From positions 12,400,697 to 12,464,696 of the forward strand of contig CM055111.1 in assembly GCA_029204225.1 (NCBI GenBank): a DNA stretch of 64,000 nucleotides. The letters are read 5' to 3'. Below the pieces are notes generated by a model, which saw only the letters and a list, made by a program, of their open reading frames with translations, did not search any database and had not been told where the DNA came from. The DNA is from Diphasiastrum complanatum. Its lineage: Eukaryota > Streptophyta > Lycopodiopsida > Lycopodiales > Lycopodiaceae. Made by a program: the position numbers and the translations under genes. Shown here one piece after another: positions 1 through 64,000 of this stretch. The stretch's first letter is position 1. Each line of letters begins with the position of its first letter.

Positions 1-1586
1 TTCACAAGAAAAAGTGCACCTATGAATCAAATTAAGGTAGAAGGCTCATTAACTTCTTCAGTTCATCCAGCAATGCCTTTTGGCGCAAGTTCACTCCTCA
101 TTCTCCACCTCCTCTCATGGGATTTTCACACTTGGACTGACTATGCCACCACCCCACACTATCCGTATTGACACTCCCATTATCATTTCCCCACGAACTT
201 CTGATTTCTCTCTCTTTAACACCTAGTATGGTCCTTCAAGAAAATAAGAACACATCATGCACGTGATGTCAAGGATCCGAATTTGAGCTCTTTATCCATG
301 CTCCTGATACACTTGCAGCCATACTTGCTGATCTCCTTAACCATGTAGTCATTATACTGGTTTTCCTCCCTCTTGGTGCACCAATATCATCCATCCCATC
401 CATAAGAGCGATGATCCCATGAGACCTAATAATTACCGCACCATCATGATTGGGCATATCATCACAAAACTCTATCAGAGTCGGATGCTACTACTTATAT
501 TTGATTCTCAAGTCTTGACATTGTTTGGTGTTGATAGTTTCACGTTGAAATTTCTCAGTCCTAAATCAAAATTCAAATTCGTTCAATTTCTTTTGTAAGC
601 CCTAATATGGTATAACTATAGTTTAAAATTGAAATATTAAGATTATACAAACGTCTGACGTCGTACTACATAGTATGTTTCATGACTCATTATTATTTTC
701 AAAGTAAATTGTAAAATTTGTTTTCTTGGCGGATGCTTCCTCATGAGGGCCCACTGCAATTCACACTATGCCCTTGGGGACTAGTGGCATAGCAGGGGCA
801 GTGGGCGATGAACAACGAGCCAAGTTCGTCCACCTAGGCCTATGGGAGGAAGGGATGTTTACATTGCAAAATTTCAGCAGTCCAATAAAGAGGCGGCACA
901 AGGTTATGTTTGACGATGTTCTCCCCTTTCATGTGGCTAAGACCCTTGCATGGAGGCTGATGATGAGGCATGTTTCCAGGACAAGGTTAAAAAAATGCAC
1001 GAAAAACCTCTTTGTAGGTTTTCATGTGGCCACTAATAGTCTTTGCTCATAGATGATAGGCCTCATCCATATGATGAAAAATGCATTGGACGCTTACTCA
1101 TCTGTGGATTCGAGAAAGCATTACAAAGTTAACTAGGTGCACCCGTGAGGTAGAGTATTCTGAAGATGTGAAATACCCTAACCAGTGCAAGGACTTGCTA
1201 TTTTTCACAGATGTTTAGTTTCTGGGGAGATTATATTGCTTTTCTGTAAGAAAAGCCAACTGCTAGCTGCTGGATCATAAGAACATCTTGCTGATGCGAA
1301 TTTAGTTTTTTTACATGAAACCAAAGGAGTTAAAGTGTGAGAAGGTTGCAAGAAAACAAACATTCGAACTTGCTGCTATTTTCGTAGTCTAATTGTAATG
1401 CGCTCATCCGGCCTGATGAATACAGGTTCTGGTTTACTCATACTGTTTCTTAGAAATCAATATAATCTTTAGAAGGTGCTATTTTCTTGAATTATTTTCT
1501 CATCTATTTCGGTTCCTGACTATTATGGGATTATTAGGATTCATGTCAGCAAAAGTTTTGAGACAATGAACCGCACCCGCTATACA
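1..1586. other. No supportable gene
   Basis: I see no recognisable domain, RNA gene or mobile-element end here. A 94-codon open frame at 768-1052 (plus) has no family signature I know and does not begin or end in a convincing exon context. It may be intron or intergenic sequence downstream of the possible minus-strand exon at 1611-1766. Confidence 0.4.
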
Positions 1587-1610
1587 TCATTCCAACTTAA
1601 GATGGCCTAC

Positions 1611-1766
1611 CTCTCGGCCGGAGTCGTAGGTAGACGAAGTGGACAATCCCCCATTGGACGGATTTTCTACATCCTCTGCGTCATTTTGCATCAGCAGCTC
1701 CCTATCTGCTCCCAATGTCCTGTTAGCCCTGGATGAAGACGGCGTAGCCGGCTTGTCCTCCGCCAT
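1611..1766 (-). CDS. Possible first exon of an unknown minus-strand gene
   Basis: Reading on the minus strand, an ATG in a good plant context (TGATGGCGG) opens 52 codons that end exactly at a GAGAG|GTAGGCC splice donor in phase 0. The peptide starts MAEDKPATPSSSRANRT and is polar and acidic. The stretch is more GC-rich than its surroundings, as first exons often are. I could not find a downstream exon towards position 1, and I do not recognise the protein. A short upstream minus-strand frame (1810-2034) encodes a hydrophobic segment (IPILLLLVFVLW) and could be a leader ORF or a separate small membrane protein. Both readings are inference from ORF shape and splice context only. Confidence 0.3.
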
Positions 1767-1809
1767 CACAAGACACGAGAAAACCTATTCCAATTCGAAA
1801 ACCTTCCGT

Positions 1810-2034
1810 TCAACCCTTTGCGTTCATGGCTTCAGAAACAAAAAGCTTCTTGTATCTGTCTTGCTTAGCTGCCGACGACTCAATGCGGCATGTAACGCCT
1901 TCTTCTTCAATGCTCGCTCTGTATTGGCTCTGCAGCCGCATCCACGTCCTCTGCACGTTCACTCGCCATAACACAAAAACCAAAAGAAGCAGGATCGGGA
2001 TTTGTGTGCTCCAATTGTCTTCAGAGACGCTCAA
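1810..2034 (-). CDS. Small hypothetical membrane-anchored ORF, 74 codons
   Basis: This minus-strand frame has one strongly hydrophobic run near residues 12-24 (IPILLLLVFVLW) followed by a basic and polar tail, a pattern expected of a single-pass membrane peptide. It lies about 45 bp upstream of the possible exon at 1611-1766 on the same strand, so it may instead be a 5' UTR open frame. Its first in-frame codon is an ATG-like start but nothing else supports expression. No family recognised. Confidence 0.2.
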   Translation of the reverse strand: MSVSEDNWSTQIPILLLLVFVLWRVNVQRTWMRLQSQYRASIEEEGVTCRIESSAAKQDRYKKLFVSEAMNAKG

Positions 2035-4490
2035 TCTTTAGAAATGGATCGAGTTATCTTGAAAATTTTACCGGTCTGGTCGCTATCTTGAAATTTCACT
2101 CGTCTCCTCTCGTCTGGTCGCTATCGACGCAGCATAATAAGCTTACACGTATATCTCTAATAAATTTCAAGATTTAAATAGTGTATTTATTCTGAGTAGT
2201 ATTTGCATTTCAAATTGATATGTGAAAGTCCAGCCGCCTACCAGCTGAAGGCTGAAGGGGACGCGTCAGAACTGACTGCAAAAGTCTGGCCGCCTGCTGG
2301 CGGTCAATGGAAAATTGGACGACTTCGAACGTAAGGATCTCTTTTTATCTTCTTTGACTGCTGTCAACAGTCAGACTGAAAGTTGGCAGGTGGCAGCGGG
2401 CGACAACCGAAGAATTTTTGAAAGATGCGCAAACGGGCTCTCCTTCTAGTGCCACTCTCCTTTGGCAAGCCAAGCTAAAGTACATCACGACATGGCTCAG
2501 GTCAAAAAAATATGATTTCATTTTGGATAGAGAGTGGTATTATTGTCACATCAAATGCACCAAGATTGACTACGCACTCTACTTAGAATCCAAATTACTA
2601 GATTCATGCATGGAACACCTTTCATCTGCCATCACTTGCAAGATCCAAATCCAATTGCAAAAGAGAGATGGCTCCATAATTGGATTATCTGACTTGCCAC
2701 TCACTTTTCCATTAGAATTCGACTTCTCGAAATTCTAATTAACATTGGGAAAAAAGAATCCAAATTCCCAAAGGCAGTCTTCAACTAAAAGGAACTATGA
2801 CCTTAAAAATCTAACTGATTTCAACTCAGTAAGGTCATTCACTTTACAAGCGATTTTTTTATTTGATCATTACCAACGAATTTGAACAAATCCAAAACAT
2901 CCATGGTTACTTCAATTTTTACGTAAACTGGAACTTTCAAAATTTTGTTCAATATGGACCTAAACTGTAAAACTCGATCTAAAGCATCGACTTGGCAGTT
3001 TCACAGTTACCATCACATTTCGAAAGGATTTTCAAACATCCGACATGCATCAGACATGACATATAGTGCTTTCTAAAAAAAATCAATTTTTACGTAAATT
3101 GCCTAGAAACTGGGAAATCCGCTTTTTGAACTAGAATTGTTAAAAATAGCATCATGCATGAAAAAATTTCTGATCAATCTACTGAACACCCATGTACCAT
3201 GCATCCAAATATGCATTAGGGTCTATCCATACATTTTCAACAGCAGAAAAGCACTAAATTGAGCTACATGCATGCATGCATAAGAACATTACGAAAAAAT
3301 TTCAAATTTTAGTTCAAAAATTGTCAAATTTTTGATAGCCATAACTTTCTCTACAGGACACCAAATTGGTCGCTGTAAAGCACAGTACGGAGGGAGAGTG
3401 GTCTTAAAGACACTTGCCACATCACCCTGCCACCTAGGCTTCACACATGCGAGCTGTAACTGACCAAAAAACAGGTAGGAGGGCGCACTTTTTCAAGGTA
3501 GTATCTTAAAAAAACCATGTCCAACCCAATATGCATCCAATCAGAGGTTACAAGCAGTCTTTTGAGGTTTGTTAGAGAAGCATAGAGGCTTCTATCATGT
3601 CCAACAAGCAATCATAGGCTCAGATCATGCACAAAATGCATTTTTGGAGTCCTTCCACAAGCAAAACCTCAACTTAACTAAGTCTCACACAACCAAATTG
3701 GATGCATCATGGCTCAAATTAGAGTAAATCCATCATATCTTTCTGCTTGTAACAAGATCCAACAGGTTTAGACCACCATTGATAGGTATTCATGTTCAAA
3801 AGTCCTCAAAAATACTTTTTGAGACTCTTAATGGTGTCCAATCCTAACAAAACTTCATGAAAGACTTAGGACAGCTTTATTACACCTCTAAAAATGTTCA
3901 CACAAAATATTGGGCATGAATTTTGTATAGAACCCCAAAATTAGTCCAAAAACCATCAAAAAACCATGTTTTTTGACCACAATTTGTGGATCAAATCCAT
4001 AATTGAGTGAAATCAGACCCAAATTCCTGTAAATAACTTACATGCAAGCACCACAAGTTCTTATTCCAGTCGAATATGGTTCCTATAGCCCATTTCTAGT
4101 CCAAAAACACCAATTTTTGGCTAAAAATCACTCTTTAAGCACCCTTTTGACTTTTCAACCCACATGCAATTATTAGATCCAATCAATAATGACTGTAAAA
4201 TAGCAAGTACAATCTAAAAGACTTACTAGATCAGTAGAAATGATAAATTCCAAGCCACCAAAATTTTCAATTCTAGGTGAAAAATCACAAATAACCGTAA
4301 AAAAACTATTGATTTCCATCAAAATCTATGGACAAAATCCATAATCATGATCAATAGGCTGAAAGTACACCAAATTCAGAGAATCCACTTACTTGGAGGT
4401 CAATTCCACCACCTAGAAGTAACAAGCAAAGAGAAACCACCAAAAAGCTGAGAAAAAAGAAGAAGCAGCTCCACCTTCTGATTGATGCAA
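2035..4490. other. AT-rich stretch without a recognisable gene
   Basis: One unrecognised 106-codon frame runs at 2418-2738 (plus, no ATG start). From about 2760 onward the sequence is dominated by short repeats of the type CAAAAACCATCAAAAAACC and has stops in all frames. It sits to the left of a minus-strand primer-binding-site-like motif at 4497-4508, so it may be the decayed interior of a minus-strand LTR retroelement. I can show no domain to confirm that. Confidence 0.35.
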
Positions 4491-4496
4491 ATCCAA

Positions 4497-4980
4497 GTTC
4501 TAATACCACTCTAAGGATCACCTAGTGAAGATCTGACTAGATCCTATTGCATGCAACCAAAAGGACACCTATGGAACAAAACCACCCAACTAGCAGGAAA
4601 TGGCTAGTCAATACCCTAACCATTTCACCCCCATGCCATGGTGAATGAATGCAAGAGAGGAGGGGCTCCTGGCTACAAGGATAAGAAAATCCAATAGGTA
4701 GATGGGCAAGTTTCCACTAGTATATATTCTCTCCCATGAGGAGAGAATATTCCTCTTAGGATCCCCATGCAACTTGGAATAACAATTGACTTCCTATTCT
4801 TGCATTATAGTAGTCAGACACCATGCAAGTGCTCCTATGTCCAATTATAGGTCTGGGCCCTCATATGATTATTAATTACTTTATCGACCAAGCCCGGAAT
4901 GACGAGGCATAACTAATAACCACATACACTGGAATGACCGGCTACCCATGTATGTCAGGAATTATTCCAAATCCACATAT
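4497..4980 (-). mobile_element. Probable LTR of a minus-strand retroelement, with PBS-like site
   Basis: On the minus strand, 4497-4508 reads TGGTATTAGAAC, close to the initiator-Met tRNA primer-binding site TGGTATCAGAGC used by most plant copia elements. The sequence to its right (4509 to roughly 4980) would then be the 5' LTR. It holds a TATA-like segment (ATATATTCTCTCCC and its inverted partner GAGAGAATATTCC, near 4723-4754). I find no clean TG/CA ends and no second LTR, so the limits are approximate. Confidence 0.35.
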
Positions 4981-5226
4981 TGGACATGGACATAACAGAA
5001 AGTTTGGAGTCTATCTTTTGCTTTATGATGGTGGGATTGTTTCACTAACCTTTGTGGAAGGTCGAGATCAAGCATTGATGAGATCTTGTTGGATCTAGAT
5101 CATATGTTTGAGAGGAAGTATTTGCAGAGGTTCAGGTTTGAAGATATTCATATCTTTGATATTCGAAAGAAAGATCAAGAGGTTGGTCTCAAAGAGCTTC
5201 AATAACACAAAAGGAGAAGTGGCAAT

Positions 5227-5907
5227 TTGGAGCTAGTCAAGAACATCAAAGGAGAGGCAAATGGCAAAAATGTTATGGATCTATTTTTGCAAGTGTTTGA
5301 AGACTCAAGTAAAGTCAAAGGAACAACAAGAAACTGTTGTTCAAGTTTACTTTACTTGTTCTATCTCATGTTTGAGCAATTTCATGTGAATTTGTGCAAA
5401 TTGTCAAAATATGGTAAAACTAGCTACATTGTTTTACATCATTTTGATGTTGGAGTTGTACTAGTATTCTTGGTTGGTTTTGCTAATGGAAATGAAGCTA
5501 ATGGAGGTTCAGTATATCACTCATTCATGCCTAAGTTCTCAAGGTTTGAATTATGCGGTGCCAATGCTTTGAGATTGTCAATTTCTAGTGAATCTATTGT
5601 CAGAATTTCCAAGGTTTGATGGTTTCTTGTGGCAAGATGGAGATGAAGACTCATTCATGAAGTTTTATGGTGGCGACATATCAAGAAAGGACAAAGATGG
5701 AGGAGAGAAGCAAGCAAGTGGTCATCACTCACATTTATTGTTTGGTTGTTATTATTTTCCAGAGAGTTCAAAGTCGAAAGCATGGTGGAATCATTACATT
5801 TATATTCTATTTGGTTCTTCATGTTCTAGTTACATCATAATGTGTAAAATTGATGTGAGAGATAGTGAAGCATCCAATTTGGACACTATTCTCTATATCA
5901 AATATAT
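5227..5907 (+). other. Unrecognised open frames, partly repeated at 62.94 kb
   Basis: Two overlapping frames (5227-5619 and 5588-5907) show no family motif I know. Bases about 5455-5525 (encoding a segment like LVGFANGNEANG) recur near 62940-62995, beside the duplicated transposase tail, so this is probably part of a dispersed repeat and not a host gene. The right edge is the target site of the solo LTR that follows. Confidence 0.3.
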
Positions 5908-5912
5908 AAACT

Positions 5913-6687
5913 TGTAGTGGGTTTCTTTCCTTGCCTAACTTGAATTTCCTTGCCTAACCTGAATCCAAGATCTAGTCAATCTAGCATCAAAGAGACGGAG
6001 TTAGTTGTCACACGTAGGTTCGTTCCCATGAGAGCGATAATATAGTTCAGATTTCAACATGAATGGAGGATCTAACACTAACATCCATTAACACTAAGCA
6101 TTAACACTGCATCCATTAGCCCTACTTATATTAACCCTAAATCAACAACAATGATAGAAACTTACTCTTCTCTCTCTCCCTTTCTCTCTCACAAAAGCAT
6201 AAGAAATAGCAATCCCAATAATGATCAGATCCAACAATTAGCAAAATCCAAAGAAAACATGAGAAATGGAGGAGAAGAGAGAAAGAGCAAGGACATTCAT
6301 CAATCCATTTCTAAAGAGAACCAATCTGCTTTATTGAAATGAGGAAATGAACATGAGGAGCAACTCGAGTTGGTCCCTTTTTATAGTAGAGAGGAGGACT
6401 CTGGCCTTTGAATCCTATTGGTCCAATCTTGCCTCTCTTTTTATTCAAATTTAAAAAAGTGTGGGAACCATCAAAATTGGAGGGAAACCCAACTTTATTC
6501 ACTAACTTGACATTTAGGCCCTGCGACATTAAAAGTCTCGCAAAAAGGCCTAAAGTCTTTTTATTAACATTTAACTAATCAAATAACTATGTGATCATTG
6601 GGTTGGACTTACACACGCAAGGTGCCAAATCCCTCTCACTTATTAATTAGGGTTAGGGTTGCCTTGGGATCCGCAAACCCTCCAACA
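5913..6687 (-). mobile_element. Solo LTR with 5-bp target duplication
   Basis: The 775-bp unit begins TGTAGTGGG and ends CTCCAACA, so it has TG...CA ends. It is flanked by AAACT at 5908-5912 and again at 6688-6692, a perfect 5-bp target duplication. It matches the LTR at 9217-9972 along its length (shared blocks such as GTAGGTTCGTTCCCATGAGA and GGGATCCGCAAACCCTCCA). With no internal region between the duplications, it is the product of LTR-LTR recombination. Orientation is taken from the related LTR, whose polypurine tract is on the minus strand. Confidence 0.85.
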
Positions 6688-6797
6688 AAACTACTTTAAA
6701 ACCTTAGAAAGGAGGTCTATGATTAGGATGGAGATCATTCTAAATTTGGATCAAAGTAGTATGGTCAAAACTATGCTAAAACTAGTTGAAGAGGGAG

Positions 6798-7225
6798 TGT
6801 GAGAAATATCAACTAGTTTAGTCATGTTTAGTTCATTTGGCAATTCAGGCCAATATGCATCTTAGACTTAGAGATAAAAAATATGAAGTTATTTTTGTCT
6901 AAGTTCAATTGAATTACCACTTTTGAAAAATGTGGAAAAAGTAAGTGGGTCGATTTTGGGAAGATTCAAATTTGAATGTTTGGTACATTGAATCTAGTCT
7001 ATTTCTGTGTAGCATTTGGAATAGATTTAGAAGTTTCCTGTTGTTGATAAGATTGGAGAAGGACATCCAAATAGGACATGAACCAGTTATAAATAGTGTA
7101 CAAGCGTGGTAAGAGATACATTCTCTCTCTCTACTCCCATTCATGCTTATACATGAGTTCTCTTTGGGTTCATATATCCATTTTTGCACTATAGTATTGA
7201 TATCTTGCAATTTTGTGTGTAGAAT
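6798..7225 (+). mobile_element. LTR-like fragment with TATA box
   Basis: A purine tract (GAAGAGGGAG, 6788-6797) is followed by TGTGAGAAATATCAACTAG. The following 400 bp match two other places in the window: 62525-62927 on the minus strand and 63729-64000 on the plus strand. Near 7088 there is TATAAATA, followed about 80 bp later by the shared block GTTCTCTTTGGGTTC, which looks like a promoter and transcription-start region of an LTR. No second copy in the same orientation nearby, so it is a fragment or a solo LTR with unclear right edge. Confidence 0.55.
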
Positions 7226-8345
7226 GCAATTGTATGTTGATTATTGGATCCACACATGTGAAATACAATACCTTACTCCTATTGTATGGACAAAAACTTC
7301 ATTTTATCATATATATGTTATTTGATCAATAGCTTATTGAGTTTGCATCTTCTATATGTAGTAGATGTTAGATTTCTACATTGTTAATGGTGCTAGATGT
7401 GTTGTAGTTCATAACCAAAGATCAAATGGACATATTGGATCTTAGTGATATGATATTTCTTCACATGATATCCCTCATGTGAAATCCACAAAAGCTCTTG
7501 GAAGTATTTTCTTCCTAGTGAAATTGAGTATTCATGAAGAGGTGGAATTCATTCTACTATAAAGACCATATAAGTTCAAAGGTGAGCCCATAATGGCTAC
7601 TAGATACTCTAGAGGTTTTGTTACTAAGTACATTTATAAGATGGAGAATTTGGTTTAGGTCCACCTCCCTCTATTCCCAACTCTCTACAAAGTAGTTAAT
7701 TCAAGACTTTTTTCTAAGCTTGGCAATGTGATCACCATCCACCCTTTAAAGAGTGCCAATATTTTCCTCATATTCATGGTTTCATTACCTTGAAGCTTGT
7801 TAAGAATATGCCAAGCTACCTAGATTTGTGTGTCAAGGGAGACATTCTTTGACAAAAGATCAGCTTCTCAACCATCCTTCACTTTAGCAAAGAATTTTGA
7901 AAATCCTTGAATTTAGCAATGAATGGGAAAAAACAAGATACACTACAGCTTGTTAGTCTTGCAAAAAATCAAATTTGGCAAGAGAAATCCCTAAGAAGAT
8001 TAATAAACATTGTCAAAAAGCAATATATCAAGTTTGTATAGTGTTCAAAGAAAAAGGTCCAAGTGCAAGTAAGATACAAGAAGAAGAAAACTATGACACT
8101 CTTATAGATGAGAATGTTGAACAATGTCAAAGAATTTAAAGATTTTTAATATCTCCACCTCATGGAGACTTCATAAGTCATTATTGGATGGATGACATCA
8201 CATTGTGGCTAAGCTCCAATTGTGATCAACAACCTAATTAGTTGCCCTAATTGGATAAGCCTGAGCGACATTCCTCATTAGTATAAATAGCTGATTATTA
8301 GAAGATATTCATATGGATGATATACAGAGTTTAATAACAAAGTTT
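7226..8345. other. No supportable gene
   Basis: AT-rich sequence with stops in all frames and no domain signature. Some segments (for example around 7570-7760) read like very decayed retroelement interior, but I could not match them to a protein family. Confidence 0.35.
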
Positions 8346-8426
8346 CTATGGTGCATTTCTCTGACCCCCTCCTGTGATTGGAATTCCACTAGGGTGGACT
8401 CGTGTTGTTTGCTTAGTCTGCACCAT
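8346..8426 (-). pseudogene. Histone H3-like N-terminal tail fragment (27 codons)
   Basis: On the minus strand the frame begins MVQTKQTTRVHPSGIPITGG and stops after 26 residues. Seven of the first ten residues match the canonical H3 start MARTKQTARK, including the TKQT around lysine 4. The nucleotide sequence from 14 bp upstream of the ATG (TGATCCGATATTGGATA) through the GGG run matches the 5' end of the H3-like gene at 21323. The histone fold is absent. The fragment starts 182 bp inside what should be the 3' LTR of the minus-strand copia element ending at 8608, so it may have been captured by or inserted into that LTR. Confidence 0.6.
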
Positions 8427-8615
8427 TAGTATCCAATATCGGATCACCGTGCAATGAAGGATAATTTGGTGTTGAGTACTTCAATGTCGAGTTTATGCAT
8501 GAGAGAAGTTAAAGTCGATGACTTTCAAGTCGACATAATTGAACTTTGACAGATTTTTCAGGATACTCATCACTGAATGGATTTGAGACTGAGCATTGAA
8601 ATCCAACACTCCCCC

Positions 8616-9216
8616 TTAATGTGGATTTGAAAAAACTTTGATTTTCACATTTAGCATGTCGTTAAAATAGAGATGATGCTCCTTTGATAGAGCTTTCGTG
8701 AAGTAATCTGCTGCCATAAGATCTGTCCTACAGTAAACTATGATACTTCCTTGCTTTGCACCTTCTCTCTAAGGTAGTGATACCTTATTTTGATATGCTT
8801 GCTTCGAGAATTAAATCTCGGATTTAGAGATAGTGCTATTGTGCTCTGATTTTCACAATTAATTGTCATTGGATGTAGCTGAGCAAGGTCGATATCTGCA
8901 AGTAGATTTCTCAGCCAAATTGTTTCCTTGGTAGTATTTGTGGCAACTATGTACTATGATTCGATCGATAATAATACTACTGAGGTTTGCTTTCGGCTGT
9001 TCCAAGAGATTGGGCCTTGATTGTATATTGGCAGATTGGCTGCCTCTATAACAGATGCTGAGATGTTTAGTTGCTTGGACGTATTTCATGACTTTCATGA
9101 CTTTCATGAGCACTTTCCAATGGGTTTAAACCTGGATTCGATAGGAACTAGCTGAGTGAACTGATTGATTATGCAAGGTCTGGTCATGTGTAGAGCATTG
9201 CATACATCAGTGAGCC
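8616..9216 (-). pseudogene. Ty1/copia RNase H and pol C-terminus, degenerate
   Basis: Minus-strand reading gives the copia RNase H signature: TTKETIWLRNLLADIDLAQL, then NCENQSTIALSLNPRFNSRS, then KHIKIRYHYLREK, and the pol end AADYFTKALSKEHH with the stop at 8616-8618. A polypurine tract (AAGGGGGAG) and the start of an LTR (TGTTGGATTTC, first base 8608) follow at once. Upstream, the region to 9216 still shows weak RT-RNase H linker text but contains several stops in a GAAAGTCAT repeat. The element is cut on its 5' side by the LTR that begins at 9217. Confidence 0.8.
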
Positions 9217-9972
9217 TGTAAAGGGTTTCTTTCCTAGCCTATCCTCAACCCAAGATCTAAGCAATCTAGCATCAAGGAGAAGAAGTTAGTTGTCACATGT
9301 AGGTTCGTTCCCATGAGAACGATAGCATATCTCAGATTTCAGCATGAATGGAAGATCCACATCTAACTCTAACATCCATTAACCCTAAGCATTAACACTA
9401 CGATCCACAATGAAAAAAGCTTACTCTTTTTCTCTCATAAAAAGCATAAGAATATACAATCCCAATAACAATCAGATCTAACAATTAGCAAATCCAAAGA
9501 AAACATGAGAGATGGAGAAAAAGAGATAGAGAGCAAGGACATTCATAAATCCGTTTCACAAGAGAACCAATATGCTTTATTGAAATGAAGATATGTACAT
9601 GTTTTACAAACTCGAGTTGGTCCTTTTTTATAGTGGAGAGGAGGACCCTGGGCTTAGAATCCTATTGGTCCATTTCTATCTCCCTAACTATTCATATTTA
9701 AAAAAGAGTGGGAACCATCTAAAATTGGAGGGAACCAATTTGAGTTTGAATTTGAACCAATTTTGGTGGGAGACCCAACTTTATTCACTAACTTGACATT
9801 AGGCCTACGACATTAAAAGTCTCGCAAAAAGGCCTAAAGTCCTTTTATTGACTTTCTAATTAATCAAATAACTATGTGATCATCGGATTGGACTTACACA
9901 CGCAAGGTGCCAAATCCGTCTCACTTATTAACTAGGGTTAGGGTTTCCTTGGGATCCGCAAACCCTCCAGCA
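9217..9972 (-). mobile_element. LTR of a minus-strand retroelement (3' LTR)
   Basis: This LTR matches the solo LTR at 5913-6687. On the minus strand it starts TGCTGGAGGG and ends CTTTACA. Immediately outside its start lies a polypurine tract on the minus strand (GTTTTGGTGGGGGATAC, 9973-9989), the usual position just upstream of a 3' LTR. The interior of the element would therefore extend rightwards from 9990. The left edge abuts the truncated copia RNase H gene, which suggests that this element inserted into the copia copy. Confidence 0.7.
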
Positions 9973-9989
9973 GTATCCCCCACCAAAAC

Positions 9990-10934
9990 TGGTGGCAGTC
10001 TCATGACACCTTGCGAGATTATTCACTTTGGGCTCTAGTTAGCCTCACATTGTACTTTGATAAGATGGTACTACACCTTCTCCATGAATTCTAGGTGCTC
10101 CATATTGGAATCGTACTTGTGCAAAAAAAAAGTATTAGCTCTTGCAAGCCAATTGGAAGTTGTCCAAGCCAAAAACCTTGACTCCCAAGAACCTCCCAGC
10201 ATGGCATAGTATAACCTTGTGATCGGCAACTGGTCTTGGATTTATCGGACGCCATTGGAAGATTTGGATTAAATGCCAATGGAGGTAGGCAATCATCCCA
10301 TATCATAGCAGTGGATGCCAACTTGGACAATTCATTCGCAAAAATGGCCAATTGTCTTACAGTTGGATCTGGCGAGTTGCAGTACTTAGTACCATAAAAT
10401 TGTAGGGCTCTCATAAAGTCAACTCAAATTTGTCAATTGAAAGTTTGATGAATGATGGGCCACTTTGGGGTGTGGATGCTGATTTGATCCAATGACACAC
10501 CCAAATCTTTCCATTTATTGCGTCTTGGCATCGGCAAATAATAGAGATCCACCCACAATTGGCGAGGGCTAGCAACGTAGCTTGTAATAGAATCAGGCGC
10601 TTTTTCAAAAACTGTCTTACGCCATGCCGATTGCTCTCCCAATGCGGGTAACTTGTCCAATTCTTTCCCGACCTCTATCTCAGAGGTTTTGAACTTAATC
10701 ACCCAGCCACCCCTCGAGGACATATGCGGATGTTGGTGCAAATTTTTTTGAATTTGATCCTCGATGGTGACCGATTTTGAAATAGTACTCTGGCCCCTGA
10801 TGAAGATGGACCGGCTTCAATAGGTTAGATTGGTCCATGCTTGCATCTAACCCTGTATCCCTTGCTATCTCTTTCTGGTGTTGAGGGGAGAATTGCGGCA
10901 TGAGTGGAATTAGAATTTGAGGCCTGGAATCCAT
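9990..10934 (-). pseudogene. Degenerate minus-strand retroelement ORF, family not identified
   Basis: A chain of minus-strand frames (10695-10934, 10433-10741, 10091-10414) is linked by frameshifts. It contains readable segments such as SAWRKTVFEKAPDSITSYV and PRQLWVDLYYLPMPRRNKWK, without stops over 100 codons each. Its position inside an element whose 3' LTR and polypurine tract lie at 9217-9989 fits a 3'-proximal retroelement gene or an extra ORF. I do not recognise reverse transcriptase, RNase H, integrase or protease motifs, so I give no function. Confidence 0.35.
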
Positions 10935-11859
10935 GAAAGTCTAGGTGTTTGGCAAAATAACTTGAATTTGTGGGGGACTGGCGGCCTGGGAAGTTGTGAT
11001 TGGAATGGTAGATCCAATTGTCATAGACTGACCCTATGAGGAAGCGGAGGCGAGGGATGCATCAGTGGTTTGAGGGAGAGGTAGCTCAGTCTGGGTTGCA
11101 GCAGGGGGTGGAAGCACAGCTGGAGTTGGTTGCCTAGTACAACGTCGTGACACGGAAGGCAAGTCAGAAACAAAGATCTCACTGCGTGGACGACGATGAC
11201 TGTGTGAACTCGACGCCTAGTGTGAGGATTCAACAGTGCCGCTTCGTAAATAGAGAGCACAAAATTCATACTAAAACCATGGATATTGTTTTCAAGATAG
11301 GAGACTGCAAGGAGGGACAAGAGCTGGTCAGTAGTACACTGCTGTTTGGTATTACTTTTGATAGCTCATTTGAGCTCTCCAAACACAGTCTTGAACTAGT
11401 TATATGGTTCCAAAGGGGTCTTGGCTCTCTTGGCCTGAGACTCAATATCCTATGCAAAATTTGAGAAGAGATACGGTTTTTCCTAAGGTTGCCAACCATC
11501 AAAAAATTGTTGAGGAGCTGAGCAGTAGCCTAAATGGTAGGATCAGTAATGGCATCTAGAAGATAGCCATCATTAGTCCAATATAGATCATTGGTAGTAT
11601 CAGTATAAGGCTTAATAACCTGTTTGGCTTGTTTATGGTTTGGTGAGGCTTGGGTACCCGCCGATATTCCTATGGCAGCAAGGGCGGCTTCTGTCACACA
11701 CACCTTGTGTGTGGCTCCTTGAAAGGGAATGTTAAATCTGGATTTTTTCTTCTTTCAAGTACTGAAGGCAAGAGTGATAAAATCCATGTTGATTCTCCTT
11801 GAGAACGCTCTCTCATGAATACCCATTGTAGTAAGTAGAGGCTCCGCAAAGGTCATCCA

Positions 11860-12558
11860 TTGAGTGACCATGCTTGTGCTAGGAAGAATCATGATGTCCA
11901 TTGCAGATGGGACATCACGATGGTAGTAACCAAGGCAGATCAGGTAGCCTCACCCGAGGCCACTACGGTAACAGCCACGATGGTGTTAACATCCACTTCA
12001 CCAACCATCACCACTACTACTACCGTTCCTCGACTCTCCATTCCTGTTACTCTACCATCTCCTACCCCCAAATCACCACCCCCCCCCCCATTATCGCTAC
12101 TAATCCCTCCTCTACATTTGATTTTAATTTTGATTCTGATTCTTTCGCCGTGCTCAACTCCTGCAAACTATTGTTACCGCCATTTCTTCCACACCTTATA
12201 TCGCCACTCAACCTCCACTCGCTATCCCTATCCACTTAGCTCTTCACAACTCCCTCCACAACATGAACCCTACATTCCTCCACTCACTAATATTCCTCTC
12301 TTCACTAATATTCTTCCACACTACCCGGATGGATCTGAATCCCTTCCTTACCTGGGTCCTTGGGAGCAGCTCCCCCCTTCAGTGCAAAAGGCAATCTGGG
12401 CAAATCAAGACGCACAAACATACCTTGCCCAGTTTGATTACCAATCATTCTGGGGTACGACTCTTCAGGAAAATCTTGTGTTGACACAACAACTACAGAA
12501 TGCGACCAAAGTAGTCAAGCAAGCCAACGAAGCAGAGGTCAACCAGACACATAGCTAA
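11860..12558 (+). CDS. Pro/Thr/Ser-rich hypothetical ORF, 232 codons
   Basis: The frame is open for 232 codons but its first codon is TTG; the first in-frame ATG is at about 11920. The N-terminal half is very rich in Thr, Ser and Pro with a run of eight prolines and a hydrophobic stretch (LILILILIL). The C-terminal part is more protein-like: EQLPPSVQKAIWANQDAQTY followed by a glutamine-rich, possibly coiled segment. The base composition is much richer in C than the neighbours. It resembles the style of plant retroelement gag-like ORFs and of the C-rich ORF at 22654, but I cannot assign a family. Confidence 0.3.
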   Translation: MSDHACARKNHDVHCRWDITMVVTKADQVASPEATTVTATMVLTSTSPTITTTTTVPRLSIPVTLPSPTPKSPPPPPLSLLIPPLHLILILILILSPCSTPANYCYRHFFHTLYRHSTSTRYPYPLSSSQLPPQHEPYIPPLTNIPLFTNILPHYPDGSESLPYLGPWEQLPPSVQKAIWANQDAQTYLAQFDYQSFWGTTLQENLVLTQQLQNATKVVKQANEAEVNQTHS

Positions 12559-12825
12559 GCCAGCTCCAACAACTCTAGAATGTAGAAACTAGTTCCAACC
12601 AAGAATTATGTGCCGCTATGATGAGACAAATCAATCAAATTGATTTTTAATGATTTGCTCCACTTCCTATCCCAAAGGGCATGGTGGTTCCGCCTTCAGC
12701 ATACCAACAGCTGGGGCAAGGGTTAAATGACACCGTGCGATGTTGTCCTTGGAAATCAATTATCTGATATTGAAATTTGATACCATATATGAAGATTATG
12801 ATCAAAGTTTCTTTGATACTAGAAA

Positions 12826-13316
12826 CTGCTATGATACCATGTTGGAAGAAGGGAAGACTATAAGATAGTGATGAAATCGAAGTATAACAACAAACTCTTT
12901 GGCTCTACGAAATAATCCTTCTTCTAGTATATGACTACGTCTATAAAAACTAAACAAAGCTATCGCAACAATCATCATGTTTGTTCTTTTTAGTAACTAG
13001 CTTTGAAATTATTAGTACTTAAGTGATTGTGAACAAGTTGAAATTGACAGATATAGAATACTACAGTATTGAAACATTTGACAATTTAGACTAATCAATA
13101 AGAGATTTAACTGATACAAATAACTTCAGAGAAGCTTGCAAACATTTCAACATGATACTGAACGCAATAAGAAAGTATGATTGATTTAGTAAGTAGCATC
13201 TACAAATCAGATAATGTGAGTAAAAGGCAATAACAGATGAAGCCGCGTACTCTAAACTATCTTTGAGTAATCGATAACTTTGTTTGATACACTTTCACCA
13301 ATAAGCAATAAGTACC
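12826..13316 (-). mobile_element. Minus-strand LTR with initiator-Met-type primer-binding site
   Basis: On the minus strand, 12826-12839 reads TGGTATCATAGCAG, a near match to the plant initiator-Met tRNA binding site. Just upstream on that strand the sequence CTTCCAACA ends at 12840 and the 477 bp to 13316 form the likely 5' LTR. They contain a TATA-like TTTTTATAGACG near 12940. The right edge (TGGTACTTATTGC on minus) coincides with the point where homology to the H3-like gene begins, so this LTR probably cut off the N-terminus of that gene. No matching second LTR in the window. Confidence 0.55.
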
Positions 13317-15333
13317 ATCGCCTCGTCCACCACCACCTCCTCCTAGGCCAAGGGGCAGAAGAAGAGACTCACCCTGGCTCAAGGATATTCAAAAGCTACA
13401 GAAGACTAATAATCTTTTGATTCTGAAAGCTCACATACAGAGATCCATCAGACAGGTAATAGTAAGTCTATCTGTAGATGTGAGATGGACTGTAACGGCA
13501 ATAGAGACGCTGCACACTACATATGAGGATTTCCAAGTGATTTTTTTTTTCAGATACTATTGTTGCAGCTGTCCATGCCAAGAGGGTGACCATCATGCCC
13601 AAGGATTTCAACATTGTGTTCAGGCTACAGGACACATATGACAAATTTGCAGAGTACTTTAGACCTGCTGCTCCTCTCCTCCAATACAAGATTCAGAGAG
13701 GAGAAAACGAAAGCAATCTCAACCATCTTGGCCTGGTTTTCGTATACAGAACGAGTGTGTTTCAAAGACGAGGAGGTCTCATGACCCTCCTAATAAAGTG
13801 AGGGATTTTTCAAAGTCATCTCCTCTAGATGAGATTCTATCTGCTAGGCAATCTTCTCCCAAGTCTCCTCCTAAGTCTCCTTCTTCTCCTCCCAGACCTC
13901 CATTTTTATCTTCTCCTGCTAAATCTTCCTCTCCTAATAAATCTCCTCCTCCTTCAAAATCTCTGTCTCCTCCTACCCCCATAAATATTAGTTCCCCACT
14001 CTTGTTCTAGGAAATGATTTAGATGATTTTGTAAATGTAAAGGTAGAATCAATTTTGAATGACAATTTTTTTGTGGTTTATCTGTATTACTTCCGTCACC
14101 CCCTGCACTTGCCTTTGTAAATACTCCTCAATATGTACAGTATGACCAATAGTTGAACACATATCTTAAAGCTTTAGGTTCTAGATACAGTTTTAAGATG
14201 CCGAAGACCAATGCTGGTCTTCCTCTTTCTAAATTAGATACATGTGAATTAGAAAGTAGGGACAAAATGCTAGGTGACAATGTAGGAGGTGGGGCAATTC
14301 AGTACTGGATGGAGATTTTCCAGACCTCATTGTTTATAGATGTAGCATTGTTTCCCCTTCAATTCATGGCTGCATTTGATTTCCCTAATTTCAAAAGTCT
14401 GCACAATGATATGCTCCAATATGTCAAACTAGGGACTTCAATTCTCGTGCTCCCATACATAACAAAGTAAGTGTTTTTTTTTTTTCAGATTTTATTAAGT
14501 TGAATTTTTCATATGAATTTTGATTTCACATTGATTCTCATAAATTTATTGTTTTCTTATTGTAGTGATCATTGGAGGTTATATGTGTTGTCCTTATACG
14601 TCAATGATGAGGGTGTGTGTAATTCAGTTTGTTTAAAGATGAACTCTATTACACACACACACACACACAAAATTGCCAGGAGCATTATCCAGAAAATACT
14701 AGAACTCTTTCTAGTACCAAATGCAATAGCATATACGAAGCTGAAAATTGTTGATGCAAAGGTAAAAATTTATCAATATCGGTTCACGTGCCCTTGTAGT
14801 TATTGTTTGGTTTCTTTTCAAATCATGGACACTGATCCAATATTCAAACAATATTTGGTTCGATGCACGCTCGTTTCCGTTGTAGATTTTATTATAACAT
14901 CTTGCGCGTTGATTCGATATCTCATAATATTAAAATTTGGATACTACAGTCCTCCCAACAGGTTGATTCTTCTATAAGCTGTGGTTGGTATACGGTATGC
15001 AATGCCAAACACTTTTTCAATTGGCTTGCACTACATGATGGACTTCCTAATCTTAAAGAGGTAATCTTCGATTAATAACATTTAATTGTGTTTTTGTTTT
15101 TTTTTTCATAATCAAATTCCTAATAACTAATCTTTGATTATTAACATTTAACTGTGTTTATGTTTTTTTCAGTTTAAATGCCCAAAAGTCTCCCCAATGG
15201 AGATAATGCACTTCAGGCTGGAGACCATAAAGCTTGTGATCGAAAATTCATATCCAGTTGCAGTGGCAAGAGTGTTCTCCACCCAAGCTACTTCCAACTG
15301 GAGAAATGAATTTAGAGATCATAGATAGTTGAT
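13317..15333 (+). pseudogene. Gene D: histone H3-like domain joined to Ulp1-type (C48) cysteine protease
   Basis: Four parts follow on one strand. First, a proline-rich tail then an H3-like histone fold (WLKDIQKLQKTNNLLILKAH, later VHAKRVTIMPKDFNIV), starting without its N-terminus at 13317. Second, a Ser/Pro-rich linker (about 13800-14010). Third, a segment like LGNDLDDFVNVKVESIL, echoed in the copy at 34.7 kb. Fourth, a Ulp1-like domain: substrate-helix region DKMLGDNVGGGAIQYWMEIF, an intron at 14467-14565, NDHWRLYVL with the catalytic His codon at 14570, a Gln in SSQQ, and the Cys in SCGW (codon 14980-14982). The final exon starts near 15173 after TTTTTTTCAG. Defects are visible: an extra base in a T run at about 13541-13551 breaks the histone fold, a frameshift and stops occur near 14060-14150, and the acidic triad residue appears as Asn (MNSI). 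It faces gene C tail-to-tail. Joining histone and protease in one gene is inferred from order, strand and the shared linker. Confidence 0.7.
14653..14669 (+). repeat. (AC)8 microsatellite inside the Ulp1 exon
   Basis: An ACACACACACACACAC run lies directly after the MNSI codons of the protease domain, encoding THTHTH. It is in frame with the exon here. Length variation at this site would shift the frame between the His and Cys halves of the active site. Confidence 0.8.
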
Positions 15334-15739
15334 ACTAATAAAAAATTTGTGTCACTTGATGTGGATGAGACACATGTACAATTTTTTTTAATAGAAATAC
15401 ATTGACAGTTTTCTATGGTTGTTCTTACTTGTTTGTTTTCCTGTTATTAATTCAGGTTATGATTCATTCATCTTCAATTGTTTTTCATAGCCTTGGTCTT
15501 GTCTTTTTCATGGTCTTTTTTGGATAAGTTTAGAAAGATGATCTGATCGAACCTTTGCCACAACCAATCCAAACATGCGACATTAGTTCACTTAGATTTG
15601 TTGCAGCAAATCTTTGATCAGATTATCTTTTGAACATATCCAAATATGCCAAGACAAGGACAATACAGACCAAGGCAATGAAGACAAAAAATACAACCGA
15701 TATATACAAGACGTTAATAAGCGCAAGCGTCGATTCGAT

Positions 15740-15900
15740 ATCTGATTGTAGTGGCCACTAGAGTTCAAGTGACTGAAGATCTCCCCAATGGAAATAATGT
15801 ATTTCCTGTAGGAGACAATGAATCTTGTTATTGAAAACTCATATTAACCAGTTGCAATTACATTGTGTTTTGCACCATGGAAATGGAGATCATAGAAATG
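15740..15900 (+). repeat. Partial duplicate of the last exon of gene D
   Basis: The segment containing CTCCCCAATGGAAATAATG and AACTCATATTAACCAGTTGCA repeats, with mismatches, the final exon of gene D at about 15185-15275 (CTCCCCAATGGAGATAATG ... GTTGCAGTGGC). It lies between the end of gene D and the end of convergent gene C. The rest of 15340-15990 shows nothing I can assign. Confidence 0.55.
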
Positions 15901-15992
15901 AAAGAGCCTCATAGAAAAAGTGGTTCGTATATTTTCAAAAATGATGTATACAAAAAATCATATTCATAATACAAAATTCCATAGTTCATAAT

Positions 15993-17333
15993 CTATGGAT
16001 CTTCAATTTCGATGGATGTTCCAATATCTTTGCAGTTTATATGCTCTTCTTGCCTTACTGTTATCTGCACAAGAGAAATTGTTTTAGGTAATATATTTTA
16101 TGAAACTGATTCACTGAGAAATAGAAAAAAAGGAATATTTTTATATGGCATAACGTACCTTTACACCATTCAATCGAAATTGATAGTACTGAGGTAGATC
16201 GAATTGCAACATGTCTAGTTCTAATCGAATGCGATTGAGACACCAATCTTCCTCGACCTCAACCATTGTAAGAATGTTGTCATTTCTTTTCACTATTATC
16301 TGAAGTTGCTCTTGAGGGTTTATACCAAAATCTTGATCAAGTGGCTTCCAAATATTTTTGCATTTAATCCATCTTCTATAATACAGCAGCAAAGTGAACA
16401 TTTGTTTTTCGATGTGATATCTAAATGTCATGGATGAGTAACATACTCTACACTCAACTTGTTGATTTTGTTTTGTATCCCAACCATCATCCAACAACTC
16501 GACGATTATTTCAGCACTCAAGTCCTTACAAGTAAACATTGTTTTTGTTCTCCGAATATGCATTTGGAAAAAAAAATCAACAAAAGTAGTAAAAGGTAGA
16601 TACCAACTTAATCTATTATTCTTTGATCCAGTGCTACATTTTTATATACTCTGAATATCAATATATAGCCTAGATCAAAAACTTTTCAAAAATGCTGCAT
16701 TAGGAGAAATCCATTCCTCACTCAAAAAATATGGTAGAGGATATGGCTCTAATCTACCAACTAAATTTTTTTTACCAGAAAAATAGGTGTGATCATAAAA
16801 GAAAACTCCTGACTCTAAAAGTGATTTTGGAGGATGACCTTTATATTGTAAAATACCAATATTCGAATGTATGACATCGATTATTCCTACAATCGATTGA
16901 ATTGTTTGCCATTCAACAAAATTTGATGAATACAAAAATGCAAAACCAACAAAAACATAACAAGAAAAATATGATTTAAAAAAAATGCTAACTCTAAAGA
17001 AATTAAATCTGAAAACTTACAATTGCATTTTCTTCTATCATTTGGATTCAAATCATGAATGTTGAGCTCATTGTGAAAATAAGCATGCTGAACTAAAACT
17101 TTCGTGATAGATTGATTGGCAGGTAATACTTTAAAATCCATTATCCTGCCTTTCCAAGAGTTTCTATATATGTTATCTGATCTTTTTCAGAATGAGTCTT
17201 TTGTAGAGGGATGCATCAAGGTCCATTGATATTTTTGATATATTCTTGGTATCCATTGATCTTCTGCATTTTTTTCATTGCAAATATTGATTGCATCAAT
17301 GGTTCCTCTTGGTTTCCAATTATGTGTAGCCAT
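15993..17333 (-). pseudogene. Gene C (copy 1): protein with C-terminal ubiquitin-like domain
   Basis: Minus-strand exons are recognisable by comparison with the copy at 18126. Exon 1 starts ATG at 17333 (MATHNWKPRGTIDAINICNE) and runs through NQSITKVLVQHAYFHNELNI to about 17020. Exon 2 follows after an intron of about 100 bp (GIIDVIHSNIGILQYKG, later YPLPYFLSEEW). The third part is at 16563-16159 (LDDGWDTKQNQQVECRVCY, SSMTFRYHIEKQMF, then TMVEVEEDWCLNRIRLEL). The last exon is 16064-15993. The last ~70 residues read like a beta-grasp ubiquitin-like fold: two opening strands, a helix (CLNRIRLEL), then YYQFRLNGVK and a closing strand, with no terminal Gly-Gly. The middle region is unknown to me. 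Frameshifts occur in exon 1 and around 16570-16680, so this copy is broken. It is convergent with gene D. Confidence 0.6.
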
Positions 17334-17529
17334 TAGTCGAAATATGAGTACTCAAGCTAAGAACGGAGAGAAAGGATAAGGAGGAAAAAAAAAAGGGGGG
17401 TAGGACTGGGATTTGTACATAGAATTTTTACAAGGCATAAGAAATATGTACAAGGTTGGTGTTAAGGCCCTATAGGATTGCCCCTAAGATGAGAATAAGA
17501 AAACACCATAGAACCATTCCATTGCAAGT

Positions 17530-17715
17530 GCAACATGCAAATGAAACATTGTCATTGTTGAATGCTACAATCCGTAAATGCTTCAAACCACAATAATTCT
17601 ACCTTAAGAGATCTAGCATACCTTACTTTTGTAATGTATATGTCATGCTGAAAAATCGTCCCGCCTCATATTTCACTGTAAGCATACAAAGATTTCAAAA
17701 GTGCTCAAGGCATTA
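17530..17715 (-). pseudogene. Fragment of transposase gene B (5' exon region)
   Basis: About 185 bp match 61240-61430, the 5' part of gene B, in the same orientation. Shared blocks include GCTACAATCCGTAAATGCTTCAAA and CTCATATTTCACT. The minus-strand reading gives YEAGRFFSMTYTLQK followed by a GTAAGGT donor, and LKHLRIVAFNN further on. It lies about 200 bp beyond the start of gene C copy 1. Confidence 0.6.
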
Positions 17716-17876
17716 GAGGAGTTCTCAATATCAAAAAGACCCTTTAAGGAATGCCATGGAGGATATACAAAAATATCAAAATAAATAAAACAATATTGTT
17801 TATTTGCTTGCCACACCACTCCCAAGGCCTCCCCAACTCCCAATGATCTAACCACAGTGTCTATAGTCACAGTTAA

Positions 17877-17931
17877 GATTTCAAATTCAGTGTCCAGTCA
17901 GAAAATGATATATGGTGGCTGGCAGCGTTTC
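17877..17931 (+). pseudogene. Fragment of transposase gene B (catalytic-core exon end)
   Basis: Plus-strand reading FSVQSENDIWWLAAFQ ends at a GT donor (CAG|GTAACT). Gene B at 59.9 kb has FSVQSENHIWWLVAF followed by a TAG that corresponds to this CAG and then its own GT donor. This copy is on the opposite strand to the other B fragment 160 bp away, so the central part of the cluster has been rearranged. Confidence 0.65.
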
Positions 17932-18125
17932 AGGTAACTAGCCTTGTTATTACATTACATTCATTGAATAGTATTAATACATTGTAAACTAAGTATGATT
18001 AATTCTTTGAATGTAATTGTAAGTATATCAAAACATATGCACTCTACAACAATCATAGGTGATTTCCTTTATTGATGCTCTTTAGATTATGATTTAAATG
18101 CTTCAACATTGTTTTTTTCTTTCAG

Positions 18126-19081
18126 ATTTATATCCATCATGCATAAGTGAATGGGAGCCCGCAAAATTACTTGCAGGAATATTAGACGTGATTCACTCTG
18201 ATGTTGGAAAGCTACAATACAGAGGAAGAAGTCCAAAGGAACTTGCAAATTGTGGTATCTATTTTTATGAATCTTTATATATGCCACAAACAGATGGAGG
18301 TTTTGGCAAGCTCGAAGCAATTCCATTGCCTAGTTTTCAAAGTGATGAGTGGCCTACTCCTGACAGCATTGTTTTTGAATCCTTGAGATGCAAGCTACTC
18401 ATTGATATTAAAAATTCTATGAAGATAAGCACAGGCTCAAAAATTGTTCACCTAAGTTGGTTTATCTCATTGCATACATTTGTTGATTTTTTCGAGAGTG
18501 CTAGTGTTCGTGGGACACCAACTTTATTTGTTTGCAAGGATTTATAAGATGAGACTTTGTCAGATCTCATGGATCAAGGCTGGGATAGTAAAACAAATAA
18601 TGACATAGAATGCATGATTAAAAAGTCCTCAATGACCTTTCGTTATCATATCGAAAAGCAAATGCTCAGTCTCATATTTAGCTACCAGAGATACAAGAAA
18701 ATTGAAGGTACATGGCTACCACTGGATTAAGACTTTGAACTAAATGGTCACACAAACCGAATGGAGATAAGCATTATCTATAATGAGGAATATTTGACTA
18801 TGGTTGAGGTGGAAGAGCACTGGAAGCTTGATTTTATCAGAACATAGCTCATGCTATCACAAACCAATCTACCAACATATTTCAGACTTATCATCAACGG
18901 AAGACTCGTAAGTACTTTATGTTTATTGCCATTTCAAAATAGAACAAAATAATAGAAAATGTCATCATTTACAATTGCACATTCACTAATATTTGCCATG
19001 TCATAGATGCGAAAAAGACAAAAGCTGATAACGTGCTGCAAAGATCTACCTACAATAATCACCATTGTGGGAGAACAATAG
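18126..19081 (+). pseudogene. Gene C (copy 2): protein with C-terminal ubiquitin-like domain
   Basis: The exon opens after TTTCTTTCAG at 18126. It carries LLAGILDVIHSDVGKLQYRG, FVDFFESASVRGTPTLFVCK, SSMTFRYHIEKQMLSLIF and TMVEVEEHWKLDFIRT, then a GTAAGT donor at 18908. The last exon, 19007-19081, continues the frame (MRKRQKLITCCKDLPTIITI, then VGEQ and TAG). Residues from MEISIIY to IITIVGE follow the ubiquitin pattern of strands, helix, FRLIINGRL and a closing strand, again without a Gly-Gly end. Three in-frame stops interrupt it (about 18545, 18728 and 18847), each one base from Gln or Glu codons. The first exon seen in copy 1 is missing; a transposase fragment stands in its place. Its stop is 196 bp from the end of the opposing gene D copy. 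Confidence 0.6.
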
Positions 19082-19276
19082 TTTCAAATAAACTTTAGTA
19101 AAAATCTGTGTATACACCCTTTCATTCAATAAATGAAATCCCAAGTTGGGCATCTATACATGTATTTTGTGCTCCCAAATTCATAAACTGGAGTAGCATT
19201 TGATATATCAATGTATATTTTTCTATGAAGTCTACATATGTATTTTTGTTCTATGTTATCTATATTTTTTCTGATC

Positions 19277-19620
19277 TTAATTTAGTACAACTACATCATC
19301 CTTTGCACCATCATCAATAACGGGAGGCTGAAGCCTTGCCCTAGCCAGTATACTCAGGATAATTTCTTGTCTAAATCTGTACACCTGGCTTGATGTGTAC
19401 TCAGGAAGTGTAAACTGGAAAATAGAACATTCATGTACTAGTAATGGCCAATAACATCACCAGAATAGAAAACTAATCATGATTCCAAAATAAGAATAAA
19501 CAGAATTTATTACCTTAGAAATATCAACATCTTGTTGAAGGATGAACCACTCAAAAAACAACTTGGCATTGTACAATGTGTACCACCCACAGCTGAATGA
19601 ATCATTTTGCTGGGGTGACT
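19277..19620 (-). pseudogene. Gene D (copy 2): Ulp1-like protease C-terminus
   Basis: Minus-strand reading QSPQQNDSFSCGWYTLYNAK continues LFFEWFILQQDVDIS, an intron, and FTLPEYTSSQVYRFRQEIIL up to a stop at 19277. This aligns with the gene D end at 14947-15075 and its last exon (SSQQVDSSISCGWYTVCNAK). The Gln and Cys of the C48 active site are both present. The histidine half and the histone-like part are not in this window: a copia fragment begins at about 19741. It is convergent with gene C copy 2. Confidence 0.65.
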
Positions 19621-19740
19621 GCAAAATAACTCAGCACACAAGAAATCAATTATAAAACATAATGAATTAGATTGAAAATATTTCATTAGAATACTGATTT
19701 CAAAATGCTAAACCTCCAAGCTAACGATCTGCCAGTCCAC

Positions 19741-20590
19741 GGAGGAAATCTATATGGAACAACCTCAAGGATTCATCAAGGATGAGTTCAAAGTGTGCTT
19801 GCTCTTCAGAAGTCTTTATGGACTCAAGCAAGCACCAAGATCATGGTATTCGAGACTTAATTCTTTCCTTATCTCACTAGGATTTACTCTTAGTGACTAG
19901 GATCCTTCCATGTATCTAAAGTTTGTTGATAATAATATTGTCATTTTTCTAATTTATGTTGATGACATTATTCTTTGTGGAAGTTGTATCAAGATAGTTG
20001 ATGAAACTAAGATAGCACTTGGATGTGAGTTTAAAATGCAAGATCTAGGAGAAATACATTACATCCTAGGCCTAGAGATTGATTTTTATGATGATCATGT
20101 TTTTATATGCCAATCTAGATATGCTCACTCTATGTTGAAAAAATTCCATATGGAAAATTCTAAGAGCATAGGTACTCCAATGGAGCAATTTGTAAAAGAT
20201 CCTAATAAAGGTGATGAAAGATCCTTCGACGACATCACACTTCTTAGGAGTCTTGTAGGATCCTTGATTTGGCTTGCCATTACTAGGCCCAATTTAATTT
20301 TTTGTGTGCACAAATTGAGTCAATTTATGCAAGATCCTAAGATTCATCATTGGAAGATGGCCAAGAGGATTCTAAGATATGTATCTTCATCTTGTGATTA
20401 TGGTCTACTTTATAAAAGTGAAGATCTATCCATTGTTAGCTACTTGGATTCGGATTTTGCAAGTGATAAGATGGATTGAAAGTCTATTAGTGCTTACACT
20501 ATCTTTGTTGGAGGAAATTTAATATCTTGGCTTTCCAAAAAGCAAGATACTATATCTCTCAATGTCATGTCCTCCAATGGACTCTACATT
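19741..20590 (+). pseudogene. Ty1/copia reverse transcriptase-RNase H fragment
   Basis: The frame reads [35 protein letters not shown], a stop, then the copia RT core IVIFLIYVDDIILCG (YVDD catalytic motif), DLGEIHYILGLEI, and the RNase H linker LRSLVGSLIWLAITRPN, ending around ISWLSKKQDTISLNVMSS. Stops at about 19900 and 20477 and the lack of gag, integrase and LTRs show that it is a truncated relic. The longest open part is 19910-20479 (189 codons). Confidence 0.9.
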
Positions 20591-20769
20591 TTTGGAGGGG
20601 ATATACCGAGTCCTTGGGGGATAGTTTTTTGGAATTCCTCTGTAGGCAAAGTTTTTTCATAGGCTTTGGATTTTTCAATCATGGCCTCAAAGGCCTCATT
20701 ACCATATTTCCAATTGCCATCTTTATCATAATCTATCTCACTTTCGAGGTCATCATATGTGTAATCCAC
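20584..20769 (-). CDS. Acidic hypothetical ORF, 61 codons
   Basis: Minus-strand frame beginning MDYTYDDLESEIDYDKDGNW and continuing KYGNEAFEAMIEKSKAYEKT. The composition (many Asp, Glu, Lys) and absence of stops look like real coding sequence, perhaps an N-terminal exon, but I know no family and see no partner exon. It abuts the copia fragment. Confidence 0.25.
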   Translation of the reverse strand: MDYTYDDLESEIDYDKDGNWKYGNEAFEAMIEKSKAYEKTLPTEEFQKTIPQGLGISPPKM

Positions 20770-21097
20770 AATGTCAATTGGAGTTGTTCAAAATTTTCAA
20801 AGATTGGATATCAAAAAAGGTAGCTGGTATTTTTTTAAATCATAATGACTGAATTTATAACATTATCTTGTCAATTTCAAATATTAATTGTAGACGCGAC
20901 CATACTTTTGTAGAATTAATTGAAGATGTAACAATACTTATGTATAAATTAAATGTGGTCGTCATTAGCCATATCGACTAATTATTTTGATGACAGATGG
21001 ATTTGATTGATAAGCCTCTGAATATCTCGATGTAATCATCATCGTAATCATAGCCTCGTAATTCCATACCACCACGTAAGTTATCATTTCAGATTTG

Positions 21098-21110
21098 CAC
21101 TATATATACA
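21098..21110 (+). promoter_or_regulatory. TATA-box candidate for the H3-like gene
   Basis: CTATATATACA lies about 215 bp upstream of the H3-like ATG at 21323 and is followed by a leader without other obvious features. A plant core promoter is plausible. Nothing in the sequence shows that it is used. Confidence 0.3.
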
Positions 21111-21322
21111 GATGGTCGAGGCTTAAATTTTTTTTTCGTTAACTTCTTGTCGTTCTCTACTTCCATGTGGTATTGATTCAACGAGCCTGAAGCTAAATAC
21201 CTACATTCCACTTTTACTCGTGTGCGCCCATCTGCACTCAACTATCGATTTGGTTCAAGGCCCGATTGGAATTCTGGTCTAGAGTTCTCCTTGTTTGCGC
21301 GCTGATCCGATATTGGATAGCA

Positions 21323-21781
21323 ATGGCGTGGACAAAGCGAACAACACGAATCCACCCTGGTGGAATCCCAATCTCAGGTGGTGGTCTGGAAAATCCACCA
21401 CCACCGCCTCGTCCACCACCACCTCCTCCTAGGCCTAGGGACAGACCAAGAGACCCTGTTTGGCTGAAGGATATTCGAAAGATACAGAAGACAAATAATC
21501 TTCTGATTCTGAAAGCTCATATATAGAGATCCATCAAACATGTTACAAGAAGTCTATCTGCAGATGTGAGATGGACTGTAATAGTAATTGAGGCATTGCA
21601 CACAGCATATGAGGACTTTCAAGTAAAATTTTTTTCAGATACTGTTGTTGTAGCTATCCATGCCAAGAGGGTGACCATCATGCCCAAGGATTTCAACATT
21701 GTGTTCAGGCTAAGGGACACATATGACAATTTTGCAAAGTACTTCAGACCAGCTGATATCAAATCTTTAGCCATTCAATGA
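21323..21781 (+). pseudogene. Gene D relative: full H3-like histone domain with one in-frame stop
   Basis: The reading frame has 152 codons from ATG at 21323 to TGA at 21779-21781, interrupted only by TAG at 21524-21526. The start MAWTKRTTRIHPGGIPISGG resembles the H3 tail MARTKQTARKSTGGK. A proline-rich segment with two runs of five or six prolines follows in place of the usual tail. The fold region reads WLKDIRKIQKTNNLLILKAH, then ADVRWTVIVIEALHTAYEDF, then AIHAKRVTIMPKD, which matches canonical H3 exactly over 13 residues. The paralogue at 13.4 kb has CAG (Gln) where this copy has TAG. After FRPADIKSLAIQ the frame ends and no protease part follows, so the 3' side is truncated or rearranged. 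Confidence 0.75.
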
Positions 21782-22485
21782 CGGGTCATGCTTGGAGAGT
21801 TGAGATTTTCCAAACAAACATGCAAATTGCTTTTATAAATGTTTAAGTTCAACATTTGATTTTCCAAAAGCAAATGCGGCAACATCCAATAGTAGGACAA
21901 CTAATTAGGTCATCAATCATAATGGATAGTGAGCTGGCGTCCATCCAAAGTGAGCTGGCATCCGTCTAGTTGAATCTTCCTAGAAATTTTGTAGCTTCAA
22001 TTAAGGCGAACAATAAGCTATCTTTCACCCGACAAGATATTTGTCAGACCATGCCCGAACTTTTATAAGTCAGATCCACCTGTGAGCGATTCTTGTGTAC
22101 TTCTGCAGACTGTGTAGAAACACGAAGAAAATTGCAGGTCTGGATAGTGAGTTGGACAAAGAATAAAATGTCGATTAGTCGATTAGTAGGAGAACAATCC
22201 AATATCTTAGAGTGTAGATCCAGATCCATAGACTAGAGTAGTTGCCGATCGAGACCCTTAAATAGAACGAGTAGATAGGCTAAGCCCGATTAGATTTTCT
22301 TAGCTAGTTAATGGTGACCGGGATAGAGTGGATAGTTAGATATAATTCATCTTAGTTAGCCTAGAAAGATAATTTTTTTGTTAGAATAGACTTAGCCAAG
22401 CTGAAACTTAGGGTAGACGTAGATCGACCTATACTTAGAAGTAGCAGATCGTGATCCTTAGATTAACCTAGCAATTGACCTTGAC
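21782..22485. other. No supportable gene
   Basis: The stretch has scattered stops and short internal repeats such as GTGAGCTGGC(G/A)TCC(A/G)TC (two copies near 21930-21965). I see no domain or element end. Confidence 0.4.
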
Positions 22486-22610
22486 TCTATAACTCGTCCT
22501 ATAACTCGCAAATTGCCTATAACTTGCCAACTCCATATAACTTGCCATCAATATATAACTCGCCAACAACATTTAACTTGCCACCTATCTAAAACTCACC
22601 AACTTCACTT
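22486..22610 (+). repeat. Short degenerate tandem repeat, unit (TAT)AACT(T/C)GCCA
   Basis: At least six imperfect copies of a 20-24 bp unit built on TATAACTTGCCA or TATAACTCGCCA follow one another. The spacing varies slightly. The array lies about 50 bp upstream of the ATG of the next ORF. Confidence 0.7.
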
Positions 22611-22653
22611 GCCCTCAGACCTCCATTACTCTTCATACCATTCTACGTGAATC

Positions 22654-23700
22654 CATGGCACCGAAACGTCGTCTTTTGAGCGCCACCACTCCTTCAACCC
22701 AAAAATCTTGAGTTACTCGCAATACCACCACACGTACTAGCCCCAACCACTCTTCTAGTCCAGCTACGTCCCCGCGGACGACAAGCTCGCCATCCACGTC
22801 CCAACAGACTGGATCCACTTCCTCATCCTCCCCAACCTATTCCACGTCCCCTAGTAGAGAGGAGGGAGAAACTTCTCCCCGTTCTGCCCACCAAATCGCT
22901 GCTACTTGTACCATGCACACACACTCGCAGTATACCATCCTCCTACTCCTCATAGCACAAGAGATCACCACACTCCGCACCCCTGGCTTCCTTGCTGTTC
23001 TCACACGAGCAGGTCTAGCCGATATGAAAATACCCATCTTCCAAAACTATTCCATCGTGCAACAGCAGGCCTTCGCCACGTTTGCCAACGACAATATTAT
23101 GGTCACCTATAAGAGGCACAACCACGTGGTCCCCCTTGACCCGTAACTGATTTCATCAACTCTCTCAGTTCTGCTCTCCACCAATCTACTAGCCACCCAT
23201 CGCTCCAAAAATTTGACATATATGTCTTCTTCCTTCTTTACCAAGCCGAGGTCAAAACCAGAACCAATGACGGGTATCTGATTGCACACATTAGGAATCC
23301 TAATCTCCGTGACGCGATAGACTTCCTATCTGCCACCATCATCGTCAACTCCCACCACCCCCTACATGTATCCAAGCAGTCGTCGTCATGACAACCATGG
23401 TGGAAAGTCCCAGTACCATTTATGATTGGGCTTCATTTCTCATCAAAGAGTTGCAGAATGCTTTCAAGCGCACTCGTTGGATCACCTGCGATGGTTTGAT
23501 CACAATAATTGCCTACACCCATCTAGAAAACGTAGGTGTCAGGATGCTTGCGCTCTCCTCCCCATCCTCACAAGACACACTCGCGCAATTGTTGGCAGAT
23601 CAACAATCACCTACCTTCACCTCCTCTCCTACACCATCAATCCATGCCCATACTAGCCCCACACACACCAGTCTCGTACATTCTTCTCTCTTTCTCTAGA
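22654..23700 (+). pseudogene. C-rich gag-like ORFs of unknown family
   Basis: From ATG at 22654 (MAPKRRLLSATTPSTQKS) the frame runs to TAA at 23146 with one TGA about 18 codons in. A Ser/Thr/Pro-rich N-terminus is followed by a folded-looking part (LLIAQEITTLRTPGFLAVLT, FQNYSIVQQQAFATFANDN). Other frames continue: FDIYVFFLLYQAEVKTRTND, then 23388-23699 with IYDWASFLIKELQNAFKRTR. Codon and base use are C-rich, unlike the AT-rich neighbours. Position 5' of an LTR-like start at 24212 suggests a retroelement ORF, but no zinc knuckle, protease or polymerase is visible. Confidence 0.4.
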
Positions 23701-24200
23701 TAGTTTCTCCTCCTCGTAGTCCGATCCGCCCAGTTACCTCCACTGTCGCAACCATAACATCATCTCCAATCACCACCCTGGTTGTTTATATGTCCTCGTC
23801 CACACGGTCACACAAACCCATCGCCAAATTTGTGATGCCGAAGATGCCCAGGGCAAACAGTTGGAAAAGGGTCAATAGGGCAACTCTCCTCACTTTGTCT
23901 ATATATAATAACCAAAAAAAGCCAGAAAATGCATCACGAGACTCAAGTTTATTTTTTATTATGATTTTTCACTATTAATTACTTTTATTTTCTTTACTTC
24001 CCTATACGTACACTTTCCTTGTCTTTCCCCTTTTCACCCTCACTTTTTTGCCAAATTTTTTTTTCCTTCCTAACTTCTCGCTGCACTTTTTACCCCTTCT
24101 TGTCTATACCCCCTTTTCACTCTCTTTCACCACGGTTTCACATCCACGCATGCCAACACCAAGGACATATGCAGGCGCCAAGGGACTGTCACCAAAATTG

Positions 24201-25440
24201 CAGTGGGGGCTTGTTAGAAAGTTTTGGTGAAGATTTTTCTAACGAATGATTCTGGTAAAGATTCTTCTAACGGATTACAGGATGTTCGTGTGAGCTATGG
24301 GGGGACTGTATGATTCACTTCGAATATGGATGAATCATAACTCAGAAAGAGGATTCTCCCATTGCTCCACTGACAACACATTCAAAAGTTAAAGAGAGTG
24401 TAGAAATTCTGTCAAATGAGCTAGCAAAGGAAGCTGGTTTCTCCTCAACGATTTGGTATGAAGAAAGTTCAACCTTTGATCTTATTACAAATGCCAAAAG
24501 TGCCCAATGAATATCACATGAAGAAATCATGTCGTCGAACTACATCAAGGAATGTTGACAGACAACCAGGAAGGAATTCTAGAATCTAGATTCACTGAGA
24601 TCGCCAATATCAGAAGGTCAACAAGTTGCGGACCGGTCAATGAGCAAAAACAAAGCCCATCACTTCCCAACAGATTCTACGGTGATGGGAATAAAAGCAT
24701 GGCCGAGTCGGCATAAGAATTAGATCTATCAGTGATGTAACATCCAACACCCTTAAAAGGTGCACTGTACTCATGAGCCAAAGGTGTGAGAAGTGAAAAT
24801 AGATCTTTACTCTATTGGGCCAAAAATGAAAAAGGACCCAAGTTGTTCTAAAATGCATTTTGGTCTTTAACTTTTCTATGATAGTCAAGTTGTTATGGCA
24901 CATGGTTTTGGGTGAATCCAAAACCCTAACCCTAGCTTTGTCTATAAGTAGGGATGTGACACCATTTTGTAATCACTTTTCACTTTTAGATTAGAGATTG
25001 AGAGTGAGAGAAGAAACCTCCTCCTCCATTTTCCTACTTTTGAAGTCGTCCTATTTTGAAATTGTATGCATTCTTGTGGATGTTTGAATGTCTGATTGAC
25101 ATTTCCTAATCATGCTATCACATTTAGATTGATCATTAGATCAAGCTTTCATCCTCTTAAAATCACACAATAGTAAAATACTTGCTAAAAAACACTTTTG
25201 GAGAGATCATTCAGATCCATAGGTAGGTTCCATTTCCACTGTTTCTCTCCCTTGAGAAGACAAGCCTCAAGAGGAGAAGATACAGTGCTCAAAGAGCCTA
25301 AATAACTCAAGCAAACCAAGATCCAAGAAGAGGATCAAAGAGCCAAGAAGAATGTCAAGCATCTCACCCCTCCTCTTATTGTCAACTGAAGTTGAATATA
25401 AAACATTTTAGAAGAGAATTGATGATAATTTTTTCTGAGA
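24201..25440 (+). mobile_element. LTR-like sequence, limits uncertain
   Basis: A purine tract CAGTGGGGGCT (24201-24211) precedes TGTTAGAAAGTTTTGG, which looks like a 3' LTR start. Further on, 24930-25020 holds CTATAAGTAGGGATGTGACACC followed by a long AGAG-rich transcribed-leader-like segment, typical of LTR promoters. I could not locate the right end or a partner LTR, and two different LTRs may be joined here (a second candidate start is near 24738). Confidence 0.35.
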
Positions 25441-25827
25441 GAGAGTGATGTTCATGAGGATCCATTTCCTTGACTAAGTAGGAGGTTTTGCATCTCTATC
25501 GTCTTGTTAGGAGATAGATTTCATACATGTTTACAACATAATTATGTTCATCATTGACACTACCACTACCCAGATTTGATGACAAGGCATAATGCTAATT
25601 ATGTCACAACAAAAACAAACAAACAAAAATGTATTAGAACATGCATTAGCTAGAATACATTTTAGATCTATAAGGACATGAAAAAATTATAATGACATGA
25701 GTAATTGCATACATGTAGTGAAATAATATAAATGTATAGTTTTGAAATAAAAACATCGAAAAAAACTCAATGTATAAGAAATTGCATTTCTTATACATTT
25801 TTACATAAGAAAATGTTTTACATTTTT

Positions 25828-26186
25828 TATCTTTTTTTCTAAGACTTGAATTTGTACGATCATCACATTAGACACCATGTATATGTAGGTGAAAGATAGT
25901 GTGAGGCTTATTGTGATAAACTCTTGTTTGAAGAAAAAGGTACTCTATTGTATTGAATGTTTTTGTTTTACTAAATAGAAGGCCTTTGCATTATCTGCAG
26001 GTTTCATATCTCTTTGCTAGTGAGGATGACCTTTTGTACATAAGGAAGTGGCCTGAGATCCTTAATTCTCTTCAGGTCAATAGTAGGCCCCGTAGCATTT
26101 CCATGACGTGTGGTTCTAGAGGATCCATAACTAAACAAGATAGAGTTAAGAGGTTCCTTGTATGGTTGGAGGGTAAGCTGACATAG
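25828..26186 (+). pseudogene. SIN3-like: duplicated last intron and last exon
   Basis: This block repeats the last intron and last exon of the SIN3-like locus at 33010-33275; for example ACTTGAATTTGTACGATCAT is shared in the intron. The exon starts after TTATCTGCAG at 26001 and reads VSYLFASEDDLLYIRKWPEI, then LNSLQVNSRPRSISMTCGSR, and ends KQDRVKRFLVWLEGKLT with a TAG at 26184-26186. The end resembles the C-terminus of plant SIN3-like proteins (a basic RxxRFxxFL-type segment). This exon is open, unlike its counterpart at 33 kb. No preceding exon is found here, so it is a detached fragment. Confidence 0.65.
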
Positions 26187-26199
26187 ACGTAACAGAAGG

Positions 26200-28426
<2,227 letters not shown>

Positions 28427-28429
28427 ACA

Positions 28430-30340
28430 TTTGTCTTTCAATAGAAGGCCATAAAGTTCCATCAATTATGTACTCAAATATCTTAGAGATTTCTCTTGCA
28501 TCATGTGAACGAGAGAAGAAATGAGATTTGTCTTGCATCATGTGAACGAGGAAAGACGTGAGATCAATTTTTTTTAAAATTTTTTTAGCTAAGTTCTCAT
28601 TGTGCATAGTAGATTTTTTGGATCTAATGAGTGTTTATGACTCAATGCTTACCAAAACTCCCTAAAGGCTCAATTGTGCTCACTCATGGAAAGATACTAA
28701 CGTTTTTTTGAACAAATAAGCACATCCATTTAGATGGAACAAAAGAAGAGAGAGAATAGGACTATGCATGACTCAATGTTTACGAGATAATTTTGCTTGA
28801 AATATATAGGTCTTTAGATATTCAAAAGAATGTTGAGAAAATATTGATTCTTAATTTTTATTGGAGAGAATACGAGAGAGCAAAGCAAAATTAAGTGATG
28901 GGGTAGGGGTAGCAGCTATATCAACTTCTTGGATTTATTTTTTCCAAAGAGGTTTGCATTCTATTTCCTTTTCCTTGAGGGTGTCTCTCCAAAGGTGGGG
29001 ATGCTAGAATATGGAATTTGATTATAGTGATTCTTTTGTTTCTTGATTATGGGACAATCTTTGGGCGTTATGCTAACTTTTTTACTATAGTGTTTAACAT
29101 ATCACACATTGGAAAACTATAATCTAATAATATTTATAAGTAGTATGCAATGTCCCAATACATCACGTTCTCAAATACTTGGCATATAGCTTTTGTACAA
29201 TGCTAAAGAAAGCACTTCTTGAGAATAAAAGATTTATGCTTTGACGAAATTCCTTGATGTCCCTTGATCTTTGACCTTGTGGAAATGTATGGGGACCTAT
29301 TCATGCTTTAGGATGAGCAACCTCGGACCTGCTTGGTTCTTTGTATCATGTATCAATACAAAGGACATGGTATTGGAATGACACGAGATACTAAGAAAAA
29401 GACAACACAACTTGTGTTGCAGCATTTCCAAAAGTCAAGGATGGGAACATTATCATGCTATAGTGACATTGGGATGATTATACAATTGTCATTTAGCGGC
29501 CGAATTGTCTTGGTAGTGCCGTAGATTTAGCGCGGTGGCCCAAGAGAAACTCTACTAGACTACCACTGATGGTTAAAGCTTGAAACCTGACAAGGTTGCC
29601 CACATATGGGCAGAAACATATTCAGCAAACTATCATAAATCTCTTGACCATCTAGGGCTTTACTTTAAGCAGCAGGACAAAAAATGTCTTAGCACCAAAG
29701 GTATGCACTTTTTTTGGGAGGGTATACTGTTGTACATGGTTTCATTAGCTTGGTTGTAGCGGAATTTTCCAGTAGTAGTGCTAAAGTACATGAGGCTATA
29801 GTTGACTTTGTGGTTGAACTTCATGTAGTTAATGGTTTCCATTAGTTTTTTTTTTTGTTCGAATACTATCTTGGATCTAACATCGATATATGCTTCCGTC
29901 AAATTAGTGAGCATACAATTCTCCGGACTCCCTTAACCTCTATCACTATCGAGTAAAGATAAGCAGGATTTGCTCTCTGTTTGCATGGTTGGGAAGTTTT
30001 TGTTATGCCTGATGATCAACATACCCAAACTGCTGCTTGCAAATTAATGACACCCAATTTTCACATCTAGTTGTGGCACGTCTTTTAGCCAATAACCTTT
30101 TACATGTCGTTGAAGACATTCTCTCCCTGGTTTTAAAGACACTCCACTTTGCATGCAATACCTGATTATTATGTTTAAAGCTTGACAGGCTCTTTCCGAA
30201 ATTTGTATGTTATTCCCTTCAAAATTTAAATCAGAAAGACATGCGAAGTTTGGTATAAGAGTAGTGTGTTAAGGGACTAGAAAATTTTCAGCCAGTACTT
30301 CTGTCATTTTCTGAGAAGATGTCTATGAGTAAATTTTACA
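28430..30340. other. No supportable gene
   Basis: A 63-codon frame at 29333-29524 (plus) and an 84-codon frame at 29660-29914 (minus) have no motif I recognise. The stretch lies just upstream of the first visible SIN3-like exon; I looked for further SIN3 exons (PAH repeats or the HDAC-interaction region) and found none. Confidence 0.35.
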
Positions 30341-30353
30341 TTGTACTATACAG

Positions 30354-33275
30354 GGCTGTTAACTGAAGTTAAGCAGAGAAATGAGAAAAAGAGGAGGGAA
30401 GATGATACAATGCTCCCAATCCCTGTTGGAAATCGCAGACCCCTCATTCCTGATATGAATTTTGACTATCCTGATCCTGGTATCCATGAGGACCTATACC
30501 AAATTGTCAAGTACTCTGTGTATCAAGTATGCGATACTATGGAGGAATCCAATAAAGTAATGCAGATGTGGACAAATTTTACTGAGCCAATGTCTGGTGC
30601 GCCTACGCGTCCCCATGGTGCTGAAGATATGGAAAAGCTACCAAAGTAAAAGCTCCCGATTCAAAGCAAAGTAGTTCTAGTGCTGGAGAAAGCGCAACAA
30701 CAGGTGGAGCTGAGGGTACGGATAAAGCTGCAACTCAGCTTGCAGATGGTGCGGAGCATAGAAATGTTGTCAGTTCTAATAATGGTATTTTCTTTGTTGG
30801 AGCGGCAAACTATCCATTGGGACAAGTTCTGAAGGACTGCAAATCAAATAAGGACTCGGGGGTCAGGCATGAAGAGCCTGACGCAGATGATGCAGACACT
30901 GATGATGAAGTTGAAGAGAGCTTGCAAAAATCTATTGAAGACAGCGAGAATATTTCAGAGGCTGTTGAAAAAGTTTCATGCAGTGCATCAGGTGACAATG
31001 ATGATGCTTCACGTGCGGATCATGAAGAGGAGGATGAAGAGGATGAGGAGCAGGAAGGAAAGGTGGAAAGTGAAGGTGAAGCAGAAGGGATGGCTGATGC
31101 TGAAGATGAAGGAGATGGCTTTTCATTGGCATCTCTTGATCGTTCTCCAGTTCTTTGTAAACCTTTGGCCGTCCATGCTACTTCCTTCGATATTGGGCCA
31201 CCTTCAAAGAACAGTGTTATATTTTACGGGAATGACATGTTTTACATTCTTTTCAAGCTTTATCAGGTAATCTTGCAGTTTGCAATCTGTACAAATATTG
31301 AGATAGCAATTGTAGCAATTTGTTGTGCTTGCGCTTTTTCTGACGTCCCGAGTCTTGATTTTGATGTTTCGGTTTTCTGTTCTTATGTCTCCTACTGTTA
31401 CAAATCAGGATAACTAAAATGAATGTGAAAAAAAGTTGCAATCTTACTTCACTTCAAGGGCTTGATTTGGTTGTTACAAGAAGTTGAGTCCTGCTTCTTG
31501 ATTAGAATACTGAACATGTGTTATCTTTGTACTGAAATTTGAAGACATTTTGCTTTTTCAATTCCCGGCAACGTGCAGACCTTATATGAACGAATTCTTT
31601 CGGCAAAAATGAATTTTATGGCAGCCGAGGAGAAGTGGAAAACATTTAAAGATTAATCCACTCCAGATCTTTATACGAAGTACATACTGGAACTTAGTAT
31701 CCTTTTCATCATGCAAGTACCTGTACATGTCTATTTTTTATAAGGAGTACACCTTTTTAGAGGAAATGTTTAGGTAATGTTTGATTACGACTAGTCGTGA
31801 AGCATTGATTTATTATGTTTCAGAGAATTCATGTAGCATCGGACAGAATAGAGAGAGATAGATGTAACGGAGAGAGAGAACTAATTTTTATTAATTGATT
31901 ATGAGAGAAGAGCGAACTACCCATTACAAGGAGACGATGAGTAGGCGACGTTCTGAGGGATTGCGTCCTTTTGGGACCCAAGTCTCTTTTTTGTAAACTA
32001 GTTATTTTGTGTACGTGTGAAAGCAAACATTACTATCCTTAACAGAATTAGCATTTATAGATTATTCTACTCTGGCTTGAAGGGCTTTTTATTTCTCATT
32101 TGCTAAATTTATGAACGTCAAACAGATTCATGACGGCTCTATACAATTTCCTTGGTGGAATTGATGTAAATGCATGTTTTGAGGACGAGTGCCGGTCAAT
32201 TATTGGGCCACAGTCCTACATTTTGTTTACTCCTGACAAGTTAATACTCAGACTTGTGAAGCAGGTTCGAGAACTTCTCATATCTGTTGTTTTTCTTATT
32301 TTTATGGGATCTTTTGAAGAAAGTGTCTGCTTAGTACTGTTCACTAAGTTTAAGTGAGCTGACCAGATTTGCTGAGTTTAAAAAAATATTTTGCAGCTTC
32401 AAGCAATTGCTGCTGATGAAACGGCAAATAAACTTCTATTGCTATGCACACATGAGAAATCACGTGGAGCTTGTAGGATTATTGACATTGTTTACCATGC
32501 AAATGCATGTGTTGTGACACTCCATGATGAGAGCGTCTTTCGATTTGAGCATGTACGTGATATGTATATTTTCTCTAATGACAATGTTTCTGCTTTCTGT
32601 CTATCTCATCTTACATGTGCGAACATGCGAATTTTTGTGACAACCGAAAATATGCCCAGTGAATTATCAATTCAGCTAATGGAGGGATCTGAGAAATTGG
32701 AGGTTCCGGCAACTATTATTGATTATCCTTTCCAAAATTACTTGAACGATTACTTGCTCTCAGTGCCAGAGAGGAAAGATCGTCATCTTGTTTTTGCTGA
32801 AAGGTAGCTTCAGTGTTTTGCTTGGTGTCTCATAAATTCTAAGACATTGAATGAACCACCTTTGTTTGTTACTAATCAGCTCTCTACTTATCCGCAGAAA
32901 TAAGCGCAAATTCACAGATGACAAGGAAAGTGAAGCTTTTATGAAGGCAACAAGAAATGTTTACGTGGTGAATGGTTTGGGGTGCAAGATAGATTGTACG
33001 ACCACCAAGGTTTATCCTTTTTTCTAAGACTTGAATTTGTACGATCATCACATTAGACACCGTGTATATGTAGGTGAAAGATAGTGTGAGGAACTCTTGT
33101 TTGAAGAAAAATGTTTTTGTTTTACTAAATAGAATGTCTCTGCATTCTCTGCAGGTCTCATATGTCTTTGATAGTGAGGACCTTCTGTAGAGAAGGAAGT
33201 GGCCTAAGATCGTTAATTCTCTTCAGGTCAATAGTGGGCTCCGTAGCATTTCCATGATGTGTGGTTCTAGTACAA
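30354..33275 (+). pseudogene. SIN3-like transcriptional corepressor, C-terminal exons (broken)
   Basis: SIN3 is the scaffold of histone-deacetylase corepressor complexes. Exons: 30354-31266 (NRRPLIPDMNFDYPDPGIHE, an acidic linker, NSVIFYGNDMFYILFKLYQ), 31579-31696 (TLYERILSAKMNFMAAEEKW), 32126-32264 ([20 protein letters not shown]), 32397-32803 (LQAIAADETANKLLLLCTHE, then LSIQLMEGSEKLEVPATIID), 32898-33009 (KATRNVYVVNGLGCKIDC) and 33155 onward (VSYVFDSEDLL). All borders are GT/AG. Order and motifs fit the SIN3 C-terminal domain of plant SIN3-like proteins. Defects: a one-base frameshift near 30640, TAA at 31654-31656, and TAG at 33188-33190. The PAH repeats and the histone-deacetylase interaction region are missing upstream. 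The clean intron structure shows a DNA-level copy, not a retrocopy. Confidence 0.85.
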
Positions 33276-33279
33276 GGAT

Positions 33280-34680
33280 TACTCAACCGGGGACTAGCCA
33301 ACTTAGGAGGTAATTAAAAGGTTCAGAGGTTGTAAGACAATTTGGCCACTAAATTAAACGTTGCAGAGTTTCCCAGGCCAAATGCGGGCGCCACAAGTTT
33401 GAGGGGCATATGAACATTTCAACTTGCCACTTGATGCAAGGAGAAAGGGCCACACAATCACTTCTTTGACCTCTTTATATGGATTAAGAATGTGGATTAT
33501 GGATGAAATTTCATACTATCAAGAGCATCCAAAGATCAAAATATTGATTTTGAATATGAGGGTCCCATCATTTTTTTGCTTCATGTACTTGATGTAAGAA
33601 ACAGATGTGATATTGGTGAAAGTTTCACGGAGCAACTTGCTTTGATGCCCAATAGATTTATACATAAAGTAAAGGAAGAACAATCACTTTTGAACATCTA
33701 TCTTGTTGCCATCTTGTCACCCCCTTATTCCTATGAGTTTGCAACCTTTTTTTGACCCAGGTCACCATCACCATCATCGTCTCTATTGTCCCAAGTCATA
33801 GATTGCCACATAACCATTCAAGTGTTATGGTTCCATCATGTCAATTTACTTTTGTCATCGTGTGTTTTCTTTAGAGATGTGGATCTATCTCTCGTCTGTG
33901 GTTTGCACAATTATTCAAGTTTTTGCTTTGCTTACCAAACCTCCTATGAACCTCTATTTCTTCTACAAATGTGCTTCCCTCTTTGATTTATGGTTCATAT
34001 TGACATGAGCATTCCAATCATGGAACGATGGAAAAATGACATAGCACTTTTTGAAGCATTTTATCTCCTTGAAATTCATCTTCATGAAGTGATATTACAT
34101 GTTATGTGATTACGTTATTCAATTTTTTAGCAGAAAAATACAAGACACTATGAAATGATGATAAAACTAGGATTGACATTTGTTATAGATTTAGACCACC
34201 TATTGGACAAATGTTACATAGACCATACGCATATTCTAAAACTATTGCAGAGCTTCAACATATTTTTGACGAAATGGATTACGTGTCTGTTAATGAATTT
34301 GGAACTTTTATAGAATAAATTTTTTGGCATTTTTACAATGCATAAAAATTCAATGATTTTTTTGGTTAACATATTAGGATGTGATAATGTATATATATTT
34401 TGGATTTTTGAATTCACTTTGTTGACATTAATTTGGACCATGATTGTATTCCAAGATTGGAATACTTGCCGCATAGGGCTGTTCGAAACATCATGCTCCC
34501 CATGCAACTGGATCTCTCGGCTTTTATGTTGAAAGCTGAGGGTGTTGTCCTGATAATTTCTATTCAATCCCGATATCGATTTCAAGCGCATTTATTGTGC
34601 AAAAATATTTTGAATCCTTTCTGCTCGCTTGGATGCGATATTCCAATTTTAAGTTTTTTTTCTTCAATTTTGTCTTTTAT
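33280..34680. other. No supportable gene
   Basis: Sequence after the SIN3-like end has only short frames in both strands with no recognised motif. It may include the 3' flank of the SIN3-like copy and the 5' flank of the H3-like gene at 34692. Confidence 0.35.
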
Positions 34681-34691
34681 TTCCGAACATG

Positions 34692-35375
34692 ATGGCTAGG
34701 ACTAAATCCACTACCTGTGCCAGACGCTCTGTACATCCTTTCCATGCCCGTGTCCCTCTTGGAACTAGCCGACGACGTGGTAGGAAGCAGGTCTGGCTGA
34801 GGAAGACCAAGAAACTTCAGAGATCAACTAAATTGTTGCTTCCAAGAGCTCTCTTTGGCCGATCTGTTAGGAATGTCACCCTGTCGCTTGGGCTAAATGT
34901 TCGTTTTGTTGTGGCGGCCATGCAGGCCTTATAGAGTGCGCTGTAGAGGACTATATGTCCCATTTTTTGACAATTCCATTTTTCTTGCCCTACATGATAA
35001 GCGTGTTACCATCATGCCCAAGGATTTTGTAATTCTCAAAAGACTTCGAGACTGTTATTCAGGGTTTCACGGTGGATAACGCCAGCACCTCCAAAGATCT
35101 ATTGCCTCTGGATAGATCAGACATGCCAACTATCTCAAGAGGGAAGATGAAGCAAGTTGTACCTAAAAAAAGCTGCATCTCGTAGGCTAGTTGCTTCACT
35201 TCCTCCGAGAGTCATCCCTGCAAAGGGACCTCGTATCGTCCTGATCACCGAATCAACGTCTTTCGACTCTGAATCACAAACTTCTCCTCCTCCTATTACT
35301 CGTCAACATCATCAGAAGGTTTCTTCACCAAAGGTAGAGATAACCCAAGAGGAGCTTGACAAGATAATAGAATAA
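34692..35375 (+). pseudogene. H3-like histone gene with canonical MARTK start, gene D relative
   Basis: The frame opens ATGATGGCTAGG and reads MARTKSTTCARRSVHPFHAR, a close copy of the H3 N-terminus around lysine 4. The fold follows: VWLRKTKKLQRSTKLLLPRA, VRNVTLSLGLNVRFVVAAMQ, then (other frames) LEDYMSHF, FFDNSIFLALHDKRVTIMPK and DFVILKRLRDCYSGF. After about 120 codons comes a basic and Ser/Pro-rich segment (PRIVLITESTSFDSESQTS, PPPITRQHHQKVSS) ending EITQEELDKIIE and then FVNIVSTSILN. This matches the linker of gene D at 14020 (DLDDFVNVKVESILN). A stop at 34932-34934 and two frameshifts break the second helix. No protease part follows: the downstream ORF at 35768 is different. Of the copies here its tail is nearest to true H3. 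Confidence 0.75.
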
Positions 35376-35767
35376 TTTGTAAATATTGTCTCGACATCCA
35401 TTTTAAACCCTATACATAACCTTTTTTGTAGAATCTCATACGATCCTTGGTAGACATATTTTGATTCTAACCATTATAATGAATATGAATCTTATTTAGC
35501 TAATAAAATTGGGTGATCATTTGCATTCACGAGACTTTTTTTTTGTTTTGAGAGTACATGATGCATGACCTCCCTTTTTTTTTGAGAAGATTCTATTGTT
35601 ATTCTTTAGAGGTGAGCACTAGCATCTATCAAAATTGCTCACGCTTTTTGTGATACGTATTCTAAATCACAATGTGCATGCATATCTATTTTATTTACAA
35701 AAAAATATTTACAGTTTTATAGTTATAGCTTTAGTTTTCATCTGAGAAGAAGACATCGCCTCTACAA

Positions 35768-36127
35768 ATGCCTGCTTGCTCGTCGTCATCACCACCGGTA
35801 CCCCCATCATTGCCACTAGGTCCCGTCGCGCCCATTGTCGTCCCTCCTCCTCCTGTGCAAGTTCTTGATCAATCTGCTCCTCTTGAGCTTCATCAATTTG
35901 CACACACAATCACAGGTACTTTGAGAAATTTGAACGCAACGCAAAATCCTATTTTAACTAAACATGAGGTATATACGCATTTTGTGAAAGTTGTGAATGC
36001 AATGCAATTCTATTTCAACCAAAGAGTAGTTTCAACTAAAAGTCAGAAGTTAGGGTTTACTTGGTCTATTGAAAAGATGCCTCTACTTTCCAATTCCCTT
36101 TGCATGTTCTTGAAATTACGATTGTAG
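35768..36127 (+). CDS. Hypothetical ORF, Pro-rich N-terminus, 119 codons
   Basis: It starts at a true ATG (MPACSSSSPPVPPSLPLGPV) and runs 119 codons. The N-terminal 50 residues are Pro/Val rich; the rest (HQFAHTITGTLRNLNATQNP, HEVYTHFVKVVNAMQFYFNQ) looks folded. It lies downstream of the H3-like gene and ends about 300 bp before the LTR element insertion. The flank of that insertion resumes at 41190. No family recognised; it could be a further ORF of the D-type element. Confidence 0.35.
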   Translation: MPACSSSSPPVPPSLPLGPVAPIVVPPPPVQVLDQSAPLELHQFAHTITGTLRNLNATQNPILTKHEVYTHFVKVVNAMQFYFNQRVVSTKSQKLGFTWSIEKMPLLSNSLCMFLKLRL

Positions 36128-36892
36128 TAAAGTTTGTATTCTCCATCACTTGGAACTATGCCATAGATCACATTCTGTAGACACATCAAAGAAACTTGTT
36201 AGCAATTGAGCTATGAATATAACTTAGTTGACTTAAGCTATGAATAGAACTTAACAATGAAATTTAGGGTTAAAAATTACTCACAAAATAATCATTAAAA
36301 TGTTGTTCCCCCCTGAAGCAAAGATGATTGATACTATTCATGGTCAGTCTTACTCTTGCTACTTCCTTATGCATGTCATATTTATGGGGGATTTTCCTAA
36401 ACCCACTCGTGAGCGAAGTCCAGAAAAATGCAAAAATAAGCTTGGTAGAGGCCAAAAATCTTGTATATAGATAAACACACATGTGTGGAGCCTGTTCCCA
36501 CGTGTGAAAATAGTGTACTTGTCATGTACCATAATCATATAGGTTGTACATATGATCTAATTCAAGTTCTAGTGGCTAAAAAGGCCAAAAACTAGTTTTC
36601 TAGATATATGACACATGGCATCAATCTATTGATTGCATGAGCCAAATATTTTGGTTAGGTGTCATATCCCATGTGTAGAGGACATCTCACACGTGTGGAA
36701 TAAGTTGAAGTAGGCAAATTTTGAATTCTAAAAGATTTCCAAGTAGATCTCCATATAGAAGGAAAATGGACCAAAAGTGCTCAAAATAGAAGGTTTTGTC
36801 CAAGTGTCAGTTTTGCATGATGAATCATCATATGACAAAGCACCTTCACACATGTGGGATCAGAGGGATGATCAGTACCACGAGCTCCCACT

Positions 36893-36907
36893 TATTGTAT
36901 ATATAGA
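36893..36907 (+). promoter_or_regulatory. LTR TATA box
   Basis: TTGTATATATAGAGCC in the 5' LTR, repeated at about 40831 in the 3' LTR, is the probable core promoter. Several CACGTG-type or CACATG-type palindromes (TCACACGTGTGGAA, CCCACGTGTGAAAA, TTTCACACGTGTGAAA) lie within the LTR on both sides of it. Confidence 0.5.
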
Positions 36908-38849
36908 GCCACATTTGGCCATAATCAATGTGAGACACCAATCTTGGTTTTGGAAGCAATTTTGAGTGATTCTCTCCATTTGTCTACATTTGTTTTGATT
37001 GTTTTGAGGTTCTATCAATGTGTACTTGATTTTCAGGTTGGAGTCCGTACTCAGACAGTGTTTCACACGTGTGAAACCATTAAGTACACTTACCTTCAAT
37101 TAATGATTGTTCTTGTTAGGATTTTGTGTCTAGAATTGATCTAGATTGATCTTAATCTGAAGTAGATTGATAGTTCAAGTAATCTGACAACCAATCCCTC
37201 TTGAGGATCAGATTAGGATCCACTCTTGGTCCTTTTTGTACTTTTTTGCACATGGTATCAGAGCCTAGTACAAGAGGTTTTGTTGAAATTGATAGGGTTA
37301 AACCAAATCAAGGCCAAAATTAGCAGTTTTTTTTGGAAACTAGTCAAATTTTGTGTACCGAGTTGGATTTGATAGCTATCCTCAAAATTTTTGGTCCAAA
37401 TCTTGTTGTGGGCTGTAGGAACTCTTTTCACACGTGTGAGGCCGTACAGCTCCGATTTTGACTGATAAATTTCAAAAATTTGTAGAGTTTGACTCACATA
37501 CCCAATTTGAGTGATTTTTGGTGCAAAATCAAGCATTTTCTATAGAGAATCTAATCCCTTAATTAGTTTTTGGATTAGATCAGACAAAAAATTAAATTTG
37601 AAGCTTGAATTAGGTGGATTAATTGACTATCTCTGATTTTTTGAGTGCATGTTGAAGTTAAGAGAGATTTTGCTAAAAATCATAGATTAAGGAGTGATAT
37701 GCAAGGTGAGAGGTTGAAATCCATTGTACCATCACTCTAGATTTGTTCAAGAGTGATAGGGTCAAGTTTAGAAGCATAAATTTGCTAGAAAACATCCTTG
37801 GATCTGTTCTCCAAGTGAAACCTTTGAGAGTTTCTAGTGCATATAGAGCATCTATGCAAATCTTTTGTAGAATTTGACATAGATTGGCTTCAATTGAGAG
37901 TTCTAGAAAAGAGATTGAGATCCAAGTCACATTATTCAATCCTACTCAATTTGTTTGAGTGTTTGTGAGGTTTGAAAAGATTCATTAAGGTGTCTATGGC
38001 AAATGTGTAGAGAGAGATCCAATTTTCTAAGAGTTCCTTCCTTTGTAGAGGGCAAGATCTAGCAGCTCCTTTTGAGTTGTTATTGGTGGAGAATTTGTCT
38101 TCTCCTAAGTGATCAAATCTTTCTAAGTGACATTAGCTCTTTGAAGCACAATATCTTAGTGAGAAGAATCACAAATTTTGATTTTGAATTTCATTCCAAG
38201 TCTTAAAAGGTAGAGTAATTGGTGGAATCCAATAGGAGTGATTGAATTCAATTTGTTGAGCAAAAATTGACATAGTATGTATGAAACTCAAATTAGTTCT
38301 ATTCAACTTTCTTTGTGAGAGTGTGAGGGTCAATTTGTGATCCCATTGGATGTCTAGAATGAGGAGTCCATATTTGAGTATTCATGCATGGTTGAGATCT
38401 TTGTGAATCTCTAGTTGTCTAATTTTTAAGCTTTGTGAAAATTTGGTGGTATGGTTTGTTGTCAAATCAAATCAAATTCATTCTAAATCTCAAGTGTGAG
38501 ATTATTTGGGTCAAAATTGAGTCCAAAAGAAGTGATTAAGTTTTATTTTCATGTATTTGAAACAAAACCCATCTTTTGTTCAAGAATCTCAAGTGTTGAG
38601 AAAACTAGTCAAGTGAAAAGGAAAATCTAGGTGTCAAATCTTTTTCATATTCATTTCAACTTTCAAAAGAAAAAGTCATTGGTATTTGATGAGTCCAATA
38701 GGAGATTGGATCTGATTTCTTTAGTGATTTGACTCAAAGATTGTGTGCTTTTGTCTTAGTGATCAAAGCAAAGTTTCCAAGTGACTAGTCATTATTGTGA
38801 AGATTGATTCTTAGGTTTGTGAGCTAGACTTTTTGTAGATCCTTCTAGA

Positions 38850-40220
38850 TTGTTGAAGATGTTCAAATCTAGTCTCTTGAAAGTCACAAATTACATTTGT
38901 AGAATCATATCACAGGTTTTTATTCACATGGCATCAATATGTGGCATCCTATTGAAGGAAAGAAAGGATCCTAAGTGCAACCTTTGTGGCAAGGGAGGAT
39001 ATATTTTCTCAAGATGCTACAAAAAGAAGACCAATCCATCCAAGGAGAACCAAAGCAAGGGGGCCGAGGTGAAGGATGGAGCTTCAAGTTCAAAATGCAA
39101 ATACAAGAAGGACAAGTCCAAGGAAAGGTGTTTCCTTTGTGGAAAGGTGAATGAGGCTTGGAGTCTCACAAGGACTTTCAAGATTTGTCTTCAAGAGTCC
39201 ATCACAACACATGTTGAATCTTTTGAAATTTTTCATTTGGAAGTGCATTGTTTGGTTCAAGATGCAAAGATAGATGTCACTTTCATGAAAGTAACTTGGA
39301 TTTATTTCATGTCCTTGGAAAGTATTTTGCTTGGAACTTTGGACAAGTTCAAACTTATTGTTATTATCCAAGAGAAATCAATCAAGAATAAGGAGCAATC
39401 ACAAAATGAAAATAGTTTCATTTATGCGCTCATGTCAGCTTATGAAGAACCATTTTGCTTTGAAGAGATTTTTGTATCTCAAAGGTGGATTAAGGCAATA
39501 CTAGTTGAGTGTGATGCCTTAAAAGAGATATGTTTTCCTTGTAAGCTTACATTAGTTATGAAGTCAAGAAAATGGAAATATCTTCATAATGTAGGATCTT
39601 TTGGTTTCAATAAGATCATGAATGATGTGTTCATTCTTAAAGATGAAAATTGTATGTTTTCAATCCTAAAGGCAAGTTGTAAACTTCTTATGAGAATAAG
39701 TGAAGCATCCAAAGTGGACACTTATATCCATAAGCAAGTAGTTAGCCTTATTGAGATGGAGATACCTTTTGATTTCAATATTAGAAAAATCATGCCAAGT
39801 TGTGATGATTTTTGGACTTATGTTTCTAGCATAAGTAATCTTGATAATCATAGGAAGTGCATATTGAATGGTCATACTTGTGATCATTATGAGACATGGA
39901 GGTCTCGGATTTCCATCAAGAAGGAGCATCATGAAGAGGATTTTAAGGAGTCATCTCAAGGTTCAAGTGTGCCAAGGATTGAGGAGGAGAGACCTTCTCA
40001 AGTTGTGATTCCAAAAAAAAACTCAAGAAACATGGTTGAACCCATGTGGCTCACATTTCAAGGGAAAGAGGAGCATATCTCATGTGAAGGAGCAAGCCTC
40101 AAGGTCAAGCATCTACATGAAAATTGGAAGGAATCAATTTTGGAGGTGCTAGGATGGTGCAAAGCTCTCAAGCTCATCAAAGATGTCAACATCAAAAAAG
40201 CACTATCATGGATATGGTGA
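38850..40220 (+). CDS. gag-like ORF with pol remnant (456 codons)
   Basis: The open frame has no stop over 456 codons; the first ATG is at 38859. Near residues 43-56 there is a zinc-knuckle remnant, CNLCGKGGYIFSRC, with the spacing C-X2-C-X4-Y-X4-C, so the usual His is Tyr. A second half-knuckle, CFLCGK, is at residues 94-99. Around residue 203-233 the text EEPFCFEEIFVSQRWIKAIL resembles the start of the copia reverse-transcriptase region (EP..FEEA....W..AM..E). Catalytic RT, integrase and RNase H motifs are absent. I infer an internally deleted copia derivative that has kept an open reading frame. Confidence 0.6.
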   Translation: MLKMFKSSLLKVTNYICRIISQVFIHMASICGILLKERKDPKCNLCGKGGYIFSRCYKKKTNPSKENQSKGAEVKDGASSSKCKYKKDKSKERCFLCGKVNEAWSLTRTFKICLQESITTHVESFEIFHLEVHCLVQDAKIDVTFMKVTWIYFMSLESILLGTLDKFKLIVIIQEKSIKNKEQSQNENSFIYALMSAYEEPFCFEEIFVSQRWIKAILVECDALKEICFPCKLTLVMKSRKWKYLHNVGSFGFNKIMNDVFILKDENCMFSILKASCKLLMRISEASKVDTYIHKQVVSLIEMEIPFDFNIRKIMPSCDDFWTYVSSISNLDNHRKCILNGHTCDHYETWRSRISIKKEHHEEDFKESSQGSSVPRIEEERPSQVVIPKKNSRNMVEPMWLTFQGKEEHISCEGASLKVKHLHENWKESILEVLGWCKALKLIKDVNIKKALSWIW

Positions 40221-41193
40221 TTTCAGATCAACATCAAGCTCATTGGCTGATCTTCACACCTTTTGAACCAACAAAGACCAATTTAGCCTATGGAGTCAAG
40301 TTCAAGATCATCATGTTTTCCATCAAGCTAGATTTACCAAGCTAGACTTTTTAGGAGTGTGAAAAATGCAAAAATAAGCTTGGTAGAGGCCAAAAATCTT
40401 GTATATAGATAAACACACATGTGTGGACCCTGTTCCCACGTGTGAAAATAGTGTACTTGTCATGTACCATAATCATATAGGTTGTACATATGATCTAATT
40501 CAAGTTCTAGTGGCTAAACAGGCCAAAAACTAGTTTTCTAGATATATGACTCATGGCATCAATCTATTGATTGCATGAGCCAAATATTTTGGTTAGGTGT
40601 CATATCCCATGTGTAGAGGACATCTCACACGTGTGGAATAAGCTGAAGTAGGCAAATTTTTAATTCTAGAAGATTTCCAAATTGATCTCCATATAGAAGA
40701 AAAATGGACCAAAAGTGCTCAAAATAGAAGGTTTTGTCCAAGTGTCAGTTTTGCATGATGAATCATCATATGACAAAGCACCTTCACACATGTGGGATCA
40801 GAGGGATGATCAGTACCACGACCTCCCACTTATTGTATATATAGATCCACATTTGGCCATAATCAATGTGAGACACCAATCTTGGTTTTGGAAGCAATTT
40901 TGAGTGATTCTCTCCATTTGTCTACATTTGTTTTGATTGTTTTGAGGTTCTATCAATGTGTACTTGATTTTTAGGTTGGATTCCATACTCAGACAGTGTT
41001 TCACACGTGTGAAAACATAAAGTACACTTACCTTCAATTAATGATTGTTCTTGTTAGGATTTTGTGTCTAGAATTAATCTAGATTGATCTTAATCTGAAG
41101 TAGATTGATAGATCAAGTAATCTGACAACCAATCCCTCTTGAGGATCAGATTAGGATCCACTCTTGGTCCTTTTTGTACTTTTTGCACAGTCC

Positions 41194-42140
41194 AAGTACT
41201 TTTGCTACATGAGGTTGGCTTGCCTAGTATACCTGGCCTTCACTACCAGTCGGTTAGATACACCAATATTCCATAGATGAGATTGAGTTGTGCTTAAAAA
41301 GCCGTTCGAAAGAGCTATAATTATTAGCAGTTATGAAGTCTTTGCTGTTTCGTGGGCGATGGCCATTGGGAATCATATGGTTTTGAGCACTACTTGAGAG
41401 GTGGAGTCCTCCTGATTACAATGATTCACGTGTAGTTTTTGGTTTGATAGATATACTTGAGGCACCTACAATAACGCATCACTATCTCAGTTTGAGAGGA
41501 TGAATCATGAACAACTGCTGATGGACCATAGACACCTTCTGCCAGCTGAGCACTAGTATGAAATAAAAGAAAACCATGATACAAGTTTCAGAGCTAGCTT
41601 GCATGGGTTGAGTGTCACTCTCTCAGAATAGTTCTCTCCCAACGCTACCCTCTGATATCAAAGAGAATGATGCTGCATTACCATGATAAAGGCGCTGGTT
41701 GAGATTTTTATGTACAAAATGAGCCAAACCATCGTTGCCTCCTGGGAGCTGACTGAGCAGTGATATCCACAAGCTATCTACTTATTAAGTTGCACCTGAC
41801 CCATGAGACCCCATCGTTGTCTTTGAAGTGCAGAAGGAGATGCTCTCATTTTGCCTTAGTACTGCAAGTACGAGTCACACCATAGGTGTCATTGAAGGAG
41901 TGAATCTTCAGATTGAGACTCAACATCGAATGATTCTCGGCATCATGATTCTCGATTAGTTTTGTCTTGGATATATATATGGAACTCAAACTGCATGTCC
42001 CTAACAGGTGTCCTAAAACTACTAACCACGTGTGCCCAATATGGCCTAATTTGACTAACAAACTCAAGACATGGCCCCAAATATAGCAAATACTATAGAA
42101 TACGTATGGATGCTTGGTTAATACATTAACTAGTTACGGA
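41194..42140. other. Flanking sequence without a recognisable gene
   Basis: This stretch connects the LTR element and the chromovirus. Frames are short. A minus-strand frame at 41846-42067 has no motif I know. The ends of both neighbouring elements are defined by target duplications, so this is pre-existing DNA, possibly continuous with 36128-36421 and 47522 onward. Confidence 0.4.
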
Positions 42141-42398
42141 ACAAGTGTCACATGTACTTTGAATCCCTTTGCCCAATGTATGGTAAATTGTAATTATTAA
42201 ATTGTAAATGGCTAAGTCACCGGCCTGTGGAGACAATTGTAAATTGCAATGTAAATATCTATAATAGTGACTAAATCCGAGATGGCCAAGGGGGTACTGG
42301 GTCTCATGAGAGTCTGCTGGACTGGCCTCCTAAAAAGTAGAAAGGGTTGACCCGTCAACGTGACATGTGTCATATGCTCACTGGGACACTTGGTCCAG

Positions 42399-43300
42399 AC
42401 GACGTAACTTTTGGTGGTCGAGACTTAAGAAAGAAGCAATCATAATGTGACACATTGTTTTAAGTGTCAAGTTAATAAGGCTGAAAGGATTAAAGTGCCT
42501 GGATTATTATGCCCGTTACCTATACCAAAAGGGAGATGAGAGAGTATTTCCAACGACTTTATTACATGTTTGCTGCATACGCAGCAGCAACATAATGCTA
42601 TCCTAGTTGTGGTTGACAGATGTTAAAAACTCACAATTCTAGCTTGACTAGTTTTGGTCATATGACTTGTAAATAGTTAGATTGTCATGATGTGGCTTGT
42701 CACACGTGCCAAATAGCATAGGATTCCATTCATAAGGATGTTCTCAAGTAGACCTAAGTGTTAGAACCTTTGGAATGAGTCCAAATTATGCTTAGATACA
42801 AGGGAGAAAAAATAGGAGCTATTTTTGGTAATTTTTGCATTGTTGAGGGATCTCCAAGATTCCAACCCTAACTTGGTAGGGATGAAAGATCCACCAAAAT
42901 TAGCATTAGGGATAGGTTTAGGGCTACTCATACCTGCTCAAAACCGTGATGGATCATGTATATATAGGTGATGATATCTCACCAAAATGAATCAAGCAAT
43001 TTCATGTTTTTTCTCTCATAATGGTGCAATTGCTCTCTATGTTCATGATTGTTTAAGTACTTGTGATTACTAATGATTATAGGATTGAATGTAGGTCTGG
43101 TGTACAGTACTCAGACTGTGGGAGGCCGTACTTTCACACGTGTGAAGCCTTCTTCAAGGATTTGGGCCATTTAGTGAGGTCCAAGCATAGATTTTTGATG
43201 GATTTTGATGGTTCAACTTGTGCTAATCTTATGAAATCATAATCTATTGTTTCCCTCATCATTTCAAGTGTTTTAGGATCCTTATTTGCTGTAATTTTTA
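42399..43300. other. Foreign segment replacing the chromovirus interior
   Basis: Homology to the chromovirus LTR stops abruptly after GGTCCAG. Part of this stretch (about 42840-43150) resembles in layout the end of the LTR at 36422-37252. It has a TATATATAGG promoter-like site and CAGTACTCAGACTGTGGG followed by TTTCACACGTGTGAAG, against CCGTACTCAGACAGTG and TTTCACACGTGTGAAA in the other LTR. It is probably a piece of a related LTR family. Confidence 0.45.
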
Positions 43301-43316
43301 CAACAGACTCACGAAA

Positions 43317-44288
43317 ATGGTTCATTTTATCCCAACTAGTAATAAGGCTGATGCACCTGGTACGGCTGATTTGTTTATACAACATGTATTCAGACTTCGT
43401 GGATTACCTAGATCCATTGTGTTTGACAGAGATTCTTGTTTTACTGGCAATTTTTGGACTGCAGTATTTGAGAAGTTAGAGGTGCAGTTGGGAATGAGTA
43501 ATTCTGATCATCCTGAAGCCAATAGGAAGACTAAGAGAGTTAACCAAACCTTGGAAGACATGCTTAGGGCGTATGTGAGTGAAAGGCAAATGCAATGGGA
43601 ACGTTACCTACCATTGTTGGAGTTTGCCTATAATGATAAAAAGAATGCATCTACGAAGATGAGTCCTTTCGAGCTAAATTATGGTTTTAGACTAGCCAGT
43701 CCAGTTACTATAGGTATGCCTCATAAGACACCTAGTGCTATGGAATTTATAACTCACATGCAACAGATGTTGGAGTTAGCAAAGGAAAATGTAAAAGCAA
43801 CAATGGATCGGGCAAAGACATATGCTGATCTAGATCGTACGCCAAGAGAGTTCGAGGAAGGAGATATGGTATTTCTCAGGATTCCAAAGGACTCGAAAAT
43901 CATAAAGACAGGGAAGTGTTATAAGTTGTCACCTAGATACTGTGGACCTTGGAAAATTGTTAAGAAGATTAATAGTGTTGCTTATGAATTGGATTTGCTT
44001 GTTGGTTGTAAGGTTCATCCTGTTTTTCATGTTTCACGCTTAAAGAAGGTTTTACATGATGGTGATAACTTGTTGGCTGATGGCCTTGTATTGTTTCAGG
44101 AGCATGGGAAGGTGATGCATGGACCAGCAAGAGTATTGGACCAGAGGCATAGACGGTTGCAGAATCGTTTGCTCCGTGAGTACTTGGTTGCATGGCATGG
44201 AAGACCTCTCAGTGATGCTACCTGGGAGACCGCGCATGGGTTGCATGCACAGTATCCAGACTTTTCCATCGAGGACAATGTCATCTGA
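43317..44288 (+). pseudogene. Chromovirus integrase C-terminal half with chromodomain
   Basis: The 323-codon frame starts within the integrase core (TKMVHFIPTSNKA) and has the second catalytic Asp in SIVFDRDSCF (Asp37). The usual catalytic Glu motif ERVNQTLE reads KRVNQTLE, with Lys at position 73, so strand transfer would be lost. The GPY/F module follows (LSPRYCGPWKIV, YELDL, VHPVFHVSRLKK). The C-terminus is a chromodomain (ARVLDQRHRR, REYLVAWHGRPLSDATWE). Chromodomains of this group direct integration to marked chromatin. The zinc-binding N-terminus is missing because of the upstream deletion. Confidence 0.9.
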
Positions 44289-44567
44289 GGAGGGAAGGGA
44301 TGTCACATGTACTTTGAATCCCTTTGCCCAATGTATAGTAAATTGTAATTAATAAATTGTAAATGGCTAAGTCACCGGCCTGTGGAGACAATTGTAAATT
44401 GCAATGTAAATATTTGTTATAGTGACTAAATCCGAAATGACCAAGGGGGTACTGGGTCTCATGAGAGTCTGCTGGACTGACCTCCTAAAAAGTAGGAAGG
44501 GTTGACCGGTCAACATGACACATGTCATATGCTCACTGGGACACTTGGTCCAGTGCATGAGTGACAC

Positions 44568-47116
44568 TGTTGCAGCATACCAACAACAAAATGCTTGATA
44601 TTTGTAGTATAAACGGGTATCATTCCTACTAGAGAGCAATAAAAAGGCTAATACTGTCATTATTAGTGCAAAACCAGAAATAACTAAGAATGAATGGAGT
44701 GGAATATAAAATGTTTGCAATCTGGTCATCAACAGATGTTCAACAAGGGGCTGTCAGTACAACCTTTCAAAGAAAACAAAACACCCAGGAGAAAAATACT
44801 GAATACTTCATTATGGTTTTCAGATTCAAATGGGAGTGAACTCAAGAAAGCAAATACTTTGGCAAAAGGGAAAGCCACACAATGTTTCCATTATCTTGAC
44901 AGTAGCTTATCATGAATCTAACTCCTATGATCTGCGCAAATCACGAGATTGAAGGCTAGAGAAACTTCACTAGACATTTCTAGTCCAAACATTGTGTATA
45001 GGCACAAACAATACATTGCCATAAACTTTCTATTACCAAAATGAATCACCATGAAAAGCACAAAAGGTATTCACAGTAGGACCAAGTTGTGTGTGATTCA
45101 GAACACTCAGATTTACATTATTTGTATTCACCATTTGCATAGTACAAAGATATATTCATTACAGTCTAGACACTGCAAAGTAGAGGGATTGCTACACCTC
45201 TATACAAGAATTTGAGAACACAAAGGTTCTAATCTTGTAGATGAATAGCAAAAGGTAAATGACTGCCCATGGGCCAATGGAATGCTGCCAACAAATAGTC
45301 GACAGTTGGAATGCAAGGTCGCTACCTTGTGCAAGGAAAACAGCCGTATGAAGGATGAATGAGGGTCGCTGGAGGTCGAATGGCTGTCTGAAAACTGCCT
45401 GTAGAAGAAAGAGAGGTGGCCACTACTAGATTGCTGAGGAGGTATGTAGAAGTGCGTTGAAGACCTGCCATAACTGTCTGCTTAGTTGTTGTCTTGGAAG
45501 AAAACCAGCTGCTGACCTGCATGAGAGGAAGAGAGCGATGCCTTCGCTGGTCTTACTAGAAAATCCTACGACTGATGCCCGAGATGGCTGGAGGTGCATT
45601 TGTGGCTTGTCGCCTTCTAACTTACGTGGAGAAGAACCTCTCTTCGCTCCCCTGAGAAAATGCGAAGAGAGAGAGAAGAAGTGCGAAGGTTGCCCTTGAA
45701 GAAGTGCGAAGCTGCCTTTAAGAAGTGCGACAATTGCCCTTAAGAAATGCGAGGTGTCAGAAAGTAGAAAATCTTGAAAAATGCAAAGGTGGGAGGCTCT
45801 GGCTGCGTGGAGGTGCTTCGAGGTAGGCACTAAAGAATGAACGAGGCTCCGAAAATCCCAAATAGTGCAAAATGTGCGACAATGGCCCTTCAGATCTTAA
45901 GATTTAGCAATAAAAAACCGAAATCATTAACAAATTGCTGAAACCAAGTCACCACACGATCCTCTCCTCAAGTGTGCAGCGGCTCGCAAACACTGAGAAT
46001 AGAAACCAGTGTTGAAGCTTTGAAGAGAATCTGACTTGACACAGTCTGCAGCCTTTGACAAGCCAAAGCATTGATTGTACAGGTTTTAACAAATAAAACT
46101 TCAGCATATATTACTTCCAAAAGTCAACACCTTTCGACATGGTTATGAGCAGATGTAAAATGGAAAATCAGCTGTAAAAGTTTGGCTCTGCATCATAGAA
46201 ATTATGTGATTTTAGACAGCAGCACCAACAAGTCGTTAACTATGAACAGAACATAGAAAGATCAACATTTGTCAGCAACAGTCTTTAGACAACATCTACA
46301 CATCTCGGAAAACACCAAAGCCTTAAAACAGACTTTTATTTTAGCTTGAAGATCATGTAAAAAAAAATTGAAACTAAGTAAAACAGAGAAAAAAAATAAA
46401 AACCCGATCTGGAAAAGCATAAATATAGGTTTGCTTACGGAAAACCCAAATCTTATTGACATGACGAAGAATCTTCAGACTATAACATTACAAAAACTTA
46501 ACACATTTTACAAATTGTAAATAATTTTAGGAACTCTACAAAAAAAAAATCAAAAATAGAAAATCAAAAGTGAAATGACGAGTCAGGGTGGGCGAAACTC
46601 AGATTTCACTAGTCCTCTTCTGAAATGCTTGAAGAACTAGAACAGTAACCTGTGAATATGAAAAATACAAACAAAAATCAGAATAATGATAGAACATCCT
46701 ATTTGGCATTGCTCCCCGGCAACGGCGCCAAAATTGGTATATGTCGCGGCATACCAACAACAAAATGATTGATATTTGTAGTATAAATGGGTATCATTCC
46801 TACTAGAGAGCAATAAAAAGGCTAATATTGTCATTATTAGTGCAAAACCATAAATAACTAAGAATGAATGGAGTGGAATATAAAATGTTTGCAATCTGGT
46901 CGGAAATGCGAAGGTGTCGAAAGGTAGAAAATCCCGAGAAATGCGAAGATGGGAGGCTCTGGCTGCATGGAGGTGCTCCGAGGTAGGCACTAAAGAATGA
47001 ACGAGGCTCCGAAAATCTCAAATAGTGTGAAATGTGCGACAATGGCCCTTCAGATCTTAAGATTTAGCAATAAAAAGCCGAAATCATTAACAAATTGTTG
47101 AAACCAGGTCACCACA
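44568..47116 (-). mobile_element. Non-autonomous LTR element primed by tRNA-Asp, nested in chromovirus LTR
   Basis: The ends are TGTTGCAGCATACC and GTCACCACA, flanked by GACAC at 44563-44567 and 47117-47121. The left LTR is 44568-45956 (1389 bp). The right LTR is 46742-47116 (375 bp), which has lost about 1 kb of its middle. On the minus strand, 46713-46730 is TGGCGCCGTTGCCGGGGA, exactly complementary to the 3' end of plant tRNA-Asp, 11 bp from the right LTR. That makes the right LTR the 5' LTR. The interior is only about 785 bp and has no coding domain, as in TRIM or small LARD elements. Confidence 0.88.
45677..45752 (+). repeat. Short tandem repeat within the LTR, unit about 22-25 bp
   Basis: Three units of the form AGAAGTGCGA(A/C)..TTGCCCTT follow one another, with a fourth partial unit (AAGAAATGCGAG). 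They lie inside the left LTR; the deletion in the right LTR ends at the last unit (GGAAATGCGAAGGTGTC), which suggests unequal pairing at these repeats. Confidence 0.6.
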
Positions 47117-47521
47117 GACACTTGTCAGACATTCAATGGACGGGTCAACTAGACATGTGTCATATGCTCATTGGGACACTTGGTCCAATGCATGAGTGAC
47201 ATGTGTCAGACTATCCACCTACTAGCTTGCCTATGTGTCAGGGTACTGCCAAGTGGCAAGTGTCGGCTGCGCATGGAGTTTGCCATGTGTCGACGTTAGG
47301 ATGTCAGGGTTAAGGGGTGCTTGAGGGGATATAGGGTGAGCCTTGTCAGACATTCCTATTATGGTATTCCTATGCAGCTATGGTTGGGAGGAGACTTACA
47401 ACAGAGCTCTCATGTTTGCTTGTTGATCTATGTACATTTGCTTGAGATTAATAAAGTGACGGATTTGCTGGGTAATTCTTTGTATTTACTTAGGGTTTGT
47501 GAGCTTGTGTGCAACAACAAG

Positions 47522-48479
<958 letters not shown>

Positions 48480-48480
<1 letters not shown>

Positions 48481-49434
48481 CAAGAAATATTTGAACCACA
48501 CCTAAGGGAGATGTTCTCGAAGATATGAAGAATTATGTCTGTAAACTCCATAAGGCACTTTACGTCTTGAAACAATCAACAAGAGCTTGGTTTCAAATAA
48601 TCAACACATTCCTCATCCAACATCATTTTCAACCAAACACTGCCGATTTTGTCTATTTCAAGTCGGTGCAACATTCATTCATTATCATCACCTTGTATGT
48701 TGACGAGACATTGCTTTTCAACAATAATAACGATCAAGTGAAGGATTCTAAATAGATGTTGTCCTCCAAATTTGACATTATCAATTTTGGAGAGGCTCAC
48801 TATTGTCTAAAAATTCAAATCCACTGAGACAGAGCGAGACGACTGATTTATATCACTCAACAACGGTATCTTCATAATACCTTTATTAGATATAATTTGG
48901 TCAATTTCAAAAAAGCTCACTCAACGATGGATCCAGTATTTGGGATTGTCGAAGGACCAATGTCCTCAAACTAACCAGGAAAAGGAGCAGAGTAGAGAGT
49001 ATCCATACCAATCGATACTCGGATCTCTCATGTATGCAATGGTCTCTACAAGACCTGATATTGCTTTTGCAGTTAGCTCACTAAGCAAATTTATAGCCAA
49101 TCTTGGCATAATCCATTGGAAGACCCTCATATGAATCATGAGATACATTCGAGCTACAACGGACCTGTGCATATGCTAAAGTCGACAATGACAATCTCCA
49201 TCAGCTCAGTGCATATTCAGATGAGAGTAGGGGAGGAGATGTAGATACTCGTAAATCCACATCTAGATTTACATTCTCCTTCAATGATGGTCCTATCTCT
49301 TGGAACACTCGTAAGAATGCAAGACATGATTGCAGATGTGTTTACTAAGGCATCGAGCATTGATGCGCACAACAAATTTTGTGAATCGCTTAGTCTAAAG
49401 ATCAAGGCATTCATGGATCCAAATTATGGGGGGG
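48480..49434 (+). pseudogene. Ty1/copia RT-RNase H relic (copy a)
   Basis: Readable parts are VCKLHKALYVLKQSTRAWFQ, IITLYVDETLLFNNNN (the YVDD site reads YVDE), EAHYCLKIQIH, GSLMYAMVSTRPDIAFAVSS, and near the end MIADVFTKASSIDAHNKFCE. Many stops and frameshifts separate them. A GGGGGG purine tract ends at 49434, followed by an LTR start. It is closely related to the relic at 50220-51595, which lies in the same orientation. Confidence 0.8.
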
Positions 49435-50100
49435 TGTTGGATTTATTCCTTTACTCTCCTGAATCCCATGTTAATCTAGTTCCATTCACATTGTTACAGT
49501 TTTACATGCATTGTCACATAGTCTACAGAAATACTCTATTATCGAAGACAGACATCAGAATGGCAACTGACTTGTCAAAGAAGGTCGAATTGTCGGAGAA
49601 ACATCCACTCTATTGACTATCATCAAACTATCGAGGAAGTTTGACTCCATCAACGATCGACAGCCGGCTTTATCGACTATCGACAGTGACACTCTGAATA
49701 GTCGAAGCCTTATCACATCCACTTATTGTATTGTGCAACTACTTGGACAATGACAACAACCGTCACGATCTACTCCAGACGGCGCAACAACTCCACGCCA
49801 CCTCCTTGTGCACACATCTACACAATTAAAATTTTTATATAGATGACAATTGTAATCTATCAGCAATATACCAGAATTATTGGAAACAGACATACTAGAT
49901 GCTTTCATGCATCGATTATTCCTTTCAGACTGATTATCAGTAATAAGCTCATAGCTTTTATAGAGTGGAGTTGGCTTCTTGAGCACGTGGTTTTGCCCAC
50001 AATTGTCTTGTGCTCACAACATCCATCTGACTTATATTTTCATACACATCAATCTGAATCGTCTATTGTCTTGTTGTTGGGTTCAGATCTTTGTCAGTGT
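49435..50100 (+). mobile_element. Probable 3' LTR of copia copy a
   Basis: TGTTGGATTTATTCC directly follows the polypurine tract of the preceding copia gene. The sequence has repeated short ATCGAC motifs (CTATCGACAGTGAC, CAACGATCGACAGCC) and no coding signal. The right edge is not defined; the second copia relic begins near 50220. Confidence 0.5.
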
Positions 50101-50219
50101 TGCATGCTTTGCTATCTCTCATTTTCTATTTGACTTCCTAAATTGCTTTGTCTGATTGTTTGTTCTTCCGATTCTGTAGCGCAAATAGATTCTTTACGTC
50201 CGCTTGTGTAATCCATTGT

Positions 50220-51595
50220 GATCCAAGCAACGACGCACCGAGGATTCTCCTTCCCAAATCCCGACAAAGAGAGCGCAAACCACCTATAAGGTATATCAAA
50301 AAATCTATGGTTTATATCTTATTCGAGTGCCAACTACTGTCAAAAAAGCACTTAGTCATCCCAATTCAGATCTATGGAGGGAAGCCATGGATAAAAAGTA
50401 TTCATCTCTCATCAAGGACCAGACTTGGACTTTTGTCGAAATGCCTACCAGCAAAAATGTAGATGATTGTAAATGGATATTCAAAATCAAATAAAAGTTG
50501 GATGGAATTATTGATTAAAGAAAAGCTCTACTTGTCGCAAGAGGATTCTCGCAGATATAGAATATCAACTATTATGAGACTTTCAGTTGGGTAGTTAAGC
50601 ATTTTTTAGTCAGACTTCTACTATCATATGCTACTGCAGCCAATCTGGAGATACATTAGACGGATGTACATATAGCTTATCATAATGGAGTTATTGAAGT
50701 AGATATCTGCATGATACAGCTCAAAGGCTACATTTTTAGAGGGAAAAATTAATCATGTATGCAAACTCCATAAAACACTTTATGGCTTGAGGCAATCTGC
50801 CAAAGCATGGTTCCGAAGGATCAACACTTTTCTTATCAATCACGGTTATGAACCAAGTACTTCAAACTCAAATTCATACTTTAGGTCAGTGCAATATTCT
50901 TTTATTATTATCAATTTGTCCATGGATGACACACTTCTCTTCAACAACAATGTCAAACTAATAAAAGATGAGAAATGAATGTTGTCTTTAGAATTCAACA
51001 TGACAAATCTAAGCGAAGCTCAATATTGTCTAGGTATTCAAATCCAAAGAGACAAGAAGCAAAAGTTGATCTACATGCAGAGATATATCTACAATATGTT
51101 GATAAGATATAATATGATGATTTGCAAATTAGCTCATTCACCAATGGATCTAGGACTCAAATTGTCGAAGGCCCCACTGTCCTCAGATGATAGAAGACAA
51201 GGAGCATATGTGGGAGTACCCTTATCATTCGATGGTAGGTTCTCTTATGTACTCAATGATCTATACCAGACCAGACATAGGCTTTGCAATCAGTTCCTTC
51301 AGTCAGTTTATAGCTAATTTTGAAATTAGACATTGGAAGACCCTCATCAGAGTCATGATAATAATTCAAGCTAACATGGACCTATTTATTTGTTATGAAG
51401 TAGTTGACAACGACAAACTCAATATTCTTAGTGGCTATTCGTATGCAAGTTGAGCAGGAGATGTAGACACTCATAAATCCACATCTAGATTTACTCCTCA
51501 ATGGTCCTATTTCATGGAATAGTCACAAGCAAACTTTGATAGCTCTATCATCTACTGAATCAGAGTATATTGTAGCACGTTTTTCTAAAACAATA
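50220..51595 (+). pseudogene. Ty1/copia RT-RNase H relic (copy b)
   Basis: Readable segments in copia order: KALSHPNSDLWREAMDKKYS, KDQTWTFVEMPTSKNVDDCK, WIFKIK, RKALLVARGFSQ, YETFSWVVK, QYSFIIINLSMDDTLLFNNN (the YVDD site reads SMDD), LSEAQYCLGIQIQRD, VGSLMYSMIYTRPDIGFAIS and KQTLIALSSTESEYIVA. Stops are frequent. It ends abruptly near 51595, where a minus-strand LTR region begins. It shares the FNNN sequence and general text with copy a, so both belong to one family. Confidence 0.85.
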
Positions 51596-51599
51596 TGCT

Positions 51600-52299
51600 C
51601 TGACAATTTTATTTGATCTCCTAAGGTGTGTAGATGCACCAAGATAAGACTAGATTGAGATTCAAGATCTATCTTTGATTCTATGGCAAAAACACACTAC
51701 TACATGCATTCAATCACTTCCAACTCTCACTCACACGTGTGGGAAGGTTCTAAAAATAATCTAAGTAAAACAAGCTACTCTCCTCAGGTAGAGAGAGAAA
51801 ATCATAATGAGCTCTCGGGTAGAGAGAGAAAGCTAAAAACCAATTACTCACAAAATCCACTCAATATCAAAATCAATTAGATCCAAATGAGAAGTACAAT
51901 GATACTCGTAGATCCACGAGCTACCACTATGCTTAACTATGATTGGACCACAAATTTGCCACCTCTTAGTCCTATTGGACCATTGATCCATTCACCTCTA
52001 AATTCTATTGGACCATTTTCAAGCAAACCTCAACTTCTATTGGACCCCTCAAGGTTCCACCTCTAGATCCTATTGGACCTCTTAAATCTCATCAAACAAA
52101 AGTATTACACTTGTCTACACTCTAATTGGCACGAGTTTATCCTCTTACTCTATTTTGGCTAAATAGTGGCATTACAAGTGGAAATGGGTAATTTGCCATC
52201 TATGCCAAATTTGGTCTTATCAACATCCTACACCTGGATGCTTGATATAAAAACATAAGACCCCTATATCTAACATAGATAATCTTTTTCAATTCTTCA
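51600..52299 (-). mobile_element. LTR region of a minus-strand copia element
   Basis: On the minus strand the RNase H end at 52317 is followed by the purine-rich TTTTTTAGGAGTG and then TGAAGAATTG (starting at 52299). The same purine tract precedes the 3' LTR at 40360, so the two elements are related. The region contains repeated CCTATTGGACC motifs (at least four between 51980 and 52085). The left edge is not defined. Confidence 0.5.
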
Positions 52300-52316
52300 C
52301 ACTCCTAAAAAATTAT

Positions 52317-52690
52317 CTATGAAGATTTGAGCATTGATCTTGATATAACTCCAAGATTAGATCTATACTTGATGAAAGCACTTTTGCTCAAAGGCTTGGT
52401 GAGTAGATCGGCAATACAAGAGGACGAGTTGACATGCTCCAAATAGATTTCTCCTCCAATAAGCTTTTCTCTCACAAAATGGTGTGCCACTTCTATATGC
52501 TTGCTTCTTGCATGAAATATGGGATTATTGGCAAGAGCTTGGGACGAGATATTATCACACTTGATCATTGGTAGATCATATTCCTTGATGCACTTTAGCT
52601 CCAATAATAATCTCTTGATCCAAAGCACCTCTTTGGTGGTTGTAGTGAGCGCTTTGTACTCGGCCTCACATAGCAGAGCAAACGCCGTTG
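52317..52690 (-). pseudogene. Ty1/copia RNase H C-terminus, minus strand
   Basis: The minus-strand frame reads CEAEYKALTTTTKEVLWIKR, LLLELKCIKEYDLPMIKCDN, ALANNPIFHARSKHIEVAHH, FVREKLIGGEIYLEHVNSSS, CIADLLTKPLSKSAF. This is the classical copia RNase H end (EAEY, ..D/N...A, ARSKHIEV.hHFvRE, ADlLTK). About 124 codons are open. The upstream part of the element is missing: gene A sequence begins at about 52830. Confidence 0.9.
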
Positions 52691-54579
52691 AATACGATGA
52701 TTATGATTTGGTACGTAGATATTATATTGGTATTGATATTGTTAAGTTTTCTTATTTCAAACACTATGTTAAAGTATGTGTTTGTAGTGTTATGTCTCAT
52801 TATAAATTTATTTTATTTATTCCTATACAGGATGCGATTGAAATAGATGCCTTTGGTATGAGACATGGAGGCATCCGAGGTGTATCAACCAGGAGAAAGG
52901 ATGTGTCTCTATCTCATTATTTGAAAAACTTTCAAAATAATGAGATTTGTATATATCATTCATCTTTTAATCCATATGCAACCACTGTCATTATGGCCAT
53001 CAAATCATTATGAGTTTGTTTAGGAGGCCATAAGTACGCAAAAGGAACATATAAAATATTTTTTGTCAAAAGGGATTTGGCAATTAAAATATTGGGCTAT
53101 AAGTTAGAATTAAAGTAGAATCACTATGTTACTGTACTGTGGATCCTATCCGTCGATAAGAATCAGTTGGCCTTGCCACGAGGCGAGTCGATGGGACACG
53201 CGTCCCGTCAACGACAACTTGGGTCATGCATGGGTTGCTTGAGTGAAGAACTATATGTTTTCATTTTAAGAAATACAGTTGTTATGTGAGCTTGGTGTGG
53301 AGAGTGTTTTCTGTCTGTGTTACTGTGTAGCATGATCTGTGTTCTTGTTCGAAGCAAATTCTAAGTTGGTATTAGAGCCGTACAGGGAGATTTCACAGTA
53401 TAGTGTCGCCGTTGAAGAGAGCTTCGGGAGAAGAGTCTTCTAAGAGTTCGGAGTTTACGACGGGTTGTAGACGGAAAGGGAAGCACTAGTGCACAGATTC
53501 TAGTACACAGAAGCTTGCTGAGCTTGAGACTATGTGAGGATTTGGAGACAAGAGTTGTCGGCTGAATCAGAACCTTAGCCAAACAAAATTTTACTTGGCG
53601 TTTGCAGTCGGTGTGCATTCAAACGGACACCGTTTTGAGAACTGTTTGAAGCATTAGACTCCTAGCAGTAGGGCGACCTCAGAGGAAGAGGATTGGCCAG
53701 TTAGAGAGCTGTAAACAGTCACCCAAGTTCAGTATTTTCAAGGAAAACTGTGGCCTAGAGTTTGGAAGCTCAAAATTGTTGATTTCTCTTCATTATAGCC
53801 ATTAAGCAAAGAGAGCGCTGGAACGATTCAAAGGGGCAGTCATAATCATTAAAGCTGCCATAGCTCGTGAAGGAGGAGCAGACCCACGAGGAGGGTCGCG
53901 CGCGCCCAGTTTGGCCATCAACTTGGTGTAAAATGGTGTCTCGCGGCTAGAGGGAAGCGTTTGAGCATGCCAGATCATGGACAACCGTCAGATCTAACTC
54001 ACATAGACCTGTGGTAAAGATCGAGTCTCCAAGAACTGTTGTGGGCCATTGGATTTAGGATAGCCATTGGGCCTTGAAGAAAGCTAAATGGAGTTGAAGG
54101 GTAAACTGGCCTTCAACTTCATTAAAAATTTTCACTCTGAAGTTGGAGCTGGATCCCTTCACTAGTGAAGTTTGAAGCTTCTTCATTCTGAAGAAATAGT
54201 TCAAAAATTTAAAAAGCCCTTAAGTTTGCCTCCTTTATCCGTTTTGACCCAAACGAAGGGCTACGGACTCCAAACAAAGGGCACCTGGACTGTACCTGTA
54301 AGCAGGGTACCGCAAAATAGAGTGATTGTAGCAGAGAAAGTGTTCAAAGTGTGCCAAAAGTGATTTCACCATTCCATTGGGCACGTAGTTGGGAGTTGAT
54401 GACAGAGTATATTTTGGAAGGCGACGCCGATTTGGCTTTCAATTTGGCGGAAAAGCAGCGGGTGGCCTGGTAAGGGAAAAAGTGCAAGTCATTATTTTCA
54501 ACTTCTGACATCACATTTCGCCTCGGCATACTACTTTTAGCCTACGGTTTAAGTTTCAGACAGTTTTGCGATTACAAAC

Positions 54580-57500
54580 ATGGGAGAGTCCATTTTGAGT
54601 GAAAGTAGCAAATTGGACGGGATTTCCAACTATGCAGTGTGAAAACATACTAATGGAAAAGGACATGTGGGATGTCTTCACAGGTGATGAGAGAAGACCG
54701 CCAAATGAGACGAACATCAAAGTGTTCGACAAGAAGGTGAGGAAAGCTTTGACCTTCATTAACTTGTCAGTGAAGGATCACATCATTACCCACATTTGTG
54801 ATGCTGTTACACCCAGGCATGCATGGGATGTGCTAAAGGAGTAGTTTGAGACGTCAAATCTGTCAAGAATCATGTTTTTGAAGTCAAAATTGAATAGTGT
54901 TTGCATGGAGCAAGGAGAGCACATTCAGACTTATATGACCAGAATCAAGACAATGAGGGATGAACTGCACTCTATTGGTGAGCACATACGTGATGTGGAG
55001 CTGGTGCACAATGCATTGTGCAGCATTGCAAAACCGTATCATATGTTTGTGAGCAGAATAACATCAAGAGAAAGATTGCCAACCTTTGATGAGCTCATAG
55101 GAATCTTGATGCAGGAAGAGCAACGATGTGAAATGGTGAAAGCTAGACGTCAAAATATTGATGATCAGGCACTTGCGACATGCCATAAACAAGGCAAGGG
55201 CAAGGGCAAGAAGAAGTCTAAACATCAATTCGCCAAGACTCAGGAGGACGAGGGATCTTCCAGCAAGACCAAGAAGAAAGACAAGTGCTTCCATTGCAGT
55301 AAAAAGGGTCAGTGGAAGAGTGAATATCAGAAATTCCTAGCGGAATCAGGCAAGGGAAAACCAAAGCAAACAGGTAACCTTGTCGATGAGGGTGAGATTG
55401 AAGACCCTAGCATTTTCATATCAGCATTGTCATCTAATCAAGATGATCAGGCGTGGTATATTGACTCGGGAGCTACAAGACACATGACAGGTAACAAGGA
55501 TTGGTTGAGTAGCTTGAAAGTGTTAGATAATGGAACATCCATTTCACAAGTAAATGGTAATGTGTGCAAGATCAAGGGGATAGACATCGTTTCAATCCAA
55601 CTACCTGATGTCAAAAGCAGGATGATCAAGGAGGTACTTTACGTACCAGGTTTGAAGAAAAATCTACTTTCTATTGGAGTCATTACTGATCAAAAGTTGA
55701 AAGTAGAATTTGCCCATGATCGTTGCTTTCTGAAGGACGTGAACCAAAAGTTCAAAATTATTGCGGATGATATAAGGGAGCCCAACACTAAATTGTACAG
55801 GTTGAATGCCACAATCAAGAGGCAACATGGACTTGTCTTGTCCATTCCATCGCAAACTGAACTATGGCATAAGAGGCTTGGTCACTTGAACTTAGGAAGC
55901 CTCAGTTTGATGAGGAAATTAGAAATGGTGAGAGGATTGCCTACAATAGAAGACCACTTGAAATCTATGTGCAAATCATGTGTGTATGGGAAGCATCATC
56001 GAGAGAATTTCAATAAAGGTGGTGTTGCAAGGGCAAAGAATATCCTGGATTTGATCCACACATATTTATGCGGGCCTATGAGGACTATGTCCTCAGGTAA
56101 AGTCTTCTATTTCATAACCTTTATTGATGATATGTCACGTAAAACGTGGATTTACTTCTTGAAGAAGAAATCGGATGCATTTTACAATTTCAAGAGCTTC
56201 AAAGCATTGGTCAAAAATCAGACAAGTAGGAAAATCAAAGTTTTAAGATCAAATAGTGGAGGTGAGTACAAGTCTAACGACTTCAATGATCTTTGTGATC
56301 AATGTGGGATCAAAAGACAATTTACGCAAGCTCATACTCATGCTCTCAATGGTGTAGCTGAGCGCAATAATCGTACGATTGTGAAAATTGCCAGATCTAT
56401 GCTAGCTGAGATGAAACTACCAAAAGATTTTTGGTCAGAAGCATGTAGTACGGCTCTACCATTATCATACCAAAGATAACACCTAAGGAGGCATTCACGA
56501 AGAAGAATCCAAAGGTGAACCACTTGCGAATCTTTGGTTGTAACGCCTTTGTACACATTCCTAAGGAAGAGAGACGTAAACTTGATGTGAAAGCTATCAA
56601 GTGTATATTCCTAGGATACAATGATCGTGTGAAGGGCTATAGATGTTTTGATCCAGTGGATAACAAAATACATGTAAGCCGTGATGTCATCTTTGATGAA
56701 TCCAAGATCTATGAAGACGAGGATGCTGAGAAGATAGACACATCCAGTGGGAAAGATGGTATAGTGAGGATACCTCCTGATGATGATCCATTTATTGACT
56801 TTCCTAGTGATGGACATGAGGATACATCTCAAGATACTACTACTCAACCTCAAGAGGCAGGTTGGAGAGGTAGAGATAAACTTTTGGTGCAAGAAGGATT
56901 GAAGTTGCAGGTGACAAACGCAAGGAGGAAGATGTACCGTGAGATATATTTTCACTAGGAAGCCGATCACCTAACAAGAAGCTCCCTAAGTGGTTTAGGG
57001 TTTAGGGTTAACAAGAGAGAAGATCAACAAGAGAGAAGACATCGCTTTATAGTCTTAAACAGGCACCACGTGCATGGTATAGCAGGATTGATGCCTACTT
57101 TTGTTCAAAGGGGATGGTGAGAACACATTCTGATCCGAATTTGTATGTCTTATGCTTTAATGGTATGATTGCTTTGATTGCTCTTTATGTTGATGACTTG
57201 ATTATTATGGGAAATAATCAAGAGAGGATAGACATGATCAAGAAAGACCTCATGGATCAATTTGAGATGACAGATCTCAACCTAATGCATTATTGCCTTA
57301 GAGTAGAAGTGTGGCAAAAAGGACACAAAGTGGGTTTAACATAGGTGAAGTATGTCAAAGAGTTGTTGCACAAGTTTAGGTTGCAGAATTGCAAACTAGT
57401 GAACACTCCTATTGAACCAGGTAAAAAGCTTTCTAAGCTTGATGAGTCACAGCCATTTGATGCTATGCTGTATAGGCAATTAGTAGGGAGCTTGATTTAC

Positions 57501-58108
57501 CTTACCATGACTAGACCAGATATATGCTATGTTGTTGGTATTGTAAGTCAGTTTATGGTAGCACCTACAGAAATGCATTGTAAGACAGCTAAGTGCATTT
57601 TGCATTATGTCAAAGGCACTTCAGATTATGTTTTGATTTACAGGAAGCATGAGGGTTTACCTGAGTTATGTGGGTATGTGGATGCGGATTGGGGAGGTGA
57701 CTATGATGATCGTAGATCCCTCATAGGGTATGTATTACAGCTTTGTGGATGTTGTTTTTCTTGGTCTAGTAAGAAGCAAAGTACAATTGCTCTATCCACC
57801 ACAGAAGCAGAGTATAAGGCAATGTGTAGTGAAGCACATGAAGCTATCTGGTTGAGACAATTCTTGGAAGAAGCCGACATGAAACAGAAAAATTCCACAA
57901 CTATACATAGCGACAGTGAGAGTGGCATTCAGCTAGCAAAGAATCCAGTGTTCCATGCGAGAACCAAAGACATTGAGATTCAGTATCACTTTATACGTGA
58001 GAGACTGCTGAGTCGTGAAATTCATGTTGTTCATTGTAGTACGGAAGAACAACTAGCTGATAAGTTTGATAAGTTTATATCAAAACTTTCTGTACTTAAG
58101 GTTTGTTG
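54580..58108 (+). pseudogene. copia gag-pol polyprotein, several disabling changes
   Basis: Gag starts at ATG 54580 (MGESILSESSKLDGISNYAV) and shifts frame at once. It continues with NILMEKDMWDV and a TAG at 54842 that replaces Gln in KEQFETSN. The zinc knuckle CFHCSKKGQWKSEY lacks its His and last Cys. Protease: WYIDSGATRHMTG. Integrase: LWHKRLGHLN, CKSCVYGKHH, FITFIDDMSRK, SGGEYKSND; the first catalytic Asp of the core (usually HSDxCGPM) reads HTYLCGPM. A frameshift lies at about 56470. The RT N-terminal half is deleted between 56958 and 57045. RT resumes SLKQAPRAWYSRIDAYF, ALYVDDLIIMG (YVDD present), then RNase H GYVDADWGGD and STTEAEYKAMCSE, ending near 58108. Confidence 0.92.
56992..57040 (+). 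repeat. Telomere-like motif and duplicated filler at a deletion junction
   Basis: GGTTTAGGGTTTAGGGTTA contains two copies of the plant telomere unit TTTAGGG. It is followed by AACAAGAGAGAAGATC and AACAAGAGAGAAGACA, a short tandem duplication. The whole lies exactly where the copia RT N-terminal coding region is missing, so it looks like filler DNA added during end joining. Confidence 0.6.
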
Positions 58109-58738
58109 ACTTTACAGCTATGTATATGGCTGTATAAAAAGTAGACTCTACTTTAAGGGAGAGAGTTAGAATGAAAGTAGAATCACCGTGTTAGTGTACT
58201 ATGGGTCCTATCAGTTGATAAGAATTAATTGGCCTCGCCACGAGGCGAGTCGACGGGACACGCGTCCCGTCAACGGCAACCTGGGTCATGCATGGGTCGT
58301 CTGAGTGAAGAACTATATGTATAGTGTAATTTCATTTTAAGAAATACAGTTGCTATGTGAGCTTGGTGTGGAGAGTGTTTTTTGTCTGTGTTATTGTGTA
58401 GCATGATCTGTGTTCCTGTTCAAAGCAAATTCTAAGTCTATACTCCCAATGATACTACAAAAAGATCATCTGCAATGGCCCTTTATTTAGGTTACATTGA
58501 CATGAGCAAAAGAAAAAATTTAGAATTTTTGGATCCATATGAAAGTAGATTATTCCTTCATGACAATACCATCCGTCTGAATCTTGAAGAGGATGATGAT
58601 AATTAAACAATTTTCTGTAATAGATTTATGATATATTAGAAGGAACTCTCTTTTGTTATGAACTTGAATGTCTTTCAAAAAATTGTAACATTTGACGAGT
58701 TTTTAGCTTGATATCTAAATTGTGCTCTTCTGTAAAAC

Positions 58739-61440
58739 CACTAAAAAAGTTGAACTAAATATTTATTTCTTAAATTGTGTCCTCCATGATTTGTAGCTCT
58801 ATGAAATGCTCCTCTTGCTTGCCAATGAGATTTTTCCATGCCTTGTGATGACCAGATACTTAAGCTCCCATATTCCTTTGCAAAATAAGCTGCATGATGA
58901 AGAAGGATGTGCTGCAAACAAGAATTTTGATGAGTCACATCAGTAGAAAAATATATAAGCTAGAATGAGATAAGTACCAGATAATGATATAAATTAGCAC
59001 CATGTAATGAGTAATGTTGTCTTTTCTCCAACAATCATGTACAGATTTTACAAATGTGGTGCAATGATTTTGCAAAGTCCTCATATCTTCTGTTGATAGG
59101 TTTTCTTTTCTGATAGCACCTATGAGTTTGTCTAAGTTGGTCCACACTTGTCTCTTTTCCACTCAATTACTTCCTTCTAGTTTTCGTGTTGCTTGAATAA
59201 TTTCTCTCCAAATTTTGTATCTAACACTTGATTCTTTGCACGTGTGATTGGATAAGAATCTTCTTGCTTTAGCACCTCCAAATGATGGCTTATTAAGAAC
59301 ATTTCCTTTTTTTTCGGAGAGTCTATCACTTTTTTTAATCGTGACATTCCGTTTATGTAGTCCTACGTTTGACATAACTATTTCCAACCTCCTAATTGAT
59401 GCTTTAGCCACATACTTCGGTTTATAATTCCATGCTAGTAGAATATGCAAGTAAATAAGTTTTTCAATAATACGAACCTCAGCATGCAATGTGCATATGT
59501 GAACATTTTCTAATGGAATTGGATCTTCAGCTTCTCGTGTTGGGCCAATGTTTGATCGTCCCAAATTCATATTGTAGCAATCCTTCATGCAATAAAGACA
59601 TGGATGCTTTGATGTTGCCTCATGAGAGATATTATACATATATTCTAATGTTTTCAAATCCCCTGCAAGGTGCCATTGAATTTGAAAACTTCCATGATTT
59701 TCGATTGTAAATTTCTCACCCTCTAATTGTCTCTTTATAATCTCGCCATAATTTGTTCTTGAAAATATCCATGAAAGTATTTTATGGTCCTCTTTCAAGA
59801 CCTGTAGTGAAGCAAGTAATGCATGACATGTTAATAAAAATTGGCAAGGTATGAAATGCTAATAACGATATTATAAATGAAAATTGAAATGTATACCTAG
59901 AATGCCACCAACCACCATATGTGATTTTCTGATTGAACACTAAACGTTTGATCATCTGTATCTAAAATTTTGTTCATCAAAGTGACACTCACTCGTTCTA
60001 ACTTTTGACCTTTGATGATTTCAGATTCATCCAGTTTTATTAGAATGATAATCTTTCCATTTACTTGATGTTTTCTAGTTTATAGAATCGAATAATGTAT
60101 TTTAGAACATTTTCAATATCAAGGAAAATATTATTGCAATCGTTGTAATTGAGCTCACTCACCATATTCTGATTTGTATAATTCAGTTATATGAAGTGGT
60201 TGGCCAACTACTTTGAACATTTCGTCATTATAATAATTTCCTGCTAATCTTACCCGATATGGACGCGGAAGATAAGTCTTTTTCACCCTCACTTGGGAAA
60301 AAGCTTCTTTAACTATTCTAAAAAAAGTAAAATAAGCATTTCTACTAATTCCAAAAACATTACATGCACCTTGTATCACATTTGCATCCAAGTATGATTG
60401 AACCTTAATCAAAACAGTCTCTGCAATTTCATTTTTCATTTTTTCAAACCGAGCACTTTTCATCATTTCCTTTGCTGACTTTCTTGTTAACACATGACTT
60501 AAAGATGATCCAATGCATGATCGATCTATTAAATAGTTCTTTGCCACCAAACATGATCTGCAACAAACATAAGAAACCAAAATTATGTTTAGCAAATAAA
60601 TAATTCATGTTATCAAGTGAAAATCAAACTTAAATGACATATACAATCAAATAAACAGTTTACATGAATACCTTCTTTTCTGATTGCCGCTATGTGTAGA
60701 TAAGTCATCAATATTCTTCATCGGTACTCTCTTTCTTTTCTTTTTCATCAGTCTTTTTGATAACTTTTATATCAAACAATAGATTTTAGACTCTTGGATC
60801 GCAACTTTTCCAAGGATTCTAACATTTCTTGGTTTGATCTCCGAAGAGTAGTGATTGTAGCATTCAACTCTGACATAGCATTCTTGAGTGCATTGTTTTC
60901 AACACTAGTGTGTTGCACATAATGAGACAATTGCTGATTTGCACGTTGCGATTGTTGATTAGCAAACTATAATTGTTGATTAAGACAATATATGTTATGC
61001 ATTCCAATATTACACAACCTTTGACAATATCCAAGTAATCCGCTATTTCCTTCACATACGAATCTGAAAAGATGAGTTACGAACTTAAAATCTGGACACA
61101 AATTGGTAGCTGGATCATTAAGATAAATTGATCCATCCACCCACAAATCTATATTCATATGATTATTGATTTTCAATTCTCTAACTATTGTAGCAACATT
61201 GTCTACAACTTGAATTTTTCTTAATAATTGGTGTGCTTTGCATAGGAAGAGCTACATGCAAATGGAATATTGCCATTGTTGAAAGCTACAATCCGTAAAT
61301 GCTTCAAATTATGGTTAATCAACATGAATAGATCTATCATACCTTACTTTTGTAATGTTTATGTTGCATTGATAAATTGTAACGCCTCATATTTCACTAT
61401 AAGCATACAATGATTTCAAAAGTTCTGCTACTCCCACTTC
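58739..61440 (-). pseudogene. Gene B: DDE-type transposase-like protein, multi-exon
   Basis: Minus-strand reading in order: NHMNIDLWVDGSIYLNDPAT near 61150; a probable coiled coil (ANQQSQRANQQLSHYVQHTS, then NATITTLRRSNQEMLESLEK) at 60950-60770; an exon end at QKR|GTATTC (60672). The next exon from about 60563 carries a helix-turn-helix-like segment (ACNVFGISRNAYFTFFRIVK). Then come IILIKLDESEIIKGQKLERV and TFSVQSENHIWWLVAF, an intron, and at 59800 LSWIFSRTNYGE, IQWHLAGDLKTLEYMYNI, KHPCLYCMKDC and CTLHAEVRIIEKLIYLH. The tail is HWQARGAFHRATNHGG and the stop at 58741. KLDES and AGDLK are candidate first and second catalytic Asp sites; the Glu is not certain. The Cys pair fits a zinc-binding insertion. 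TAG replaces Gln at an exon end (about 59894), TGA sits at 59163-59165, and there are frameshifts near 60960-61200. I cannot name the superfamily. Confidence 0.6.
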
Positions 61441-61716
61441 AGTTTTTGCATTGAGCACACCAAGATTTTCAGTCTTAAAGCTCTAGTCCTTAGTTCTGGA
61501 ATGAGCATGCAGAGAAGTTATTACATATCATGCTTAACTAACTTTTGTCTGAAGTTAACCATACCAATTAAACGTCGGGCAAGGCCGAAAACTCAGAAAT
61601 GATGACCAAAAGTTATCGGCTCGCATTCTCTCTCTACGTAACCTCTCTCTAAAGTGAAATTTCTTAAAGGGCCCATTTTGAGCCCATATTTTCCATAATG
61701 GCCCTTCTACACAGCC

Positions 61717-62571
61717 ATGAAGTTTTCCAAACCCCTGCGGGATGCCATATTGCATAGCTCCCAGCAGCCTGATGTACCAGATGAGTCAAGACATCCGAAA
61801 AACGCTGAAGTGGTTCATAATGTTGACATGAGCTTACTTCATATAGGTGTTGCTAAAGGCAACAACATCACTTTACCAGTGCACTATAAAGCTTATCCAT
61901 CCGTACAAGCCATTCTTGATAGTGGCTCTGGCGTGAATATTATCGCCATGTCCTTAGAAAATGCATGGGGAATATCCACATTGGAAAAGCCTAAGTATAA
62001 GTCACGTATGGCTGACCAACGAATGATGACACCTGCTGGTCACATAAGCAATTTGCCGATCAAAATTGTCGGTCGGATTTCTACCATAGAGTGTGTAGTA
62101 CTAGATTTTCTTGATGAACCACACACCTATCAATTCCTTCTTGGAACACCTTGGTTAGAAATGGCCGTAGTGATTCAAGATTGGAAGGAAAATAAAATCG
62201 TTTTTGTCAATAGAGACAGGCGAATCTCTGTCAATGTCACCGGAAAAATAAAGCCTGCACGCATTGAAGATGATTGGTCTTCAACTACCTATAATGACCC
62301 CAATAGTAACGATTCCACCGTAAAGGGTCATTACGTGCAAAGTACTGATATCATCAATTGGGGACATGCCTTAGCGACCATCGATTGTGTCAATGCCACT
62401 CTTTGTGCGCAAGAAGTTCAAGAAGAGGACCCAATTGAAATCACTATACACTCCACATATATCAACGCTCCCATCTTGCCCTTGTACATGATAGATGTAC
62501 TCCCTATTGAGTGGATGTCTGAAGATGTACACACAAGATTGCAAGATAACACCAAGTTAGTGCACCAATGA
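61717..62571 (+). CDS. Ty3/gypsy-type aspartic protease fragment (284 codons)
   Basis: The frame starts at ATG 61717 (MKFSKPLRDAILHSSQQPDV). It has the retropepsin active site AILDSGSGVNIIA with Asp68-Ser-Gly, the flap-like region, and LLGTPWLE near residues 141-148, where gypsy proteases carry an ILG-type motif. After the protease the text DWSSTTYNDPNSNDSTVK is linker-like. No zinc knuckle precedes it and no reverse transcriptase follows: an LTR on the other strand begins at the end of this ORF. It is open throughout but is a detached piece of a polyprotein. Confidence 0.8.
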   Translation: MKFSKPLRDAILHSSQQPDVPDESRHPKNAEVVHNVDMSLLHIGVAKGNNITLPVHYKAYPSVQAILDSGSGVNIIAMSLENAWGISTLEKPKYKSRMADQRMMTPAGHISNLPIKIVGRISTIECVVLDFLDEPHTYQFLLGTPWLEMAVVIQDWKENKIVFVNRDRRISVNVTGKIKPARIEDDWSSTTYNDPNSNDSTVKGHYVQSTDIINWGHALATIDCVNATLCAQEVQEEDPIEITIHSTYINAPILPLYMIDVLPIEWMSEDVHTRLQDNTKLVHQ

Positions 62572-62927
62572 GTAGTAGAACCCAAAGAGAACCATGTATA
62601 ATGATGAAATGAGAGATAGAAGAGAGAATATGTGTCTCTCCACGAGTTACATCCTTTTATAGAGTTTTCAAACCCTATTTGGCCACTTGGCTTTCCCTCC
62701 AAAATGTAAACCCTACTATTTTTGGGTCTAGATTCAATGTACCCAAAGTTCAAATTTGAATCTCTCTCAAACTCGACTACCAACTTTCCCACACTTTCAA
62801 AAAGTGTTTATTGAATGTATTTTAAACTAATATAACTTCAAAAAGTTTATCTCTAAGTTTAAAATGAGTTTTGGCCTTTTATTGACAATTTACCAAAATG
62901 TGACTAGACTAGTTGAAATCTCTCACA
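62525..62927 (-). mobile_element. LTR copy, minus strand
   Basis: The minus-strand sequence starts TGTGAGAGATTTCAACTAG and matches the LTR-like blocks at 6798-7225 and 63729-64000. It contains TATAAAAGGATGTAACTCG as promoter candidate, then GTTCTCTTTGGGTTC. Its left part overlaps the last codons of the gypsy protease ORF, so those codons come from the LTR or from the joint. The right end meets the B/A duplicate at 62930. I see no clear target duplication. Confidence 0.6.
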
Positions 62928-62929
62928 AT

Positions 62930-63294
62930 TTGTACTAGCTTTCTTGGCTGGTTTTGTTGATGGAAATGAAGCTATTGTAAGTTCATTATATCACCACATT
63001 CGTAAATCTATACATGATTGTTGGGGAAAAGACAACGTTATACATTACATGGTACTGATTTATTTTGTTATATGGTACTTATCTCATCCATGATTATATT
63101 TTGTTTTTATTGATGTTACTTTTTTCAAACCTTGTTTGCAGCACATCTTTCTTCATCATGCAACTTATTTTGCAGAGGAATATGAGAGCTTAAGTATCTG
63201 GTCCCCACATTGGCAAGCAAGAGGAGCATTTCATAGAGCTACAAATCATGGCAGACACAATTCAAAAAAAATATATTTAGTTCAACTTTTTTAG
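62930..63294 (+). pseudogene. Gene B (copy 2): transposase C-terminus
   Basis: The first exon part reads RKSIHDCWGKDNVIHYM (about 62999-63050), followed by an intron and an exon from 63142: HIFLHHATYFAEEYESLSIW, SPHWQARGAFHRATNHGRHN, KKIYLVQLF and TAG at 63292-63294. It matches the last two exons of gene B at 58741-59162 but lacks the SQGMEKS insertion seen there. The rest of the gene is missing: an LTR adjoins on the left. Confidence 0.75.
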
Positions 63295-63433
63295 TGGTTG
63301 TATAGAAGAGCACAATTTAGATATCAAGCTAAAAACTCGCCAATTGAAATGTTACAATTTTTCGTAAGGCATTCAAATTCATAACAAAAGAGAGATCCTT
63401 GTAATAAATCAATAATCTATTACAAAACATTGT

Positions 63434-63728
63434 TTAATCTTCTTCATCATCCTCTTCAAGATTCAAATGGATGGTATTGTCATGAAGGGATAATCTCTTT
63501 TCACATGGATCCAAAAATTCTAAATTTTTTCTTTTGCTCATATCTATGTAACCTAAATAAAGGGCCATTGTAGATGATCTTTTTGTAGTATCATTGGGAG
63601 TATAACCCAATATTTTAATGGCCAAATCCCTTTTCACAATATCTATTTTATATGTTTCTTTGGCATAAGTATGGCCTCCTAAACATATAGATAATGACTT
63701 GATGGCCATAATGCTATATAGTGGCAGC
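63434..63728 (-). pseudogene. Gene A (copy 2): C-terminal part
   Basis: On the minus strand the frame from 63709 reads MAIKSLSICLGGHTYAKETY, KIDIVKRDLAIKILGYTPND, TTKRSSTMALYLGYIDMSKR and ends LNLEEDDEED at 63434. It is open here and gives the uninterrupted version of the site where the copia element sits in copy 1. Homology extends to about 63728 and is then cut by an LTR. The stop codon is 139 bp from the stop of the convergent gene B copy. Confidence 0.75.
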
Positions 63729-64000
63729 TATGAGAAATTTCAACTAGTTTAGTCAAGTTTTGGTTAATTGTCAATATTAGGCCAATATGCATTTTAGACT
63801 TAGAGATAAACTTTATGAAAGTTATTTTAGTCAAAGTTCATCTGAATTACTACTTTTGGAAAGTGTGGAAAAGTTAGGAGGTCGGGTTTGGACACAGTCA
63901 AATTTGAATGTTAGATGCATTGAATCTAGTCATATTGTTGATAGGGTTTTTGTTATGGAGGGAAACCAAAGATTCATTAATGAGACAATCTGTTATAAAG
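63729..64000 (+). mobile_element. LTR fragment running off the window
   Basis: It begins TATGAGAAATTTCAACTAG and matches the LTR blocks at 6798 and, inverted, 62525-62927 (shared: TTAGACTTAGAGATAAA, TCAAATTTGAATGTT, GCATTGAATCTAGTC). It interrupts gene A copy 2 at 63728. The right end lies beyond the window. Confidence 0.6.

Follow-up and report, generated by a model that had tools for sequence, protein, structure and literature searches.

Within the 64,000-nucleotide stretch of the Diphasiastrum complanatum genome analyzed here (hereafter the window, i.e., C20:12400697-12464696 of a 1.745-Gb genome), an H3-like histone fold is followed on the same strand by a C48-like protease. At this site, which we call copy 1, both domains are directly visible, as are the order and strand in which they occur and an open protease end of four exons. 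We read the site as the decayed gene of a mobile element that would have encoded an H3-like fold, a Ser/Pro-rich linker and a C-terminal C48-like protease; the element would also have carried a second, convergently oriented gene (gene B). Judged from sequence, we give this reading a probability of about 0.5. The features are collected in Table 1.

Table 1. Features of the H3-like and protease copies and of gene B in the window (positions count from the first letter of the window; an asterisk in a motif denotes a stop).
Feature	Position	Strand	Evidence or remark
H3-like histone fold, copy 1	13315-13669	+	PF00125 E 5.8e-18; two tblastn pieces with copy 2 (77% and 86%)
Ser/Pro-rich linker, open frame of 115 aa	13663-14010	+	frame unlike that of the end of the H3 part
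DLDDFVNVKVESILN segment	14016-14060	+	yet another frame; DLDDFVNV itself at 14016-14039
C48-like protease exon 1, open	14153-14466	+	in-frame stop just before (YDQ*LNTY)
Protease exon 2, His of NDHW	14566-14761	+	intron 14467-14565, GT-AG
Protease exon 3, SSQQ...SCGW (Gln and Cys)	14950-15060	+	intron 14762-14949, GT-AG
Protease last exon with stop	15173-15328	+	intron 15061-15172, GT-AG
Broken second copy of protease last exon, 57% aa	15761-15892	+	sequence similarity
Gene B copy A, protein of unknown kind, 2 stops	16159-16929	-	convergent to protease; last exon by eye 15993-16064
Gene B copy B, 3 stops	18149-18901	+	44% aa identical to copy A
Protease Cys-motif exon, another copy, SPQQNDSFSCGWYTLYNAKLFFEW	19538-19618	-	score 90 vs maximum 72 over 150 shuffles; convergent to gene B copy B
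H3-like copy 2, tail start MAWTKRTTR, full fold, one TAG	21323-21757	+	PF00125 E 2e-17; up to 66.7 bits for H3 chains in the PDB
Weak protease-type similarity 3' of copy 2, NCFYKCLSSTFDFPKANA	21825-21895	+	score 39; 24/864 windows as good
H3-like copy 3 with tail start MARTK; fold diverged, with frameshift and stops	34692-35067	+	PF00125 E 5e-19, joined read; alignment
FVNIVSTSILN...NEYESYL segment 3' of copy 3	35374-35500	+	score 45; shuffle test negative; 6/864 windows including its own
H3-like copy 4, tail only, MVQTKQTTRVHPSGIPITGGG, without fold	8349-8426	-	sequence similarity

An earlier note on this DNA had reported an H3-like fold at 13317, followed on its strand by a Ser/Pro linker and the motif DLDDFVNV, and all three are borne out. 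For the fold, PF00125 yields 65.7 bits (curated cut-off 26.4) once its two frames are joined into one read. These frames (13315-13548 and 13544-13669) are caused by a 1-base insertion within a T run. The fold itself is near-complete, i.e., readable from ahead of alpha 1 until past alpha 3, and AVHAKRVTIMPKD is present at the locus. An H3-type tail was looked for upstream of the fold and not found. Along the one strand, DLDDFVNV follows the fold at about 350 bases and the first protease exon at about 480 bases. The frame differs among the H3, linker, DLDDFVNV and protease parts, and a stop stands ahead of the protease.

When spliced, the protease comprises four exons and three GT-AG introns (99, 188 and 112 bases) and runs for 258 codons without a stop before it terminates. 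Unspliced, the frame that holds 3/4 of the exons contains 8 stops. Splicing also bears on the His motif, which is SDHW in the raw DNA and becomes NDHW upon removal of the first intron. That is, the His, Gln and Cys of the C48 active site occur in order on consecutive exons, within the motifs NDHW, SSQQ and SCGW. The third catalytic residue of C48 proteases is Asp, while Asn occurs in some cysteine proteases; when aligned by eye, the presumed Asp site holds Asn both in exon 2 (KMNSI) and in an additional protease piece (KVNSA; score 77) at 216 kb of the 264-kb region that we obtained by joining the window with 200 kb of flank.

On the profile level, PF02902 (Peptidase_C48) reaches 14.7 bits (E 0.028) for the spliced protease and 16.8 bits for a first, slightly different splice, both of which are below the curated cut-off of 20.7. 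For either splice it is the sole Pfam family at E <=1, and the match covers the block from His to Cys. A PDB search with the protease returned a single chance match (E 1.3) and no protease. Given the sub-threshold Pfam match and the outcome of the PDB search, we call the protease C48-like rather than a certified C48 member, a label that is based on the order of the motifs together with the Pfam match. The earlier note had spoken of a C48 protease with these three motifs and had proposed to check both parts against PF00125 and PF02902: the motifs stand (NDHW after splicing) and the H3 folds exceed their cut-off, but the protease stays below its own.

We also searched the genome with the PF02902 profile, which gave three matches among the 150 of 520 candidates that were scored. 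From their ORFs, these look like ordinary host proteases. Since the copy 1 protease is absent from the matches, the search provides no measure of its family. The best match (L001 1333-2106, E 1.5e-9) is an open frame of 257 aa and presumably a host NEDD8/SUMO protease.

In total, the window holds three H3-like folds and one tail fragment (copy 4); neither copy 2 nor this fragment figures in the earlier note. Copy 2 is the most complete of them, with the tail start followed by a Pro/Arg stretch and the full fold; its PF00125 score is 64.0 bits (X at stops), and copy 3 reaches 69.2 bits (frames joined, X at stops), again relative to a cut-off of 26.4. The 200 kb of flank contain one protease piece and pieces of gene B at two places, with no further H3-like fold. 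All four H3-like copies of the region are broken, and an intact copy that combines the two domains was not seen there. An AlphaFold model of copy 2 from a five-row alignment (pLDDT 53.6) has four helices at low confidence and is too poor to use. A splice junction was considered as the cause of the break common to 21400, 8349 and 13314 and was rejected, since the edge of copy 4 carries no GT.

We compared the fold residues of the copies with those of canonical H3. Of the 77-78 compared residues, 33 to 35 are identical to H3 in each copy, and 38/77 are common to copies 2 and 3. At the 34 sites where both copies 2 and 3 differ from H3, 13 show the same new residue, while permutation yields 2.8 on average and reaches 13 in 0/10,000 cases. 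Over 83 codons of this pair, synonymous differences are saturated (pS 0.76; shuffled 0.74) and nonsynonymous ones are not (pN 0.34; shuffled 0.72). The comparisons of copies 2 and 3 exclude the alpha 2 stretch in which copy 3 has lost its frame, and stop codons were skipped. For the closer pair of copies 1 and 2, dN/dS is 0.44 (Fisher p 0.014). On these residue and codon statistics, we show the H3-like copies to be one old lineage whose amino acids were kept by selection. Given the shared substitutions, the pN/pS values and the dN/dS ratio, the family would have left H3 once, would have been maintained for long as a protein, and its copies would have decayed thereafter. The same three observations rule out a recent H3 pseudogene.

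They also misfit a neutral decay from the start, as implied if a host H3 fragment had been passively swept into an element by transduplication and had then decayed without function. This would agree with the broken state of 4/4 copies, and excerpts of PMC6710886 describe hAT-borne H3 copies in Pseudocercospora that are all inactivated. Still, the shared derived residues and the constraint at synonymous saturation make such a passive origin highly improbable, i.e., it is already disfavoured. For a viral origin, 22 pattern matches in the viral_contigs collection included 0 relatives, which rules out close relatives in that collection only.

We next turn to the question of whether the H3-like and the protease part belong together. 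The earlier note had argued that their linkage is not a chance neighbourhood, since a DLDDFVNV-type segment also follows the H3-like fold at 35350-35410. The H3 fold meant here (copy 3) is a good one, but the segment reads LDKIIE*FVNIV..SILN rather than DLDDFVNV. As sole proof of linkage, its recurrence at 35.3 kb was rejected given a negative shuffle test: 81/300 shuffles of the stretch 3' of copy 3 reach the best score. The respective test 3' of copy 2 is marginal (39 vs a 95th percentile of 36 and a maximum of 45 over 150 shuffles).

A second assessment used 864 windows, each 600 bases long and drawn from either strand of the joined 264-kb region, without those over copy 1. The protease-type similarity 3' of copy 3 (score 45) is equalled by 6/864 windows, one of which is copy 3's own (i.e., 5/863 others), and that 3' of copy 2 (score 39) by 24/864. 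For copy 4 (score 27), 615/864 windows score as well. The Fisher-combined p-value is 0.0016 for copies 2 and 3 and 0.006 when copy 4 is included, with query and region having been picked after looking at the data. A query with the whole protease does not set copies 2 and 3 apart (79/864 and 449/864 windows as good, respectively). On the DNA level, the stretch 3' of copy 1 matches those 3' of copies 2 and 4 no better than shuffles (38 vs a 60-shuffle maximum of 43, and 43 vs 60). Relative to copy 3 it scores 48 vs 43, in an AT-rich match that is not at the corresponding place. The stretches of copies 2 and 4 are alike (59 vs a maximum of 46 over 60 shuffles). The argued linkage is thus backed moderately, by two of the three other copies, while the copy 3 shuffle test and the DNA-level comparison are negative.

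These negative tests, together with that of the whole-protease query, would fit an H3-like relic of one element having come to lie by chance beside the protease relic of another. Nested repeats abound in the region, the clear protease remnant nearest to copy 2 (at 19.6 kb) is on the strand opposite to it, and the flank holds its protease piece without any H3-like fold. However, a chance juxtaposition leaves the ordered similarity 3' of copies 2 and 3 unaccounted for, as well as the tight same-strand spacing in copy 1, and we regard it as unlikely. From the spacing and similarity patterns, we consider it probable that the H3-like and the protease part descend from a single gene or a single unit of the element.

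That such a unit would have encoded one polypeptide is about as likely as not on the same sequence evidence, copy 1 being broken between the two parts. Two neighbouring genes of one element, transcribed separately and encoding a free H3-like protein and a Ulp1-like protease, respectively, would explain why the parts of copy 1 are in differing frames and why an H3-type start and tail of their own are present in copies 2 and 3. Moreover, fungal hAT elements carry their H3-like gene as an ORF of its own, according to excerpts of PMC3538342. What such a gene pair does not explain is the open Ser/Pro frame, which fills most of the copy 1 gap from the fold to DLDDFVNV; we deem the pair possible, if doubtful.

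Gene B is the third component of the proposed element. Its two copies are apparently intron-bearing and show 44-46% identity over the aligned reads. Over the first 250 aligned codons (stops skipped), pS is saturated at 0.76 and pN is 0.36. Each of the two well-preserved gene B copies has a convergent protease remnant at a distance of no more than about 1 kb (for the second, 19618-19538, minus strand). By eye, the C-terminal part (ILTMVEVEEDW..LPQYYQFRLNG) looks like a ubiquitin-type fold. Pfam provides only weak sub-threshold matches for gene B (best E 0.026; 0.19 in another scan), its C-terminal 73 aa have no PDB match, and its AlphaFold model (pLDDT 33.9) is too poor for a fold search.

Each half of the proposed gene has a precedent in mobile elements. 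H3-like (H3L) genes are known from hAT transposons of the fungi Pyrenophora tritici-repentis and Mycosphaerellaceae (excerpts of PMC3538342 and PMC6710886). The common feature is an H3-type fold that is carried and multiplied by a DNA transposon. Yet, the fungal copies are, as these excerpts have it, near-identical or RIP-inactivated captures of H3, while the lineage described here is an old one that has moved far from H3 and has a C48-like protease behind it. Ulp1 has 0 occurrences in the main text of PMC3538342. In turn, no hAT domain was found in 10 chosen ORFs of the 259 with at least 60 aa in the window or in the H3-like, protease and gene B reads, and no transposase (MULE or other) in these 10 ORFs.

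Ulp1 is carried by plant MULE and CACTA elements (excerpts of PMC13317346 and PMC2528002). Among these are KIU and KAONASHI, i.e., VANC-type genes that belong to VANDAL MULEs and have captured a Ulp1 domain, and the CACTA-ULP elements (PMC2528002). VANC genes with a Ulp1 domain are described as belonging to an anti-silencing system in PMC13317346. With these genes, our site shares the C48/Ulp1 end of a mobile-element gene and a plausible anti-silencing role. It differs from them in the histone fold, since 'histone' has 0 occurrences in the main texts of PMC13317346 and PMC2528002. The domain DUF1985 is shown for VANC in PMC5735166, whose passages on VANC contain Ulp1 0 times; we found no Pfam match to DUF1985 in the H3-like and protease reads. 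A Mutator survey (PMC6446971) has 0 occurrences of ulp, c48 and histone.

Relative to canonical H3 and its variants, the copies keep the histone fold, the loop 2/alpha 3 block HAKRVTIMPKD and, in copies 2-4, an H3-like tail start. In contrast, the RIRGERA end of H3 is replaced in copies 2 and 3 by an RLRDxYxxF extension, and a protease-type region follows downstream. Among open-licence papers, judged by title and the start of the abstract, we found no report of a fusion of histone H3 with Ulp1/C48. The claim that no such fusion has been described therefore stands for the literature searched, with the precedents for each half given above.

If the decayed gene indeed encoded a single protein, its H3-like part might dock on chromatin, with H4/H3 or a histone chaperone as its pairing partner. 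The H3 residues R83 and H113 as well as the KRVTIMPKD block are retained in copy 2, which makes such a pairing plausible. The docked protease could then strip SUMO, or a modifier related to it, at the position of the element and thereby lower silencing. The protein would be a functional analogue of the VANC/KIU anti-silencing proteins, aimed by a histone fold and not by a DNA motif. We propose this role tentatively. A wider version, in which the H3-like/Ulp1-like fusion and gene B form a counter-silencing kit with gene B possibly being the protease's own modifier or substrate, appears quite improbable. Given a real fusion, a transposon would aim a protease at chromatin through its own histone fold, i.e., by a new route of silencing evasion unlike that of the sequence-specific VANC proteins. 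The fungal finding of H3 in transposons would also extend to another lineage, with evidence of long selection.

The window shows further features. Downstream of H3-like copy 3, two direct repeats (36423-37252 and 40361-41189) are 97.7% identical over 830 bases; they probably represent the LTRs of a retrotransposon of rather recent origin and enclose a zinc-knuckle-like ORF. Two arrays with a mostly 8-base period (28221-28474 and 47824-48079) match each other at a distance of about 19.5 kb. An acidic ORF (30625-31410, +) is followed by a second one (32382-32804, +), both without a significant Pfam match (the second has a weak Sin3a_C match, E 0.024), and the two may be a single intron-bearing gene. 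A protease-like window at 59.0-59.6 kb (minus strand, score 57) was dropped, as its alignment is gapped and contains stops. Finally, two long ORFs on the minus strand (59166-59858 and 60158-60604), which have no Pfam match and show an HPCLYCM motif, are enclosed by inverted repeats (58439-59061 and 62992-63604) of 85% identity; ORFs and repeats together are possibly an undescribed DNA transposon.
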